A stretch of 64,000 bases of DNA from NCBI RefSeq assembly GCF_029815055.1, contig NZ_JAPPWA010000002.1:186001-250000 (forward strand). The letters are read 5' to 3'. The stretch is from Ignatzschineria sp. RMDPL8A. GTDB taxonomy: Bacteria; Pseudomonadota; Gammaproteobacteria; Cardiobacteriales; Wohlfahrtiimonadaceae. How positions within the stretch are numbered: the first letter of the stretch is position 1; each line of letters begins with the position of its first letter. Below, one piece after another: positions 1 to 64,000 of this stretch. The notes beneath the pieces are model-generated. The model did not search any database, was not told where the DNA came from, and saw only the letters and a program-made list of their open reading frames with translations. Position numbers and translations under genes: made by a program.

Positions 1-987
1 CAAGTGTTATTGGTGATCTGTGTGGCGGTGGTGATCTGGTATGCCTCGCATCAAGCGGCGCAAGATGAATTTACCGTAGGGGGCTTTTTATCGCTCTTAG
101 CGGCGATGATCGCACTTCTCAATCCGATTAAACGGCTCACCCGCTTAAATGAAGCCTTGCAACGGGGCTTTGCTGGGGCAGAAGGGGTCTTTGAACTCAT
201 CGATTCCATTGAAGAACCCAATCGAAAAGGTCATGCCTTTACTAATCTTGAGGGAAAAATCGCCTTTAATGGGGTGGAATTTTATTATCAAGACCAAGAG
301 CGAAAAGCACTCCGTGGGATTAATCTCACCATCGAACCCCGAGAAACGGTGGCGCTTGTCGGTGGATCGGGGAGTGGAAAGAGTACTTTTGCTAATCTTC
401 TTGCGCGCTTTTATGAGCCAACCTCCGGTGAGATTTGTGTCGATGAGGTGAATCTTTCGGAGGTGGATCTAGAGAGTTATCGCAATCAGATCAGTTATGT
501 GGGGCAGAATGTGATTTTATTTGCCGATACCATCGCGAATAATATTGCCTTTGGTCAATCAAAGGTCACAAAAGAGGCGATTATCGAAGCGGCGAAGCAG
601 GCAAACGCGTATGATTTTATTATGGAATTGCCGGAAGGCTTCGATACGATGATCGGAGAAAATGGGGCAAGGCTCTCAGGCGGGCAACGTCAACGAGTGG
701 CAATCGCACGGGCGCTCCTTAAAAATTCGCCAATCTTAATTTTAGATGAGGCGACGAGCAGTCTTGATACCGAAAGTGAACGTCTCATTCAAGAGGCACT
801 TGTGACGCTTTGCCAAAATAAGACGACGATTATTATCGCGCATCGATTAAGTACGATTGAACACGCCGATCGAATCGTGGTGTTTGATCATGGAAAAATT
901 GTCGAAGAGGGGACTCACCAGTCCCTTTTAGATAAAAATGGTTACTATTCAAAGCTCTATCGAGTTTCTGAAGAAGGTGCCGATTAG
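1..987 (+). CDS. msbA: Lipid A export ABC transporter, ATP-binding/permease (MsbA), 3' part
   Basis: MsbA is an inner-membrane homodimeric half-transporter that flips core-lipid A across the inner membrane using ATP. Only the last 328 residues are here; the reading frame is open to base 1, so the N-terminal membrane domain lies mostly outside the window. Visible are one membrane segment at the start, then a complete nucleotide-binding domain: Walker A GGSGSGKST near residue 119, signature LSGGQRQR, Walker B ILILDEATSSLD and the switch histidine in IIIAHRLST. The length of the missing part fits a protein of about 580 residues. Assignment to MsbA rather than another exporter half-transporter rests on overall similarity, so the family is certain and the substrate likely. 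Confidence 0.85.
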   Translation, partial: QVLLVICVAVVIWYASHQAAQDEFTVGGFLSLLAAMIALLNPIKRLTRLNEALQRGFAGAEGVFELIDSIEEPNRKGHAFTNLEGKIAFNGVEFYYQDQERKALRGINLTIEPRETVALVGGSGSGKSTFANLLARFYEPTSGEICVDEVNLSEVDLESYRNQISYVGQNVILFADTIANNIAFGQSKVTKEAIIEAAKQANAYDFIMELPEGFDTMIGENGARLSGGQRQRVAIARALLKNSPILILDEATSSLDTESERLIQEALVTLCQNKTTIIIAHRLSTIEHADRIVVFDHGKIVEEGTHQSLLDKNGYYSKLYRVSEEGAD

Positions 988-1161
988 AGTGGATAAAAAA
1001 CGATTTTCCTCAAGGGTTGGAAATTGAATGATTTAGGCCAATCCGGGGGAAAATAAAATATGTTTTTATCTTGTAAATAGGGTATTATAGGAAACAAATT
1101 GAGCTGTTAAGGTTACAGTATATTTGTTATCTATATTGTTTTTATTAATTGGAGAGAATTT

Positions 1162-1674
1162 ATGAAAAAGAAATTAACAATCGCTATGCTTTCAGGCTTA
1201 ATCCTTACAACATCAGCAATGGCTCAAGATCAAAAAGGCCTTACTGATCGTCAAGGACAAGGCGTTACTGACCGTCAAGGCGAGTGCGTATTAACTATCG
1301 GTGGTACAGCGGACGCTTGTGGCGCACCTGTACAAGAAGTTAAAACTTATGAAGCAGACGCATTCTTTGATTTTGACAAAGCAACGATTAAACCAGCTGG
1401 TAAAGCTAAATTAGACGAATTAGTTGCAGAATTAGGCAACAAAAAAGTAAACAGCATTAGCCTTGCAGGTCACACTGACGCAACAGGCCCAGCTGCTTAC
1501 AACCAAGGTCTTTCTGAGCGTCGTGCTAAATCAGTTGAAGCATACTTAGTATCAAAAGGCGTTGATGCAAACTTAATCAATGCAGTAGGTTACGGTGCAA
1601 ACCAACCGATCGCTCCGAACGATACTCGTGAAAACCGTGCGAAAAACCGCCGTGTTGATATCACAATCAACTAA
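1162..1674 (+). CDS. OmpA-family outer-membrane/periplasmic protein, first copy
   Basis: A 170-residue exported protein. It has a Sec signal peptide with an AMAQ cleavage region near residue 22, then a short segment with two TDRQG motifs and two cysteines, then an OmpA C-terminal domain (about residues 65-170). That domain carries the peptidoglycan-binding signatures FFDFDKATI, LAGHTDATG and NRAKNRRVDI, so it should bind diaminopimelate in the cell wall. There is no beta-barrel domain and no lipobox. A GGAGAG ribosome site sits six bases before the ATG. A close paralogue follows about 230 bases downstream, after a terminator. Codon choice (CGT, GGT, GCA) looks like that of a highly expressed gene. 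Confidence 0.85.
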   Translation: MKKKLTIAMLSGLILTTSAMAQDQKGLTDRQGQGVTDRQGECVLTIGGTADACGAPVQEVKTYEADAFFDFDKATIKPAGKAKLDELVAELGNKKVNSISLAGHTDATGPAAYNQGLSERRAKSVEAYLVSKGVDANLINAVGYGANQPIAPNDTRENRAKNRRVDITIN

Positions 1675-1727
1675 TTAAAGACGCCTAACCGCGTTAATTA
1701 GTGATTCAGATCTAGTTTTAGATCTAA

Positions 1728-1753
1728 AAGCCCCTCTTCGGAGGGGTTTTTTT
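1728..1753 (+). terminator. Rho-independent terminator after first OmpA-like gene
   Basis: Stem CCCCTC (1731-1736), loop TTCG, stem GAGGGG (1741-1746), then a run of eight or more T. An extra AGATCT inverted repeat lies just upstream. It separates the two OmpA-like genes into different transcripts. Confidence 0.9.
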
Positions 1754-1837
1754 GTGCTTTTTTTATGCGTCATCATTTTAGATTTGGTATAGTACAGGAA
1801 CAATATAGATAATAATGATTGCGTTAGATAGAGTTTT

Positions 1838-1866
1838 TTGACTATACTTAAGCGTAATTGTAAGAT
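1838..1866 (+). promoter_or_regulatory. Sigma-70-like promoter for second OmpA-like gene
   Basis: TTGACT (1838-1843), a 17-base spacer, then TAAGAT (1861-1866). This gives a leader of roughly 30 bases before the GTG start at 1906. The -35 is 5/6 and the -10 is 4/6 of consensus. Confidence 0.5.
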
Positions 1867-1905
1867 TAATTCGTACTAAACAGATACTTATGAGGAGATA
1901 ATATA

Positions 1906-2433
1906 GTGAATAAGTTAAAGTTTGCATTATTAGTGGGTTCTTTAGTGTTCTCCACATCTGCAATGGCCGAAGATAAAACCTTAACTGACCGTTGGGGCAA
2001 CTTCATTACAGACCGTCAAGGCGACTGCGTACAAACACGTGGTGGTACTGAAGGCTGTGGCGTTACAGTAAAACAACTTTCGTTTGAAACCAACACTTTC
2101 TTTGATTTTGACAAAGCAGACCTTAAACCAGCTGGTAAAGCGAAGCTTGACGAGATCGTTGATGAGTTAAAACGCGTTCAAACTAAAGGTATCGCAGTTG
2201 TTGGTCATACTGACTCAACCGGACCTGCGGCCTATAACCAAGGTCTTTCAGAGCGTCGTGCAAAATCAGTGGCTGATTACTTAGTTGCACAAGGCGTTGA
2301 TGCAAACGCAATTCGTTCAGAAGGTCGCGGTGAATTAGAACCTGTGGTACCGAACGATACTCGTGAAAACCGTGCGAAAAACCGCCGTGTTGACATCTTA
2401 ATCGATGTTAAGAAAGAAGTGGTAAACAAATAA
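1906..2433 (+). CDS. OmpA-family outer-membrane/periplasmic protein, second copy
   Basis: A 175-residue paralogue of the gene at 1162. It has a signal peptide ending ...STSAMA, an N-terminal stretch with the same two TDRxG motifs (TDRWG, TDRQG), two cysteines in similar positions, and an OmpA peptidoglycan-binding domain. It shares GPAAYNQGLSERRAKSV and PNDTRENRAKNRRVDI exactly with the first copy. The start is GTG, chosen because GAGGAG lies nine bases before it and the signal peptide begins there. It ends in a short basic tail. It is probably an abundant structural envelope protein; two differently regulated copies suggest dosage or condition-specific use. Confidence 0.85.
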   Translation: MNKLKFALLVGSLVFSTSAMAEDKTLTDRWGNFITDRQGDCVQTRGGTEGCGVTVKQLSFETNTFFDFDKADLKPAGKAKLDEIVDELKRVQTKGIAVVGHTDSTGPAAYNQGLSERRAKSVADYLVAQGVDANAIRSEGRGELEPVVPNDTRENRAKNRRVDILIDVKKEVVNK

Positions 2434-2482
2434 TTTTATTTGGTTTAAGACCAAATAACTCTCCATATTTGTAAAAACAGAT

Positions 2483-2530
2483 ACGTCTCTTTGAGCGTCA
2501 CGTGTTGATGAATCAAAGAGACGTTTTTTA
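2483..2530 (+). terminator. Rho-independent terminator after second OmpA-like gene
   Basis: Twelve-base perfect stem (2483-2494 with 2513-2524) and a T run at 2524-2530. Confidence 0.85.
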
Positions 2531-2939
2531 TTGCCTAAAATAATGAGCGATCGTCATCGGCTATAAGCTGACAAGTTGTTGTAGATTTTTTTGGAGAGTG
2601 GGGAGATTAGAGAGGAGATGAGAAGGCTTGAGAGCTGGTGGGGAGAGTTAATAAGAAGGGGCTGTCAATGATGACATTCGGGGGGATTAAAACGAAGGAA
2701 AAAAAGGATGCGTCCCCATAATAGCCGTGGCTCGACACTAAGACTCTTGAACGCTTAGGTTCAAGTGGATTCCTAGATGGACTTCTTTAGGCTTCTGAAT
2801 TAAATCAGCTTGCACACCAAAGGCCAATTAAGGCATTCCAAAATATAAAAATTAGGATCAAGAGGTGTATAGTGTAAATGCCCGTACATAACAGGAACGC
2901 ACCAGCCTCAATATGCCATAAATTCGCAGTTTTATCAAC
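2531..2939. other. Gene-free stretch between OmpA-like gene and comF
   Basis: No open frame of useful length with a ribosome site is visible. The left part is purine-rich on the + strand (about 2590-2710). In one forward frame near 2810-2860 a QRPIKAFQNI-like peptide faintly recalls the C-terminus of integrase-core transposases, but stops interrupt it. It may be decayed mobile DNA. Confidence 0.35.
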
Positions 2940-3701
2940 TTAAGCTCGGGCAATGAGCATGCCATGGACGGAGTTAGCGCCATTATTGATGAGTGTTCTT
3001 GCTGATATTTCAAGGGATGTTCCTGTTGTAATTACATCATCAAAAAGAAGAATATTTTTCCCTTCAACAAGGGGCAGGAGTGCTCGATTGATATAAAAGG
3101 CGCCATGAAGATTGTCGAGGCGCTCTTTGCGATTCAGCTCGCTTTGGGGTATAAAAAATGCATATTTGTGCAGATAATTGGGTAAAAAGGCGATCAGCGA
3201 ATTGGGCGCTCCCTGGCAGAGTTTTTTTAGTATTTCAAGGGTTGGATTAAAGCCACGTCGCGCTAGCCGAAACCGGTCGGAGGGCATGGGAATCAGTGTT
3301 ATTGGTGTACGATATTTTTGTGTGAGCTCCGTGATCCTGTGATCAAAAAAGGGTTGCATGATCGAAGCAATCAGAGAGATCAGTTCTGCGCGATGATTAA
3401 ATTTTAATTGCTGAATGATCGATTTAATGCCCTCTTTGTAATGAAAGCGTACTGCTAAACTTGAAAGAGCGCTCTCCTCGTGGCAATTTCGGCAAAGATG
3501 TTGTCTCACGGTTAATGGGAATGAAAGCGCGACTTGGCAAAGCAGGCACTCTGAGTCTGCAAGGGGGAGATCGTGCGCGCAATCATCACAAAGAAGTGGA
3601 TGAGATACCGCATCGATCAGCGCACTCTCACACAGCGTACAGTGGCTTGGAAGCGCGTGACGTAAGAGCCCTTGTAACCAACGAAGCGATCTATTCTTCA
3701 T
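2940..3701 (-). CDS. comF: ComF family phosphoribosyltransferase-like protein
   Basis: ComF/GntX-type protein of 253 residues. The N-terminal third has paired cysteines (CTLC, CDDC, CLLC, CRNC), the zinc-ribbon typical of the family. The C-terminal half is a phosphoribosyltransferase fold with the PRPP-binding motif LLFDDVITTGTS near residue 220. In naturally competent bacteria ComF is needed for uptake or processing of transforming DNA; its biochemical reaction is poorly defined. The start overlaps the end of the upstream Sel1-repeat gene by 11 bases, so the two are translationally coupled. It is the last gene of a minus-strand run that includes sbcB. Confidence 0.85.
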   Translation of the reverse strand: MKNRSLRWLQGLLRHALPSHCTLCESALIDAVSHPLLCDDCAHDLPLADSECLLCQVALSFPLTVRQHLCRNCHEESALSSLAVRFHYKEGIKSIIQQLKFNHRAELISLIASIMQPFFDHRITELTQKYRTPITLIPMPSDRFRLARRGFNPTLEILKKLCQGAPNSLIAFLPNYLHKYAFFIPQSELNRKERLDNLHGAFYINRALLPLVEGKNILLFDDVITTGTSLEISARTLINNGANSVHGMLIARA

Positions 3702-5109
3702 GAAAATACTCTAAGATCAGCTCTTTTGAAGGGATTTTTAAGGATTGCTCGGGGTTGATCTGTTCAATTACGCCGGCATCGCTCTCTTTAAAGGCGTTGG
3801 GATTGAGGCGAATAAGTGCGCCGAGGGTTTTATCAAACGGCGTTCCCATGGCGGTGGAGAGACTATTGACTAGGCGCTCAACAGTTTCACTGACGGGTTT
3901 GTGTTGATTGAGGCTCTGCTCTTTAATCGGAATCACACGGCGCGGGCGCAAAATGGTCGCGTTTTCATATTCACCCAACGTTTCTAGTTGCGGGCGATAG
4001 ATCGTTGTTGATGAGTGCCCGAGCTGGGTCGAATAGGTGCGAGATTTGGCTTTAGGAGGTGGCGCAAGCGTTGGCTCATTTTGTTGCTTATTGTGGTCCT
4101 CATAGGCGTTCGAGTCGCTCGCGTCATTGAGCGGTGTGCTCGTTAGTTTTTCGGTTTCAGAGCGGCGTTTTAACAGTGAAAACCCATCTGGAATATCGAC
4201 GCCCCCAATGGATTGGGCTCTGTTATCAGTCATGGAAGATCTGTCTGATTCAGAGAGGGTGGGATTCTCTTGAATGCCAGTATAGGCCGATTTATCACGG
4301 CTTAAGGGCGAGAATCCCGCAGGAATCTCGACGCCGTCGATCTTATAGCTATTCTCTTTTGTCGGCGCCATCGCTGTGTGAGCGGGGGTGTTTTCGCCAT
4401 TTTTATAGCCGGATTCAAAGGCAAGTGCTTTCTTAGGCTCTTTCACCAGAGTGGGATAGTTGGAGTGAGTTTTTGTGTTTCCTTGGGTATCTCCTTGGAT
4501 ATCCGTATTGGAAAACGCGCGATTGGCTTCCGGATCTTTCACTTTTGCGGCTGGCGTGAAGAGCGGATTACGAAGCTCAGAGGGGAGCATCCATGCAAGT
4601 GTTACTTCATATTGACCAAGTCGCATTAGCACTTTTTGCGCGAGCTCATGGGCCTGTTTAATCTCGTTAAGAGTGAGTTCTTTACGAAGTGCGTCGCGAA
4701 ATGCGATCAGATCACTCGCGCCATGGCGGGCGGCAACAATGCTCCATGCGTATGCTTCTGGAATATTTTTGGGTGTACCCATGCCAAGGCGGGTGAGATT
4801 CGCAAGGTTATAGGCGGCATTAATATGGCCGGTAATCGCCGCTCGTTTATAGGCGCGAACCGCTTCAGGATAGTTTCGTTCCACCCCGTTGCCGGTTTGA
4901 TAGAGTGTGCCAAGATTGTTGAGCGCATCGACATGCCCGCGGGCGGCGAGCTCACTAAATTGAGCAAATGCTTCGCTATAATTTTGCTGATCGTAGGCCT
5001 CAATCGCTCCTTTAAAGGTTTGAGCATTGAGTGGCGCACCGAGCACGCTGATTAAAATGAGCGTTATGAGCGGTTTGTTAAAGTTTAAACGTGGCAACAA
5101 CTGGGTCAT
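3691..5109 (-). CDS. Secreted Sel1-like/TPR repeat protein
   Basis: A 472-residue exported protein. A hydrophobic signal segment (LITLILISVLGAPLNAQ) is followed by Sel1-like repeats (about residues 30-145), recognisable by ALNNLGTLYQTGNGVERNYPEAVRAYKRAA and its next copy, which usually act as protein-binding scaffolds. The remaining two thirds is low-complexity and polar, with two copies of a GV(E/D)IP(A/D)GFS(P/L)L motif about 45 residues apart and basic stretches. ATG at 5109 is preferred; a GTG two codons upstream is possible and neither has a strong ribosome site. It overlaps the upstream nuclease gene by 32 bases and comF by 11. The function is unknown. Confidence 0.7.
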   Translation of the reverse strand: MTQLLPRLNFNKPLITLILISVLGAPLNAQTFKGAIEAYDQQNYSEAFAQFSELAARGHVDALNNLGTLYQTGNGVERNYPEAVRAYKRAAITGHINAAYNLANLTRLGMGTPKNIPEAYAWSIVAARHGASDLIAFRDALRKELTLNEIKQAHELAQKVLMRLGQYEVTLAWMLPSELRNPLFTPAAKVKDPEANRAFSNTDIQGDTQGNTKTHSNYPTLVKEPKKALAFESGYKNGENTPAHTAMAPTKENSYKIDGVEIPAGFSPLSRDKSAYTGIQENPTLSESDRSSMTDNRAQSIGGVDIPDGFSLLKRRSETEKLTSTPLNDASDSNAYEDHNKQQNEPTLAPPPKAKSRTYSTQLGHSSTTIYRPQLETLGEYENATILRPRRVIPIKEQSLNQHKPVSETVERLVNSLSTAMGTPFDKTLGALIRLNPNAFKESDAGVIEQINPEQSLKIPSKELILEYFHEE

Positions 5110-5944
5110 GATCACTAAATCGCGTTGGGCTTAAATGAGGCGTATTGAGTGGTGGTGCACTCACCTCAATCAAGGTAAGATGATGATTGTAAAGAATATA
5201 ATCGAGTACAATCGGCTTGTTTTTATAGCGATAAGTATAGCAAGGTTTCGGGGTGTCATTCCAGATCGACGCTAAGCTTTGATGATCGCGCAGAATCTCG
5301 ATGGTTTTTGATTGAGGCAGATCATTAAAATCCCCAAGGATCATTAGCGGTTCCTCTTTGTAGATTTGAATCTCGTGTCGAATTTGTTCCGCTTGGGCAT
5401 TTCGCTGACGCCGGGCGATCTTTTTACGATCATTGGTTGGCGCGTTCATCGATTTAAGATGGCAATTGATGAGGTGAAGAGGTGTGCCATTAAGGTCAAA
5501 TATGCCATGCAGTGGGCGACGGGAAGGGGAGAGTGCCTCTTTCCCTTCAAGTGTGTTACCGGTAAAAAAGGGAGAGTCTTCGCCAAGTGTGCGTAAATCG
5601 GTGAGTGTAATCGGCGCACGATAGAGAAAGGCGGAGCGAATATGATGATTGCGTTCACCGCCTGTTGTAAAGGGCTTTGGCGCAATTTCTGCATAGTGAT
5701 ATTGCGCCTCGCGTGGCTGGTCCTCGTTGAGATAATCCAGTAGCGTTTTATCAATGGTTGCCGGAAGGGGCGCATCGAGATTGACATTTTCCTCCTCAGC
5801 AAAGACACCGATCTCTTGGAGCGCAATAATCATCGGGCGTTTGAGTGCGGTATTCACGGCTTCCGTTAAGCGCTCAAAGCGTGTGGCGTGGCTCCATTCC
5901 CCTAAATTATCGAGATTGATGGTAGCGACAGAAAGGTCAGTCAT
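5078..5944 (-). CDS. Endonuclease/exonuclease/phosphatase (EEP) family protein
   Basis: A 288-residue Mg-dependent hydrolase of the EEP superfamily (DNase I/ExoIII-like fold). Metal and catalytic motifs are visible: LQEIG near residue 40, the HLKS region, GDFNDLP near 205 and SDHDPVVATF at the C-terminus. There is no signal peptide in the chosen form. ATG 5944 is chosen because AAGGAT lies just upstream and it avoids overlap with sbcB; a longer frame would add 16 residues. It lies 23 bases after the exonuclease I gene. Whether the substrate is DNA, RNA or a phosphoester cannot be decided from sequence. Confidence 0.75.
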   Translation of the reverse strand: MTDLSVATINLDNLGEWSHATRFERLTEAVNTALKRPMIIALQEIGVFAEEENVNLDAPLPATIDKTLLDYLNEDQPREAQYHYAEIAPKPFTTGGERNHHIRSAFLYRAPITLTDLRTLGEDSPFFTGNTLEGKEALSPSRRPLHGIFDLNGTPLHLINCHLKSMNAPTNDRKKIARRQRNAQAEQIRHEIQIYKEEPLMILGDFNDLPQSKTIEILRDHQSLASIWNDTPKPCYTYRYKNKPIVLDYILYNHHLTLIEVSAPPLNTPHLSPTRFSDHDPVVATFKL

Positions 5945-5967
5945 TGAATCCTTATGATCGAAAAATA

Positions 5968-7383
5968 TTAGTCGTAATAGTAGTGGCGGCAACTCTCAAG
6001 CAGTGTGCGTTGATCCTCGGTGAGATCGCTTTCAAGGAGCGCCTCATAAATCGGGCGAAACGCCTCTTTATAGCCATTACGGCGAACTTTAGCGAACTGA
6101 TTCCAGATATCTTGTTCCACTTTATTTAAGGTAAACGGCGCATTTTTTGCACGATAACGGAAGAGAAGCGGCGATAGACGGGCATCTTCAAAGAAAAACT
6201 CCGTCTCGGCAATTTCATCAAAGGAGAGGCGTAAAATTCGCTCCATCTCTTTCTTATCCTCATCGGGGAAAAAGCCATCATAGAGCTGAGCTTCGGGATC
6301 TTGCGGTTCAAGGGCAGAAAAGTCGCGTTTTTCTCGGTAGACTTCGGTGAGTTTCTGCATTAGCTCAAAGCGATGTTTAAAGAGCGTTTCAAAATTTCGC
6401 ATCACCGTTTCCACATCGACGCTGGTTTGATCAACCCCTTTTAACACCCCTAAAGGCGCAATAATGGGCGTTCGATTGAGATGGATAAGTTTTAGCGGCA
6501 TCCGCTCAATGCCTTCAGGAAGCGCTTCATCTTTGGTGTAGAGATAGGCGTGAATGTCCGCGCTTGATAGCGTCAAAAGTTGTTCAACATTGCCCATGAG
6601 ATTTACCGCAATAAGTCCATTTCGATTCCATGGGTGCATCGCGATCGGCATCATGGCGGCGAGATATTGATTATCTGCCCCAAACATGCCGGAAACATGG
6701 GTAAAGGGCGTATGATTATCGAGATCGATCTGCCGTTTTAGATCGCGCGCTAGGCGATTGTCAAAAAAGAACTTAAAGAGTTTGGGCTGATGGCTTTTTA
6801 AGAGTTTGGCAATGGCAATCGTGGCATAGACATCGCTCAGCGCATCGTGCGCTTTTTCGTGTAGGAGGTTATTCGCTTTTGTCAGATGCTCAAGACGAAG
6901 GCTTGCAATGTTCGGATTCTCTTCATTTGTCGGCCACACAATTCCCTCAGGGCGAAGGGCGTAGGTCGCGCGCACCACATCTAAAAGATCCCAGCGAGAA
7001 TTGCCATTTTGCCACGCGTAGGCGTACGGATCGATAAAGTTGCGATAGAAGAGATAACGGATCATCTCATCGTCAAAACGAATATTGTTATAGCCCAAAA
7101 TAGTGGTGTTGGGAACTGAAAACAGTGTGTGAATGGCGCTTGCAAACTCCGACTCGGGAAGCCCTTTCTCCTCACACTCCTCAAGAGTAATGCCGGTGAT
7201 TAAGATCGATTCCGGATTGGGAATATAATCAAGCGCGGGCTGGCAATAGAGATTGACCGGCTCGCCAATGATATTGAAATTATGATCGGTGCGAATCCCC
7301 GCAAATTGGGCGATGCGATCCTGTTTTGGGTCGAGCCCAAAGGTCTCTAGATCATAAAAAAAATAGCTCGGAGTCTGCTTCAT
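5968..7383 (-). CDS. sbcB: Exodeoxyribonuclease I (SbcB)
   Basis: Exonuclease I degrades single-stranded DNA 3' to 5' and acts in recombination and mismatch repair in the cytoplasm. The 471-residue protein has the DEDD exonuclease motifs: FFYDLETFG at residue 8, the NNIRFDDEMIRY motif near 100 and HDALSDVYATIAIA near 185, followed by the SH3-like and C-terminal domains seen in the family. ATG 7383 places DLETFG at the expected distance from the N-terminus; a GTG six codons upstream is the alternative. It sits downstream of lptB, separated by a weak terminator-like hairpin, and just upstream of the EEP gene. Confidence 0.92.
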   Translation of the reverse strand: MKQTPSYFFYDLETFGLDPKQDRIAQFAGIRTDHNFNIIGEPVNLYCQPALDYIPNPESILITGITLEECEEKGLPESEFASAIHTLFSVPNTTILGYNNIRFDDEMIRYLFYRNFIDPYAYAWQNGNSRWDLLDVVRATYALRPEGIVWPTNEENPNIASLRLEHLTKANNLLHEKAHDALSDVYATIAIAKLLKSHQPKLFKFFFDNRLARDLKRQIDLDNHTPFTHVSGMFGADNQYLAAMMPIAMHPWNRNGLIAVNLMGNVEQLLTLSSADIHAYLYTKDEALPEGIERMPLKLIHLNRTPIIAPLGVLKGVDQTSVDVETVMRNFETLFKHRFELMQKLTEVYREKRDFSALEPQDPEAQLYDGFFPDEDKKEMERILRLSFDEIAETEFFFEDARLSPLLFRYRAKNAPFTLNKVEQDIWNQFAKVRRNGYKEAFRPIYEALLESDLTEDQRTLLESCRHYYYD

Positions 7384-7424
7384 AGGTTGCCTACGGGTCA
7401 CAAGATGAATCGGATGGGTGGATA

Positions 7425-7449
7425 GAAGAAGAGGAAGCCGTGCTTCCTC
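7425..7449 (-). terminator. Possible terminator after lptB
   Basis: Inverted repeat GAGGAAG (7431-7437) / CTTCCTC (7443-7449). On the minus strand it is followed by TTCTTCTAT, only moderately T-rich. It may end the rpiA-lptCAB transcript or attenuate it before sbcB. Confidence 0.45.
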
Positions 7450-7461
7450 AAGATAATCGTA

Positions 7462-8184
7462 TTAGAGCGAGAAATTTTCGCCAAGATAGACACGGCGCAC
7501 ATCTTTATTGGCAAGGAGCGCGGTGGTGTCGCCTTCCGCAATGACGCGTCCGGCACTTAAGATATAGGAGCGCTCACAAATGCTTAAGGTTTCGCGAATA
7601 TTGTGGTCGGTGATGAGAACGCCGATTCCTTTTTTCGCAAGGTCTTGGATGATCGATTGAATGTCCGCGACCGAAAGCGGGTCGACGCCGGCAAAGGGTT
7701 CATCGAGCAGTAAAAATTTAGGGCTCAGTGCAAGGCTTCGCGCAATTTCTACCCGGCGACGCTCACCCCCTGAGAGTGAAATCCCGAGCGAGTGAGCAAT
7801 ATGGGTGATTTTAAACTCTTCAAGAAGGCCATCGGTTAAGACTTCCTGCTCTTTTTTAGAGAGATCTTTGCGCGTTTGGCAGATCGCTAAAATATTCTCG
7901 CGCGTTGTCATTTTACGAAAGATCGACGCCTCTTGTGGCAGATAGCCAATCCCTAAATGGGAGCGCTCATGCATCGGGAGTTTGGTAATCTCTTTATCAT
8001 CAATAAAGATCGCGCCCTCATCGGGGGTAATAAGCCCGACTGTCATATAAAAGCTGGTAGTTTTTCCGGCACCATTTGGGCCTAAAAGTCCGACCACTTC
8101 ACCGCAACTGATATGAAACGAAGCGCCATCGACGACGGTTCGTTTTTTAAAGCGTTTAACGAGTTCTTTGGCTTCAAGTTTCAT
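7462..8184 (-). CDS. lptB: LPS export ABC transporter ATP-binding protein LptB
   Basis: LptB is the cytoplasmic ATPase of the LptB2FGC complex, which pulls LPS out of the inner membrane and pushes it along the LptA bridge. The 240-residue protein is full length for the family. It has Walker [11 protein letters not shown] near residue 35, Q-loop YLPQEAS, signature [14 protein letters not shown] and Walker [15 protein letters not shown]. The start codon overlaps the lptA stop by one base (TAATG), which couples translation. The usual downstream partner rpoN is absent; sbcB follows instead. Confidence 0.95.
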
Positions 8185-8708
8185 TATTTCGCCCCTTTTC
8201 CAGTCTGAATAGTGATCTTAATCTGTTCCTTTTTCGAGCGACTCGCGGTGACTTTTTTGGTATCGAGGCGATAATCGATCTGCTCAGCTTTGACCACATC
8301 GTTCGCCTGAATCACCTCTGCATTCGTCAGAAGCGTTAATAGTTCTTTATTGGGGTAATAGTGCAAGGTTTTCCCTTCACCAAAGACCCACGGATCGTCG
8401 TGATTGGGGAGATATTTAATCTTAACGAGCTTTCCTTTTTGTAGGCTCTCAGCCACCACATAATCGAGCGCGCCCTCTTTAAGATAAAAGGTGGCCTTAT
8501 CGGCTTTAATCTCTAACGTGCCTTGAGTTAATACCACATTGCCGGTATAGATTCCGTAGCCTTCCTCTTGGAAATATTCGCCAGTATCGGAGACGATATC
8601 AACGGGTAGATTGCGATCTTCAGGCAGTGCCCACGCCATTTGAAATAGCCATAATCCCGCAAGGAGGGGCAAAAAGAGAGAGCGTTGTTTAAGGTTTCTT
8701 CGTTTCAT
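8184..8708 (-). CDS. lptA: LPS transport periplasmic protein LptA
   Basis: LptA oligomerises in the periplasm into the bridge that carries LPS between the membranes. The 174-residue protein has a signal peptide (MKRRNLKQ... ending ...AWA), then the OstA-like jellyroll: [38 protein letters not shown] and a basic C-terminal tail. ATG 8708 is used because it directly precedes the basic n-region of the signal peptide; an upstream in-frame start would add 13 residues. It overlaps the end of lptC by 20 bases. Confidence 0.92.
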
Positions 8709-9273
8709 ATTGACTCTTAGTTGCGTTGTGCAGTCGATATTCGCCACGGCTCGGGAAGCCTGTTAATCCAATGCCTTCCGTAAAATAACTAGGCGATTCA
8801 AGGCGGATAAATAGATCCGTTGAGATGCGTTCCCCTTTATCGTGAATAAGGAGTTTCTCCGTTGTTACCGTCTCTTCATCGCGATTTTCAAGGGGCGGGC
8901 GATAGAGTACCACGTTATCTTTTAAGGTAATGAGCGAGCTATCCTCGTTAAGATGGGCGTTATCGCTCTTTGCGGTCCAGCTGATGATGCGCGTTTGATC
9001 CGGCTGTAATTCATATTGAATCAGGTTCGGATCTTGGAGAAACGTGCCCATCTCGCCATCAAAATGTTTAAGATAAGGGCCCGTTAAGATCGATGCAAGC
9101 TCTCCTTCGGCGTTATATTGCTTTAAGGTGTATCCATACATCTCAAGTTGGGGCTCTTCTGGTTTAATCTCTTTATCGGCAAAGGTTTGCGTGTTGAGAT
9201 ACCACGTGAGATAGATTAAAAATCCCACGAGGGTCAGAAGAGCGAGCCGTTTTAGGAGAGCAAATAGTGTCAT
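8689..9273 (-). CDS. lptC: LPS export protein LptC
   Basis: LptC is a bitopic inner-membrane protein that receives LPS from LptFG and hands it to LptA. The 194-residue sequence starts with one membrane helix (LALLTLVGFLIYLTWYL, about residues 10-27), followed by a periplasmic LptC/OstA-type beta domain with YGYTLKQYNAEGELASILTG and FLQDPNLIQYE. It lies 10 bases after rpiA and overlaps lptA, so rpiA-lptC-lptA-lptB read as one operon. The kdsC/kdsD genes found upstream in many relatives are not here. Confidence 0.9.
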   Translation of the reverse strand: MTLFALLKRLALLTLVGFLIYLTWYLNTQTFADKEIKPEEPQLEMYGYTLKQYNAEGELASILTGPYLKHFDGEMGTFLQDPNLIQYELQPDQTRIISWTAKSDNAHLNEDSSLITLKDNVVLYRPPLENRDEETVTTEKLLIHDKGERISTDLFIRLESPSYFTEGIGLTGFPSRGEYRLHNATKSQYETKKP

Positions 9274-9283
9274 GGCATCTCAA

Positions 9284-9946
9284 TTAGTCGAGTGAATAAC
9301 GCTTTACACCTTGAGGCGTTGCAAGCAGTAAAAGGTCCGCTTTGCGCATGGCAAAAAGACCGTTTGTCACCACACCAGTAATTTGATTTAAGTGCGATTC
9401 TAGTTCGGTGGCATTCTCGATGGTGAGTCCTTTGACATCCACAATTACATTGCCATTATCGGTGATAAACCCTTCACGAATGGAGGGAAGACCGCCCAGT
9501 TTTTCCACTTCACGCATTACATAATGAGCACTCATTGGAATCACTTCGATCGGAAGCGGGAAAGCCCCTAAGGTATCGACAAGTTTACTGCTATCGGCAA
9601 TGCAGATAAAGGATTTTGCATGGGCCGCCACGATTTTTTCACGGGTGAGCGCGCCGCCGCCGCCTTTGACCATCTCAAGCGCGTGATTGATCTCATCGGC
9701 ACCATCAATATAGAGATTAATCTCGGTAATCTCTGAAGGTTCAATAATCGGGATGTTAAGATCGATAATCTGTTTCGTTGTGCGCTCGGAACTTGAGACG
9801 ACACCCTTAATTTGATCGGCAATCGGGGCGAGCTCTGCGATTAAACAGTCGACGGTTGAGCCGGTGCCAAGGCCTAAAATTTCGTTGGGTTGAATCAGTT
9901 CACAGGCCGCTTTTGCGACCAATTTTTTTTGCTCTAAAATGTCCAT
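9284..9946 (-). CDS. rpiA: Ribose-5-phosphate isomerase A
   Basis: RpiA interconverts ribose-5-phosphate and ribulose-5-phosphate in the non-oxidative pentose phosphate pathway. The 220-residue protein is the usual length and shows the family motifs [13 protein letters not shown] near residue 25, DGADEIN near 82 (catalytic Asp), and [12 protein letters not shown] near 95 (catalytic Lys). It is the first gene of the minus-strand run into lptCAB. Its promoter should lie in the 120-base divergent gap shared with slyD. Confidence 0.96.
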
Positions 9947-10067
9947 TTTTGATTAGCTCTAAATCGGGTAAACCCTAAGAAGTTTGCGAATTGTCTATTT
10001 ATCTAACTCTCATATTATTGTATAGTAGAATTCGGAAATAAACCCTCGAAATCTATAAAGGATAAAT

Positions 10068-10550
10068 ATGATTATTGAAAAAGACCAAGTAGTAGCGGTT
10101 CATTATACCTTAACTGACGACAATGGCGCGACTCTTGATAGCAACGTAGGCGGTGAACCTCTTGCGTATATTCACGGCCACGGCATGATGATCCCTGGAT
10201 TTGAAAAAGCACTTGAAGGGGCAAAAGAGGGTCAAGAAGTTACCTTCACCGTAGAACCTGAAGAGGGCTACGGCGTACATCACGAAGAGAACATTATCGA
10301 TGTGCCAAGAGAAGCGTTTCCTGAAGATGAAGAGATCACGGTCGGTCTTCAAGTAACCGGTAGCGCGCCTGATGGCAGTATGCATATGTTCCGCGTATTA
10401 GAAGTCTCTGAAGAGATGATCAAACTTGACGGAAACCATCCTTTAGCTGGAAAGCAATTGCATTTCGACGTTGAAGTGGTATCTGTACGTAACGCGACGG
10501 CGCAAGAACTTGACCACGGTCACGTTCATAGCGACGGACACGATCATTAA
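10068..10550 (+). CDS. slyD: FKBP-type peptidyl-prolyl isomerase SlyD
   Basis: SlyD is a cytoplasmic prolyl isomerase and chaperone that also binds metal, notably nickel for hydrogenase maturation in enterics. The 160-residue protein has the split FKBP domain (VAVHYTLTDDNGATLDSN, PGFEKALEGAKEGQEVTFTV) with the inserted IF chaperone domain around residues 70-125. The C-terminus is a short histidine-rich tail (DHGHVHSDGHDH) with five histidines, much shorter than the tail of the E. coli protein. minC starts 31 bases downstream, so it may be cotranscribed with minCDE. Confidence 0.88.
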   Translation: MIIEKDQVVAVHYTLTDDNGATLDSNVGGEPLAYIHGHGMMIPGFEKALEGAKEGQEVTFTVEPEEGYGVHHEENIIDVPREAFPEDEEITVGLQVTGSAPDGSMHMFRVLEVSEEMIKLDGNHPLAGKQLHFDVEVVSVRNATAQELDHGHVHSDGHDH

Positions 10551-10581
10551 TCTTCTGAAAACTTGTATAATAAGCTAAGAA

Positions 10582-11325
10582 ATGTCAAAGTATTTTGATT
10601 TAAAAGGAGAGGTCTTCACGGCCACCGTTCTCTATCTTAAAACGATCGATCTGAAAGCGGTTGAAGAGGCGTTAGTTGCGAAAGTAAAAATCTCTCCTGC
10701 TTTTTTTAATCAAATTCCTGTGGTAGTCGATCTTTCTGAAATCGATGCCCGTGATAATCTTGATTTCACGTGGCTCAAGAATCTCTTGATCTCCAATCGG
10801 ATAATCCCTGTTGCGTTACGTTCGGTGCCTGAGGCGCTTGAGAGTAAGGCGATGAAAGCTGATTGGGCCTTTTTGCCAGAACAGAATGCCCCGAAAACGG
10901 TCAGTCAATCTGTGCAAAAACCGCAAGAGCGTCCGCCTGTTGTGGAGCGCATTGTGGAGACGAAAGAGGTTGAGGTGATTAAAGAGGTGGCTGTGCCATC
11001 GACGGTGGTCACCCATCAAGTTCGATCAGGCCAGCAAATTGCGATTCCAAGTGGTGATCTCATTATTATCAATACCGTCAATGAGGGCGCAGAGCTCTTA
11101 GCGACCGGGAATATCCATGTATATGGACCGCTCCGTGGGCGTGCACTTGCGGGGATTAATGGGAACCGTTCGGCACGTATTTTCTGCCAATCGCTGGAAG
11201 CGGAGCTTGTCTCTATTGCAGGACAATATAAGGTGATTGATGAGGAGATCTCGGCCCTTTGGACGGGGAAAGCAGTACAGATCTATCTAGAGCATGATGA
11301 AATTAAGATTGAGCGCATTTTTTAA
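10582..11325 (+). CDS. minC: Septum site-determining protein MinC
   Basis: MinC inhibits FtsZ assembly away from mid-cell and is recruited to the membrane by MinD. The 247-residue protein has an N-terminal MinC_N domain (about 1-105), a linker rich in Val, Lys and Glu, and a C-terminal beta-helical domain from about residue 145 with IAIPSGDLIIINTVNEGAEL, GNIHVYGPLRGRALAG and CQSLEAELVSIAG. It heads the minC-minD-minE order and follows slyD closely. Confidence 0.94.
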   Translation: MSKYFDLKGEVFTATVLYLKTIDLKAVEEALVAKVKISPAFFNQIPVVVDLSEIDARDNLDFTWLKNLLISNRIIPVALRSVPEALESKAMKADWAFLPEQNAPKTVSQSVQKPQERPPVVERIVETKEVEVIKEVAVPSTVVTHQVRSGQQIAIPSGDLIIINTVNEGAELLATGNIHVYGPLRGRALAGINGNRSARIFCQSLEAELVSIAGQYKVIDEEISALWTGKAVQIYLEHDEIKIERIF

Positions 11326-11363
11326 TTTATTTAAATAAAATTTTTTAAGAGGGAGAGTATTGA

Positions 11364-12173
11364 GTGGCACGAGTAGTAGTAGTTACCTCCGGTAAAGGTG
11401 GGGTCGGAAAGACCACCACAAGTGCAAGCTTAGCAGCAGGTCTTGCGAAAAAAGGCCATAAAACTGCAGTGATCGACTTCGATGTAGGTTTACGTAACCT
11501 AGACCTTATTATGGGATGTGAACGCCGCGTCGTTTACGATTTCGTTAATGTGGTCAATGAGGAAGCGAGCCTTCAGCAATCGCTCATTAAAGATAAGCGT
11601 TTAGATAATCTATTTATTTTGCCTGCATCGCAAACACGCGATAAAGATGCGCTCACGAAAGAGGGCGTAGGTAAAGTGATTGATGATCTTAAAAAGATGG
11701 ATTTTGAATATATCATCTGTGACTCGCCCGCGGGGATTGAAAAAGGGGCGCAGCTTGCGATGTATTTTGCCGATGACGCCATTGTGACGACCAACCCTGA
11801 AGTCTCATCTGTACGAGATTCTGACCGTATTTTAGGAATTTTAGCGAGTAAAACGCTCAAAGCGGAAGAGGGCTCTGAAGTGTCGCAACATTTAGTGATC
11901 AATCGATATGATCCGAAACGGGCTGATCTAGGCGATATGTTAACGGTAACCGATATTCTCGACATCCTTGGCATTCCGCTTTTAGGTGCAATTCCTGAGT
12001 CAGAAGCTGTGCTTCAATGCTCAAACGCAGGTCAACCGGTCATTATGGATGAACAGTCCGATGCAGGCCAAGCGTATATCGACATTGTGGATCGTTTCTT
12101 AGGAGAAGATCGCCCACACCGTTTCATCGAAGCTGAGAAAAAAGGCTTCTTCGGACGACTCTTTGGAGGCTAG
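11364..12173 (+). CDS. minD: Septum site-determining ATPase MinD
   Basis: MinD is a ParA-like ATPase that binds the membrane when ATP-loaded and carries MinC; MinE triggers its release, giving pole-to-pole oscillation. The 269-residue protein has the deviant Walker A SGKGGVGKTT at residue 9, DFDVGLRNLD, and the C-terminal amphipathic membrane helix KGFFGRLFGG. The start is GTG at 11364, with GGGAGAG just upstream. minE begins eight bases after its stop. Confidence 0.96.
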   Translation: MARVVVVTSGKGGVGKTTTSASLAAGLAKKGHKTAVIDFDVGLRNLDLIMGCERRVVYDFVNVVNEEASLQQSLIKDKRLDNLFILPASQTRDKDALTKEGVGKVIDDLKKMDFEYIICDSPAGIEKGAQLAMYFADDAIVTTNPEVSSVRDSDRILGILASKTLKAEEGSEVSQHLVINRYDPKRADLGDMLTVTDILDILGIPLLGAIPESEAVLQCSNAGQPVIMDEQSDAGQAYIDIVDRFLGEDRPHRFIEAEKKGFFGRLFGG

Positions 12174-12180
12174 GAAAAGT

Positions 12181-12519
12181 ATGTTAAAGCGTATTTTTGG
12201 TCGACGCCGCCAATCAAATACGGCATCGATCGCAAAAGAACGCCTGCAGATTATTGTTGCGCATGAGCGTATCCGTAATGCAGATGCGCATCCTGATTTT
12301 ATGCAGGATCTTCAGAAAGATATTTTAGACGTAGTGCGTAAATATCTTCCAGTAGATGGCAAGCAGGTGAAAATTGAAATGGATCGCGAAGAAGGGTGTG
12401 ATGTTTTAGAGTTAAACATCATTCTTTCTGATAATGAAGATGAGGCTTCAGAAGTCTCTGAAAACGTTGATCAATCTGGAGCAAAAAAAGTCTCTTCAGA
12501 TCAAGATGAAAAAAACTAA
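12181..12519 (+). CDS. minE: Cell division topological specificity factor MinE
   Basis: MinE stimulates MinD ATPase and drives Min oscillation. The 112-residue form starts at ATG 12181, after AGGAAA, with the membrane-binding segment MLKRIFGRR; a longer frame would begin inside minD and is not preferred. The anti-MinCD helix region (ERLQIIVAHER, residues 24-34) and the topological specificity domain follow. The family is usually about 85-90 residues; this copy has an extra acidic, Ser/Glu-rich tail of roughly 25 residues (EDEASEVSENVD...). That tail is unusual and probably disordered. Confidence 0.92.
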   Translation: MLKRIFGRRRQSNTASIAKERLQIIVAHERIRNADAHPDFMQDLQKDILDVVRKYLPVDGKQVKIEMDREEGCDVLELNIILSDNEDEASEVSENVDQSGAKKVSSDQDEKN

Positions 12520-12563
12520 AAAAGTATTTTGCAACGTTTAACAATTTATGTATATTGACTAGT

Positions 12564-12590
12564 AGCCACATATTTGTGGCTCTTTTCTTG
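12564..12590 (+). terminator. Terminator after minE
   Basis: Perfect stem AGCCACA / TGTGGCT (12564-12570 and 12575-12581) with a TATT loop, followed by CTTTTCTTG. It separates minCDE from hslR. Confidence 0.65.
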
Positions 12591-12650
12591 TATTGTCTAG
12601 CAATCATCTAAATTAGCGTCTAATATGAGATAAGTATTGGAGGTCTTTTT

Positions 12651-13022
12651 GTGCGTTTAGATAAATGGTTATGGGCTGCCCGGTTTTATAAAACACGGCG
12701 ACTGGCCACCGATGAGATCAATAAAGGGCGAGTCCTTGTTAATGAACAATTAGCAAAACCCGCACGCATGATCGCAGAGGGGGATGTTATCACCGTGCGT
12801 AAAGCGCAAATGATATTTGAGGTGACGGTATTAAAACTGTTGCCGAATCGCGGGCCTGCGTCCATTGCGGCGACGATGTATGAGGAGCTTCCTCAAAGCA
12901 TTGAACGGCGTAATCGGGAGCGGGAACTGAGACGTCTTGCGCCGACCATCCGACCAGAAAAGCCAGACAAGCGTGAAAAACGAGAATTACGCAGAGTCAA
13001 ACAAGGTTTGCATATTGATTAA
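12651..13022 (+). CDS. hslR: Ribosome-associated heat shock protein Hsp15
   Basis: Hsp15 binds stalled 50S subunits that carry peptidyl-tRNA and helps recycle them. The 123-residue protein starts with the S4 RNA-binding domain (RLDKWLWAARFYKTRRLATDEINKGRVLVN, residues 2-31) and ends with a strongly basic tail (KPDKREKRELRRVKQG), as in the family. GTG 12651 is supported by GGAGG eight bases upstream and by the S4 domain beginning at residue 2. aspA starts 18 bases downstream. Confidence 0.9.
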   Translation: MRLDKWLWAARFYKTRRLATDEINKGRVLVNEQLAKPARMIAEGDVITVRKAQMIFEVTVLKLLPNRGPASIAATMYEELPQSIERRNRERELRRLAPTIRPEKPDKREKRELRRVKQGLHID

Positions 13023-13040
13023 ATTTTAAGGAGATATTAA

Positions 13041-14444
13041 ATGGGGTATCGTAAAGAGGTAGATCTTTTAGGTGAGTTAAACGTTCCAAATCATGCATAT
13101 TACGGCATTCACACGGTGCGCGCGATGAACAACTTCACCCTCTCTACCCAGACGAATAGTGACACCCCAGACTTTATTCGTGGGATTGTGTATGTAAAAA
13201 AAGCATCCGCACTTGCGAATAAAAAGCTAGGGACGGTAAAACCTGAAGTCGCAGATGCGATTATCAAGGCGTGCGATATTTTATTAACGGATGATTCATA
13301 CTTGAATCAATTTCCGATCGATGCCTTTCAAGGCGGTGCGGGTACGTCGCTCAACATGAATGTGAACGAAGTGGTTGCCAACGTTGCGCTTGAGATTTCA
13401 GGATATTCTAAAGGGGATTATGTTCACATTAATCCAAACGATCATGTCAACGAATCACAATCAACGAACGATGCTTATCCAACTGGATTGCGTCTGGCGA
13501 TGTATAAATGTTCTGAAGATTTGATCGAAAGCGCACTCTATCTTCGTGATGGATTAATGGCGAAAGCAGAAGAGTTTGCGTCGGTATTAAAAATGGGTCG
13601 TACACAGTTACAAGACGCCGTGCCGATGAGTCTTGGGCAAGAGTATGCCGCCTTTGCAAATCTTATTACCACCGCGGTGGAAGATGTGCGTGAAACACGC
13701 CGTTCGCTCTTATCGGTGAACCTAAGTGGTACAGCGATTGGTACCGGTGTCAATACACCAAAAGGTTACGGCAAAGTGGTGATTGAAGAGTTATCACGAG
13801 TAACCGGATATCCATGCCGTTTAGCGGATAATCTCATTGCCGCCACATCGGATCTCACCGATTTTGTGAAGTTCCACGCAACGCTTAAAAACCTTGCGGT
13901 TAAACTCTCCAAAATCGCCAATGACTTACGTCTATTATCGTCAGGTCCGCGCGCGGGATTAAAAGAGATCAACCTTCCTGAACTTCAGGCGGGGAGTTCT
14001 ATTATGCCGGCAAAAGTGAATCCGGTGTTACCTGAAGCGGTGAATAATGCCTGTTTTAAGGTATATGGGAATGATGTGACGGTAACTGCTGCCGCGGATG
14101 CGAGCCAATTGCAGTTAAATGCGATGGAGCCAGTCGTTGCGCAAGCGACCTTTGAATCGATTATGTTGCTTAAAAATGCATGCCGATCCCTTCAAGATAA
14201 ATGTGTAAAAGACACCACCGCAAACGAAGCATACTGCCTCAACTACATCTTAAACTCAGTGGGCATTATCACTTACCTTAATCCTGTGATTGGGCATGGT
14301 GAGGGTGATATCGTCGGCCGCATCTGTATTAAGACTGGCAAAAGCGTTAAAGCTGTGGTGCTCGAGCGTAATCTGATGACGGAAGAAGAGTTCGACGAAT
14401 ACTTCAACCTCGATGCGCTTCGCCGTACGGTCGGCCTTCCTTAG
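13041..14444 (+). CDS. aspA: Aspartate ammonia-lyase
   Basis: AspA reversibly deaminates L-aspartate to fumarate and ammonia, feeding the TCA cycle or anaerobic fumarate respiration. The 467-residue protein is full length. It has [11 protein letters not shown] near residue 98 (substrate binding), [12 protein letters not shown] near 140 and the flexible signature loop [11 protein letters not shown] near 318, which carries the catalytic serine. AAGGAGATATTAA precedes the ATG. Expression is probably together with hslR; no aspartate or C4-dicarboxylate carrier is adjacent. Confidence 0.96.
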
Positions 14445-14504
14445 GATTTATAGTTAATGTGATCGCGGGCTTGATACTAATTGAGTGCGCGATCATTGCC
14501 CTTT

Positions 14505-15482
14505 ATGAGAGATAACACGCACAATTTAAACCGATCACCTTGGTCTTTGCTTCTTGCGGATATCGAGGATTATATTGAGCGTTACCGGAAAGCGTATAGC
14601 CCGCACAGCGCGGAGATTAAAGCCTATTCGCTCCGGCAATTTTTAACCTATCTTCAAGAATATAGCATTTCCGAATGGACGCTCTGCGATGAGAAGGTCA
14701 TTCGGAATTATATTATCTATCGTTCTAAAACCTCGCCCGCCTCTGGGCAAAAACCCCTTAAATCCTCGAGTATGCAGACGCAGCTCGCTTCAATTCGTCT
14801 CTTTTTTGATGATTTGGTAGAGCGGGGCATCATTTCCCATAATCCGGCTAAATTAGTTAAGCCGCCGAAATCGTCAAAACGGCTTCCATCGGTTGTGGAG
14901 GTGGATCTGTTGGAAAAGATTCTCAATCGCCCGCCCACAAATGAGCATGAAGTGCGCGATCGGGCCATTTGCGAGCTATTTTATTCAAGCGGTTTACGGC
15001 TTGCGGAGCTTCAAGCGCTCAATCTTCATCATATCGATTTTGATGATTATGAAGTGCGCGTCATTGCGGGGAAAGGCGATAAAGATCGCATTGTTCCGGT
15101 GGGACGCAAAGCGATTGATGCCATTCAAGCGTGGCTTCCGATTCGCCAAGAATGGATGGCAGAAAAAGGGGTGTTAGGCTTTGAGAAGGCGCTTTTTTTA
15201 TCTGAGCGAGGTAATCGGTTAAGCGCCCGGCAGATCAGTACTCGAGTCAAACGTTACGCTGAAGAGTCGGGGGTGAATATTAATCTTCATCCTCACCTGT
15301 TACGGCACTCGATGGCAACTCACGTACTGGAATCGAGCCAAGATATTCGCTTGGTGCAAGAGTTATTGGGGCACGCGGATATTTCCACGACGCAAGTCTA
15401 TACTCATCTTGATTTTGGCCATCTCACTAAAGTGTTTGACGCGGCTCACCCGCGGGCACGGAAGAAAAAAGAGGACGATTGA
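14505..15482 (+). CDS. xerC: Site-specific tyrosine recombinase XerC
   Basis: XerC with XerD resolves chromosome dimers at dif. The 325-residue form has the SAM-like N-terminal core-binding domain and a C-terminal catalytic domain with Arg in SSGLRLAEL, HPHLLRHS, LGHADISTTQ and the nucleophile Tyr in QVYTHLDF. The ending YTHLDFGHLTKVFDAAHPRA matches XerC rather than XerD. ATG 14505 is chosen; an upstream TTG would add eight residues, and neither start has a clear ribosome site. It is not in the usual dapF-xerC neighbourhood, and no dif site was recognised in the window. Confidence 0.88.
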   Translation: MRDNTHNLNRSPWSLLLADIEDYIERYRKAYSPHSAEIKAYSLRQFLTYLQEYSISEWTLCDEKVIRNYIIYRSKTSPASGQKPLKSSSMQTQLASIRLFFDDLVERGIISHNPAKLVKPPKSSKRLPSVVEVDLLEKILNRPPTNEHEVRDRAICELFYSSGLRLAELQALNLHHIDFDDYEVRVIAGKGDKDRIVPVGRKAIDAIQAWLPIRQEWMAEKGVLGFEKALFLSERGNRLSARQISTRVKRYAEESGVNINLHPHLLRHSMATHVLESSQDIRLVQELLGHADISTTQVYTHLDFGHLTKVFDAAHPRARKKKEDD

Positions 15483-15570
15483 TTCGTCGATCTCAGATCT
15501 CACAACTCTCTCCTTTTGTTTTTTCCCCTCTCACTTCGGATTTAAATATTGGTTAATGTTCAGGCGATAA

Positions 15571-15604
15571 AAAAGCCCACTTGATCACTCAAGCGGGCTT
15601 TGTC
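15571..15604. terminator. Bidirectional terminator between xerC and peroxiredoxin gene
   Basis: Stem AAGCCC.CTTGA / TCAAG.GGGCTT (15573-15584 and 15588-15600) with a four-base loop, preceded by A-runs and followed by a short T-run. It serves xerC on + and the peroxiredoxin gene on minus. Confidence 0.8.
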
Positions 15605-15670
15605 GTTCTCTATTATTTTAAGAATGTAATGTCGATAAATATCTATTTAAGGCATTACAGGGCACTCAAA

Positions 15671-16252
15671 TTAAAGAGTTTCGCCACCAACTGCACGGTT
15701 ACATGGGCAGAGTTCGTCAGTTTGTAACGCATCTAAGATACGAAGAGTTTCTTGTGGGTTACGACCAACGCTATCTGGGTTTACAGAAACGTGTTGGATA
15801 ACGTTGTGTGGGTCAACGATGTACGTTGCACGAAGTGCTACGCCTGACGCTTGGTCACGAGCACCTAACATGTCAAGAAGGCTACCTGCTGGGTCGCCGA
15901 AAGAGTAGTGACCTAATTTATCTAAATCAGGATGCGCACGTCTCCAAGCGAGTTTACAGAATTCGTTATCCACTGAACCACCCATTAATACTGCATCGCG
16001 GTCTTCGAAATCTTGAGCAAGTTTGTTGAACTCAACGATTTCAGTAGGACATACGAATGTGAAATCTTTTGGATAGAAGTAAATGATTTTCCATTTGCCT
16101 TCGAAAGATTTTTCAGTGATTGTTTCAAACGCTGATTCGCCGTTTTCTTCGGGTTCGTTAAAACCTGGTTTTGCAGCAATTACTTCAAATGGATCTAATT
16201 TATCGCCAACTGTTTTTGCGATACCGTAAGTGAATTCATTATCAAAAGTCAT
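15671..16252 (-). CDS. AhpC/TSA-type 2-Cys peroxiredoxin
   Basis: A cytoplasmic peroxidase that reduces hydrogen peroxide and alkyl hydroperoxides. In 193 residues it has the peroxidatic cysteine in DFTFVCPTE near residue 67, the conserved Arg region (GVALRATYIVDP), and a resolving cysteine in DELCPCNRAVGG near the C-terminus. GGAGT precedes the ATG and a strong promoter lies about 75 bases upstream, so it is probably a highly expressed monocistronic gene. It resembles AhpC enzymes not paired with AhpF; no ahpF or ahpD is adjacent, so the electron donor is unknown. Confidence 0.9.
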   Translation of the reverse strand: MTFDNEFTYGIAKTVGDKLDPFEVIAAKPGFNEPEENGESAFETITEKSFEGKWKIIYFYPKDFTFVCPTEIVEFNKLAQDFEDRDAVLMGGSVDNEFCKLAWRRAHPDLDKLGHYSFGDPAGSLLDMLGARDQASGVALRATYIVDPHNVIQHVSVNPDSVGRNPQETLRILDALQTDELCPCNRAVGGETL

Positions 16253-16326
16253 ATTTGATACTCCTTTTTTGGTTGCTGTGATCTAAACTGTTTAGGAGGA
16301 AATTTCATCTCCTCGCTACCCTTTCT

Positions 16327-16355
16327 ATAATAGGGGTCAGATCGCTTTTTTTCAA
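16327..16355 (-). promoter_or_regulatory. Sigma-70 promoter for the peroxiredoxin gene
   Basis: On the minus strand: TTGAAA (16355-16350), a 17-base spacer, then TATTAT (16332-16327); each hexamer is 5/6 of consensus. No clear OxyR-type site was identified. Confidence 0.65.
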
Positions 16356-16406
16356 TCTAATCCCCTATTGAATTAACAAAATAGGCTGATTACCCTTTTT
16401 AATAAG

Positions 16407-19400
16407 TTACTGTTGTGGCTTACTATTCTCAGGCGTTTCGGCATTTTGTGCTGGTTTTTCAGCGTGTTCCGGTGTGCGCTCATCATGACTTGATGATTTC
16501 GCTTCCGGCGCATCGGACTGACTTGGTTCAGCGCTAGGTGCTTTCTCATTGGTTTGGGCAGGTTTTTGAGCAGATTTATCGGCGTTTGCATCATTCGCGT
16601 CCACCTTTTTCTCTGCCGCTTTCACCTCTTTAGTTGTATCAGCTTTAGATGACGATTCCTTAACAGCCGGTGAGGATTCTTCCGTTTTCACCTCTGTCTT
16701 CGCTGTCTCGGCTTTAGGCGCCTCAGTTTTTGCAGGTTCAGCGGTTTCCGCTTTCTCCGCATTAACCGCTTTTTCTTCCGCTTGAGGACGTTCTTGACGC
16801 TCATTGCGGTTTTGGCGCGGTCTGCGATTACGCTCTTGATTGCCACGAGACTCATCGTCTTTTTTAGCATTGTCAGCAGCATTTGCATTTGCCGCTTTAT
16901 CTTCTGCCTTTGGAGTATCCGCTTTTGGAGCCTCGTTAGCCGTCTCTTTCACCGCTTCAACCGGTGCTTTGTCAGCTCCTTTGGTCTCGGGCGCTTGAGC
17001 TTCAGTCTCTTCAATGCGTGGGCGACCGTCACGGATTTTACGCGTGCGTTTTTCACCATTAACATCTACGATCACTTCACCTTTACGCTCGGTTTTTTGA
17101 GGAGCATTTGCATTCGATTCTTGCTCATTTGCCTCATTATTGCGATCGTTTTGGCGATTGCGGCGGTTGTTTTGACGGTTGTCGTTGCGATTGTCGCGCT
17201 CTTGACGCTCTTCATTGCGATCATTGCGTTCGTTACGACGATCGTTATCGCGAGACTCCCCTTCTTGACGGTCATCACGTCGATCATCACGGCGATTACG
17301 GCGCTCGTTCTGATTTTGACGATTGTCATTGCGGTTATCGTTACGATTATCGCGATCTTGACGATTTGAACGATTGTCTTGGCGCTCACCTTTTTGGTTA
17401 TCACCGCGTTCGCTGCGGGCATCATTGCGCTCTTGGCGGTTCTGATTATCCTGACGATCACGACGATTTTGGCGCTGATTGCGATTGTCGTTACGCTCAT
17501 CATTGCGGTTATCGCGACGATTATCACGGCGGTTGTTATCTTGCGCTTGATTCTCTTCCGCTGGGATAAACTCCGCTTTTTGGTCCACATTGCGCTCAAC
17601 GGTTTCAATTGTATTATTGCGATTTGGGCTCATGCGTACGTTGCGATTGCGATTGGCGTTATTGTTGTTACGACGATTGTTGCGACGCTCATTTTGCTGA
17701 TTACGGCGTCTGTTTTTGCCGTCCTCTTTTGCGTTATCGCCTTTTTTCGCCTCTTTCTTACCGGATTTTTCCTCTTTTTTATCAAAGAGATCTTTTAAGA
17801 AGCTAATAATGGTCTGCAACACTGTGGGTTTTTCGGCCCCTTCACGCACTTCCGTTGGTGGAGGCGTGGTGGGTTTAATGCCGGTAACCGCGGGCGCTGA
17901 GAGAATTTGACGATTAAGATTAAGCGCTTTATTGCGCAGATCTTCGGTGGTCACCTCTTCAACAACGACGTGGGTTGAGCTATCTTGCCCAATCGTACCG
18001 CTGTCGTTCGTGCGATAACGGGTAATATTAAAGTGCGGCGTATCCATCTCTTTATTGGGGATAATGATGACGCGCGTTTCAAGACGAGTCTCAATATCGA
18101 GCATGTCGTCGCGTTTTTCATTTAGAAGATAGATGGCGATATCGATCGGCACCTGCACGATAATTTCAGCGGTTTTCTCTTTTAAGCACTCCTCTTCAAT
18201 GAGGCGTAAAATCGCAAGGGCAAGCGATTTGGTATTACGAATTGTACCTTGACCATCACAGCGTGGGCAGCTGATATGCGAGGTTTCATCAAGGGATGCA
18301 CGAAGACGTTGGCGCGACATCTCTAGAAGGCCAAAGCGTGAGATTTGTCCCACTTGAATGCGAGCACGATCCGACGCTAGGGCATCATGGAAGCGATTTT
18401 CCACTTCGCGTTGATGCTTGGTTTCGATCATGTCGATAAAGTCGATCACAATCAGACCACCAAGGTCACGGAGTTTAAGTTGGCGCGCGATCTCTTCGGC
18501 GGCCTCCAAGTTAGTGTTAAGTGCAGTCTCTTCAATGTCCGCACCCTTTGTTGAACGGCCTGAGTTGATATCGATCGACACCAGGGCTTCGGTATAGTCA
18601 AATACAAGCGCGCCGCCTGATGGGAGTTTCACATCGCGTTGATACGCCGTTTGGATTTGTGATTCCACTTGGAAGCGAGTAAAGAGCGGGATATTGTCTT
18701 TATAGAGTTTAATCTTGTCGCGGATTTGCGGCATGATGTTATCGATAAAGTTTTCCGCCTCTTTATAGACCTCTTCGTTATCCACTAAAATCTCGCCAAT
18801 GTCGCCGCGATAGTAGTCGCGAAGCGCACGCACGATGATATTACTCTCTTGGAAAATTAAGAAAGGCGCAGGTTCTTTGCTCGCGTTTTGGATCGCTTCC
18901 CATAGCATCACAAGATAGTTTAAGTCCCATTGAAGCTCTTCAGCAACGCGGCCCATACCGGCAGTACGGACGATAAGTCCCATGCCTTCCGGCACTTCGA
19001 GATCTTCCATCTGCTCACGTAGATCGGCGCGGTTTTTCCCAGAGATACGACGTGATACGCCGCCTGCACGGGGGTTATTGGGCATTAAGACTAAATAACG
19101 GCCGGCAAGAGAGACATACGTTGTGAGCGCCGCTCCTTTGTTACCGCGTTCATCGCGTTCAACCTGAACGATCACCTCAGTTCCCTCTTTGATGAGGTCT
19201 TTGAGCGGTGCGTTTTGGTTATTGCTTTCAGCTAAATATTCGCGGGCAATCTCTTTAAACGGTAAAAAGCCGTGGCGTTCAACGCCGTAATTGACAAAAC
19301 AGGCTTCAAGCGAGGGTTCTACGCGGGTAATCGTCCCTTTGTAGATGTTGGATTTTTTCTGACGATTGGCAATGTTTTCGATATCTAAATCATATAAATG

Positions 19401-19466
19401 CTGACCATTGACCAGCGCAACTCGCATCTCTTCTTCTTGAGTTGCATTAATTAACATTCGTTTCAT
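16407..19466 (-). CDS. rne: Ribonuclease E
   Basis: RNase E is the essential endoribonuclease that starts mRNA decay, matures rRNA and tRNA, and scaffolds the degradosome. The 1019-residue protein begins [10 protein letters not shown]. It has an S1 domain ([20 protein letters not shown]), the DNase I-like catalytic core with metal ligands in SIDINSGRS and IVIDFIDM (about residues 300-346), and the Zn-link CPRCDGQG near 403. From about residue 540 to the end it is low-complexity: a long Arg/Asn/Asp/Gln-rich block, then Ala/Lys/Glu/Thr/Pro-rich repeats. ATG 19466 follows GGGAGA and is preferred to an in-frame start 11 codons upstream. The leader upstream is about 200 bases and may serve autoregulation. 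Confidence 0.95.
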
Positions 19467-19682
19467 GGTGTCTCCCAGTAGGAGGAACCCTTTTTCCATA
19501 ATTTACGGACACGCAGACCGATGGAGCGGAGGCGCGTCGCGATGAAAAAGGCGTTCCATTAATCTTTGTAAATATACATTGTAAAAATTGATCAAAAGAT
19601 TATAGGTAGCCAAAACGAGTAGCCGGAGCGAGAATTATCGCAGGGGCTATTCATTTCAAAGGCCAAAAGAACTTTTGAGCGT

Positions 19683-20381
19683 TTATTTGTTTTCTCTCGC
19701 AGCGCGGGCGCCATTGTAGTCATGACGGGCCTCGCGTGATAAGGCAATAATTTCCCAATTGTTGCGAATTAATTCTTGGTTGTTGCCGGCAAAACTGATC
19801 GATTTGCTAGCGAGTTGCTCCGCCTTAGCGTACTCCTTTTGATGGAGGCTAATTTGGGCAAGGTCGAACCATATACTCTCGTTGGTGGGCTCAATGCGTA
19901 CAGCGCGATTGAGGAGACTGGCCGCTTTGGTTAAATCGTTATTATTAACGGCAGCATTCGCTTCATTGAGTAACGCACGAATCGGGGTGCTGTCTTCGGT
20001 TTTCGGTTTGATTGCAGGAGCCGACTGTTGTACAGGTGCTGGATTGTAAGCCGCTTGGGGTTGTTGCGCAGGCGCTGTGGTTACAGGCGTCGGTGCAGGG
20101 CTCCAAGTAGATTCACGGTCAGGCGACTGATGATATACAGGCGGTGCTGCCGAAAACGTCGGTTCAGCGGTGGAAGCTTGTGTTGTGGCTAAGAAATCAT
20201 TTTCATTTTGCACTTTCGGGCCGTTATTCGCGCCATAGCCATAGCTAACGGAAGGAGCTTCTTCAGGGAAGCTAATGCCGCCATCCATTGGACGTACGCG
20301 TGGGCCGTTCGGTGGAGTTGTGCCAGCACAAGCAGTCAGAAGTAATACTGAAATAAGTATTGCAATATTTTTCATTTTCAT
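19683..20381 (-). CDS. TPR-containing outer-membrane lipoprotein, LpoP-like PBP1b activator
   Basis: A 232-residue lipoprotein: signal peptide with lipobox LLTAC (Cys near residue 18), a Pro/Ala/Gln-rich linker (about 25-130), and a C-terminal tetratricopeptide region (ALLNEANAAVNNNDLTKAASLLNRAVRIEPTN..., about 135-232). It lies 82 bases downstream of the PBP1b gene on the same strand. In Pseudomonas the lipoprotein LpoP, also with TPRs and encoded beside PBP1b, activates that synthase; domain order and location match here, so the same role is inferred. Enterobacterial LpoB has a different fold. It ends about 215 bases before rne. Confidence 0.75.
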   Translation of the reverse strand: MKMKNIAILISVLLLTACAGTTPPNGPRVRPMDGGISFPEEAPSVSYGYGANNGPKVQNENDFLATTQASTAEPTFSAAPPVYHQSPDRESTWSPAPTPVTTAPAQQPQAAYNPAPVQQSAPAIKPKTEDSTPIRALLNEANAAVNNNDLTKAASLLNRAVRIEPTNESIWFDLAQISLHQKEYAKAEQLASKSISFAGNNQELIRNNWEIIALSREARHDYNGARAARENK

Positions 20382-20463
20382 GCTTTCTGTCCTTTAAATT
20401 AGGATAAGACGATCGGCGTGAGTCGATCGGTTCTTACCAAATCACGGTATTTTTAATTAAGTA

Positions 20464-22821
20464 TTAGTCCCAAATAATCTCGAAATCATCATAATCATCA
20501 TTAAATGATGGGTCATAACATTCCGTTGAGATCGTGGGCTCGTATCCCTTGATGTATGGAACAGAGCGGATAACGCTCGATTCGCACGGTACAGCAGGGG
20601 GAAGTAATCCAGTGGATAGATCGACGCGTTTTACGACAATATCGTTTAATTGCGGCAGCGTCAGATCCGTTAAGGGTAATTTTTTCATCACATTCGCCCA
20701 GAGATTTAATGCGCCCGATGAGCCCGTTAAACCGGTGGGTTTATTGTCATCCCGTCCTACCCAAGCGACGGTGGTGTAATTGCCAGTGAAGCCTGCAAAC
20801 CAGCTGTCACGGTAGCCATTGGTGGTTCCTGTTTTAGCACCCAGTTTGGTTTTGATGCCATGTTGCCAGCGCACGCGACCGGCTGTTCCGGAGTCTGGAA
20901 TCTCCATCATAGCCGTATTGATAAGGTAACTTGCTGCAGAATCGGCGGCCTGTGATGGGGCAACTTCATTTCGAGCAAGGGTTCGTCCATCCATCGTGGT
21001 CACTTCGCGAATGGTATTAAGCGGCATACGGTAGCCCATATTCGCAAGTGTTGAGTAAATTTGAGAGACTTCAAGCGGCGACATCTCAACTGATCCAAGT
21101 GATAGCGCTGGAACGGCTGAGATCGGTTTAGCCGGATCAATCCCCATACGATAGAGAAGATCCACCACGTTTTCTTCCCCAACGCTCATCCCTAAGCGCA
21201 CGGTGGGGATATTGTATGATTTTGCTAGCGCCGTCATCAATGGAACCCAGCCATGGAGGCGCCTATCAACGTTGTTCGGTGCCCAAACTTTACCGTTATC
21301 ACGAATCTCTAAAGGCGTTTCATCATCTAAAAACGTCGTCAGCGAGAAACGGGTCGGTTCCTCAAGGGCTTTAAGATAGACAAAGGGTTTAATGAGCGAT
21401 CCAATTTGACGTTGAGCCTGTACCGCACGGTTAAATCCAACTTCTCGCGGATTACGGTCGCCGACAATGGCAGCAATCTCACCGGTCTGATTTTTCGCAA
21501 TAACGAGCGCTCCTTGAAGTGTGCCTTCAGGGTGACGTTTCTCTTTTTCAAGGACGGGCAGGGTGTCGATCAGCGCTTTTTCAGCATATTCTTGAATGGT
21601 CGGATCGAATGAAGTGAAAATCTTGAGGCCGCCACTCGTTAAATCGTCATTGCTGTAGAGGCTTTTCAGCTCTTTAAAGACAACGTCAATGTACGCCGGG
21701 TATTTAGTGTTGCTCGATACCGGTTTTTTGATGATATCAAGAGGAGAGGCTTTAACGATCTCGCCATCTTCTTGAGAAATAAGGTTTTGCTCCACAAGCA
21801 CATCGATCACAAGATTGCGGCGTTTTAGCGCGGTCTCTGGATTTCGGCGCGGATTGTAACGGGTTGGGCTTGGAATGACGCCAACGAGCGTCGCGATCTC
21901 ACTTAAGGTGAGGTCAGCAATTGGTTTTCCGAAGAAAAATTCACTTGCAAGGCCAAATCCGTGAATCGCACGATCGCCATCTTGCGCAAGATAGATCTCA
22001 TTAATATAAGCTTCGATAATTTCATCTTTATCAAAACGCCAATCGAGCACGATCGAATAGAACATCTCTTTAATTTTACGATCAAGGGTCTGTTCGCTGG
22101 TTAAAAAGTAGTTTTTAATGAGCTGCTGGGTGAGCGTTGAGCCCCCTTGAACGGTGTGGCCTGCCTTGGCGTTCGCAATCATCGCGCGGATAATCGCTTT
22201 AGGATTGATCCCGTGATGGCTGTAGAACTGACGGTCTTCCATCGCAATGAGTGAATCGATTAAAATTTGTGGAATCTCTTCCCGTTTTAATAAAATTCGG
22301 TCTTCATTGTGCGCCGGATAGATCGACGCGATAATCATCGGCTCAATGCGTAAAAGGGCGATGGCGTCATTTGACTCACTATTTTTCACCCCGGTGATGC
22401 GATTTTTCTCTTTATTAAAGGTGATCGTCACTTTTTGCGAGGGCTCAAATCCATCACTGTAACTAAAGTGACGAGTAAACACATCAAGCTCATTGTCGCG
22501 AATACGATAGGTTCCCGGCTGATTGAGCCGTTTTTCAGGGCGATAGAGAATATCGTCGAGCTCTTTTTCGACATCTTTTAAGCTAACGCGCGCGCCTTCA
22601 AACACTTCAAGCGGGCGTGCATAGACTCGCGCAGGCTGTGCCCAGCTACGATTTTTAAATTGAGGCGTAACCTCTTGGTCTGCCTGTTGAACATAGTATC
22701 CAAAGATCGGAAGAGCGAGCAGTGCCAGCCCTAAAACAAGATAGATACAAAGTCTAAGCAAATAGCGAACGGCTCGATTAATTTTCGCGCCAAACGTTAA
22801 TCGGGTAGGGGTGAATTTCAT
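20464..22821 (-). CDS. mrcB: Penicillin-binding protein 1B
   Basis: A bifunctional inner-membrane peptidoglycan synthase. From ATG 22821 it has 785 residues: cytoplasmic tail, one membrane helix (LCIYLVLGLALLALPIFGYYV), a UB2H-like domain (QPARVYARPLEVFEG... RLNQPGTYRIRDNELDVFTRHF), a GT51 glycosyltransferase with the catalytic Glu in AMEDRQFYSHHGI and QGGSTLTQQLIKN, and a transpeptidase with SXXK in GSLIKP, SYN in AKSYNIPT and KTGTT. The UB2H region marks PBP1b, where the cognate lipoprotein binds. A longer frame would add 37 residues with no clear ribosome site. The next gene downstream encodes the probable activator. Confidence 0.93.
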   Translation of the reverse strand: MKFTPTRLTFGAKINRAVRYLLRLCIYLVLGLALLALPIFGYYVQQADQEVTPQFKNRSWAQPARVYARPLEVFEGARVSLKDVEKELDDILYRPEKRLNQPGTYRIRDNELDVFTRHFSYSDGFEPSQKVTITFNKEKNRITGVKNSESNDAIALLRIEPMIIASIYPAHNEDRILLKREEIPQILIDSLIAMEDRQFYSHHGINPKAIIRAMIANAKAGHTVQGGSTLTQQLIKNYFLTSEQTLDRKIKEMFYSIVLDWRFDKDEIIEAYINEIYLAQDGDRAIHGFGLASEFFFGKPIADLTLSEIATLVGVIPSPTRYNPRRNPETALKRRNLVIDVLVEQNLISQEDGEIVKASPLDIIKKPVSSNTKYPAYIDVVFKELKSLYSNDDLTSGGLKIFTSFDPTIQEYAEKALIDTLPVLEKEKRHPEGTLQGALVIAKNQTGEIAAIVGDRNPREVGFNRAVQAQRQIGSLIKPFVYLKALEEPTRFSLTTFLDDETPLEIRDNGKVWAPNNVDRRLHGWVPLMTALAKSYNIPTVRLGMSVGEENVVDLLYRMGIDPAKPISAVPALSLGSVEMSPLEVSQIYSTLANMGYRMPLNTIREVTTMDGRTLARNEVAPSQAADSAASYLINTAMMEIPDSGTAGRVRWQHGIKTKLGAKTGTTNGYRDSWFAGFTGNYTTVAWVGRDDNKPTGLTGSSGALNLWANVMKKLPLTDLTLPQLNDIVVKRVDLSTGLLPPAVPCESSVIRSVPYIKGYEPTISTECYDPSFNDDYDDFEIIWD

Positions 22822-22939
22822 ATTATTTTCTAATTTTACGTAAAATATACTCTCAAACAGACGATTAGACTGTTCGAAATACGGGGTCATTATATAAGAT
22901 AATCGGTGTAATGAGAAATAATGTTTTTCCATAGAAACG

Positions 22940-22968
22940 TTATCTTCGCTAAAATAGTTGTGTATAAT
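22940..22968 (+). promoter_or_regulatory. Possible promoter for corC
   Basis: TTATCT (22940-22945), a 17-base spacer, then a perfect TATAAT (22963-22968), about 38 bases before the ATG. The -35 is weak. Confidence 0.5.
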
Positions 22969-23005
22969 AAAAAGCTCTTAATTCATTGAGGAAATAAAGT
23001 AATCG

Positions 23006-23839
23006 ATGGCAGATGATAGTAGTAAGAAGAGTGAGTCGTGGCTGAGGCGTTTAGGCTTTGATAAAGGAGATGATTTAACTCTCTCCTCACTGGTAGAGAA
23101 GTGCGAGAAATTGCACGAAGCTGGGCTCCTTGGTGAAGACTCTGCACGGATGATTAAAGCGATTGTTCAAAGCTCTGATCTTATTGTTCGCGATATCATG
23201 GTTCCGCGGGCGAAAATGGTGATGCTCTCCATTGACGAGCCATTTTCTGAAATGCTCGCAAAAATCATTAAATCCGGTCATTCCCGTTTTCCCGTTCTGT
23301 CGGAAAATCATGAAGAGATTATGGGGCTTCTGCTCTCAAAAGATCTCCTCCCTCATGTGGGTGAAACCGATATCGATATCTATCCCCTGATTCGTCCCGT
23401 TGAATATGTGCCTGAGGGTAAATTTGTGGCGGCGCTGATTAATGATTTCCGCGCGAAGCGTTCGCATCTTGCTCTTGTGGTTGATGAATATGGCTCGGTT
23501 TCTGGGCTGATTACCATTGAAGATCTTATTGAGCAGATTGTCGGCCAGATCGATGATGAGCACGATATCACCCAAAGTGATGAGGTCTTTATTAAAAAGC
23601 TCGACGATGGGCGCTATATCATCAACGCGCTGATTTCGCTCAAAGAGTTTAATGAATATTTCGAAGTAGATTTCGATACCGAAGATGTTGAGACAATTAG
23701 TGGTCTTTTGATGCAACAATTTGGCTCGCTTCCGAAAGAGGGTGACCTCATTGAGATCGATCATTTCGCCTTTGAAGTGCTTCCATTTGAGGGAAATTAC
23801 CTTAATTATGTGGAGCTTACGATTAAGATAGATGAGTGA
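23006..23839 (+). CDS. corC: CBS-domain protein CorC (YbeX)
   Basis: A cytoplasmic HlyC/CorC-family protein linked to magnesium/cobalt efflux and to ribosome/envelope stress in relatives; its exact role is unsettled. In 277 residues it has two CBS domains (DIMVPRAKMVMLSIDEPFSEM..., and LALVVDEYGSVSGLITIEDLIEQIVG) and a C-terminal CorC_HlyC transporter-associated domain (ISGLLMQQFGSLPKEGDLIEI). There is no membrane domain, which separates it from the larger HlyC family exporters. The usual partners ybeY, ybeZ and lnt are not adjacent. Confidence 0.88.
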   Translation: MADDSSKKSESWLRRLGFDKGDDLTLSSLVEKCEKLHEAGLLGEDSARMIKAIVQSSDLIVRDIMVPRAKMVMLSIDEPFSEMLAKIIKSGHSRFPVLSENHEEIMGLLLSKDLLPHVGETDIDIYPLIRPVEYVPEGKFVAALINDFRAKRSHLALVVDEYGSVSGLITIEDLIEQIVGQIDDEHDITQSDEVFIKKLDDGRYIINALISLKEFNEYFEVDFDTEDVETISGLLMQQFGSLPKEGDLIEIDHFAFEVLPFEGNYLNYVELTIKIDE

Positions 23840-23863
23840 TCAATCTTTCATCAATCAATTTGT

Positions 23864-23891
23864 TTGACAACTTTGGAAATCACGCTATAAT
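23864..23891 (+). promoter_or_regulatory. Consensus promoter for tRNA-Asn
   Basis: Perfect TTGACA (23864-23869) and TATAAT (23886-23891) with a 16-base spacer, ending 13 bases before the tRNA 5' end. Confidence 0.9.
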
Positions 23892-23904
23892 GTGAATCCT
23901 TAAT

Positions 23905-23981
23905 TCCTCGATAGCTCAGTTGGTAGTAGCACTTGACTGTTAATCAAGGGGTCCCTGGTTCGAGCCCAGGTCGAGGAGCCA
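23905..23981 (+). tRNA. tRNA-Asn (anticodon GTT)
   Basis: Complete cloverleaf. Acceptor TCCTCGA pairs with TCGAGGA, the anticodon stem is CTTGA/TCAAG with loop CTGTTAA (anticodon 23939-23941), and the T-arm carries GGTTCGAGCCC. CCA is encoded at 23979-23981. Confidence 0.97.
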
Positions 23982-23988
23982 GACCTAA

Positions 23989-24023
23989 AAGCCTAGTAAG
24001 AGAAATCTCACTAGGCTTTTTTC
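23989..24023 (+). terminator. Terminator after tRNA-Asn
   Basis: Stem AAGCCTAGT / ACTAGGCTT (23989-23997 and 24010-24018), overlapping a six-T run. Confidence 0.9.
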
Positions 24024-24096
24024 TTGTCTAAAATTTCCTTACCGGTATTTTTTTGCGATATCATAACGCTATGTCAGATTGAAAAGGAAAGGTTTG

Positions 24097-25149
24097 ATGA
24101 GAAAGAGGGTTCAACGCTGGGGCGCTGCGTGCATGCTATCATTTATGGCGTTTGGTACGCTTAGCCATGTGGGCACAAGTGCGCCTGAAACGAGCACTCA
24201 ACGGCTGTCGATTTTGGCGTCTACCAGCTCGAATATGAATCAGCAACTCACCGATTTTATCTGTCTGAGTTATGAGCTTGAGCATCCCTTTAATGAGTGT
24301 CATGTCGAGATTGCCACCGAACCCATTTCACGGAAAACCTTGCCCACGCTTCAGCAATACGATTTCATTATCCTCTCTGAACAGGTCTATAACGCCCATC
24401 TAACGCGGGATTTCGAGCTCCTATTTCCGCTCTATGAAAAGTCATTTACCGCCATTGCCCGGACTGATCGGGAAGGCTTTTCCGGGATTTTCAATCGCGA
24501 TAATACCTTTGGTGTTCTTGATAAGGAAGACCAGTTTGAGCGGGTTGGCGATGTCTTTAACGCCGCGGGGCTTCCCATTAATTCCGTTAAAATTGATAAA
24601 CTCTCGAGCGATGAATTAGCAGAGGATTTCTGCCATTTTGATCTCGATGTGGTTTTTGTGATGGGAACGCATCCCGATCCACTCGTGCGAAAACTCAATA
24701 CGCTCTGTGATGGGCAAATTGTGCCGATTGCAAGCGATCTTCCGCCCAACTTTTTTCAGCGCAATCGCTATCTCTATAAGGCGATCATCGATTCTGATTT
24801 TTATTGGCGTACCGCTTCAAATCTTGAAACCTTGAGCGAGCGTTATTATCTCGCCTATAATCGTAAACACAGCGCGCAGAGCCGCGATAAAAAAGCGCTC
24901 GGGCAGTTCTTTAAACATTTCTTTAGTGAAGTGAAAGCCGATTCCCGTGCGGAAAAAGGGCTCTTAACGGTGCTAAAAAAGCATCGCCAAAACTCTCAAA
25001 GTGAATTGAGCGAGCGGGGCAAGTGGCTCCTTGGGCTCTTTATTCCGGGTGAAACCATTGTGACCGATATCGATTTTGATGAAACCGATAGCATCGACCC
25101 GGAGGCGCTTAAATCCCTTGATCTTGACTCGTCCCTCGATGAGGAGTGA
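24097..25149 (+). CDS. TAXI-like periplasmic solute-binding protein, orphan
   Basis: A 350-residue exported protein with a signal peptide over the first ~30 residues. The rest resembles the type-2 periplasmic binding fold; LDVVFVMGTHPDPLVRKLNTLCDGQIVPI recalls the stretch in TAXI/NMT1-like TRAP solute-binding proteins where the ligand pocket closes. Typical TAXI N-terminal glycine motifs are absent, and the C-terminus is an acidic tail (SIDPEALKSLDLDSSLDEE). ATG 24097 follows AAAGGAAAGG; an upstream TTG would add six residues. No TRAP permease is nearby, so it may be a diverged sensor or accessory protein. Family level only; ligand unknown. Confidence 0.5.
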   Translation: MRKRVQRWGAACMLSFMAFGTLSHVGTSAPETSTQRLSILASTSSNMNQQLTDFICLSYELEHPFNECHVEIATEPISRKTLPTLQQYDFIILSEQVYNAHLTRDFELLFPLYEKSFTAIARTDREGFSGIFNRDNTFGVLDKEDQFERVGDVFNAAGLPINSVKIDKLSSDELAEDFCHFDLDVVFVMGTHPDPLVRKLNTLCDGQIVPIASDLPPNFFQRNRYLYKAIIDSDFYWRTASNLETLSERYYLAYNRKHSAQSRDKKALGQFFKHFFSEVKADSRAEKGLLTVLKKHRQNSQSELSERGKWLLGLFIPGETIVTDIDFDETDSIDPEALKSLDLDSSLDEE

Positions 25150-25182
25150 TTTGAGTCTAAGAGTCTGTCCAGACGCTCTTTT

Positions 25183-26124
25183 CTAAACGTCTTCTTCTAA
25201 AAACGCCGTGACTTTGGCGAGTGTCTCGCCTTTATAATCATTATTTGCCACTTCAATGGTGGTGAGATTCTCTTCACGGCGTAGCCACGTGCGCTGGCGT
25301 TTGGCATATTGGCGCGTTGCAATAATCGCGAGTTCCACCGCCTCGTCTAACGTATGATCGCCCAAAAGATGCTCGTAGATTTGACGATAGCCCACGGCGC
25401 GCATGCTCGGATAATCAAGATTGAGCTCCGGGTAGGTTTTCATCAGCGTTTCCACCTCGGTGACGAGTCCCATCTCAATCATCTCTTTATAACGCTCCGC
25501 AATGAGCGCATTTCGCCACGTCACATCCGAATTTGAGAGCGCCAATTTTAACGCAGGATAGGGCAGAGCCTCTTTTTTCGGCAATGACCAAAAATGCGTC
25601 AGCGTTTGGCCTGAAGCTCGATAGACAGAGAGCGCCCGCATAATGCGTTGGCTATCGTTAGGATTTAACCGTTTTGCACTCTCAGGATCGACCTTTTCGA
25701 GCTCTTGGTGGAGATAGTCAGAACCGTGAGTATCGAGCGTTTGTTGCAATTCATTTAAAATCGCGTCCGGCGTTTGTGGAATCGGGGAGATTCCTTCTAA
25801 CAGCGCCTGAAAATAGAGAAACGTTCCGCCCACTAGAAGCGGAATTTTCCCCTCGCTAAAGGCATATTCAATCTCACGCGTTGCATCGAGCCTAAATTGC
25901 GCCGCCGAATAGCGCTCAAGGGGATTGATGATATCCACAAGGGCGTGGGGATAGCGTTCGAGCGTGGTTTTATCGGGCTTTGCCGTCCCAATATCCATCC
26001 CTTTATAGATAAGTGCCGAGTCAACGGATATAATATGGAGCGGCAGATGATCTGCGAGAAAGAGTGCCGTGCTCGTTTTGCCCGAAGCGGTCGGGCCCAT
26101 TAGACAAATCACTTTTTTATGCAT
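25183..26124 (-). CDS. miaA: tRNA dimethylallyltransferase MiaA
   Basis: MiaA transfers a dimethylallyl group to N6 of A37 in tRNAs reading UNN codons. The 313-residue protein has the P-loop MGPTASGKTSTA at residue 8, DSALIYKGMDIGTAKP, the prenyl-binding region LVGGTFLYFQALLEG and the tRNA-binding motif ATRQYAKRQRTWLRRE near 275. Start ATG 26124 is chosen because the P-loop then lies at the usual distance from the N-terminus; the frame extends 49 codons upstream without recognisable protein sequence and runs into epmB. The common mutL and hfq neighbours are missing. It is divergent from epmB. Confidence 0.94.
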   Translation of the reverse strand: MHKKVICLMGPTASGKTSTALFLADHLPLHIISVDSALIYKGMDIGTAKPDKTTLERYPHALVDIINPLERYSAAQFRLDATREIEYAFSEGKIPLLVGGTFLYFQALLEGISPIPQTPDAILNELQQTLDTHGSDYLHQELEKVDPESAKRLNPNDSQRIMRALSVYRASGQTLTHFWSLPKKEALPYPALKLALSNSDVTWRNALIAERYKEMIEMGLVTEVETLMKTYPELNLDYPSMRAVGYRQIYEHLLGDHTLDEAVELAIIATRQYAKRQRTWLRREENLTTIEVANNDYKGETLAKVTAFLEEDV

Positions 26125-26174
26125 AGTTTGATGGTGCGCGGTTTTGACTGAATGAAAAGGGATAGTATAGCGTA

Positions 26175-27152
26175 ATGAAACGATATTGGACGAATTTGAG
26201 TGACCTCCAAGCGGCCGGCATGATCGAATCGATCGAGCCATTAGCCGAGGTTGAGAAGAATTTTCAGACAAAGATCGGTCCTCCCTTACAAGCGCAGATC
26301 GCCTCGTTTTCAGTGGATGACGCCGCGTATCGCGCGCTCACTCGTCAATTTATTCCCGCCATTGAGGAAAAAACCATTTTACCGCGCGAGCTTGATGATC
26401 CTATCGGGGATCATCGTCATTCGCCGGTGGAAGGGGTGGTGCACCGTTATCCCGATCGTGCGCTCCTAAAAGTGACGCAGCTGTGCGAAGTTTATTGTCG
26501 ATTTTGTTTTCGTAAAGAGATGATCGGCCATAAGGGTGAGAATTTATCACAAGCGGAACTTGATACGGCTTATCACTATTTTGAATCTCATCCCGAGGTG
26601 CGCGAAGTGATCTTAACCGGCGGGGATCCGATGATTTTATCCAATCGCCGTTTAATGACGATTATGCGCCGTCTTGCGGAGATTCCACATATTAAAGTTA
26701 TTCGAATTCATACCCGAATTCCGATCTTAAATCCTGAGCGAGTTGACCGTGAGTTCGCCGAATTTTTAAAGTCACTCCGTACGGAAAAAGGAGTGCAGAT
26801 TTTAGTAGTGATTCACGCCAATCACGCAGCAGAGTTTAGTGAATCGGTGCGGGACGCGATAAATTGCCTACTCGATCATCGGGTGATGCTGATTTCTCAA
26901 TCGGTGATGCTAAAAGGGGTGAATGATAATTTTAAAGCGCTGTCGGAGCTGATGTACACTCTCGTTGATTTTGGCATTAAACCGTATTATCTCCACCAGA
27001 TGGATTTAGCACGCGGAACGAGCCATTTTGTGGTGGAAGAAGCTCGCGCGATTGCGCTCATTCACGAGCTACGGGAAAAGGTCTCGGGCATTTGTGTGCC
27101 TCATCTTATTCAGGAAATCCCGGCAGGAGAAGGTAAAAAAGCACTCTATTAG
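26175..27152 (+). CDS. epmB: EF-P beta-lysylation protein EpmB
   Basis: EpmB is a radical-SAM, PLP-dependent lysine 2,3-aminomutase that makes (R)-beta-lysine for EpmA to attach to elongation factor P. The 325-residue protein has the cluster motif CEVYCRFCFRKE near residue 103 (CxxxCxxC), the SAM-binding region ILTGGDPMIL, and the PLP lysine region near the C-terminus, including PYYLHQMDLARGTSHF. It is short relative to clostridial aminomutases, as expected for EpmB. epmA and efp are not in the window. Its terminator stem includes the last sense codons and stop. Confidence 0.9.
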   Translation: MKRYWTNLSDLQAAGMIESIEPLAEVEKNFQTKIGPPLQAQIASFSVDDAAYRALTRQFIPAIEEKTILPRELDDPIGDHRHSPVEGVVHRYPDRALLKVTQLCEVYCRFCFRKEMIGHKGENLSQAELDTAYHYFESHPEVREVILTGGDPMILSNRRLMTIMRRLAEIPHIKVIRIHTRIPILNPERVDREFAEFLKSLRTEKGVQILVVIHANHAAEFSESVRDAINCLLDHRVMLISQSVMLKGVNDNFKALSELMYTLVDFGIKPYYLHQMDLARGTSHFVVEEARAIALIHELREKVSGICVPHLIQEIPAGEGKKALY

Positions 27153-27163
27153 GAGTGCTTTTT
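27135..27163. terminator. Terminator overlapping the epmB stop codon
   Basis: Stem GCACTC (27141-27146) / GAGTGC (27153-27158), preceded by six A and followed by five T. It can work for epmB (+) and hflD (-). The left arm lies inside the epmB coding sequence. Confidence 0.85.
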
Positions 27164-27182
27164 AAAATGTTAATTGGTGTTC

Positions 27183-27806
27183 TTATAAATTTTGTAAAAT
27201 TCGGCGCGCTTCATCGCCAATTTTTCGTTGAGAAAAGCCAAGTTTAAAGCGTGATCCGCCATATTGCGTCCACAAAACGCCGGAGCGAATGCCCGCAAGC
27301 AGAATTGCACGAATGCGATTTTGCACATCGGTTTGACGCAAAATATCTTTTTCGCCACGAATCATCACCCGAGGCAAAAGATGGCTAATAGTTTGGGTAT
27401 AAAGATCGGCAATTGCCGCTAAAATCGTATTATCGGTGATCTCAAAAAAGTTAAGTCGCCCCTTAATATCTTCAATGCCGCGGCTAATAATTTGGCAATA
27501 ATCATCGCGATCTAACAGCGGAGAAGGGAGATGAACCATGCTAGCAAAATATTCCTGCACATAGCGCGATTGGGTGGCAACGCCCCGTTCGAGCAGCTCT
27601 AATCCCATGGTCAAATCGGCAGGATCGGCATAGATATCGCGAATCGTATCAGGTTCGGTCACCAAAATACTCTCAAGAAGGGCGCGTTGCTCGGCATCAG
27701 GGGCACTGCCACGCGTCGCTAATTGATCGGCAATGGCTGCCGCTTGGGCAACCCCCGCGAGAGCGATGGTCTGTTTGGAAAAAAGGGATAAATTGCTCGT
27801 TGCCAT
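27183..27806 (-). CDS. hflD: High-frequency lysogenization protein HflD homologue
   Basis: HflD is a small membrane-associated helical protein; in E. coli it binds the phage lambda CII activator, and its housekeeping role is unclear. The 207-residue sequence matches the family: QTIALAGVAQAAAIADQLATRG near the N-terminus, NFFEITDNTILAAIADLYTQTISHL in the middle and IRAILLAGIRSGVLWTQYGGSR towards the end. Usually it follows mnmA and precedes purB; here it stands alone, convergent with epmB. Confidence 0.88.
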   Translation of the reverse strand: MATSNLSLFSKQTIALAGVAQAAAIADQLATRGSAPDAEQRALLESILVTEPDTIRDIYADPADLTMGLELLERGVATQSRYVQEYFASMVHLPSPLLDRDDYCQIISRGIEDIKGRLNFFEITDNTILAAIADLYTQTISHLLPRVMIRGEKDILRQTDVQNRIRAILLAGIRSGVLWTQYGGSRFKLGFSQRKIGDEARRILQNL

Positions 27807-27905
27807 AGATTAAATTCTTACAAAATTAGACGTTAAAAAAGAATGAACTGCTCGGTTATCATAGCAAATTAGCCTTTCCCGTACAGATTATTTCCCGCGT
27901 TTCGA

Positions 27906-28100
27906 TTAGCTCATGCTCGCGTGAAAGATATCATAAAGAAAGATTCCGGCAATGATCAATAGCGCCAGCTTAAAGAGCACCACAATCGGGCGCGAGCCCC
28001 TTTTTGGCTTTTTAAATAGATAAAATAACAGGCCAACCAGCAAGAGCTTTTGTAAAAGATTCCATTCATCGTTGGAATTATCATCATCAAAATTGCTCAT
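27906..28100 (-). CDS. Small inner-membrane protein, unknown function
   Basis: A 64-residue protein with an acidic Asn/Asp-rich N-terminus (MSNFDDDNSNDEWN), a first hydrophobic segment (LLQKLLLVGLLFYLF), a basic hinge (KKPKRGSRP), and a second membrane segment (IVVLFKLALLIIAGIFLYDIF). AGGAGG lies just before ATG 28100, which decides this start over an upstream one. The arrangement suggests a hairpin in the inner membrane with the basic turn in the cytoplasm. No family was recognised. Confidence 0.65.
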   Translation of the reverse strand: MSNFDDDNSNDEWNLLQKLLLVGLLFYLFKKPKRGSRPIVVLFKLALLIIAGIFLYDIFHASMS

Positions 28101-28577
28101 GCGCCCTCCTTTCGTGTTATCAATCCATCTACAAACCCCAAGGGCTTTAAGTGATTGTACGAGATTGGAAAAGATATGCAATAGCCCGTATCCCATTAGA
28201 AAACGCGCTGTTATTTATTGTGGTAAGAGGTTTGCCATGCTACATTTTTTGGGAGTTCTACTAAATGGAGTTGAAACTATATCAACAGCTATTTCCAATT
28301 TGTAGGCGCAACTTTTCATTGATCAATATTTATTTAAATATCCACAATAGGAGGGCAATCAAGGCTGAGTTAATAAAAGTCGATTGTAATTCCTTTTTTT
28401 TAAAGGTCATTTAAAAGTAGAAGGTTCTTTATGGCTTATTAAGCGTTGTTAATACCTAAGAAATAGATACAACCAAATTAAATGCTTGTAAAAGAGAGGA
28501 TTTTTTATAGCATTCAACTTTAAAAAAACATACAATCATCTTTATTAAGATAATAGATAAAAAATTATGGAGTTATT
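28101..28577. other. AT-rich gene-free stretch
   Basis: About 480 bases, visibly poorer in GC than the flanks, with many short A/T runs and stops in all frames. No tRNA, terminator or conserved ORF seen. It leads into the AT-rich gene at 28578. Confidence 0.5.
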
Positions 28578-29141
28578 TTGAAAAATGAAAAAGTTTGGAA
28601 ACTCTCATGGGTTTCATATGTAAAGGCCTTCTTCTTTTTGCCATTGGGCACTATTTTCATAGCATTCATTTTGATGATTATTTTTAGTTTCGCACTAGCG
28701 TTTATTTCAGGTTATTTGTCACCCGAAACGATCGCAAGTATGGAGAATTTACCAACAAGATTGGGTGTGAGTGAGAATATGATTGTAGTTTATATTGGTC
28801 TAGTTGTTTGGGGTATTGTTACAGTTATTATTGGGATTTTTGTTTTCTTTTCCATGCGCAAGATTATGTTTTATTATGATAATGAGGGAGTGTGGTTTTC
28901 TTCAGGCATTCTTCCATGGAGGAAGGGTGTCAATGGTATTAAATGGCGTGATTTAGATGAGGCTTTATATTCATCAGGCTTTTTAGGTTGGGCATTCAAC
29001 TCATATTACGTGGTAATTTCACATCGATTCACTAAAGGCGTAGAAATTAGTATGAAAGATATTAAGTACGGCAATATCTTTGTGCAAGAAGTAAATGAGG
29101 CACACCAAAAACACATTGAAAACAATCATTTAGATGTTTGA
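28578..29141 (+). CDS. Membrane protein with two TM helices and a PH-like C-terminal domain
   Basis: A 187-residue protein of unknown function. It has two membrane helices (about residues 18-45 and 68-92: FFFLPLGTIFIAFILMIIFSF and MIVVYIGLVVWGIVTVIIGIF), then about 90 cytoplasmic residues with alternating strands (MFYYDNEGVWFSSGILPWRKGVNGIKWRDLDEALY), like the short bacterial PH domains in similarly built membrane proteins. The start is TTG with GGAG five bases upstream; the nearby ATG is out of frame. Base and codon use are AT-rich compared with neighbours, suggesting transfer or relaxed selection. Confidence 0.6.
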   Translation: MKNEKVWKLSWVSYVKAFFFLPLGTIFIAFILMIIFSFALAFISGYLSPETIASMENLPTRLGVSENMIVVYIGLVVWGIVTVIIGIFVFFSMRKIMFYYDNEGVWFSSGILPWRKGVNGIKWRDLDEALYSSGFLGWAFNSYYVVISHRFTKGVEISMKDIKYGNIFVQEVNEAHQKHIENNHLDV

Positions 29142-29309
29142 TTTATATGAGATTATAAAAGGCTTCAGTACTCATAGTGCCATCACATAATATTTTTGAT
29201 ATAAAAAGATAGATTGATCTAATTTAGCTCTCTATAAAACTAGCTAATCAACATCTAACAATTCAGAGTCTACCTCGTTAAAATTCTGCTAAACTTATTT
29301 CCAGATAGC

Positions 29310-29337
29310 AAAAAGCCCGCTGTTTAGCGGGCTTTCA
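29310..29337 (-). terminator. Terminator after tRNA-Leu
   Basis: Stem AAAGCCCGCT / AGCGGGCTTT (29312-29321 and 29326-29335) with loop GTTT. Read on the minus strand it ends in a T run. Confidence 0.85.
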
Positions 29338-29347
29338 GACTGTGTGA

Positions 29348-29438
29348 TGGTGCCTAGGGCCGGAATCGAACCGGCACGACCGTAATAAGGGTCGGCAGAT
29401 TTTAAGTCTGCTGCGTCTACCAATTTCGCCACCCAGGC
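29348..29438 (-). tRNA. tRNA-Leu (anticodon TAA)
   Basis: Class II tRNA with a long variable arm. Acceptor GCCTGGG pairs with CCTAGGC, the anticodon stem is GCAGA/TCTGC with loop CTTAAAA (anticodon at 29402-29404), and the T-loop is GGTTCGATTCC. CCA is encoded at 29350-29348. Confidence 0.97.
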
Positions 29439-29467
29439 AATCTATGTGTGTCGTTAGTAGAGTTGAG

Positions 29468-29496
29468 ATAATACACGCTCCTTTTTTGAAATGCAA
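29468..29496 (-). promoter_or_regulatory. Promoter for tRNA-Leu
   Basis: Minus strand TTGCAT (29496-29491), 17-base spacer, TATTAT (29473-29468), 29 bases before the tRNA. Confidence 0.75.
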
Positions 29497-29599
29497 GCGT
29501 TGATTAATCTTTAATCATACTTTTTCGTGTCAGACTTTTGTTATGCGGATAAACTACTATAATGAGTTAACCGAATCACGCGATCAAAGAGGCTATTGA

Positions 29600-30349
29600 A
29601 TGACCCTAAATCAGAATCATATTGTGCTCGATACTGTCTTTAATTTTCGAACGCTCAGCGGCATTAAAACCCGCGATAATGCACGAGTTAAGCCAGGTAA
29701 GCTATTCCGCAGTGCAACCCTTGATTTTGCATCGAATGAGGACCTTCAAACTATCCATAATTATAATATCGATCGGGTGGTGGATTTTCGTTCAAAAGGG
29801 GAAAAAATTAAGTCGCCGTTAGAGCGTTTAAATGCTCTTTTTAACCGTTCCGAGCTTGAGATTGATGTGGGCGATTTCTTCAGTGAAAAACGGCTTGAGG
29901 CGATCCGTAATCTCGATATTAAGGCCGCCAATGAGATGTTCCATCTCCTTTATAAAAGCTTTCCCAATGATTATCCGACTGTTTATCGTCGTCTTTTCAA
30001 TTATCTTGAGGCGGGCGAAACGCTGATCTACCACTGCAGTGCGGGCAAAGATCGCACCGGCATGGCGAGCTACCTTATTTTATCAGCGCTCAATGTTGAT
30101 GAGGATACGATTATGGAGAATTATCTTGAATCTAACCTCTATGTCGATCGGCTCTATCGCGCGTTTAAGAGCGATATTCAAGAATCGGGCATTGCGCCTG
30201 AATTTTATCGCGAGCTCCAATTTGTGAAGCCGGATTATCTGCTTACTGCGGAAAAAGAGATTATCGAAAATCATGGCGGTATCGAGCATTTTCTTCGCGA
30301 CGAGATGAAGGTGGATTTCGATAAAATCCGTGATGCGTATCTGGATTAG
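29600..30349 (+). CDS. Tyrosine/serine protein phosphatase, Y_phosphatase3 type
   Basis: A 249-residue cytoplasmic phosphatase of the dual-specificity-like family. The catalytic P-loop HCSAGKDRTG (Cys near residue 147) is intact. The N-terminus has FNFRTLSGIKT and KLFRSATLDFAS, and the middle has DFRSKGE with the general-acid region, all typical of the family that includes mycobacterial PtpB and fungal inositol-pyrophosphate phosphatases. Substrate unknown; phosphoinositide or phosphotyrosine activity is possible. It stands alone after tRNA-Leu and is convergent with the EamA gene six bases away. Confidence 0.8.
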   Translation: MTLNQNHIVLDTVFNFRTLSGIKTRDNARVKPGKLFRSATLDFASNEDLQTIHNYNIDRVVDFRSKGEKIKSPLERLNALFNRSELEIDVGDFFSEKRLEAIRNLDIKAANEMFHLLYKSFPNDYPTVYRRLFNYLEAGETLIYHCSAGKDRTGMASYLILSALNVDEDTIMENYLESNLYVDRLYRAFKSDIQESGIAPEFYRELQFVKPDYLLTAEKEIIENHGGIEHFLRDEMKVDFDKIRDAYLD

Positions 30350-30355
30350 TCTATC

Positions 30356-31303
30356 TTAATTCGTCTGCCGACTCGCTCGTGATGGTTCGGGGCGTGAGAG
30401 CAGTACAATGGAGATGAAAATCGCGATCAGCCCGATGATCCCTAAACCGGTTAAACGCTCTCCAACTACAATAATGGCAAGTAATGTCGCGACAAATGGC
30501 TCAAAGAGCGTGAGCGTGACAGCGCGGCTTGTTGAGATGGTTTGCAGCCCAAAGGCAAAGAGTAGATAGCCGAGAAACATCGGCACCAACACCATATAGA
30601 GTGCAATGGCGGTATTGATTCCATGATCGAAAAAGCCGCTTCCCGTTATTAGGGCGAGCGGAATTAACAGCATAGCGCTCAATCCAAAGAGTGATCCCAT
30701 CGCCGCTTTTGAATGAACGCCGGCGGTGATGAGCTGTTTGGCGATCCACGAATAGAGTGCATAGGTGAAACCGGCGAGCACTCCAAGGCTAATGCCGATG
30801 ATTTTATCAAGATCGCTTCGCATAAAGGTCTCTGTTGCGGGCGCTTTTGCAAGGGCTAATAAGGTGATGCCCAAAATACCGATCAGACTGCTGATGAGCC
30901 AGAGTTTCGAGAGCGGCTTTTTCTCAAATACAATCTCAAAAAGTGCTGAAAAAAGAGGTGCAATGCCGATGGATACTACAGTGCCGATCGTCACGCCCGC
31001 AAAATACATGGAAGAGTAAAAGGCGAGCGGATAGGTCGCGACTGAGAGTATGCCAAGAAATAAAAACCAAGGGTGCTGTCGTAAGACGTTCCTACTTTTT
31101 TTGATGGCGGGATAGGCAAGAATCGCTTGTAATAACCCCCCGCCTCCGGTTGCAATCGCGCCGATGGTAATCGGGCTTAGCTCAATGCCAAATGAGGCGG
31201 CCGTTCCCGTCGTTCCCCATAAAATAGACGCCATTAAAATGGCCCAAATGCCGAGGCGATTATCAAGTGCGCGGGTGGGGGCGATAGGGGGCGTTTTAGC
31301 CAT
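30356..31303 (-). CDS. EamA/DMT-family exporter
   Basis: A 315-residue inner-membrane transporter with ten predicted helices in two EamA repeats (about residues 17-150 and 170-303). Motifs such as ILWGTTGTAASFGI at the start and TISTSRAVTLTLFEPFVATLLAIIVVGERLTGLG near the end are typical of the drug/metabolite superfamily. Such proteins export amino acids, metabolites or drugs. It lies 35 bases after a TetR regulator on the same strand, so its expression probably follows the inducer of that regulator. The substrate cannot be read from sequence. Confidence 0.8.
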   Translation of the reverse strand: MAKTPPIAPTRALDNRLGIWAILMASILWGTTGTAASFGIELSPITIGAIATGGGGLLQAILAYPAIKKSRNVLRQHPWFLFLGILSVATYPLAFYSSMYFAGVTIGTVVSIGIAPLFSALFEIVFEKKPLSKLWLISSLIGILGITLLALAKAPATETFMRSDLDKIIGISLGVLAGFTYALYSWIAKQLITAGVHSKAAMGSLFGLSAMLLIPLALITGSGFFDHGINTAIALYMVLVPMFLGYLLFAFGLQTISTSRAVTLTLFEPFVATLLAIIVVGERLTGLGIIGLIAIFISIVLLSRPEPSRASRQTN

Positions 31304-31338
31304 AGAAATCCTTATTGTTGATCAGCGATTAAGAGCGG

Positions 31339-31926
31339 TTAAGCCGTTTTAATCTCGGCGAGGAGGCTTGCGGCGATCTCCCGGGCTTCATGGGTTTTAT
31401 CGCTTTTGCATTCAAGACCGGCGCGCATAATGGCGCCTTCCAATAAAAAGGAGAGGTGTCTTGCGAGTAATTGGGCACGCTCGGAGTCATGGGTGAGCTC
31501 AAAAAGTGCCTCAAAGATCATTTTTTCGATCGATTCTTTATGACGGCGCACGGTCTCCCGCTCAAGGCTACCCGCAGGAAATTCCGCCGCAGCATTTAAA
31601 AGACCGCACCCGCGAAACCCATTCTCATAATCCCATCGCGCGTGATCTTCATACGCATCAAATATCGCTAAAATTCGTTCGTTTGGGGAGGAGGTGTTAT
31701 TGAGTGTTAGGCGTTTTTCATACAGATCGAGCCATTCATTGTGGCGTGCCTCTAAATAGGCAGCAACGAGCGCGGATTTTGATTCAAAATTATTATAGAG
31801 CGACATTTTCGCAACGCCCGCACGTTCGGTAATCGCTTGGATTCCGGTTGCGGTGATGCCTTGATTGTAAAAGAGGATTGCGGCCGCTTCGAGGAGTTTT
31901 TCTTTGGTGGAGCGTTTGGTAGTCAT
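31339..31926 (-). CDS. TetR/AcrR-family transcriptional regulator
   Basis: A 195-residue repressor. The N-terminal helix-turn-helix (STKEKLLEAAAILFYNQGITATGIQAITERAGVAKMSLYNNFESKSALV) is followed by an all-helical ligand-binding domain. ATG 31926 is used because the HTH then starts at residue 5; an upstream extension would run into the operator-like repeats. Two near-identical 18-base repeats lie 9-60 bases upstream and are probably its own binding sites. The EamA exporter follows in the same direction, so the pair is likely an autoregulated efflux operon. Confidence 0.85.
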   Translation of the reverse strand: MTTKRSTKEKLLEAAAILFYNQGITATGIQAITERAGVAKMSLYNNFESKSALVAAYLEARHNEWLDLYEKRLTLNNTSSPNERILAIFDAYEDHARWDYENGFRGCGLLNAAAEFPAGSLERETVRRHKESIEKMIFEALFELTHDSERAQLLARHLSFLLEGAIMRAGLECKSDKTHEAREIAASLLAEIKTA

Positions 31927-31934
31927 GGTTAAAT

Positions 31935-31985
31935 TAGGTCGATCGGTATAAATAATGAATTTGATTATAGACCAGTCGGTATAAA
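31935..31985. promoter_or_regulatory. Two operator-like repeats upstream of tetR
   Basis: Two 18-base near-repeats (31935-31952 and 31968-31985) agree at 14 of 18 positions and share TCGGTATAAA. Their offset is 33 bases, about three helical turns. Each has a partly palindromic core, as expected of TetR-family operators. Confidence 0.55.
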
Positions 31986-32155
31986 AAGTCGATCCATTTG
32001 ATTTTATAGGCAAATATCGTCATGATGAGCGGTCAGCCTAATGGTTAACCTGTTGAATTAATAGCGATTTTTGGATTAATTATTTATAAGCATTTAATTA
32101 GACGATCAATCAGGCAATCCATACAACGACCTATAAAACGAAAAAGGAGCGAATT

Positions 32156-33661
32156 ATGTCAGTTGCGGTGATCTATACGCGGGCGCAAAATGCCCTCAAT
32201 GCCCCGAGTGTGCGGGCAGAGGTTCATATTAGTAATGGGCTACCGGCGTTTGCGATTGTGGGCATGCCGGAAACGGCGGTGAAAGAGAGTAAAGATCGGG
32301 TACGTGCGGCGATTATTAACTCTGGTTTTGAGTTCCCGAATCGTAAAATCACCGTCAATTTATCGCCGGCAGATCTACCCAAAGAGGGCGGCCGTTACGA
32401 TCTTCCCATTGCGCTTGGAGTTTTGTCAGCATCGGGGCAACTCGATACGTCGCGCCTTAAGGAGACCGATGTGGTCGGGGAACTTGCATTAACCGGCGAG
32501 TTACGGCCGATTGCAGGATTATTACCGACGGCGATTCAATCGATGCAGTTATCGCGCGCACTGATTTTGCCCTATCAGGAATCCGATGAGGTGAGTTTTT
32601 TAGAATACGATGCCTTTTTTACCGCCGAAACTTTGCGGGATGTGGTGCATTATCTCAATGATCAAGAGGGAAATGTGACGCTGATGCCCCCGAAAGAATT
32701 TACCAAAGAGCGGGTGATGGAGTGGCGTGATTTTGCCGAAGTCCGCGGGCAACATTTTGCCAAAAGGGCGCTCGAAATTGCCGCGGCAGGCGGTCATAAC
32801 ATCTTATTAATGGGGCCACCCGGGACGGGAAAAACTATGCTCGCGTCCCGTTTTGCCGGTATTTTACCGGAGATGAATCGAGAGGAAGCGGTGGAAAGCG
32901 CGATGATTGCTTCCATCAGCCGGCAAGGTTTTAATGCTGAAGATTACGGCGTTCGTCCCTTTAGAGCGCCGCATCATACCGCCTCATCGGTTGCGCTCGT
33001 TGGGGGCGGTTCGCATCCAAAACCCGGTGAGATTTCGCTCGCTCATAATGGGATTCTCTTTTTAGATGAATTTCCGGAATTTAATCGCAGTGTGCTTGAG
33101 GTGCTGCGTGAGCCGCTTGAATCGGGGAGCATTCATATCTCTCGGGCGATGTCGCAGGTGGAATATCCCGCCCGATTTCAGCTAATTGCCGCCATGAATC
33201 CCTGTCCCTGTGGGTATTACGGGGATAAAGAGGAGGCGTGCAGCTGCTCTGAATTTGCGGTGCGCCGTTATCGCAGTAAAATTTCGGGCCCGCTCCTTGA
33301 TCGAATTGATCTGCATGTGGAAGTGCCACGAATCGATACCGATGATTTACAAAGCGGTGAAACCGGGGAATCAACGGAGGCGATTAAAGCACGCGTCGAT
33401 GCGGCGCGTTCCCTTCAATTAGCGCGTCGAGGGAAAGCCAATGCCCATCTTGAGGTTTCTGAGATCGATGATGATTGTGCCCTTGGGGAGAATGAGTGGG
33501 CCTTATTGGAGCGTGCGCAACAGCGCCTGAATCTCTCCCCGCGGAGTTTTCATCGGATTTTACGAGTTGCCCGCACCATTGCCGATCTTGCCGGCGAACC
33601 GAAAATATCCGCGCCGCATCTAACAGAAAGTCTCGCGTTTCGCGCACTCGATCGGGGCTAA
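32156..33661 (+). CDS. comM: ComM/YifB-type Mg-chelatase-like AAA ATPase
   Basis: ComM is a hexameric helicase that drives branch migration during integration of transformed DNA. The 501-residue protein has the N-terminal ChlI/Lon-protease-like domain (PAFAIVGMPETAVKESKDRVRAAI), the AAA core with Walker A GPPGTGKTMLA near residue 220, Walker B GILFLDEFPEF, the zinc-type NPCPCGYYGD...CSCS cysteines and a C-terminal Mg-chelatase domain. AAGGAG precedes the ATG. With comF in the same window it is consistent with natural competence, though comM is also widespread in non-competent bacteria. Confidence 0.92.
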   Translation: MSVAVIYTRAQNALNAPSVRAEVHISNGLPAFAIVGMPETAVKESKDRVRAAIINSGFEFPNRKITVNLSPADLPKEGGRYDLPIALGVLSASGQLDTSRLKETDVVGELALTGELRPIAGLLPTAIQSMQLSRALILPYQESDEVSFLEYDAFFTAETLRDVVHYLNDQEGNVTLMPPKEFTKERVMEWRDFAEVRGQHFAKRALEIAAAGGHNILLMGPPGTGKTMLASRFAGILPEMNREEAVESAMIASISRQGFNAEDYGVRPFRAPHHTASSVALVGGGSHPKPGEISLAHNGILFLDEFPEFNRSVLEVLREPLESGSIHISRAMSQVEYPARFQLIAAMNPCPCGYYGDKEEACSCSEFAVRRYRSKISGPLLDRIDLHVEVPRIDTDDLQSGETGESTEAIKARVDAARSLQLARRGKANAHLEVSEIDDDCALGENEWALLERAQQRLNLSPRSFHRILRVARTIADLAGEPKISAPHLTESLAFRALDRG

Positions 33662-33766
33662 TTTTTAATAATGTAGACAATTTGATAGCATAGACCTTTT
33701 TTGATGGCTCGGTAACTGGTTAAATTGCCGAGTAAAAATGGAATTTTAGATCAAGGAGAGAGCATT

Positions 33767-34474
33767 ATGCAGGAGCAATTGCGCGATCAGGCACTCGGGA
33801 TTCGTACCGCAGGATTAAGGGAATGGCATCGTCTGGAGAAGCATTATCATCGTTACGAGGCAACGCCTTATGAGGCGCTTGATCAGCTCTTTAAACGTTA
33901 TCGCTTAAAGCCCGATGTGCAGATCGTCGATTTTGGTGCCGGTCGTGGGCGCGTGTCATTTTATATTCATTCGCGTTTTAATGTGCCGGTGCGGGGGATT
34001 GAGGTGAATGAAACGACGCTCGATGAGGCCTACGTCAATCTCGATAGTTATCGTTATACCTTTAAAAAGCGCTGGCAAGAAGGGCATGAAAAGGCGCCGC
34101 TTCGCTTTGAGTATGGGGAGGCGGAGAGTACCGATGTGAGTGAAAACGATAATTGCTTTTACTTTTTTAATCCCTTTTCACTGACGATTTTTAAAGAGGT
34201 GATTAAGAATATACGGCGCTCCAAGCAGAGCCATCCTCGGGCGATTGATCTTGTGATCTACTACCCGCTTCCGGAGATTAAACAGTATCTTACGCGGAAA
34301 ACCCCGTTTCGCATCGCCAAAAAAATCCCTGCATATGATGGGCACGGGAAATATGGTAAATTTGTGATATTCCGTTATCTTCCCGAAGCACTCGAGGTGC
34401 CCGATGTCGTCCATACCAAACTTGACCCAAAAGCCGATCAAAAAGCCGACCCAAAAACCGCTCGATCTGCTTAA
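33767..34474 (+). CDS. SAM-dependent methyltransferase, class I
   Basis: A 235-residue protein with a SAM-binding motif I (VQIVDFGAGRGRVSFYI, about residue 55) and the acidic loop GIEVNETTLDEAY after strand 2. A CFYFFNPFS stretch stands in place of the NPPY/DPPF active-site motif. The tail is rich in Lys, Asp and Pro. AAGGAGAG lies upstream of ATG 33767; an earlier in-frame start is less likely. The substrate is unknown; the fold also occurs in rRNA and small-molecule methylases. The 3' end overlaps tag by 71 bases. Confidence 0.7.
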   Translation: MQEQLRDQALGIRTAGLREWHRLEKHYHRYEATPYEALDQLFKRYRLKPDVQIVDFGAGRGRVSFYIHSRFNVPVRGIEVNETTLDEAYVNLDSYRYTFKKRWQEGHEKAPLRFEYGEAESTDVSENDNCFYFFNPFSLTIFKEVIKNIRRSKQSHPRAIDLVIYYPLPEIKQYLTRKTPFRIAKKIPAYDGHGKYGKFVIFRYLPEALEVPDVVHTKLDPKADQKADPKTARSA

Positions 34475-35093
34475 TGATTTGCACCATAAAGAGGGAGCCG
34501 CAACCCCGATCCGTTGTGATTGGTGTACGAACGATCCGCGCTATATTCGTTATCACGATGAGGAGTGGGGGCGACCTGAACACGATGAGGCATGTCTCTT
34601 TGAGCTCTTTATTTTAGAGACGCAACAAGCAGGACTCTCGTGGTGGACGGTGCTGCAAAAGCGGGAAGCGTATTGGCAGGCGTTTCGCGGGTTTGATCCG
34701 CATTTTTTAGCCGGTGCTGATGAAGCAATTTTAAATGAGTGGCTCAGTAATCCCGAGCTTATTCGTCACCGTAAAAAGCTTGAAGCGGTGATTCACAATG
34801 CGCGCTGTTATCTCAGTGAGTTTCCCATTCAAGACTCTACCGGGGTAAAAGGTGAGGTTGGAAAAAGTGGCTTTCATGATTATTTTTGGGGCTTTGTAGA
34901 TGGAACGCCGATCGATACGCCGTGGAAATCGATCGATGCCGTGCCGGCAACTACACCGCTTTCAGACACCATTAGTCGCGATCTTAAACGGCGCGGATTT
35001 AAATTTATCGGGAGCATTACCATCTACGCCTATTTGCAAGCGATCGGGGTGGTGAACGATCATCTTGAGTCTTGTATAATACGGGAGTTGTGA
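34404..35093 (+). CDS. tag: DNA-3-methyladenine glycosylase I
   Basis: Tag excises 3-methyladenine from alkylated DNA in base-excision repair. The 229-residue frame contains the full enzyme: zinc ligands CDWC near residue 38 and the C-terminal HLESC, RYHDEEWGRP, LFELFILETQQAGLSWWTVLQKREAY, and FKFIGSITIYAYLQAIGVVNDH. It carries about 37 extra N-terminal residues made of KPTQKP-like sequence that overlaps the end of the methyltransferase gene; an in-frame TTG near 34482 could be the true start. ATG 34404 has GAGG upstream. Confidence 0.88.
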   Translation: MSSIPNLTQKPIKKPTQKPLDLLNDLHHKEGAATPIRCDWCTNDPRYIRYHDEEWGRPEHDEACLFELFILETQQAGLSWWTVLQKREAYWQAFRGFDPHFLAGADEAILNEWLSNPELIRHRKKLEAVIHNARCYLSEFPIQDSTGVKGEVGKSGFHDYFWGFVDGTPIDTPWKSIDAVPATTPLSDTISRDLKRRGFKFIGSITIYAYLQAIGVVNDHLESCIIREL

Positions 35094-35154
35094 CCGTTTT
35101 TGAGTTAAAAACCACTTGTCGAGCCTTTCTTTCTTTATCTTTGAGCCTTAAATT

Positions 35155-35952
35155 ATGACCGCCCCTATTAATAATAGTAATGACGCTTTTTATCCCATTA
35201 AATTTCGTAAATCGGGCATGCTCGAGACGCTTCCGACGCTTGCGGTGAACGTGAAAGAGGTGCATAAAAAAGAGGAGTGCAATCATTTTTTATGGGATGG
35301 CGAGATGCTTAAATGGGTGGATCTTGAGGCGGGGAATTTAGAGATCGATTTTCTCTCAGCGAAATTAAAATGGCGGTATGAGCGCATTAATCGGGCGCAA
35401 GAACCGTTACTGCGTGCGCTCGATTGGCGTAGTGAAACCCCGCAAACGCTCTTTGATTTAACCGCCGGACTCGGGCGCGATTCTCTGATGCTCCTTCATG
35501 CGGGCTTTACCGTGACGATGTTTGAGCGTGATCCGGTATTGCAAGTGTTACTCAGTGAAGCGGTAAAACGTTTCCAAGCGGAAAAACCTGTTGATGCAAG
35601 TCGACTTACCTTTATCGCTGAAGATGCGGGCGCGTATTTAACGCGTTTAATCGCGGAAAATGTGAACGGTGATTTAAATAGCGAGGCATCCGTGCCAGAC
35701 CTTATCTATATGGACCCGATGTATCCCGAGAGAGAGAAATCGGCACTCGTAAAAAAAGAGCTCCGCATCATTCGCAATCGAGTTGGCGCGGATCATGACA
35801 GTGAGATCTTACTGGAAAAAGCGTTGCAGACGGGGGCAAAACGCGTGGTAGTAAAACGGCCAAGTCATGCACCATTTGTGGGCGAAAAATCCCCGCATCA
35901 CAGCGTAGAATCGCCCAATACGCGCTTTGATGTCTATATGAATCACGGCTAA
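35155..35952 (+). CDS. rsmJ: 16S rRNA (guanine1516-N2)-methyltransferase RsmJ
   Basis: RsmJ methylates G1516 of 16S rRNA in the 30S subunit. In 265 residues the family signatures are clear: FDLTAGLGRDSLMLLHAGF (SAM motif I, near residue 100), FERDPVLQVLL, YMDPMYPERE (catalytic motif), KKELRIIRNRVG and RVVVKRPSHAPFV. It lies 60 bases after tag on the same strand, without a strong ribosome site. Confidence 0.9.
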   Translation: MTAPINNSNDAFYPIKFRKSGMLETLPTLAVNVKEVHKKEECNHFLWDGEMLKWVDLEAGNLEIDFLSAKLKWRYERINRAQEPLLRALDWRSETPQTLFDLTAGLGRDSLMLLHAGFTVTMFERDPVLQVLLSEAVKRFQAEKPVDASRLTFIAEDAGAYLTRLIAENVNGDLNSEASVPDLIYMDPMYPEREKSALVKKELRIIRNRVGADHDSEILLEKALQTGAKRVVVKRPSHAPFVGEKSPHHSVESPNTRFDVYMNHG

Positions 35953-36000
35953 AAAGGGCAGACGGGTTAAGAAATTTATCAATAATGATCGATCATGTTT

Positions 36001-36019
36001 GATAACTATTATCATTTGC
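36001..36019. promoter_or_regulatory. Fur box upstream of iron ABC transporter
   Basis: Its reverse complement matches the 19-base Fur consensus at 15 of 19 positions, with an intact GATAAT core. It lies about 57 bases before the substrate-binding-protein start. Confidence 0.8.
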
Positions 36020-36041
36020 ATTATCATAGCCAATAACAATC

Positions 36042-36060
36042 ACAAATGAGAATCATTATA
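36042..36060. promoter_or_regulatory. Second Fur box upstream of iron ABC transporter
   Basis: Matches the Fur consensus at 14 of 19 positions (core AATGAGAATCATTAT) and ends next to the ribosome-binding site, so bound Fur would block transcription or initiation. Confidence 0.75.
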
Positions 36061-36075
36061 AAAGGAGCACGAATA

Positions 36076-37200
36076 ATGCAAAAGTTCATGACCAAACTCG
36101 GTGTAGCACTTGCGGGCGCACTTTTCATGGGTAGCGCGAGCGCGGTGACCTTTACCGACGTTGCTGGACGCGAAGTGACGATTCCTGATGATAAAAAAAT
36201 TGAGAACATTCTTCTTGGCGAAGGGCGCTTCTTGCATGCGGTGGCTCTTTTAGAAGGGGATAAACCATTTGCGCGTATCGCAGGCTGGCAGGGCGATTTC
36301 AAAAAACTCGACCCACAAAGCTACGAGGTCTATAAAGCGAAATTCCCGGAGATTGATACCATTCCGCTAATTGGTAACTCAACGCCCGAGAGCGTGAGTT
36401 CTGAAAAAGCGCTCACCATCAATCCTGACGTGGTGATTTTCGGTGTATCGGGGCACGGGCCTGATATTGAGAGCGGCTTAGTTAAATATTTTGAAAAGAT
36501 GAGCGTTCCGGTAGTCTTTATCGATTTCCGTTCACATCCGCTTGAAAATACCGTTCCCAGCATTCGCGCGCTCGGAAAAGCCATCCAGCGTGAAGCAGAA
36601 GCGGAAAAATATATCGAGTTTTACGAAAGTGAGCTCAAAAAAGTGACTGATATCACTAGCAAAATTCCTGAAGATCAAAAAACCTCGGTATTTATCGAGC
36701 TTAAAGCGGGTACGAGCGATGATTGCTGCTCAACCGCAGGTAACGGGAATATGGGCGACTTTGTTGATTTAGCGGGCGGGAATAATATCTCTAAACCGCT
36801 TCTTCCGGCAGCGCTTGGTAAAATCAACCTTGAGAAATTGATCGTTGCAGACCCCGATGTCTATATTGCGAGCGGTTCAATTTTACCGAATAAAGGTTTA
36901 AGCGGTGTTCCTTTTGGTATGACAACGACGAAAGACGAGGCGCGTAGCGGCCTTGAAAGCGTTTTAAATCGTAATGGGATCTCAACCCTTAGCGCGATCA
37001 AAAACAAACGCGTCTACGGCTTATGGCACACCTATTACAACTCGCCTTACAACATTATCGCGATCCAAAATATGGCGAAATGGTTCTATCCGGACGAGTT
37101 TAAAGATTTAGATCCAAACGAGACACAACAACGTCTCTATGATCAATTCCTTCCTGTGGATCTTGAAGGGACCTTTTGGATTGAGTTGGAGTCTAAATAA
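36076..37200 (+). CDS. Iron-complex ABC transporter substrate-binding protein (FecB/FepB-type)
   Basis: A 374-residue periplasmic binding protein. Signal peptide (VALAGALFMGSASA), then a cobalamin/Fe-siderophore binding fold: FTDVAGREVTIPDDKKIENIL near the mature N-terminus, PDVVIFG, VPVVFIDFRSHPLENT and PDVYIASG. It should capture a ferric siderophore or related iron chelate and deliver it to the permease 5 bases downstream. ATG 36076 follows AAAGGAG; an upstream in-frame ATG would add ten residues inside the Fur-box region. Two Fur boxes just upstream indicate repression by iron. The siderophore is not identifiable. Confidence 0.88.
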   Translation: MQKFMTKLGVALAGALFMGSASAVTFTDVAGREVTIPDDKKIENILLGEGRFLHAVALLEGDKPFARIAGWQGDFKKLDPQSYEVYKAKFPEIDTIPLIGNSTPESVSSEKALTINPDVVIFGVSGHGPDIESGLVKYFEKMSVPVVFIDFRSHPLENTVPSIRALGKAIQREAEAEKYIEFYESELKKVTDITSKIPEDQKTSVFIELKAGTSDDCCSTAGNGNMGDFVDLAGGNNISKPLLPAALGKINLEKLIVADPDVYIASGSILPNKGLSGVPFGMTTTKDEARSGLESVLNRNGISTLSAIKNKRVYGLWHTYYNSPYNIIAIQNMAKWFYPDEFKDLDPNETQQRLYDQFLPVDLEGTFWIELESK

Positions 37201-37205
37201 GGGCT

Positions 37206-38270
37206 ATGCAGGCAGCTGAACCATCGAAAAACGTGAGCGGATATAGCGACTTTTATCAAAGCGTGCTCCGCAAGCGATTCTTACTTATGGGAGCGGTGAT
37301 TCTGTGTATCATCGCTTCTTTGATTTTTGACTTTACCTTAGGTCCCTCGGGAATTACGGTAAAGGAGTTCTTGACGGCCGTCTTTAACCCCAGTGCTGTG
37401 GATGCGAAAACGCAGGTCATTGTGTGGGATTTACGTCTTTCGAAAGCGTTGATGGCGATCGTCGTTGGCTTCGCGCTCGGTTTAGCCGGGGCTGAAATGC
37501 AGACGGTGCTCAATAATCCGCTTGCAAGTCCCTTTACCTTAGGGGTTTCATCGGCCGCCTCCTTTGGGGCAGCGCTTGCAATCGTGCTTGGCATTGGCTT
37601 TGCGGGGATTCCATCACAATGGTTTGTTTCGGCAAATGCGTTTATCTTTGCGCTGATGTCCGCGCTTTTACTCGACCTTGTCGCGCGCGTCACTCGGGCG
37701 ATGACCTCGGGAATTGTGCTCTTCGGAATTGCGCTCGTCTTTACTTTTAACGCGCTCGTATCCTTAATGCAATTTATTGCAACGGAAGATACGCTCCAAG
37801 GATTAGTCTTCTGGACGATGGGAAATCTCATGCGCGCTGAGTGGCCGCAATTGGGGATTTTAACGCTGTTAGTGGTCTTAATTTTCCCATGGTCGATGAG
37901 TAATAGTTGGAAATTAACAGCTTTTAGACTTGGTGAAGATCGTGCATTAAGTTTCGGGATCAATATCCGCAAACTTCGCCTTAGCACCTTAATCCGCATC
38001 AGTATTTTGGCGTCAGTATCGGTGGCTTTCGTGGGTCCAATCAGTTTTATTGGATTAGTGGCGCCGCATATTTCACGCTTTTTATTTGGGGAAGATCACC
38101 GTTTTTATCTCCCCGGAAGCGCGCTCATTGGCGCATTGATTTTATCGCTCGCCTCGATCGCTTCCAAAAACATTCTCCACGGCGTTGTGATTCCGGTGGG
38201 AATCGTTACCTCGCTCGTGGGCGTACCATTTTTCTTAACCATCGTTTTACGTAATAGGGGGCGCATATGA
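37206..38270 (+). CDS. Iron-complex ABC transporter permease (FecCD family)
   Basis: A 354-residue inner-membrane permease of the FecCD/BtuC type with about nine to ten helices. Family motifs include LRLSKALMAIVVGFALGLAGAEMQTVLNNPLASPFTLGVSSAASFGAAL, FRLGEDRALSFGINI (the coupling helix region) and GPISFIGLVAPHISRFLFGEDHR. It is five bases after the binding-protein gene and overlaps the ATPase gene by four bases (ATGA), giving one tightly coupled operon. Only one permease gene is present, so it probably forms a homodimer. Confidence 0.92.
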   Translation: MQAAEPSKNVSGYSDFYQSVLRKRFLLMGAVILCIIASLIFDFTLGPSGITVKEFLTAVFNPSAVDAKTQVIVWDLRLSKALMAIVVGFALGLAGAEMQTVLNNPLASPFTLGVSSAASFGAALAIVLGIGFAGIPSQWFVSANAFIFALMSALLLDLVARVTRAMTSGIVLFGIALVFTFNALVSLMQFIATEDTLQGLVFWTMGNLMRAEWPQLGILTLLVVLIFPWSMSNSWKLTAFRLGEDRALSFGINIRKLRLSTLIRISILASVSVAFVGPISFIGLVAPHISRFLFGEDHRFYLPGSALIGALILSLASIASKNILHGVVIPVGIVTSLVGVPFFLTIVLRNRGRI

Positions 38271-39070
38271 GTCATATGTCGATCACCAATCTTTCAGTGG
38301 GCTATCTTAAAAAATGCATTATCGATAATCTTAATATCGATCGGATTCCGCGCGGAAAAGTTACCGTGTTACTCGGGCCAAATGGATGCGGAAAATCGAC
38401 GCTGATGCGCGGGCTTGCGGGCTTAGGGAATGCTAAGGGCAAACTCTATCTCGATGAAGAAGATATTATGAGCATGCCGTTAAGTCAGCGGGCAGAAAAA
38501 GTGGTTTATCTGCCGCAATCGATTCCATCGGGGATTCATCTTCATGTGTTTGAGTCAGTAATTGTGGCCGCTAGAGCGACGGGAAATGCTGAGTACGCAA
38601 CGGAAGAGCGCGTGATGAAAACTCTTGAACGCCTTGGCATTGAGCATCTCGCATTTGCCTATTTAGATGAGCTTTCAGGCGGGCAAAAACAGCTCGTTGG
38701 CCTTGCGCAATCGCTCATTCGTAAGCCGGATCTTCTCTTATTAGATGAGCCGTTAAGTGCGCTTGACTTAAATTATCAATATCATGTGATGGATCTGGTG
38801 AAAAAAGCGACGCAAAAGCGCAATATCATCACCATTGTGGTGGTGCACGATATTAATATTGCCCTGCGTCACGCCGATCACGTCATCATGATGAAAGCCG
38901 GAAAACATGTGGCAAGTGGCGCGCCGTGCGAGGTGATTACACCCTGTAATTTGGCGGAAGTTTATGGTATAAAGGGAAGAGTTGAATGCTGCTCTTCGGG
39001 CTATTCCCAAGTGATTATTGATGGCGTCTTGCCGAAACACTCCTGTGAAATGCTCAAAACGGGCAGCTGA
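38267..39070 (+). CDS. Iron-complex ABC transporter ATP-binding protein (FecE/FepC-type)
   Basis: A 267-residue ATPase that powers the importer. Walker A GPNGCGKSTLM near residue 37, Q-loop VYLPQSI, signature ELSGGQKQL, Walker B LLLLDEPLSALD and switch His in VVVHDINIALRHADH. The C-terminus has a Cys pair region (VECCSSGYSQ) as in some ferric-siderophore ATPases. Its start overlaps the permease stop; a second ATG three codons on is also possible. Confidence 0.92.
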   Translation: MSHMSITNLSVGYLKKCIIDNLNIDRIPRGKVTVLLGPNGCGKSTLMRGLAGLGNAKGKLYLDEEDIMSMPLSQRAEKVVYLPQSIPSGIHLHVFESVIVAARATGNAEYATEERVMKTLERLGIEHLAFAYLDELSGGQKQLVGLAQSLIRKPDLLLLDEPLSALDLNYQYHVMDLVKKATQKRNIITIVVVHDINIALRHADHVIMMKAGKHVASGAPCEVITPCNLAEVYGIKGRVECCSSGYSQVIIDGVLPKHSCEMLKTGS

Positions 39071-39109
39071 TTTCGTTTAGATCATTTAATCTGTGAGTGA
39101 GATGTCGCT

Positions 39110-39808
39110 ATGAGTGGAAAAAAACCGAGAATTTCGGCGTGGGGCGTGAATAATCCCATCGCGCGGAAATGGAGTATTGCGGAGATCGTACGGGAATTTG
39201 AAGATACGATTAAAGCACTTTGGGGCATGGGTCCTGCGGTCAGTATTTTCGGCTCAGCGCGATTAGCGCCCGATTCTCGCTATTATGAGATGACGGTCAA
39301 GATTGCAAAACGCCTCTCTGAAGCGGGCTACATGATTATTTCAGGCGGCGGTCCTGGCATTATGGAAGCGGCGAATAAAGGTGGGCAAGAGGGCGGTACA
39401 CCAACGATCGGCTTAAATATTAAGCTCCCTCACGAACAGGTGCCAAACCCTTATCAAGATATCGAAATTCACTACAATCATTTCTTTTCGCGCAAATCGA
39501 CCTTTATCGAATGTTCGGAAGCGTTTATTTGTATGCCCGGTGGATTTGGGACGCTTGATGAATTAACGGAAGTGTTAACTCTCATTCAGACGCAGAAAAA
39601 ACCAGCCATGCCGATCATTTTAGTGGATCGTAAATTTTGGGCACCGATGGTGGAATGGTTTGAAAAATCACTCCTTCGCGAAGGCACCATTGCCGAAGAA
39701 GATCTCTCCTTATTTCACATTGTCGATACCTATGATGAGGTGATCGAATGCTTCTTTAAACTATGTGGTGAAAAGATCGGTTGCACACCGGGACAAGACC
39801 CCGCATAA
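39110..39808 (+). CDS. LOG-family nucleotide 5'-monophosphate phosphoribohydrolase
   Basis: A 232-residue Rossmann-fold protein of the TIGR00730/LOG family. Signatures are VSIFGSARL, IISGGGPGIMEAANKGG and the catalytic PGGFGTLDELTEVLT. LOG proteins cleave AMP or cytokinin nucleotides to base and ribose-5-phosphate, and some bacterial members degrade nucleotides during stress. It is much shorter than E. coli PpnN. It follows the iron ABC operon by 39 bases without a terminator, so readthrough is possible. Confidence 0.82.
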   Translation: MSGKKPRISAWGVNNPIARKWSIAEIVREFEDTIKALWGMGPAVSIFGSARLAPDSRYYEMTVKIAKRLSEAGYMIISGGGPGIMEAANKGGQEGGTPTIGLNIKLPHEQVPNPYQDIEIHYNHFFSRKSTFIECSEAFICMPGGFGTLDELTEVLTLIQTQKKPAMPIILVDRKFWAPMVEWFEKSLLREGTIAEEDLSLFHIVDTYDEVIECFFKLCGEKIGCTPGQDPA

Positions 39809-39907
39809 TAGAGGCATAGATGTAACAAAACATTCAATCCATGGAGTGCGGTGAATGTAATGAAGCTTAATTGAATCGAATTAACATCTTAAGTAAAGCT
39901 CCACTAA

Positions 39908-39946
39908 AAGCCCCTTTAGGTCAAACGATCTAAAGGGGTTTTATTT
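39908..39946 (+). terminator. Terminator downstream of LOG gene
   Basis: Stem CCCCTTTAG / CTAAAGGGG (39911-39919 and 39930-39938), then TTTTATTT. It is about 100 bases after the LOG stop; nothing else is seen in that gap. Confidence 0.8.
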
Positions 39947-39996
39947 GCTCGGAATTTAGAAGTGGTACACTTGAGGAGTGGCCTTAATTACAGGCA

Positions 39997-40029
39997 TAAA
40001 AAAACCCTTTAGAAACATTTCTAAAGGGT
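39997..40029 (-). terminator. Terminator for cytochrome c gene
   Basis: Stem ACCCTTTAGA / TCTAAAGGGT (within 40004-40029). Read on the minus strand it is followed by a run of seven T. Confidence 0.8.
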
Positions 40030-40078
40030 CTTCAATATCAATATAACTCAATTGGATGATGAGTTATGGCAGTACAAA

Positions 40079-40393
40079 TTACTCAGCTTTGTGAAGAATT
40101 TGCTCAACCATTAAACGAATATCATCTTCGTCTACGTGGAAGTTAGGCGCCATAGGGATATCACCCCAAACACCTGCACCACCGTTTTGTACTTTATGTA
40201 CGAGGTAGTCTTCCGCATCTTCGTCATCTTTGTATTTTTCGTATACGTCGTCGTAGCTAGGACCGATAATTCCAACTTCCTGTCTGTGACACGCGAAACA
40301 TCCTGATTCAGTTGCGAGTTCTGGGTCTACTTGAGCGTTTGCAGAAGTCATTAAACCTGCAACAAGCATACCAGCAACGAATAATTTTCTCAT
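40079..40393 (-). CDS. Class I c-type cytochrome, periplasmic
   Basis: A 104-residue exported monohaem cytochrome. Signal peptide MRKLFVAGMLVAGLMTSANA, then the haem site CFACH (near residue 32) and the distal Met in DIPMAPNF. The overall layout resembles c551/c552 electron carriers, which pass electrons to terminal oxidases, nitrite reductase or peroxidase. The mature protein is acidic (YKDDEDAEDY). It stands alone between terminators and the glmU gene; no oxidase is adjacent. Confidence 0.85.
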   Translation of the reverse strand: MRKLFVAGMLVAGLMTSANAQVDPELATESGCFACHRQEVGIIGPSYDDVYEKYKDDEDAEDYLVHKVQNGGAGVWGDIPMAPNFHVDEDDIRLMVEQILHKAE

Positions 40394-40489
40394 GATTTCA
40401 ACTCCTTAATGATAAATATAGTTTAACTACGATCATGAACGGTTATCATACCACCTATTATAGCGTATTGTTAGCCAAAGGCGCATTTT

Positions 40490-41860
40490 TTAGGACTTTT
40501 TCTTAGCGGGTCTTTCCCAGTCAGAAATGCGCTTCGCTTCGATCTTATTGAGGGCAAGTGCATGATCGGCAACATCTTTCGCAACCACCGTTCCAGCTGC
40601 AACCGTCGCATCAACGCCAATTGAAACCGGTGCCACAAGCGATGAGTTTGAACCGATAAAAGCGCCATTATTGATGGTGGTTTTAAATTTATTCACGCCG
40701 TCGTAATTACAGGTAATCACGCCTGCGCCCACATTCACATGCTCGCCAATTTCTGCATCGCCAAGATAGGTTAAATGGCTCGCTTTACTGCCGTGGCCAA
40801 GGTGCGTGTTTTTTGTTTCCACAAAGTTTCCAATGCGGGTTTCATCCATAAATTGGCTCTTTTCACGAATGCGCGCAAATGGCCCAACGCTCGCATTTTT
40901 TCCAACGCTCGCGCCGATCATCACCGTATAGGGTTTAATCTCGGTATTATCGCCAATCACCACATCGGTTAAAACGCATCCGGTGCCGATATGGACATTT
41001 TTTCCAAGGACAATATGCCCTTCAAGCACCACATTCGCTTCAATGTGGCAATCAAACCCATTTTGCACAGTGCCTTTAATCGTAAGTGTTTCCGGCTTAT
41101 CGAGGGTAATGCCATTCCGCATCAATTCTTTCGCTTTTTCACGTTGATAGTAGGCTTCAAGTTCGGCAAGCTGAATGCGATCGTTCACCCCGCGAATGCG
41201 TTCAGGATCTTCAGAAATGGTCTCAATATTAATCGATTCATCTACCGCAATGCCGGCAATATCAGTGAGGTAATACTCATTTTGCTGATTTTGATTGGTG
41301 AGTTTCGGTAGCGCGTTATAGAGAAAGGTAAAGGTGGTAGCAAAGATTCCGGTATTGATCTCGCAAATCGCCTTTTCCGTTGCGTTCGCATCTTTCTCTT
41401 CGATAATGGAGATCATATGATCGTTATGATCGCGAATAATACGCCCGTAGCCAAAGGGATTTTCCATCGTTGCGGTGAGCCACGCAAGGTCTGTCGATTC
41501 AAGCTTACCCACAAGCTCGGTGAGTGTATTGGGATTGATGAGCGGCGTATCGCCATAAAGTACTAGCACATTGCTCTCCGGCACGCAGTAAGGCAGGGCG
41601 TAACGCATGGCATCCCCGGTTCCTTCAAAGGTTTTTTGCTCCGCCCACGTGATATCATCGGCGTCACTAAAGGCCTCTTTCAGCGCCTCTCCGCGATGAC
41701 CAAACACCACCACCAATTTGGTAGGATTGAGCGTTCGCGCGCTTTGAAGCACATGCTCAAGCATCGGTTTTCCACCAATTTTATGAAGCGGTTTAGGCAG
41801 TTCAGATTTCATGCGTGACCCAAGACCCGCGGCCAAGATAACAATTGATAGCGGTTTCAT
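40490..41860 (-). CDS. glmU: Bifunctional UDP-N-acetylglucosamine pyrophosphorylase / glucosamine-1-phosphate acetyltransferase
   Basis: GlmU makes UDP-GlcNAc for peptidoglycan and LPS: the C-terminal domain acetylates glucosamine-1-phosphate and the N-terminal domain uridylates it. The 456-residue protein has the nucleotidyltransferase motif LAAGLGSRMKSELPKPLHKIGG at residue 9, LYGDTPLI near 102, and from about residue 250 a left-handed beta-helix of hexapeptide repeats with GPFARIREKSQ and the catalytic His region NTHLGHGSKASHLTYLGDA. The usual neighbours atpC and glmS are missing. Confidence 0.96.
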   Translation of the reverse strand: MKPLSIVILAAGLGSRMKSELPKPLHKIGGKPMLEHVLQSARTLNPTKLVVVFGHRGEALKEAFSDADDITWAEQKTFEGTGDAMRYALPYCVPESNVLVLYGDTPLINPNTLTELVGKLESTDLAWLTATMENPFGYGRIIRDHNDHMISIIEEKDANATEKAICEINTGIFATTFTFLYNALPKLTNQNQQNEYYLTDIAGIAVDESINIETISEDPERIRGVNDRIQLAELEAYYQREKAKELMRNGITLDKPETLTIKGTVQNGFDCHIEANVVLEGHIVLGKNVHIGTGCVLTDVVIGDNTEIKPYTVMIGASVGKNASVGPFARIREKSQFMDETRIGNFVETKNTHLGHGSKASHLTYLGDAEIGEHVNVGAGVITCNYDGVNKFKTTINNGAFIGSNSSLVAPVSIGVDATVAAGTVVAKDVADHALALNKIEAKRISDWERPAKKKS

Positions 41861-42033
41861 AAGACTCCTATTGTCTCTCTATTTCATTGATTATGCCCCG
41901 TAAGCGGTGGCGATTTTTAATTATTTTTTCAGTATAGCGAATTTTCAAGGATTAGCGGAAATAAATGCCCAGTTGCCTTGAGTTTAGCCGAATTTTGAAT
42001 ATAAAAGAGCCATTTTAATTTGATTTTCGCGGG

Positions 42034-42921
42034 CTATTGTCTAGCACTATATTTGCGTGTGGAGAGATAGGCCAAAAATGAGCCCAACGTCACCATAATC
42101 GCGCCGAGCCAAAAATTCATTGTCGGGGTAACTTCAAGCCAAATGCTCGAAAAGAGAATGGAGAGAAGCGGGGTAAAGTACGAGAGCGTCGCAAGCACAA
42201 TCATATTGCCATGTTGAATGCCATATTCCCAAAACGAATAGGAGCTCCCGATAATAACGCCGGCAACGATCATCTCAATATAAGGACGCGGGGTATCCGG
42301 AAAAATAAGCATCTCATCGCCGATTAAAAATTTAAGCCAAAGCGCAAGGGCAACGCCCCCAAAGAAGAGTGGAACGCCATTTTGACCATCGCCATAGCGC
42401 TTGGAAATATTGCAATAAATCCCCCATAAGATCGCGGCAATAAAGACAAGGGTATAGGGTACTGGATTTTCAGCGATATTGGCGGCAAAGCCTTTTACAT
42501 CAAAGCCAGAATCGCCCATCAGCGCCCAAAGAACGCCAAAAAACGCAAGACCAATGCCGGGAATGGCGATCCAGGAGAGGCGCACCTGATTGATCCAGAG
42601 GGAAAAGAGCACAATGAGCGTCGGCCAGAGATAGTTAATTAACGAGATCTCGAGCGATTGATAGCGATCTTTCGCAAGGCCGACGGAGAGTGATAAAAAG
42701 ACCTCATAACCGATAAAGAGTAGCGCGCCCCAGAGGAGATAGCGCTTTGGAAAGCGGCTAATTTTAGGAATGCCTTGCGTTGCCATCAAAATCAGCGAGG
42801 CGACGCTATAGATCATTGCAGCGCCTAAAGAGACGCCGAAACTCTCGGTCACCGAGCGAATGAGCGCGGTAAATGCGCCCCAAATAATGATGGCACTGAT
42901 GCCTAAAATGGTTGCTTTCAT
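42034..42921 (-). CDS. yddG: YddG-like aromatic amino acid exporter (DMT family)
   Basis: A 295-residue inner-membrane protein with ten helices in two EamA-type halves. It resembles YddG, a DMT exporter of aromatic amino acids and paraquat, in KRYLLWGALLFIGYEVFLSLSVGLAKDRYQSLEISLINYLWPTLIVLFSL and GSSYSFWEYGIQHGNMIVLATLSYFTPLLS. ATG 42921 is preferred; a TTG seven codons upstream has no better ribosome site. It lies about 50 bases after mfd on the same strand. Substrate specificity is inferred from family resemblance only. Confidence 0.75.
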   Translation of the reverse strand: MKATILGISAIIIWGAFTALIRSVTESFGVSLGAAMIYSVASLILMATQGIPKISRFPKRYLLWGALLFIGYEVFLSLSVGLAKDRYQSLEISLINYLWPTLIVLFSLWINQVRLSWIAIPGIGLAFFGVLWALMGDSGFDVKGFAANIAENPVPYTLVFIAAILWGIYCNISKRYGDGQNGVPLFFGGVALALWLKFLIGDEMLIFPDTPRPYIEMIVAGVIIGSSYSFWEYGIQHGNMIVLATLSYFTPLLSILFSSIWLEVTPTMNFWLGAIMVTLGSFLAYLSTRKYSARQ

Positions 42922-42971
42922 CGTGGAATTCTCAAGTCTCAAAGTTACAGGCAGTTACAGGCAGTGACAGA

Positions 42972-45900
42972 TTAAGCGTCAGAGTCGGCCTTATGGGGCT
43001 TTGGGAGCAGCGCTTTAATCAATTTCACAATGGCATTGATGCGCAGCTCCGGATTTTCAAGCGGCACTTTATAACGCAATAGTTCTTGCCCTTGGAGTTG
43101 ATACAGGTGCGGCTCTTTTTGAATCAGCTCAATGAGGCGCTCGGCATCAAGATGCGGATTATCGCCAAAGATGATGCGAATCCCCTCTTTCGAGGCTTCA
43201 ATTTTGCTCACATTTAACGGACGCGCGAGAAGTTTTAGCTCCGTTAAGCGCACCAGGAATTTGGTCTCTTCCGGCAGTAGGCCAAAGCGGTCGATCATCT
43301 CAATATGGATATTATCGATCTCCTCTTGATTCGCGGCGCTCGCAAGGCGTTTATAAAATGAGAGACGCACGGATACATCGCCAATATAGAGCTCATTAAT
43401 CAGTGCCGGCACGCCAATACTGATCTCGGTAGTGGGATTAAAAGGCTCTTCAAGATTGAGTTTTTGTCCCGATTTCACCATTTTAACTGCTCGTGATAAC
43501 AGATCCATATAGAGGGAAAACCCGATGGAATGAATCTCGCCACTTTGTTGATCGCCAAGGAGTTCGCCTGCACCGCGAATCTCAAGGTCATGATTGGCGA
43601 GCATAAAGCCTGCACCCAAAGTATCGGTACTCATAATGGCCTCGATCCGTTTTTTCGCATCGCTCGTCATCTCTTTGGCAGGCGGCACAATGAGATAACA
43701 GAACGCACGGTGATGCGAGCGCCCAACCCGTCCGCGAATTTGGTGCAGCTGTGCAAGGCCAAGGTGATCGGCGCGATTGATAATGATGGTATTGGCGTTC
43801 GGAATATCGATTCCCGACTCAATAATGGTGGTACAGAGCAACATATTGACGCGGTGACTGTGGAAATCGAGCATCACTTTTTCAAGCTCCGTTTCTCGCA
43901 TCTGCCCGTGCGCCACTGCAATGGTGATATCGGGGAAGAGCGCTTCCAATCGTTCGCGCACACTCTCAATGGTTCGCACTTCATTATGGAGAAAATAGAC
44001 CTGTCCCCCCCGTTTAAATTCACGGTGGCACGCTTCGAGCACAAGCTCATCGCTCCACTCATTTAAAAAGGTTTTAATGGCGATCCGATTTTCCGGCGGC
44101 GTTGCAATAATCGATAACGATTTAAGCCCCGAAAGCCCCATATTGAGCGTCCGAGGAATGGGCGTTGCCGTCATCGCTAGGAAGTTCACCTCCGCACGCA
44201 TCGATTTGAGTTTCTCTTTCTGTTTCACGCCAAAGCGGTGCTCTTCATCGATAATCACAAGGCCAAGATTGTTAAATTTCACATCATCGGAGAGCAGTTT
44301 ATGGGTGCCGACAATGATATCGAGCTCGCCTTTTTCGGCAGCGGCTAAAATCTCGCGGGTCTCTTTGGTTTTACGAAAGCGTGAGAGCGCGGCAATTTTC
44401 ACTGGAAGATCGGCAAAACGATCTTGGAACGACTCCCCATGTTGCTCCGCAAGGAGGGTTGTTGGGGCAAGGAGCGCGACTTGATAGCCATTCATCACCG
44501 CTACAAAGGCCGCTCGCATCGCCACTTCCGTCTTCCCAAAGCCCACATCGCCGCAAATAATGCGATCCATTTTGCCCTCTTTAAGATCTTCAATAATCTC
44601 ATCGATGGCGCGCTGCTGGTCGGGGGTGGTCTCATAGGGGAAACTCTCAGAAAAGGCGCGATATTCCTCTTCAGGAAAGCTCATGCCTTTTGCCGGTTGC
44701 GCCTCTCGTTTGGCGTAAAGATCGAGGAGCTCTGCGGCGGTATCATTGGCCTTTTCCGCGGCTTTACGTTTGGCTTTATCCCACTGATCCGAGCCGAGTT
44801 TATGCCACGGCGCTTTTGTTTTATCGGTGCCGGAATAGGCGGCTAGTAGATCAAGGGAGGTGATGGGGAGATAGAGCTTGGCATTATCTTGATAACGAAT
44901 CACCACAAGCTCAGTATTATCAATGGTTGCGAGCCCATCGTAGCGCCCAATTCCGTGGGTGAGATGAATCACCGGATCGCCTGGTTTAAGCTCATCGAGA
45001 CTGGTGAGCATATTCTCAATATTGGCCACTTTCTCTTTAGAGCGATAACGGCTGCGGGTAATCCCTAAAAATTCATCTTCAGTAATGAGCGTAAGCGGCG
45101 GCGTCTCAAGGCGAAAACCATGGCGGAGCGTTCCCGTCACTATCGCAAGGGGCGTTGGCGCGTCAAATACAGCATTGATTGAGGGAAAAACTGTGGGCGT
45201 GATCGATTCATTTTCAAGCCGGCCGATCAAGGTCTCACGGCGCCCGGAAGTTTCGGTACAGATCACAAGCGGAAACGATTCATCCATCTGCGCTTTAAGG
45301 TGATCGAGGGTGATGCTCGGGTAGATCGGCGCATTAAATTCAAGGGATACCTGCGGGTAGTCGCCAATCGTGCCTGAGAGGGCGCTTAAGGTTAAAAAGA
45401 GGCGCGATGGCGGCAGGAGCGGGCGCGTCATATCGTGGCGATAGCGCTCATAGCGTTCATCAATCAGCTTTTGAAAGCGAAGTCCCTCGGTCTCTAAATT
45501 AGGGAAGGTGATGAGCGTTGTTTTTGGGGGAAGATAATCAAAAAAGGTGGAGGTATCTTGGAAAAAGAGCGGAAAATAGCTCTCAATTCCGGAAGGGAGA
45601 TTCCCCTTAATAATCTCTTTATAGATTAAGGAACGCTCGGGATTATCGCCAAATGCTGCTTCAAATTTTTCCTTAAATCGCGCGATCGCTTCCGAGCTTG
45701 TATCAAATTCCCGCGCCGGCAGTAAGGAGAAAATCTCAAGCTTTTCATCGGTGTGCTGGGTATCGGGATCGAAGGTGTAGATCGAGTCGATTTCATCGTC
45801 AAAAAAGTCGATCCGAATCGGGGTGTGATAGCCCATCGGATAGAGATCAAAAATCGCCCCGCGAACGGCAAATTCTCCCGGCGAGATTACGTTGTTAACC

Positions 45901-46355
45901 GCAAGATAGCCCGCCTTTTCGAGATTTTGACGAAACGCCTCAATGTCCATCCGGCTTCCCGTTTCAAGAAGGAGGACATTGGCGGCCAAAAAGTGTGTCG
46001 GTGCCACCCGTTGCATCAAGGTGGGAACGGTAATAATCGTGAGTGGAATCTGCCCCGATTTAATCTTCGATAAGATCGCAAGCCGGCGGGAAATAATATC
46101 AACCTGCGGTGAAAACGGGTCATAGGGCAGCGTTTCCGTATCGGGGAAAATCTCAGCCTCGCCCCCGAAAAATTGGCAATCATCGCGAAGCTCTTCCGCC
46201 TCTTTCATACTGCGAACGATCACCACCAGATTTTGGTCGCTATTTTTCGCCGATTTTGTGAGCGCAAGCGCAAAGTGAGAGGCATTTTCAAGCGCCCAAT
46301 GAGCGGTACGTTTTTGCGTTGGAATGGGGCGCGATTTAAAGCTGATTTTTTTCAT
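42972..46355 (-). CDS. mfd: Transcription-repair coupling factor Mfd
   Basis: Mfd removes RNA polymerase stalled at DNA lesions and recruits UvrA. The 1127-residue protein is full length: UvrB-like N-terminal domains (about 1-330), the RNA polymerase-interacting domain (PGDPVIHLTHGIGRYDGL, near 470), a RecG-like motor with Walker A GDVGFGKTEVAMRAAF near 600, DEEH in VIIDEEHRFGVKQ, TATPIPRTL, the relay region QIRGRVGRSHHRAFCYL, and the TRCF C-terminal domain. It is ten bases downstream of the RDD gene on the same strand. Confidence 0.96.
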   Translation of the reverse strand: MKKISFKSRPIPTQKRTAHWALENASHFALALTKSAKNSDQNLVVIVRSMKEAEELRDDCQFFGGEAEIFPDTETLPYDPFSPQVDIISRRLAILSKIKSGQIPLTIITVPTLMQRVAPTHFLAANVLLLETGSRMDIEAFRQNLEKAGYLAVNNVISPGEFAVRGAIFDLYPMGYHTPIRIDFFDDEIDSIYTFDPDTQHTDEKLEIFSLLPAREFDTSSEAIARFKEKFEAAFGDNPERSLIYKEIIKGNLPSGIESYFPLFFQDTSTFFDYLPPKTTLITFPNLETEGLRFQKLIDERYERYRHDMTRPLLPPSRLFLTLSALSGTIGDYPQVSLEFNAPIYPSITLDHLKAQMDESFPLVICTETSGRRETLIGRLENESITPTVFPSINAVFDAPTPLAIVTGTLRHGFRLETPPLTLITEDEFLGITRSRYRSKEKVANIENMLTSLDELKPGDPVIHLTHGIGRYDGLATIDNTELVVIRYQDNAKLYLPITSLDLLAAYSGTDKTKAPWHKLGSDQWDKAKRKAAEKANDTAAELLDLYAKREAQPAKGMSFPEEEYRAFSESFPYETTPDQQRAIDEIIEDLKEGKMDRIICGDVGFGKTEVAMRAAFVAVMNGYQVALLAPTTLLAEQHGESFQDRFADLPVKIAALSRFRKTKETREILAAAEKGELDIIVGTHKLLSDDVKFNNLGLVIIDEEHRFGVKQKEKLKSMRAEVNFLAMTATPIPRTLNMGLSGLKSLSIIATPPENRIAIKTFLNEWSDELVLEACHREFKRGGQVYFLHNEVRTIESVRERLEALFPDITIAVAHGQMRETELEKVMLDFHSHRVNMLLCTTIIESGIDIPNANTIIINRADHLGLAQLHQIRGRVGRSHHRAFCYLIVPPAKEMTSDAKKRIEAIMSTDTLGAGFMLANHDLEIRGAGELLGDQQSGEIHSIGFSLYMDLLSRAVKMVKSGQKLNLEEPFNPTTEISIGVPALINELYIGDVSVRLSFYKRLASAANQEEIDNIHIEMIDRFGLLPEETKFLVRLTELKLLARPLNVSKIEASKEGIRIIFGDNPHLDAERLIELIQKEPHLYQLQGQELLRYKVPLENPELRINAIVKLIKALLPKPHKADSDA

Positions 46356-46364
46356 AATACTCGA

Positions 46365-46817
46365 TTATTGTCGCTTTTTCGGTAATTGAACGATGACGCT
46401 GTGGGAGATCATGTCATGCCAGGTCATCTGCGTTGGGGTGATAAGCGCCCAAAAGTAGCCAAGCCCGAGAAAAAGAAAACTCACAATGGCGCTCAGTGCG
46501 CGAATTAAGGCTTGAATTAAAGTGATTTTTTGCCCATTACGGCTCTGGATAGAGAGTCGCCAGGCTCGCATGCCAAGGGTTTGCCCATCACGGAGCCAGA
46601 AAAAGAGGAAAAACCCCACGGCAACGATGAAGCACGAGCTCATCATTGGCGCATAAAGCGCGTGTCCCGGCTCAATGGCCAGCCCTTCATTAAACCCAAT
46701 CACCCAGATGGCACCAACCACTAAAAAGAGCGAAATCACCGCCATTAAATCATATAAAAGTGCGCCTAAACGGCGTGGCAACGTGGCGATGGGGTAGAGT
46801 GAATCCGATTGTGTCAT
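46365..46817 (-). CDS. RDD-family membrane protein
   Basis: A 150-residue inner-membrane protein with the RDD domain: PRRLGALLYDLMAVISL near the start (Arg and Asp of the name), two early helices (AVISLFLVVGAIWVIGF and MSSCFIVAVGFFLFFWL), RDGQTLGMRAWRLSIQ, and a third helix region (ALSAIVSFLFLGLGYFWALI). The family is widespread; some members are linked to ion exchange but most lack a known role. It is immediately upstream of mfd and probably shares its transcript. Confidence 0.85.
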   Translation of the reverse strand: MTQSDSLYPIATLPRRLGALLYDLMAVISLFLVVGAIWVIGFNEGLAIEPGHALYAPMMSSCFIVAVGFFLFFWLRDGQTLGMRAWRLSIQSRNGQKITLIQALIRALSAIVSFLFLGLGYFWALITPTQMTWHDMISHSVIVQLPKKRQ

Positions 46818-47129
46818 ACAGCGTAGTGTCCTTTTAACAGGTCAAAAAGTAAAGTTGATCGAGCGCATCGGGTAAGCGATGGGGCGCGGATAAAGTGTGC
46901 TTAAGGGAAAGACTGCTCAAAAATGACTCTATTTTATCATGAATTTAGCCTCAATCGGCGCGGAAATTGCTTTTCCATTGGCACAGCCTTTCATTGAATG
47001 CGAAAATAGGCCAGAAGGGCAGAATGAGGCGCGATAATCGGTGAGAATTTGGCACCGTTTTTTCGGCTTAGATCATTGTTTTAGTCCACTAACTTGGTAC
47101 ACTGTATCCATTATTTTAAAGGAGAAAGC
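46818..47129. other. Divergent intergenic region before the LemA cassette
   Basis: About 310 bases without a gene. A weak possible promoter for lemA lies near 47076-47103 (TTGTTT, then TACACT). No terminator or clear operator is seen. Confidence 0.35.
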
Positions 47130-47681
47130 ATGGGAATCGGAATCATCGGTTTAGGGATCGTCGCCCTCTATTCGATCGTTGTCTATAACCAATTAATTCG
47201 TCGGAAGATGCTGATTGAAGAGGCGTACGCGGGGATCGATGTGCAGTTGCAATTGCGCTATGATCTGGTGCCGATGCTCGTTGAGGTTGTGAAAGCGACG
47301 CGTCTGCATGAGTCGAGCACGTTAAAAGAGGTGATTGAACTTCGCAGTCGCGGGATGTCGGGGACGCTCTCGGTGGAGGCACTCGGGAAAAATGAGGTGG
47401 CGCTTTCCCGTGCGCTTGCACGCCTGATGGTCAATGTAGAGAATTATCCTGAATTACGCGCCAATCAAAACTTTTCAGAATTGCAAACCCAGCTAGTGGA
47501 TATTGAAGATCTGCTCGGTGAAGCACGCCGTTATTACAATGCCACGGTGCGTTATTTTAATATCTACAAACAGCAATTTCCCAATGTGTTAATTGCAAAC
47601 CTCTTTCGCTTTAGTGATGGGACCTATTTTGCCGTCAGTGAAGATAATGCGCGCAAATCACCGGGGGTATCACTCTCATGA
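47130..47681 (+). CDS. LemA-family protein
   Basis: A 183-residue protein with an N-terminal membrane helix (GIGIIGLGIVALYSIVVYNQLI) and a long helical LemA domain: RRKMLIEEAYAGIDVQLQLRYDLVPMLVEVVKA, ARLMVNVENYPELRANQNFSELQTQL and EDLLGEARRYYNATVRYFNIYKQQFPN. The N-terminus is outside and the helical bundle sits at one face of the inner membrane. The function of LemA is unknown; it is often encoded next to DUF2207 or TPM-domain proteins, as here. ATG 47130 follows AAAGGAGA. It overlaps the next gene by four bases. Confidence 0.88.
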   Translation: MGIGIIGLGIVALYSIVVYNQLIRRKMLIEEAYAGIDVQLQLRYDLVPMLVEVVKATRLHESSTLKEVIELRSRGMSGTLSVEALGKNEVALSRALARLMVNVENYPELRANQNFSELQTQLVDIEDLLGEARRYYNATVRYFNIYKQQFPNVLIANLFRFSDGTYFAVSEDNARKSPGVSLS

Positions 47682-49627
47682 TAAAACCGTTACGGCTCGG
47701 AGTGGCGTTGATTCTTTTTGCACTGATTCAGATCATCAGCCCGCTTTATGCAGAGACCATTTTAAACTACGACACAACGTTAACGCTCGATCAATCCGGG
47801 GAGCTTTATGGGCAAGAGCGCATTTTAATGACGGTGGAGCACAATCAAGTGCGCCTTGGAATCTATCGGGAATATCCGGAGCGGTTTTTTGCCCTTGGTA
47901 AATCTTATAAATCGCCGTATGAAATTATTGCTGTGACCCGGGATGGTAAGCCCGAGCCTTTTTGGACGGAGCGACGCGATGGTGTATTAAAATTGTTTAC
48001 TGGCGCTCGCGACAATCGGCCGGAGAATTATCTCCCAAAAGGGAAGGCGGAATATCAAATTACTTGGCGCTCTAAGCAACATGTTCGCCGTTTTAGTCAA
48101 TTTGATGAGCTCTATTATAATGCGACCGGCAATGAGTGGAGTTTCCCCATTGAGTCGGCAACGGTGACGGTGAACCTGCCGGAAGCGGTACAAATTAAGC
48201 AGAGCGCGAGCTATATTGGGCGCTCGGGGAGTCGTGAATCGGGAGAGCTAACGGAGATTAATCCTCAAACCATTCAAGCTGCTTCAACGCGTCCCTTAAG
48301 AGCTCGAGAAGGACTCACCATCGCGGTGGGATTCACGCCCAAAATTATTAAAAATGTGGGCTATAAAGCGAGCTTAGCGGATGAACAGCAAAATGCGATA
48401 CTCGAGCGGCTTCCGGGGTTTTTCCCAGTCTATGCGCTTCCCCATCTATTGGCGCTTATCTGCATGCTGATGATCTACGTTTGGGCATGGTTTCGTTATG
48501 GGAAACGGCACAGTCTTGGCGTTGTCAAACCTGAATTTAAGCAACCTGATTCTTTGGTGGTCGGTAAAGCGGCAGCGGCTTATTTTGGCTATGAATTTGA
48601 TGCAAAACGGGTGATTAGCGCAACCTTTGTGGAGCTTGCGGCGATGGGGCTTGTGGAGCTTGATATGGAGAGTATCAGTCTTACGAAAATGGGTGAAAAG
48701 GCGCATCACACAAAGATTTCTGATCCGGAATTAATGACGTTTTTCAGAGCGTTTTGGGCATTTGATCAAAAAACGGGGCGCTTTGCACATAAAAAACTGG
48801 CTTTAAACAAGCTCCCGGGAACCTGTGTGAGCGCGACAAGCAAGTATATTGCGGCGTTACGGCGCGACGGGGTGAAGCAGTATGAGAAAACCATTTGGCC
48901 GATCTTTCTGGGGCTTGGATTTGGGGCGTTAGCGCTCTTTATCTACCCTTCACCGCATGTTGGAAAAGTCGCGACGGTAGTGTTACTGATGGTATCGATC
49001 ATGTATGTGCCCCTTTTGAATGCGATGATCAGCAACTTTAAAGAGAAAGAGTACAGCGCGGTGATCTTTTTGGGCGTGTTTGCAGCGATTTTAACGGTGG
49101 GGTTTGTCTCTAAAATGCCCTATTCTATGGCAGGAATGGCGCCGGATATTGGCATGTATGGCTTTACCTTAACGGGGATTCCGCTTGTGATTTTGCCGGT
49201 GATTACTACCCATTTACTGCGCCGCCCGAAAGAGAGTACCGTGCCGATGTTGCGCTATTTGGAAGGGGTAAAACTCTATATCAATATCGCCGATAAAGAG
49301 CGCTATCAAGTGATGACCCCAGAGGTGTTTGAGAAACATCTTCCCTATGCGATTTTATTTGAGCTTGATGGAAAATGGTTCGCGGAATTTAGAAAAAATT
49401 ATCAATATTATCGTCCTGAATGGTTTAAGGGTCAGGAATTTAGTGCGCTCAGTATGGGCATGGCAACCGGTGCATTGAGCCGAGGCATATCGAGCCGAGC
49501 ATCCTCAGGCTCTTCTGGAAGAGGCAGCGGGCGAAGTTCTGGAGGCGGCTTTGGCAGTAGCTCCGGAAGTCGCGGTGGCGGAAGCTCGGGCGGCGGTTCC
49601 GGTGGTGGCGGCGGAGGTGGCCGTTAA
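47678..49627 (+). CDS. DUF2207 membrane protein, first copy
   Basis: A 649-residue protein. Signal peptide (about 1-25), an exported DUF2207 beta domain (about 26-235, with GELYGQERILMTVEHNQVRLGIYREYPERF and DELYYNATGNEWSFPIESATVTV), a membrane helix near 250-270, a cytoplasmic segment, three or four further helices (about 400-510), another soluble part (ERYQVMTPEVFEKHLPYAILFELDGKWFAEF), and a C-terminal Gly/Ser-rich tail ending in a run of glycines and Arg. Start overlaps LemA by four bases (ATGA). DUF2207 has no known function; a LemA partner is inferred from the coupling. Confidence 0.85.
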   Translation: MIKPLRLGVALILFALIQIISPLYAETILNYDTTLTLDQSGELYGQERILMTVEHNQVRLGIYREYPERFFALGKSYKSPYEIIAVTRDGKPEPFWTERRDGVLKLFTGARDNRPENYLPKGKAEYQITWRSKQHVRRFSQFDELYYNATGNEWSFPIESATVTVNLPEAVQIKQSASYIGRSGSRESGELTEINPQTIQAASTRPLRAREGLTIAVGFTPKIIKNVGYKASLADEQQNAILERLPGFFPVYALPHLLALICMLMIYVWAWFRYGKRHSLGVVKPEFKQPDSLVVGKAAAAYFGYEFDAKRVISATFVELAAMGLVELDMESISLTKMGEKAHHTKISDPELMTFFRAFWAFDQKTGRFAHKKLALNKLPGTCVSATSKYIAALRRDGVKQYEKTIWPIFLGLGFGALALFIYPSPHVGKVATVVLLMVSIMYVPLLNAMISNFKEKEYSAVIFLGVFAAILTVGFVSKMPYSMAGMAPDIGMYGFTLTGIPLVILPVITTHLLRRPKESTVPMLRYLEGVKLYINIADKERYQVMTPEVFEKHLPYAILFELDGKWFAEFRKNYQYYRPEWFKGQEFSALSMGMATGALSRGISSRASSGSSGRGSGRSSGGGFGSSSGSRGGGSSGGGSGGGGGGGR

Positions 49628-49668
49628 AAGGTCATTAGACAATCTATAATTCATACGATGAGGCAATC

Positions 49669-51636
49669 ATGAGAGAGCAAACAGAGGATTTTCCTTCTAC
49701 ATTACGTCCGATGTGGGGTTTTCTGCGCACCGTTCAGGTGTTTTGCATTGTGCTCTCTCTGTCACTGCTTTCGCCTCTTTTTGCCGAAGAAATTTTGGAG
49801 TATCACCTCGATGTGGAAATCTTAGCGGATGGCACCATTGAGGGGACGGAGCGCATCTTAATCATCGTCGATCATCAAGCGGTTCGTTTGGGGATCTATC
49901 GGGATTATGAGACGGCGTATTACCCAAATCATAAGCGGATTGAGACGCCGTATCAGATTATCTCGGTGACCCGCGATGGCGCGCCTGAGCACTATTGGAC
50001 GGAGGAGGTTAGTAAGGATACGATGCGCCTTTTAACCGGTGCTGAGCAGAATCTCGCCGCCAATTATCTCCCAAAAGGCGTTGCGCAATATGAGATTAAG
50101 TGGCGCAGTGAGAATCATATTCGCTCTTTTAAGGAGTACGATGAGCTCTATTACAATGTGACGGGCAATGGTTGGAAATTCCCTATAAATCAGGTGAGTG
50201 CGCGGGTGACGTTACCTGCGGGCGCTTCGATTATTCAAGCAGCGAGCTATTATGGCAAGATGGGGAGTACGCTCCGCGGGGTTGAGGTGTCGCGGAGTGA
50301 TAACACGATCGAATTTAGAGCAGCGCGGGCATTAAATAGCGGTGAGGGATTAACCATTGCCGTTGGGTTTACTCCGGATGTTGTGGAAAAGCAAGGTTTT
50401 GTCGCAGGGCCGATCGATCACTTTAATAATGGAATTTTGGAGCGCCTTCCCACGATTTTTAGCTCAACGAGTATTCCGTTTTTAGTCTCAGCAAGCGTGC
50501 TCTTTCTCTTTTATTTAGGCGTCTGGTTTTTTGTGGCGCGGGGCAAAACGTCTCATGCGATTGGGATTCAATATTATCCGCCTGCGGAGCTCTCTGTCGG
50601 TGATGTGATGGCGCTGGCTCATAGGCGTGTGATTGAGCCTATGCGGGTGATTAATGTTACGCTGATTGATCTTGCGGTGCGGGGGTATGTGATCTTCGAT
50701 ACAAAGGGGATTCGCCGGAATTTTCGTGGGCTCTCTGATTTGCCGGCAGATGAGGATGAAAAACATCTCTTGATGAAGCTCTTTGGTTGGCGGAAATCGT
50801 TGAGTGACTATGCTCATGCTAAAATTTTATTTAAAACGCCGCCACTTCAGGCCTATCTTGCCCTGACCCAGCATACTGAAGCGTTGCAAGCTCGGCGCAA
50901 AAAACACATTACTAATCACAATGGCTGGCTGACGATTGGAATTTTGATTGCGCTTGCGATTCTCTATTGTTATCCCAAATCGCCCGGCGAGAATCTAGCG
51001 ACGGCCATTATGGTCTTTATCTTGGGGTTTGTTGCGCTCTTTGTCTATATTTATACGATGGGCGAGGGCAAGGATTGGAGGCTGGGGGACCAGCTTTTCC
51101 ATTGGATCTTTGCGCTGTTCTTCTTTCCCCCTTTTTTACTGATGGTGCCTTTTTTAGTGGGGAGTTTAGAGATAACGCCGGCAGTGTTTGGCTTTGCGAT
51201 CGCGGGCCTTCTGAATGTCGCTGTTTTTATTCTGTTTGCCTATCTCTTTGAAAGACCCAAGGAGCCCTCCGTTCTCTTGGTTCAACAGGTGCAAGCACTG
51301 CGCGAAAAAATGGAGATTACCGATAAGGCACGTTATCAAATTTTGCCGCCCGAAGAATTTGAATATTTGCTTCCCTATGCCATTATTTTCGGCATTGATC
51401 AGGGCTGGGTAAGCAACTTTATGGATGCCAATCGTGGCTACCAGCCAAAGTGGTATCGAGAGCGCCAATTTAATGCACATTCTTATCGTGCCTCATTGAA
51501 TCAAACGAGTGGCTTTGCACAACCGAGCGGTTTATCAGGCTCATCATTTGGTGGAAGTTCGCGCAGTAGCTCAGGAAGTGGCGGCGGGGGCAGTTCTGGA
51601 GGAGGATCCGGCGGCGGGGGTGGCGGAGGCCGGTAA
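49669..51636 (+). CDS. DUF2207 membrane protein, second copy
   Basis: A 655-residue tandem paralogue of the preceding gene with the same order: signal segment (VFCIVLSLSLLSPLFA), exported DUF2207 domain (EGTERILIIVDHQAVRLGIYRDYETAYY; DELYYNVTGNGWKFPINQVSARVTL), helix near 265-285, cytoplasmic part, helices around 425-535, a conserved ARYQILPPEEFEYLLPYAIIFGIDQGW segment and a near-identical Gly/Ser tail. Identity is uneven: highest in the exported domain and tail, lower in the membrane middle, so the duplication is old. It ends the cassette before a strong terminator. Confidence 0.85.
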   Translation: MREQTEDFPSTLRPMWGFLRTVQVFCIVLSLSLLSPLFAEEILEYHLDVEILADGTIEGTERILIIVDHQAVRLGIYRDYETAYYPNHKRIETPYQIISVTRDGAPEHYWTEEVSKDTMRLLTGAEQNLAANYLPKGVAQYEIKWRSENHIRSFKEYDELYYNVTGNGWKFPINQVSARVTLPAGASIIQAASYYGKMGSTLRGVEVSRSDNTIEFRAARALNSGEGLTIAVGFTPDVVEKQGFVAGPIDHFNNGILERLPTIFSSTSIPFLVSASVLFLFYLGVWFFVARGKTSHAIGIQYYPPAELSVGDVMALAHRRVIEPMRVINVTLIDLAVRGYVIFDTKGIRRNFRGLSDLPADEDEKHLLMKLFGWRKSLSDYAHAKILFKTPPLQAYLALTQHTEALQARRKKHITNHNGWLTIGILIALAILYCYPKSPGENLATAIMVFILGFVALFVYIYTMGEGKDWRLGDQLFHWIFALFFFPPFLLMVPFLVGSLEITPAVFGFAIAGLLNVAVFILFAYLFERPKEPSVLLVQQVQALREKMEITDKARYQILPPEEFEYLLPYAIIFGIDQGWVSNFMDANRGYQPKWYRERQFNAHSYRASLNQTSGFAQPSGLSGSSFGGSSRSSSGSGGGGSSGGGSGGGGGGGR

Positions 51637-51667
51637 TTAAAAAATTGAAAAATTAAAACGATTAAAA

Positions 51668-51703
51668 AAGGGAGCAAGATCTCGATCTTACTCCCTCTAT
51701 TTT
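51668..51703. terminator. Bidirectional terminator between DUF2207 gene and amine oxidase gene
   Basis: Stem GGGAG.AAGAT / ATCTT.CTCCC (51670-51680 and 51685-51695) with a CTCG loop, an A-run before and TCTATTTTT after. Confidence 0.85.
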
Positions 51704-51731
51704 TGCTTTTTATTGGTTATCGATCGAATGA

Positions 51732-53321
51732 TTAACCTTTTAGGCTGACCGCTTTTTCATGGAGACGTTCGATGGCATCGAGCGATGAGGTCACCGCGCC
51801 TTCAAGCCAGCCGGAGATGTAGGAAACGTGTTCACCGGCGAGGACGATGCGCCCATCCATTTCAGCGAGCGTTTTGTAATGAGTTTCTCGCAAGGCATCA
51901 TTCCACGAGGTGTAGCCCCCTTGAATCCAAGGCACTTTATCCCATGCGGTGGAATAGCCGGTATCATACTCATCAAGCGCTTGCGGGTGAATGTGTCCCA
52001 TATATTTGAGCGTCTCTTTAACGCGGGCATCGGGCGCAAGTTTGGTGTATTCCACGCCATTCGGTCCTGCGATATAGCCATTGAGTAAAATCCCTTTGCC
52101 ACGGCTTAAAATTTCATCCGTTGCGGAAGGATAGGCAATGTGCGAAATGGGGAAATCGGTTAAGGTCATGCCGCCATAGATCGCTTCATCCTCCTCCCAG
52201 AATCGGCGGTTATATTGTGCGCCGACTTTCACCACAGAGGCGTACGGAATGGTGTCGATGGCCTGTTTGAGTCCATCATTTACCGAGATATTAAGGGTGC
52301 GTAAAATGGGGAGCGGAATGGTGCAGAGACAAAAATCCGCTGATTCAGTTTGAACCGTATCGCCATTTTTTTGATCGCGATAGGTGACGGTAACACCAGT
52401 ATCGGATTGATCAATCTCGGTCACCACCGCGTTATATTGAATTGTCCCTTCGAGCGCTTTGCCAAAGGCTTTTCCGATCATCTCCATCCCACCTTTTGGT
52501 TCAAACATCGTTTGTTGGAAGGTATGTTGGAAATGATAACTCATGCGTTGCCACGCATTGGCATCGAGAAGATCTTTAAGTTCAAGCGGGGTTGAAAGCT
52601 CGGGCGCACCGGTTAATCCGCCGCCTAACGGTTTACTAAATCCACGACGGGGAGAACCGCTCGCTGCGGTGTAACGAAATTCATTGTCGAGTCCGCCAAA
52701 GGCACGGAGCTCTTCAAGAAGACGCTCTTGATCCTCTTTGGTAACCGTTTCATCGAGCGCGGTTTGATGGATCGATTTTGAGAGCAGTTCCGCAATATGG
52801 CCATTAAAATCACTAAAGAGTTCGCGGAAGCGTTTAGGCTCGCCGCCAAAGGCATTTTGCGCGTGGAGATAGCTATTAAAGTTGATCTGTACAAAAGGAT
52901 CGAGCTTAATGCCGAGCTCCTGACAGTAGTGAAGTACGTTGCGGTGATGATAAGGAATGCGCCATGGACCGACGTTGAAATAGAGCCCCGGATCGAAATG
53001 ACACTCTTGGGTAACGCCATCGGTATCGGTATAGCGATCGCCTCCGTAAACCGAGTGGGCTCGTCCTCCTGCGCGGGATTGATATTCTAAAATTTTAACC
53101 TTGTAGCCAGCTTTTTTAAGCTCATAAGCGGCTACCATGCCGGCAATGCCTGCGCCCAAGATAATGACTGAGGCATCTTTTGGTGCGGGCCCGAGTTTGG
53201 GTGGGGTTAGGCGGGGGGATTCAGCGGCAAAACCAAGACCGCCCATCGCTTGATACATCACGGATGCTCCGGCGGTATATCCGATCATTCTAAGTAGATC
53301 GCGGCGAGTTACATTCGTCAT
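51732..53321 (-). CDS. Tat-exported FAD-dependent amine/L-amino acid oxidase
   Basis: A 529-residue flavin monoamine oxidase-family enzyme. The N-terminus has a twin-arginine signal (TRRDLLRMIGYTAGASVMYQAMGG), meaning export of the folded holoenzyme. The FAD site is VIILGAGIAGMVAAYELKKAGYKVKILEYQSRAGGRAHSVY at about residues 50-90, and the C-terminal flavin contact is RIVLAGEHVSYISGWLEGAVTSS. Probable reaction: oxidation of an amino acid or amine with hydrogen peroxide as product, in the periplasm. ATG 53321 has AGGAGG six bases upstream. The substrate is not predictable; L-Trp and L-Lys oxidases share the layout. Confidence 0.85.
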   Translation of the reverse strand: MTNVTRRDLLRMIGYTAGASVMYQAMGGLGFAAESPRLTPPKLGPAPKDASVIILGAGIAGMVAAYELKKAGYKVKILEYQSRAGGRAHSVYGGDRYTDTDGVTQECHFDPGLYFNVGPWRIPYHHRNVLHYCQELGIKLDPFVQINFNSYLHAQNAFGGEPKRFRELFSDFNGHIAELLSKSIHQTALDETVTKEDQERLLEELRAFGGLDNEFRYTAASGSPRRGFSKPLGGGLTGAPELSTPLELKDLLDANAWQRMSYHFQHTFQQTMFEPKGGMEMIGKAFGKALEGTIQYNAVVTEIDQSDTGVTVTYRDQKNGDTVQTESADFCLCTIPLPILRTLNISVNDGLKQAIDTIPYASVVKVGAQYNRRFWEEDEAIYGGMTLTDFPISHIAYPSATDEILSRGKGILLNGYIAGPNGVEYTKLAPDARVKETLKYMGHIHPQALDEYDTGYSTAWDKVPWIQGGYTSWNDALRETHYKTLAEMDGRIVLAGEHVSYISGWLEGAVTSSLDAIERLHEKAVSLKG

Positions 53322-53420
53322 AAACAACCTCCTAATATATTATTATACATATAATCAAGAGGTTAACATGTAAATGAGAATTGTTAAACTTGTTTTGCGT
53401 AAAAGCTGGCCAAAATTAGG

Positions 53421-53474
53421 GGGGTAAGAGAGCGGCACAGGGTTTAGAGCCGCTGTGCCGCTTGGGGTAAGAGA
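53421..53474. repeat. Perfect hairpin flanked by 11-base direct repeats
   Basis: Ten-base perfect stem AGCGGCACAG / CTGTGCCGCT (53431-53440 and 53453-53462) with a 12-base loop. The direct repeat GGGGTAAGAGA occurs at 53421-53431 and again at 53464-53474. It sits between the siderophore-interacting protein stop and the amine oxidase start. There is no T-run, so it is a poor terminator; it could be a small inserted element or an mRNA-stabilising stem. Confidence 0.6.
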
Positions 53475-53487
53475 GGGATTTCCGCTA

Positions 53488-54291
53488 CTAAATCCGCTTC
53501 TCTCGAGGTTCGTTCTCGCGCTTACCAATCTGCCAATAGGAGCAGGCAAAAAGATCACGAGCTTCCCACGCATGGTCGTTGCGCAGGTGGTCTCGAATGG
53601 CTCGAACGGTTGCATACTCAGCGGTCACGTGGACAAAACGACTATCAGTGAGGTGTAGAGGTTTTGCCAAAGTTATGGCGCGCTCGCTAAGTGTACTGCC
53701 TTGGTCGGGAGTTGGATTATGCACCCACTCCAGCGTTAAATTGGCCCGGGTTGAAAAGTGTTCAGGCACTTCATCGCTCTTATCTAAAATTTCCGCAATC
53801 ACCGAGACATTCGCCGTTTCGGGCAGCGTTTCTAAAATGGCTGAAACGACGGGAATTCCGGTCATATCGGTGACAAAGAGATAATTATCTACCTCAGGGC
53901 GAAGCTCACGATGATTGAGTTTCATCGCCACACCAATTTCAGAACCGATCGGGGCATTCATCGCCCAATCACAGGCAATGCTATCGCCTTCATGTACAGC
54001 AAAATCCATGGTGAGAAGTCCTTTTTCAAGGTCGATCAAGCGATGCGTATAGGTGCGCACCGTCGGGCGATTGGCTTCATTGTCCATCTCCCAGAGGCGC
54101 GTCTCTTCATTAAAAATCGGCATTTCAACCGTAGTGTGGCCTTTAGGCGGGATGAAAATCTTATTATTAACGCCCAAGGGCACTTCTTGGTAAGGGGCAA
54201 TATCATCGCCTTGTAAGGTGATGCGAAGAAAGTTCGGGCTGAGATATTCCTTCTCAACAACGCGAATAACGGTTCGATGAATATTACTCAT
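53488..54291 (-). CDS. Siderophore-interacting protein (ViuB/SIP family FAD reductase)
   Basis: A 267-residue cytoplasmic flavoprotein that releases iron from imported ferric siderophores by reduction. The N-terminal FAD-binding barrel contains SPNFLRITLQGDDIA, the flavin motif TVRTYTHR (R-x-Y-T type) and MDFAVHEGDSIACDWAMNAPIGSEIG; the C-terminal SIP NAD(P)H domain contains NYLFVTDMTGIPVVSAILETLP. A Fur box lies about 60 bases upstream, so it is probably expressed under iron limitation with the ABC importer at 36-39 kb. GGAGG precedes the start. Confidence 0.88.
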   Translation of the reverse strand: MSNIHRTVIRVVEKEYLSPNFLRITLQGDDIAPYQEVPLGVNNKIFIPPKGHTTVEMPIFNEETRLWEMDNEANRPTVRTYTHRLIDLEKGLLTMDFAVHEGDSIACDWAMNAPIGSEIGVAMKLNHRELRPEVDNYLFVTDMTGIPVVSAILETLPETANVSVIAEILDKSDEVPEHFSTRANLTLEWVHNPTPDQGSTLSERAITLAKPLHLTDSRFVHVTAEYATVRAIRDHLRNDHAWEARDLFACSYWQIGKRENEPREKRI

Positions 54292-54349
54292 AACGAGAGT
54301 CCTCCATTAAAAATTCAACCATTATATTGCTGCATATTGCTATTAAATG

Positions 54350-54368
54350 CAAATGATAATTACTATTG
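54350..54368. promoter_or_regulatory. Fur box upstream of siderophore-interacting protein gene
   Basis: Matches the 19-base Fur consensus at 14 positions. It shares the 12-base core GCAAATGATAAT with the Fur box at 36001-36019 (on its reverse strand). Confidence 0.75.
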
Positions 54369-54465
54369 TTTACATTTTGACGCTTCTCTAGGCATTGCAT
54401 AAATCGATCTGAAAAAGTTCGCTATAATGCCTCTTTAATCACTATAAAAAAGAGACGGAAAGAGG

Positions 54466-55158
54466 ATGTCCGCAGTTGTTTTATTGCCAGGATTATTAAA
54501 TGATGCACGCTTATGGCAGCATCAAAGCGTGTACTTTGCCGATGAGCGCGAGGTGATTGTGCCGGATTTGACGCAAAGTGAATCGATTCATGAAATGGCG
54601 GAAAAAGTGCTCGATGAGACGCGTGGGAGAATCGCGCTTGCGGGGTTGTCGATGGGGGGATATGTCGCCCTTGAGATCATTAAGATGGCGCCGGATCGCG
54701 TTTGCCGGTTGGCGCTATTTGATACCTCCGCGCGCCTTGATTCCCCCGAGCGTCGCGCCGAACGGATTAGCTCGCTGAAATTGGCGGAAGAGGGCAAGTT
54801 TTTAGGCGTGAGCCGGAAGTTATTACCGCGGATTATTCATGAAAAATGGGTTGATACCGAAGCTGGAGAGACGGTGATTGCCATGGGGAAAACGCTCGGG
54901 AAAGCCGTATTTATTCGTCAGCAACAAGCGATTTTAGCGCGCCGTAGTCAAGCGCCTTTTCTACGTGATATTGCTGTGCCGACACTGGTTGCAATTGGCG
55001 ATTCAGATAAAGTAACGCCAATTGAAGAATCGGTATTGATGGCGCGAGAGATTCCGCAATCAGCGCTTCACATTATCGAAACCGCCGGGCATTTACCGCC
55101 GCTTGAACAGCCAGATGCCACTAATCATCTCCTAAAACAGTGGCTTATGTGGCAGTGA
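54466..55158 (+). CDS. Alpha/beta-hydrolase
   Basis: A 230-residue cytoplasmic hydrolase. Oxyanion region LLPGLLNDARLW at the N-terminus, nucleophile elbow GLSMGGYVAL (Ser near residue 63), and C-terminal acid and His in AIGDSDKVTP and TAGHLPPLEQPD. It resembles small esterase/lipase-like or MhpC-type enzymes; no specific substrate is recognisable. It stands alone, divergent from the siderophore-interacting protein gene. Confidence 0.78.
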   Translation: MSAVVLLPGLLNDARLWQHQSVYFADEREVIVPDLTQSESIHEMAEKVLDETRGRIALAGLSMGGYVALEIIKMAPDRVCRLALFDTSARLDSPERRAERISSLKLAEEGKFLGVSRKLLPRIIHEKWVDTEAGETVIAMGKTLGKAVFIRQQQAILARRSQAPFLRDIAVPTLVAIGDSDKVTPIEESVLMAREIPQSALHIIETAGHLPPLEQPDATNHLLKQWLMWQ

Positions 55159-55315
55159 ACGTGATAGAATCAAGGGATTAAATATTGGTGTGAGAGGCTG
55201 AAAAGTTTTGTAAAAACAATAATTTGCTTGATGAAAGAGCGCTTTTTGGACTATCATGGAGGAGTCGATATATCTCTAATAAAAACGGTTCGATCACGAT
55301 CAAGGAGTCTCACAG

Positions 55316-56323
55316 ATGAATAAGTGGCGACATTGGATTTTTTGGTTGCTTCCACTCCTCATATTTTCCCCAGTTATTGCTCAGCAAGTGACCCTTGGCA
55401 ATCCTCCTAAAACGGCGTCTCCACGAGGTGAGGCCGTTATTTCTGAGCCCACTTTAACGGCGCTTTTCAATAAAGTGCAGACAATCATCAATGCCGATTA
55501 TAATATTCGTGAACATATCTCTGAACTGCGTCGCGCTCGCGATTGTCCTGTGGTGATCGGGGATTTAAATGGGGATTCTCACCTTGATGTGGTGTTGCCG
55601 TTTCGGTATCAGATGAAGGAGGATGAGTTTGTCTCGCATCTTTACGCCATTTTTATTAATCGTGGCGATAATCGCTTTGATTTCCGCGGATTTTCAGCTC
55701 GTTTTATGCTCGAATATGATGAGGTAGCACCGCCGTTTTTAATTACACTAAAAGAGATTAAAGATGGCGTACTATACGGTACGGAGCGTCGTGGTGATAA
55801 GACGTTGGAAGAGCGGTATTTTTATCAAGCACACTCGTATTTTTACCCAATCCAAGCAGAATATCGTCGTGTTGAGGAGAGAATTTTAGAAAATCTCCGT
55901 GGGAAAAATCTCTATGTCGCCTATCAGGGTGTGCCTTACCGAGATTTAGTGAAGCTCTTTGGTGAGCCCACCTCGATTAAAAAGCACAATGAACAGCTCT
56001 TGGTCACCTTTGATAAAGATAAAATATTTCGCAGTTATTATGTAGAACTTAACGATGAAAGCCCGCTTGAGGTCTACTTTTTAGGCTCAATTCCGAAAGG
56101 CACCCACTTCTTTTTACCGCGCCTTGTGATGACCGATCGCACCCTTGAAGATGAGTTTGTGGTGCACGCTGATACCGATCCGCGCTTTAGCTATTCGAAA
56201 GAGGTGATTGGTGATGAGACCTTTTATTATGTCAATCAAGCGTCGACCTATGTCTTTAAAGATAAAGTCCTTGTGCGCTATATGCGGATGGATGAGGCAT
56301 TAAGTTCTTGGTGGACAGAATAA
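55316..56323 (+). CDS. Secreted protein of unknown function with an FG-GAP-like motif
   Basis: A 335-residue exported protein. Signal peptide (WIFWLLPLLIFSPVIAQQ), a Pro/Ser linker, then CPVVIGDLNGDSHLDVVLPF near residue 80, which looks like the DxNxDxxxD calcium loop of FG-GAP/VCBS repeats, though only one copy is seen. The rest is rich in aromatic and charged residues (GVPYRDLVKLFGEPTSIKKHNEQLLVTF, SSWWTE at the end). AAGGAG precedes the start. No family was identified and no partner gene is adjacent; it is followed by a terminator. Confidence 0.6.
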   Translation: MNKWRHWIFWLLPLLIFSPVIAQQVTLGNPPKTASPRGEAVISEPTLTALFNKVQTIINADYNIREHISELRRARDCPVVIGDLNGDSHLDVVLPFRYQMKEDEFVSHLYAIFINRGDNRFDFRGFSARFMLEYDEVAPPFLITLKEIKDGVLYGTERRGDKTLEERYFYQAHSYFYPIQAEYRRVEERILENLRGKNLYVAYQGVPYRDLVKLFGEPTSIKKHNEQLLVTFDKDKIFRSYYVELNDESPLEVYFLGSIPKGTHFFLPRLVMTDRTLEDEFVVHADTDPRFSYSKEVIGDETFYYVNQASTYVFKDKVLVRYMRMDEALSSWWTE

Positions 56324-56361
56324 TTTGGCGCATTGCAATCTGCGTAAATTTTAAAATAAAA

Positions 56362-56412
56362 AGAAGCCCAATCCGGCCGGTACGATGAGATGCTTGGCTG
56401 ATTGGGCTTTTG
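56362..56412. terminator. Bidirectional terminator between secreted protein and M20 gene
   Basis: Stem AGCCCAATC / GATTGGGCT (56365-56373 and 56400-56408) with a 26-base loop, A-run before and T-run after. Confidence 0.7.
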
Positions 56413-56454
56413 GTTGGCTTTAGATATTATTGCGGTCTCTAATTAAGATGTTAA

Positions 56455-57651
56455 TTAAGAGATCTCATTAAAATACGCACCATAATTTCTAACTACATTC
56501 ACAAGGAGCTGTACCCCGTGCATAAGCGCTGTTTCATCCACGCCAAATTTGGGGTGATGGTGCGGATAATCAAATCCTTCAGCTTCATTGCGTGACCCGA
56601 TAAAGACAAAGGTTGACGGCACAATATGGGAAAAGGCGCTAAAGTCCTCTCCGCCGAGCATGCATTTATCGGCAATCACCGTGGTGTTTTCAAATTGCTC
56701 TCCAAGCGTACGCACAAAGGCGGTTTTCTCAGGATTATTATCGGTAACGCCGTAGCCGAACACGTAATTAATCTCGCAAGTTGCCCCATAATCTTCACAG
56801 GTGGAATGAGTCATTTTCGTGATGGAATCGTAAAATAATTGGCGCATCGCTTCACTTGATGAGCGCACACTGCCACCTAAATAACAGGTATCGGGAATGA
56901 CGTTTAGCGCATCCGGCGAGCCCGATTGAAACACGGTATTACTAATAACGCCCGCTTCGTGCGGCGCAATTTGGCGTGAGACAATTGTTTGGAATTTCTG
57001 CACAATTTGGCTACCGATCACAATGGGATCGATGGAGTTTTCCGGTTGTGACGAATGCCCTCCTTTCCCTTGAATTTTAATGTCATAAATATCGGTATTC
57101 GAGCTTGCAGGACCATCTTTAATATCGAGCGTTCCGGTGGGAAGGGATGACCAAAGGTGTTGCCCGTAGATAAAATCAAGTTCGTTGAAAAGGCCGGTCG
57201 CTACCATCTCTTGCGCACCGCCGGGGAGGAGTTCTTCCGCATGTTGGAAGATCGCCCAAATCTCGCCTTCAAGCTCGTCGAAATGGTCATTAAAATAGTG
57301 GCACGCGGTCATCAGCATCGCGGTATGCCCATCATGGCCACAGGCATGCATCACGCCCTCATTTTTTGAATGAAACGCGAGATCTTGACGATCTTCCTGA
57401 ATGGCGAGCGCATCCATATCGGCGCGAAGCCCAATTTTAGGTCCTGGTTTCCCGGTGACAAATTTAACTAAAACGCTCGTGCCCGCAGGGCGAATAATCT
57501 CGACATGCTCGAGTTTTTCCATCTCATCGACCACAAATTGGCTCGTTTTAAATTCTTGGAATGAGAGCTCAGGATGGGCGTGAAGATGACGGCGATACTC
57601 AAGCACGCGGCTTGAATATTGGCTTAAGTCGGTTTGAGAAATAATGTTCAT
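56455..57651 (-). CDS. M20-family amidohydrolase (N-acyl-amino acid or aminobenzoyl-glutamate hydrolase type)
   Basis: A 398-residue metallo-amidohydrolase (peptidase M20D). Metal-site motifs are GLRADMDALAIQE, MHACGHDGHTAML, the catalytic Glu in FQHAEELLPGG and LGGEDFSAFSHIVPSTFVFIG near the C-terminus; the dimerisation lid GKGGHSSQPENSIDPIVIGSQIVQ lies in the middle. No signal peptide. It lies about 95 bases downstream of an AbgT transporter on the same strand, a pairing known for p-aminobenzoyl-glutamate use, so cleavage of that compound or other N-acyl amino acids is inferred. Confidence 0.85.
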   Translation of the reverse strand: MNIISQTDLSQYSSRVLEYRRHLHAHPELSFQEFKTSQFVVDEMEKLEHVEIIRPAGTSVLVKFVTGKPGPKIGLRADMDALAIQEDRQDLAFHSKNEGVMHACGHDGHTAMLMTACHYFNDHFDELEGEIWAIFQHAEELLPGGAQEMVATGLFNELDFIYGQHLWSSLPTGTLDIKDGPASSNTDIYDIKIQGKGGHSSQPENSIDPIVIGSQIVQKFQTIVSRQIAPHEAGVISNTVFQSGSPDALNVIPDTCYLGGSVRSSSEAMRQLFYDSITKMTHSTCEDYGATCEINYVFGYGVTDNNPEKTAFVRTLGEQFENTTVIADKCMLGGEDFSAFSHIVPSTFVFIGSRNEAEGFDYPHHHPKFGVDETALMHGVQLLVNVVRNYGAYFNEIS

Positions 57652-57747
57652 GAGTGAGTTCCTCGTAATTATAGTTATGGCGACTCGACTTAATCATCGA
57701 GTGTATCACGATCGGGGCGGGAATCCATACGAATTCTACCGACGATC

Positions 57748-59301
57748 TTAGAGATAGATGGGGCCACCGGGACCGCTCGGAATGCCGAGCCAGTACCAGA
57801 AAAGGACAAAGAGCGTCCACACAATGCCAAGGGCGATAGTGTAGGGAAAAAGGCTTGCCATCAGGGTGCCGAGCCCGATATTTTTATCGTATCGACGCGC
57901 GAAGGAGAGAAGTAGCGGCAGATACGCGAGCATCGGCGTAATCGGATTGGTGATGGAATCGCCGACGCGATAGAGCATCTGGGTAAAGGCGGGGTGATAG
58001 CCAAGCATCATAAACATCGGCACAAAAATTGGCGCAAGCAGAGCCCATTTTGCGGATGCACTTCCCATAAAAATATTGACAATACTGGTGAGAAGTATAA
58101 AACCTAAAATCAGCACCACGCCATGTTGCCCCTCAAGAAGTTCCGCCCCTTTAATCGCGATCACGGCGCCTAAATTACTCCAGTTAAAAAAGGCGATCAT
58201 CTGTGCGGAGAAGAAGACAATGACGATAAACGCCCCCATTCCACACATGGCATCATTCATCATCGCAACGATCTCTTTGGAGCTTTTTACCTTTTTCGCC
58301 ACCACCGCATAGACAATGCCGGGGATAAAAAAGAGCATGGTAATAATCATCGAGATTCCATCAATGAGCGGGCCATCGATAAGTCCGTGGGTGTCGGGAT
58401 TGCGTAAAAAGCTTGATTCAGGCAATGCCATAATCGTGATCGATAGTACAATGAATACAACTGTGCGATTGGCCCATTTGAGCCCGCGCTGCTCATTAAA
58501 AGAGAGTGTGTCCATCGCCGTTTCATTGTCAGCATGAGAGATCTGCGTTTCATCATAATGGCCAAGGCGGGGAATGGTGATTTTATAGGTCACCAGAAGA
58601 ATCACGCCGAGGAGTAAAAACATTGAGGCGCTCATAAAATACCAGTTCATCGCGATATTGACTTTGATGTCAGAACCCATCATCAAAAGCGCCGATTCAG
58701 TAAACGCAAGCGAAAGTGCGTCGGACATACCGATTAAAACGTTCGCGGCAAAGGCGCCAAGTGCCGCGGCATAAGCCATCACAAGCCCGGCAATCGGGTG
58801 ATATCCCAAGCGTAAAAAGACCATCGCAGCAATGGGCGGCACTACAATTTGAGAGGCATCGCCCGCAATCGTCCCAAGCATCGCCACCAAAATAATCACC
58901 GGCATAATCACCTTAAGCGGCGCGCGTTGAACGGCTGAGACCATCAGAGCTTTAAAGTAACCGCTATGCTCTGCAATGCCGATTCCGAGCATCACCACAA
59001 GCACAATGCCAAGTGCGGGGAAGCTGGTGAAATTGTGTGTTGCTTCTGCAAAAATCCGCACGATCCCATTGATGGTAAGCAGGTTCACCACTTCAATCGT
59101 TTCGCCAGAAATAGGATTTTCCACCGCCGTTCCAATGAGCGAAAAAAGGGTCGAGGCGAGCAGAATCATGACGCAAAGCGCCATAAACATAATGACTGGG
59201 TCGGGGAGTTTGTTGCCCCAATGCTCCACTTTATCGAGAAAGCGGGTAAAAATCGATGCGCGAGCCAGCGGCACTTGCGTCGTAGGAGAGAGCATTTTCA
59301 T
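57748..59301 (-). CDS. abgT: AbgT-family transporter
   Basis: A 517-residue inner-membrane transporter with more than ten helices. AbgT-family signatures include ARASIFTRFLDKVEHWGNKLPDPVIMFM at the N-terminus, AGDASQIVVPPIAAMVFLRLGYHPIAGLVMAYAAALGAFAAN, and near the C-terminus GSASAKWALLAPIFVPMFMMLGYHPAFTQMLYRVGDSITNPITPML. Members import p-aminobenzoyl-glutamate or export sulfonamides (MtrF). The adjacent M20 hydrolase favours import and salvage of the folate fragment. Confidence 0.9.
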   Translation of the reverse strand: MKMLSPTTQVPLARASIFTRFLDKVEHWGNKLPDPVIMFMALCVMILLASTLFSLIGTAVENPISGETIEVVNLLTINGIVRIFAEATHNFTSFPALGIVLVVMLGIGIAEHSGYFKALMVSAVQRAPLKVIMPVIILVAMLGTIAGDASQIVVPPIAAMVFLRLGYHPIAGLVMAYAAALGAFAANVLIGMSDALSLAFTESALLMMGSDIKVNIAMNWYFMSASMFLLLGVILLVTYKITIPRLGHYDETQISHADNETAMDTLSFNEQRGLKWANRTVVFIVLSITIMALPESSFLRNPDTHGLIDGPLIDGISMIITMLFFIPGIVYAVVAKKVKSSKEIVAMMNDAMCGMGAFIVIVFFSAQMIAFFNWSNLGAVIAIKGAELLEGQHGVVLILGFILLTSIVNIFMGSASAKWALLAPIFVPMFMMLGYHPAFTQMLYRVGDSITNPITPMLAYLPLLLSFARRYDKNIGLGTLMASLFPYTIALGIVWTLFVLFWYWLGIPSGPGGPIYL

Positions 59302-59570
59302 CGTATTTCATCCATATCAAACTAAATAAATGGGATCATCGCGACGTCGTGAGGGTTTTTATCGGTTTTTCTGTCGACAAAATTCGAAGATGATGGTTTA
59401 GAATGGGGAAACTTCAATATTTTGTCAATAATTTTACCGATCTTTAATCGAAAAAAGGAGCCACTTTCATTGCTTTAATGGTTTTATTAGCGATTTAAAT
59501 TGATGAAATTTAATGGTTTTTAGATGAAATATGAGATTGATGTGGCTTAGTTGTGCGAGTGCTCATCCAC

Positions 59571-59605
59571 CGTTATCCAGAGTTATTCACATTTCCTGTG
59601 GATAA
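59571..59605. other. Cluster of DnaA-box-like sequences
   Basis: Three nine-base matches to TTATNCACA in 35 bases: TTATCCAGA (59573-59581, one mismatch), TTATTCACA (59583-59591) and TGTGGATAA, the exact reverse form (59597-59605). A strongly AT-rich stretch (about 59440-59545) lies to the left. The gap from 59302 to 59738 holds no gene. No dnaA, gidA or rpmH is nearby, so it may be a DnaA-titration site or an unusual origin. Confidence 0.5.
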
Positions 59606-59663
59606 CTTTGGGGATTGCGCTGGGATGGAAAGGGTGCGTGATTTTTTATGATTATTAGAAAAG

Positions 59664-59686
59664 AGAAAACCCCTCCGAAGAGGGGT
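59664..59686 (-). terminator. Terminator after BASS transporter gene
   Basis: Stem CCCCTC / GAGGGG (59670-59675 and 59680-59685) with loop CGAA. Read on the minus strand it is the same hairpin as at 1731 with a TTCG loop, followed by TTTTC. Confidence 0.85.
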
Positions 59687-59738
59687 CGTCTAAATCGATT
59701 AACGCAAGGTTAATCAGAGAGGAGAGAGAAACTTTGGA

Positions 59739-60725
59739 TTAGGCATCAGCCTTAGTTTTGGCCGTTTCGGTAGTCTCGGTAGTTTTGACGGGGTTATCGC
59801 TACGAGATGCCCAAAAGGTGGCTAAAATTGGGCCGGAAATATTGTGCCAAAAGCTAAAGATCGCGCTCGGAACAGCGGTCACCGGATCAAGGGCAAAGTG
59901 GGTTTTTGCAAGTGCCGCGCCAAGACCGGAGTTTTGCATACCCACTTCAATGGAGACCGCTTTACTATCGGCAAAATTGAGTTTAAAGAGGCGAGCTACG
60001 CCAAAGCCTAAGAGATATCCAAGGCCGTTATGCAGTACAACAACACCAAAAATTAAGAGCCCGGATTCGATGATCGATTGTTTGCTACCGCTGACAACCG
60101 CCGCGACAATTAATACGATGGAAAAGACTGATACAAGGGGCAGCACTTCGGTCGCTTTAGCGATCGAGGATTTGAAAATCATGCGTAACATAACGCCGAT
60201 CGCAATGGGGAAGAGCACCATTTTGATCACCGAGATAAACATCGCGCTCATCGAGACCTCGAGCCATTCGCTAGCAAGAAGATAGAAGACAACTGGAGTT
60301 AAAATTGGCGCTAAGAGCGTTGACACAGAGGTACAGGCAACGGAAAGCGCCGTGTTACCGCGAGCAAGATAGGTCATTACGTTCGATGCGGTTCCCCCAG
60401 GACAAGCGCCGACTAAAATCACGCCCACCGCGATCGCAGGCGGTAGTGCAAAGAGTTTTGCAAGCGCGTATGCGATGAGTGGCATAATCACAAATTGCGA
60501 GACAACCCCAATAATCACCGCTAAAGGATGACGAATAATTTCACGAAAATCGCCGAGAGTTAAGGTCATGCCCATGCCGAGCATCACGATACCAAGTAAC
60601 CACGGAATGTACTGGCCGATCAGCGTAAATGACGAGGGGGATAGAAAAGCGAGGGCCGCAAAGAGCAGTACCCAGAGCGCAAAAGTTTTGCCCACAAATT
60701 GGCTTAAACGAATGAGCGCATTCAT
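59739..60725 (-). CDS. Bile acid:sodium symporter (BASS) family transporter
   Basis: A 328-residue inner-membrane protein with about ten helices. Family marks are [38 protein letters not shown], the sodium-site crossover [28 protein letters not shown], and [17 protein letters not shown]. Bacterial members move organic anions such as pyruvate or pantothenate with sodium; the substrate here is unknown. AGGAGA lies 11 bases before the ATG. The tail ends in a Thr/Lys-rich, probably disordered stretch. Confidence 0.85.
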
Positions 60726-60944
60726 TGTGATGTAAGTCTCCTGAGGTGATATTGAATCGGCTTGTATTGTTATTCTCGAAAGCCGTTAAAGCGGGTAGTC
60801 TGCGATGGTTATCGCGACACCGTTATTGAGAGTAGCATAAATTTTGCCGGTGAAAACAGCGAAATCGCTTAGAATTTTTTAATGCTAACTATGGATAGAT
60901 TCTATTGAGAATCTCTGTGGATATTTATCTTTCTTTACATTGGG

Positions 60945-61000
60945 CGTAAAAAAGCGATGCTAAAATTTCCCGTTTAATCGGGGTATTCCGTTGCATCGCT
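60945..61000 (-). terminator. Terminator after KTSC-like gene, with a nested hairpin
   Basis: Outer stem AGCGATGC / GCATCGCT (60953-60960 and 60993-61000) encloses a smaller CCCG/CGGG hairpin near 60969-60983. On the minus strand the outer stem is followed by six T. Confidence 0.7.
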
Positions 61001-61038
61001 CTGGGTAGAATTAGCCTAAAAAGGTAACGTAAATGCCA

Positions 61039-61266
61039 TTATTTTAAGCGTTTTTCGTAATTTTGTTTTACGCGACGATTAACAAATCGGTTCAATCCTT
61101 CGCCGATTTCCGCTAGGCGAATCATCTCTTCGACGTCGTCTTTACCGGGTTTTTCGTAACTATAGAGATATTCTGCGCCATTGCTATATTGAATCACAAT
61201 GCCATCGTCCTGCACGTCATACGCTGAAACGCCCGAATATCCCACAAGATTTAAATAAGGTGTCAT
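61039..61266 (-). CDS. Small KTSC-domain-like protein
   Basis: A 75-residue cytoplasmic protein. VSAYDVQDDGIVIQYSNGAEYLYSYEKP followed by VEEMIRLAEIGEGLNRFVNRRVKQNYEKR matches the strand-strand-helix layout of KTSC-type domains, a family of unknown function found in nucleic-acid-related proteins. GAGGAG lies just before the ATG. It is the next gene downstream of sbcC (about 130 bases apart, same strand). Confidence 0.65.
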   Translation of the reverse strand: MTPYLNLVGYSGVSAYDVQDDGIVIQYSNGAEYLYSYEKPGKDDVEEMIRLAEIGEGLNRFVNRRVKQNYEKRLK

Positions 61267-61393
61267 AGTTGCTCCTCTTTTAAGATTAAGTGTGTCGGAA
61301 TCAATTAACGTTTCTTTAATATCACTATAGCACTTACGCGAGATTAGTAAATTGATTAATGAGGGTAGTTTCTTGAAATAAACATTTTAACGA

Positions 61394-64000
61394 TCACGCA
61401 ATAATTACCTCTGCATGACTGATTCCGCTCTTATCTTTGGTGATTTCGATCCGTGCGGGGAGGGCTTCTTTGAGCTCTTCGACGTGGGAAATAACGCCAA
61501 TCATGCGCCCTGATTTTTGCAGATCAATCAAGACGTCGATCGCCTGCTCGAGGGATTCAGCATCAAGTGAGCCAAAGCCTTCATCGATGAAGAGGGTGTC
61601 GATCGAGATGCCCCCTTTAAAACTTTGAATCACATCACTCATCCCAAGAGAGAGGCAGAGCGAGGCTTTAAATTTCTCACCGCCGGACATGGTTTTTACA
61701 TCGCGATTTTGCCCGGTGTAGGCGTCATAAACATCAAGATCGAGCCCGCTTTGACGGCCGTGTGAGGCTTGCGTATCGCTCCGAACAAATTCAAATTGGC
61801 CATTACTCATCTCACGGAACCGAAGATTTGCCGCTTCAATCACCCGTTCTAAATAATCGATCAAAATATAGCGTTCAAACGAGAGTTTGAGCGAGTTTTG
61901 TCCTCGTAGAAGATTAAAAAGGTGCTCAATGCGAGTAAAATCCGCCTCCGCTTGTTGAATGGCGCTGGCATTTTTATCGATTTTTTCTTGCATCGATTGG
62001 ATCTGTTTTAATATCGACTCGGTACGGGTTTTGGTTTCGATCGCCTTTTCATAACGGGTAAATAGCAGCGTCGCGCTTTCGGTGAGAGCGGTTAAATCCG
62101 CAGGAGATTTCTCATGGGTGAGCGCCGTTAATTCAGCAATGCGATTCGTTAAAAAGGTGCGCGATTCTTCATAAGTGCGAAGTTCGGCTTCCCAGTTGTT
62201 TAAGTTCTCATCGGAGGTTTGCGCCTTTTCAAATGCCGTCAAATCGGTAAAGCCTGCCGTACGAAGTGCCGTTTCAAACTGCTCAAGAGCGAGGGCAGTG
62301 TCTTCCTCTGCTGTTTTAAGTTGCATCTCGAGGGAATTAATTTCTGCCCCAAGCGTTGCGAGCTGAGTTTCGGCCTTGCGGTGCTCGATTTCTGCCGTTT
62401 CAAGCGCGCGTTGTAATGTTTGCAGCGCTTTTTGCTCTCTCTCCAATGCCGTTTTAAAGGCGGAGATATCTTGCAGATGTTCCGGAATGGCGCGACTCAT
62501 TTCAGTCAGGCGGGCTTCCAGCCGAGAAAGCGCGGTTTGCGTCTCATGGAGAACGGTTTCTCGCGTCTGTTTTTGCGCCTCAATCTTGGTCAGTTGCGTG
62601 CGTTTTTTTGTGAGGTTTAATTGCACTTGATCGTGGCGCGTGCGTTTTTCATGTAGGGTTTTAAGATCAGTTTCAATCGTGATGAGATGGTTTTCGAGCG
62701 TTTCCAGCGGAATCGATACCTTTAGCGTTTTGAGTTGTTCGGTAATTTCAGCGAGGGATTGGCGCACGTGATTAAGACTGCTCACCAATCGGCTCTCTTT
62801 TTGGGTCGCCTGTTGGAGCGTTAGATCGAGGGACTGAAACTCAGATTCACTCATAATGGGTGCACGTTCAAAGAGATCGGGCTGGCGCTTTTCGTGGGTT
62901 TTACTTCCGCAAACAGGGCAAGGCTCACCTTCTTCCAAATTCTCAGCGAGACGCTCTGCGTGATTTTCAAGCAGGAGTTTAAATGCCTGATCGCGCTCAG
63001 TTTGGGTGCGATTGAGAGTCTCGCGCGCGGATTCAAGTTCGGTTTGAAGCTTACTCTCTTCACGGCGTGCCGATGCTTCTTTTTGTCGATACAGAATGGC
63101 GCTTTGAGTGGTGTGGCGCGCCTCAAGCAGCGAGGATTCCCCAAGGAGCACTCGGCTTAAGGTTTCCTGTTCATCCGTTAAGGTGGCAAGCGTTTTTTGG
63201 AGGTCGGTAAGCGCTTTTGTATCGTTCTCTAAAGCTGACTTTTCATGAGTCTCTTTCGTTTTTAATGCAGAAAGCTCGGTTTTAAGCGTCGCCAGTGTCT
63301 CGACATTTTTTTGCTGGGATTCGAGCTGATGAATCGTTTTTTGCAATGTTTCACGTGTATCATTGCGTGATTTTTCAGCAGTGAGGGCGGTTTCAGCCTT
63401 ATTAAAACGCTCGTTTGCTTGCTGATGTTCTTGCACTTTCGTCTGCAACGTTCCGTTAAGCGCTTTGAGCGATTTCTCATTTTTGAGCACAGTATTTCGT
63501 AGTGGAATGAGAGGCATTGCTTTCCGCGCAGATTTGATCGATTGGGCAAGGGCATTAAAATGGGGCGCTTTTGCGTTTAGCGCGGTGAGATTATTTTGCT
63601 TTTCGGTTAATTCAGTAAAATATAGATTGAGGGTTTTTGCTTGATTGAGCGTTTCGCTCGCCTCATCGTACTCTTTTTTGAGCGCAATGAGGGCTCCGCT
63701 GAGCGCCGTTAATTCCCCAGTATAATGGGATTTTTCCGCTTTTAATCCGCTGAGCGCTTGTTCAAAATTGATGGTTTCCTCGTGCAGTCTCTCAAAAAAA
63801 GGCGTTTCACGGGCGGGCAGGGTTTTAATCTCATGAATGAGCGCCGAGCGTTCACGATTTAAAAGTTCGAAGGATTGATGTTCCGCATCGCGTTTGGCTC
63901 TAAGAATTTGGAGCTGTTCACTATAGAGATGCGTGTTGAAGATTTTCTGTAAGATCGCCTCGCGATTTTCAGTATCGGAGGTTAAAAATTTACGGAATTC
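61394..64000 (-). CDS. sbcC: Exonuclease subunit SbcC, C-terminal part
   Basis: SbcC is the SMC-like ATPase of the SbcCD (Mre11-Rad50 type) nuclease that cleaves DNA hairpins and double-strand ends. The frame is open to the right edge, so 868 C-terminal residues are visible and the N-terminal Walker A is outside. The visible N-terminus EFRKFLTSDTENREAILQKIFNT fits the family just after the N-terminal ATPase lobe. Long coiled coils follow, with the zinc hook CPVC, then the C-terminal ATPase lobe: MSGGEKFKASLCLSLG and Walker B TLFIDEGFGSLD. sbcD should lie beyond the window. Confidence 0.93.
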   Translation of the reverse strand, partial: EFRKFLTSDTENREAILQKIFNTHLYSEQLQILRAKRDAEHQSFELLNRERSALIHEIKTLPARETPFFERLHEETINFEQALSGLKAEKSHYTGELTALSGALIALKKEYDEASETLNQAKTLNLYFTELTEKQNNLTALNAKAPHFNALAQSIKSARKAMPLIPLRNTVLKNEKSLKALNGTLQTKVQEHQQANERFNKAETALTAEKSRNDTRETLQKTIHQLESQQKNVETLATLKTELSALKTKETHEKSALENDTKALTDLQKTLATLTDEQETLSRVLLGESSLLEARHTTQSAILYRQKEASARREESKLQTELESARETLNRTQTERDQAFKLLLENHAERLAENLEEGEPCPVCGSKTHEKRQPDLFERAPIMSESEFQSLDLTLQQATQKESRLVSSLNHVRQSLAEITEQLKTLKVSIPLETLENHLITIETDLKTLHEKRTRHDQVQLNLTKKRTQLTKIEAQKQTRETVLHETQTALSRLEARLTEMSRAIPEHLQDISAFKTALEREQKALQTLQRALETAEIEHRKAETQLATLGAEINSLEMQLKTAEEDTALALEQFETALRTAGFTDLTAFEKAQTSDENLNNWEAELRTYEESRTFLTNRIAELTALTHEKSPADLTALTESATLLFTRYEKAIETKTRTESILKQIQSMQEKIDKNASAIQQAEADFTRIEHLFNLLRGQNSLKLSFERYILIDYLERVIEAANLRFREMSNGQFEFVRSDTQASHGRQSGLDLDVYDAYTGQNRDVKTMSGGEKFKASLCLSLGMSDVIQSFKGGISIDTLFIDEGFGSLDAESLEQAIDVLIDLQKSGRMIGVISHVEELKEALPARIEITKDKSGISHAEVIIA

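Follow-up and report, generated by a model that had tools for sequence, protein, structure and literature searches.

The window analyzed here, a stretch of 64,000 nucleotides, contains a gene for a LemA-family protein that is followed on the same strand by two tandem genes for DUF2207 proteins, termed D1 and D2 in the following (Table 1). In agreement with the original prediction, the stop codon of lemA and the start codon of D1 overlap by four bases (ATGA, 47678-47681), while D1 and D2 are separated by a gap of 41 bases with a GAGG-like ribosome site before D2. The cassette is preceded by genes for an RDD-family and an Mfd-type protein (assigned by their domains) and followed by an amine oxidase gene, all of which are located on the opposite strand, so that LemA, D1 and D2 form a unit of their own. 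A scan for promoter-like and terminator-like sites yielded nothing above chance (8 vs. 6.6 and 5 vs. 6.8 expected, respectively).

Table 1. Genes and predicted protein features of the LemA-DUF2207 cassette, with positions in the window.
Feature	Position	Strand	Remarks
LemA-family gene	47130..47681	+	183 aa; Pfam LemA 9e-46; start codon ATG at 47130, stop to 47681
DUF2207-1 (D1) gene	47678..49627	+	649 aa; ATGA overlap with LemA stop
D1 exported saddle-like beta domain (predicted), residues 25-245	47750..48412	+	pLDDT mostly >90 up to residue 230
D1 cytosolic middle (predicted), residues 276-400	48503..48877	+	helix-helix-hairpin-helix in the model; unusually low D1-D2 identity
Gly strand (predicted) and Arg end of D1, residues 640-649	49595..49624	+	AlphaFold2 model; tail pattern
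DUF2207-2 (D2) gene	49669..51636	+	655 aa; tandem paralogue, sister of D1
D2 exported saddle-like beta domain (predicted), residues about 41-247	49789..50409	+	AlphaFold model; Ost1 fold match
Gly strand (predicted) and Arg end of D2, residues 647-655	51607..51633	+	AlphaFold2 model; tail pattern

The first protein belongs to the LemA family (PF04011, 155.8 bits vs. a cut-off of 26.2) and is related by sequence to the solved LemA structure 2etd (2etd_A, E 1.4e-26). It features one N-terminal transmembrane (TM) helix, followed by the residues RRK and a helical body, for which the positive-inside rule suggests an orientation with the N-terminus outside and the body in the cytosol. Residues E61, E104, Y106, Y166 and F167 are near-invariant in LemA. 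According to the accessible part of the respective report, the LemA-family protein MamQ acts in magnetosome membrane formation and requires E179, Y181 and Y241-F242 for function (PMC4902198). Judged by equal spacing only, these residues would fall on E104, Y106 and Y166-F167 of the window's LemA, which reaches 66.5 bits with the MamQ equivalog model (NF040966), well below its cut-off of 250 bits. Three further LemA genes are present in the same genome (L054, L055, L056). None of them adjoins a DUF2207 or TPM gene, and one is followed by a gene whose product matches DUF3137 at a score under the cut-off.

Both D1 and D2 contain the DUF2207 N-domain (PF09972; 82.2 and 93.5 bits, respectively, cut-off 24.4) as well as DUF2207_C (PF20990; 35.0 and 45.7 bits, cut-off 33), confirming that a full-length paralogue follows the first DUF2207 gene. 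The two proteins share one architecture, consisting of a signal-peptide-like N-terminus, an exported beta domain, one TM helix, a cytosolic middle, four TM helices, a C-terminal block (C-block) and a Gly/Ser tail, where the assignment of parts to the exported and cytosolic sides is a probable one. An exported beta domain and a split membrane part, as noted originally, are therefore found in both. Overall, D1 and D2 are about 35% identical, with values of 47.5% for the N-domain, 20-21% for the middle, 15-19% for the TM region, 36-39% for the C-block and 53-55% for the tail. These values were compared with those for 1,052 pairs of relatives (not independent of each other) that exhibit N-domain identities of 0.43-0.52. 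In this comparison, the middle is unusually diverged (19.7% vs. a reference mean of 33.6%, sd 7.1; 0.5th percentile), while the TM region (reference mean 21%) and the C-block are not unusual, residing at the 15th and 13th percentile, respectively.

Structures were predicted with AlphaFold2 in two runs with the same 70 sequences (68 of 84 reference sequences plus D1 and D2), reordered such that either D1 or D2 came first. Mean pLDDT and pTM were 81.3 and 0.62 for D1 and 81.9 and 0.63 for D2. The exported domain is very confident in both models, and a linker toward the C-terminus (D1 608-634, D2 613-644) has a pLDDT below 50. When the modeled exported domains were compared using VIA-align, the top match was Ost1 (8agb_E) in both cases, with Z 15.4 over 170 residues for D1 and Z 15.5 over 171 residues for D2, each at 2.8 Å. 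Next after Ost1/ribophorin I were N-domains of M1 aminopeptidases (Z about 12 for both copies). As modeled, the exported part of DUF2207 is thus folded like lumenal domain 2 of Ost1/ribophorin I. The M1 catalytic motifs HExxH and GxMEN are absent from D1 and D2, and hhalign of DUF2207 against the M1 N-domain (PF17900; 20 PepN-type N-domains) gave a probability of 0.7% over 23 columns. Sequence kinship with M1 N-domains was thus not found at the profile level, and the likeness appears to be one of fold only. A search of solved structures by sequence returned seven matches to DUF2207 (E 0.0029 to 0.92), which lie mostly on the Gly-rich end and were taken for chance.

With regard to the association of the two families, a collection scan yielded at least 568 related stretches, and among the best 80 of these LemA is present in 74. 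In 59 of the 80, it is located within 200 bp upstream of DUF2207, and in 11 of these close pairs the ATGA arrangement of the window recurs if the first start is taken; it lies 1.0-1.5 kb upstream in 14 more and is separated by a 300-bp gap in one. An aroA-like gene resides between LemA and DUF2207 in four (L063, L075, L096, L110) of five loci looked at, the fifth being L127. Among the six stretches without LemA, three start no more than about 200 bases from a contig end. In the rhizobial loci L063 (4187-5974), L110 (4090-5967) and L120 (3759-5837), LemA has a very diverged, tail-less DUF2207 on its upstream side and a tailed DUF2207 on its downstream side, with the aroA-like gene intervening after LemA in L063 and L110.

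In a survey of the class, DUF2207 was found in 25 of 274 genomes, and LemA adjoins 22 of the 25 DUF2207 rows by the gap rule, while L139, scored as a miss, also holds a LemA frame. Two complete copies occur only in the window's own genome; the two DUF2207 matches in another candidate (G271) proved to be one gene cut by contig ends, as the pieces are identical where they overlap. In a survey of the order, DUF2207 occurs in 8 of 32 genomes, i.e., two of this species (G000 and G057, two copies each) and six of Wohlfahrtiimonas, among which the genes are arranged in tandem in G008, while G010 has two different copies that lie at contig ends. The relatives G006 and G012 have one copy. The pairing of LemA and DUF2207 is ordinary and not new, having been described, e.g., for Proteiniphilum saccharofermentans in the accessible part of that report (PMC12631010), and it is the doubling that is unusual in copy number.

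Phylogenetic trees were based on 48 (quick), 34 (careful) and 21 (region) rows chosen from 116; the bootstrap of the 34-row tree had not settled and its support values are rough. D1 and D2 are sisters when the whole protein (96/90) or the part after the N-domain (96/95) is analyzed and, weakly, also for the N-domain alone (83/81), and an ancient family-wide split into D1 and D2 types was therefore rejected. Domain swapping between the copies was likewise dismissed, as both region trees keep D1 and D2 together, although they disagree on where this pair branches with respect to Wohlfahrtiimonas. Second copies from Wohlfahrtiimonas form a clade of their own (100/100, 34-row tree). In the same tree, the pair from locus L132 (Xanthobacteraceae) are sisters with 100/99, and the pair from L108 are sisters with a support of 98 in the 48-row quick tree, where the second copy sits on a long branch and is placed with uncertainty. 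L132 and L108 represent two alphaproteobacterial loci that were doubled separately. Judged from the sequences, the DUF2207 gene of this LemA-DUF2207 inner-membrane module is duplicated in this genus, and the loci examined probably reflect four or more separate doublings on the downstream side of LemA. For the heteromeric complex with LemA that had been suggested on the basis of the doubling, copy numbers provide a mixed answer: D1 and D2 are jointly retained within the species, whereas tandem pairs outside the genus are separate in origin, so that copy number does not support an old obligate complex of D1, D2 and LemA.

Between two genomes of the species, dN, dS and dN/dS amount to 0.0076, 0.147 and 0.05 for D1 and to 0.0094, 0.066 and 0.14 for D2, while LemA exhibits three synonymous and three other changes. 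The low dN/dS values indicate that both DUF2207 copies are kept by selection. The description of the locus as an envelope cassette made up of two uncharacterized families therefore stands, with both copies intact and under purifying selection.

In DUF2207, conservation is highest at the C-terminal end. When frames below 480 aa and frames without a stop were excluded, 98 of 106 distinct complete ends fitted the pattern [FSAG][SAG] followed by 11 Gly-like residues and a last residue that is W (87), R (10) or F (1). Glycine occupies all 11 places in 79 of the 106, and all four Gly codons are used. The eight ends that do not fit comprise L130, with Cys where S, G, A or F is wanted, the three tail-less rhizobial copies, L083, the second copy of L108, L127 and L159. 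All ten Arg-ended tails stem from the window's family: D1 and D2 possess the 11-residue Gly-like block with one Ser within it and end with Arg instead of Trp. The notion of near-identical tails applies to the proteins, with 31 identical residues, and not to the DNA, because the same codon is used at only 8 of these 31, which also rules out recent gene conversion. Across 143 gammaproteobacterial genomes, a Gly5-Trp-stop pattern occurs at 20 sites vs. 5 for the reversed control. Thirteen of the 20 end frames of at least 77 aa, 11 of them DUF2207 genes by position and the other two 165 and 77 aa long; the remaining seven frames are shorter than 30 residues, and one of these, a 13-residue piece at a contig edge, may be a DUF2207 tail. 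One site reads TGG at the position where a stop was allowed. In the window's own genome, the corresponding Gly5-Arg type pattern is confined to the C-termini of D1 and D2.

Tailed DUF2207 proteins are also encoded in G004 and G001 (L050, 6404-8299 and L051, 6372-8261), two genomes without a LemA match, so that LemA cannot be the sole reason for the tail. The C-terminus of YciQ from Escherichia coli K-12 reads GGGAGGGAGGGGGGGW (Gly7-Trp), and no LemA annotation is present within 15 kb around yciQ in this strain. Ending with SGGGAGGGAGGGGGGGW, YciQ (L290, 4747-6642) offers a handy laboratory model for the tail. Among the papers listed in searches of titles and abstracts, none describes a fixed-length Gly tail with terminal Trp for DUF2207 or LemA neighbors, while the accessible part of a report on Streptococcus mutans notes a Gly/Ser-rich stretch at DUF2207 C-termini in general terms (PMC10457818).

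In the AlphaFold2 models, the tail ends in a strand (D1 645-648, D2 647-654), with a mean pLDDT of 89 for D1 residues 641-649 and of 95 for D2 residues 651-655. Beyond the exported domain and the hairpin of the middle, other strand residues in the D2 model are found at 414-416, immediately ahead of the second TM helix, and at 528-530, directly behind the last one, so as to flank the TM bundle, as well as 596 in a conserved W-Y site. In the D1 model, they comprise 583-584 and three short pieces in 362-375, such that the W-Y site (D1 582-583, D2 595-596) is common to both. With partner strands assigned by elimination, the tail strand is predicted to dock on the cytosolic side of DUF2207, either in cis or in trans.

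Based on these findings, we tentatively propose, with a little less than an even chance of being correct, a LemA-organized inner-membrane assembly with a doubled DUF2207 protein and the Gly tail as a strand latch. LemA with its cytosolic body would serve as the membrane-side organizer, and for the non-catalytic exported saddle we infer a role in holding or sensing a client in the envelope. In the model, the cytosolic middle is followed by the four TM helices, the C-block, about 30 disordered linker residues rich in Ser and Gly, and the Gly strand, which has no side chains and could lie flat in a tight site. The tail would then act as a predicted latch that closes the cytosolic side and that may open upon binding of the client or of LemA. 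After duplication, the exported domain and the latch would have been kept and the cytosolic middle changed, so that D1 and D2 probably respond to one type of envelope signal but engage different partners in the cytosol. They would do so as alternative subunits or within a putative heteromer in which the tails may swap.

The latch is consistent with confident C-terminal strands in both models, which were run with a different first sequence and the same 70 sequences, with the fixed tail length in spite of mixed Gly codons, and with the retention of the tail in the two genomes without a LemA match, as would be expected for an intramolecular element. The unusual divergence of the middles is in line with specialized copies, and the close linkage of LemA and DUF2207 genes as well as the fit of the functional MamQ residues by spacing are consistent with a role of LemA. 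On the other hand, the models of D1 and D2 differ in the full set of partner strands, and the strand may have been memorized by AlphaFold. In the window's family, residues by the predicted dock are altered along with the shift from Trp to Arg, but many others are as well: of the near-invariant columns, 3 of 3 after the last TM helix and 1 of 2 ahead of the second one are changed in at least two of the four family rows, as are 10 of 16 within the C-block and 11 of 37 within the N-domain. A specific coupling was accordingly rejected, and the changes constitute weak evidence for a latch. The three tail-less rhizobial paralogues do not have the aligned motif before the second TM helix and are too diverged to say much.

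An alternative emerges from the genes around LemA, which were counted for 91 of 99 LemA places, the eight weakest (E 1.9e-11 to 1.1e-7) being left out. A Gly/Ser tail is encoded in 25 of 80 genes directly downstream of LemA (7 DUF2207 and 18 TPM) vs. 1 of 59 upstream neighbors and 3 of 441 other genes, a background that is local as the survey was centered on LemA loci. Of these three, two are the second copies of DUF2207 tandems and one is a fragment next to a TPM gene. Two DUF2207 and three TPM frames downstream are without a tail, and three of these five (L047, L211, L288) run off the contig end. Among 30 loci read out of 42 TPM matches, 21 have a Trp-ended Gly/Ser tail on the TPM frame; the other nine comprise three second TPM genes without a tail, two ending with Phe, one with Asp and three with none. 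The single tailed upstream case, L270 (2784-3869), encodes a protein of 361 aa without a Pfam match directly upstream of a LemA-TPM pair; it ends with GGGGASSDW and is possibly a third kind of tail-bearing LemA neighbor. Taken together, this suggests a tail code shared among some LemA neighbors. The tail could then be a docking peptide read by LemA, with DUF2207 and TPM proteins as unrelated clients of one cytosolic hub and the doubling as the provision of two clients. The concentration of tails downstream of LemA and the tailed TPM loci favor this explanation, which also accounts better than a purely internal latch for TPM proteins that bear a similar Trp-ended Gly tail beside LemA and possess no DUF2207 body. 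Yet G001, G004 and E. coli YciQ retain the tail away from any LemA match or annotation, the models dock it on DUF2207 itself, and the majority of the downstream genes (50 of 80) belong to other families than DUF2207 and TPM and are tail-less. We therefore consider it unlikely that reading by LemA is what the tail serves.

It appears even less probable that the second DUF2207 copy is functionally neutral and the tail a low-complexity linker, with no heteromer formed. While the doubling is rare, has separate origins in several lineages and has single-copy relatives in G006 and G012, an identity of about 35% between D1 and D2 is not that of a recent duplicate, purifying selection acts on both copies between the two genomes of the species, and length and last residue of the tail are fixed although its codons are mixed. 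A transporter with D1 and D2 as a two-subunit pore is highly improbable. The four TM helices grouped after the middle domain in the models and the guess of a structure-based predictor, given in the accessible part of the S. mutans report (PMC10457818), would be compatible with it, but conservation is lowest in the TM region, both between D1 and D2 and in the comparison set, unlike what a substrate path would show, and no transporter family exceeded the cut-off in the profile search with D1 and D2.

Returning to the strand latch, its most far-reaching form would state that a self-docking polyglycine strand of constant length with a Trp cap (Arg in the present case) is present in DUF2207 proteins of several phyla, that this strand, tethered by a disordered leash, slots into the membrane on its cytosolic face and gates signaling from the Ost1-like domain to LemA, and that tandem copies can swap strands to form switchable heteromers. 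In this full form, the proposal is doubtful. The cassette itself is mostly ordinary in kind and rare in copy number, and its interest lies chiefly in the tail. LemA and DUF2207 are widespread, with YciQ as the E. coli representative of the latter. As stated originally, no biochemical role was found for either; nevertheless, phenotypes exist, i.e., for MamQ and, according to the accessible part of the report, for a DUF2207 mutant of S. mutans (PMC10457818). The conserved Gly strand of the models and the modeled fold of an oligosaccharyltransferase subunit (Ost1) turn an "unknown function" into testable parts, and the repeated separate doublings downstream of LemA offer natural experiments on subunit specialization.

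Several known systems resemble the cassette in part. The pair described for P. saccharofermentans likewise encodes LemA together with a DUF2207 protein with a leader peptide; in the accessible part of the report a single DUF2207 protein is named (PMC12631010), whereas the window contains two, with Arg as the last residue. E. coli YciQ and S. mutans SMU.243 are DUF2207 proteins with a Gly/Ser C-terminal stretch, although yciQ has neither an annotated LemA gene near it nor a tandem copy. LemA-TPM operons, in which the gene after LemA likewise encodes a Trp-ended Gly/Ser tail, feature a TPM domain in place of DUF2207, and no TPM match was found in the window's own genome. MamQ shares the LemA family and, by spacing, the essential acidic and aromatic residues with the window's LemA, but is a member of the magnetosome genes, and the window's LemA scores far under the MamQ cut-off. 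Ribophorin I/Ost1 and the N-domains of M1 aminopeptidases, finally, have the fold modeled for the exported DUF2207 domain (Z about 15 and 12, respectively), while DUF2207 is without HExxH and GxMEN and differs from them in the rest of the protein.
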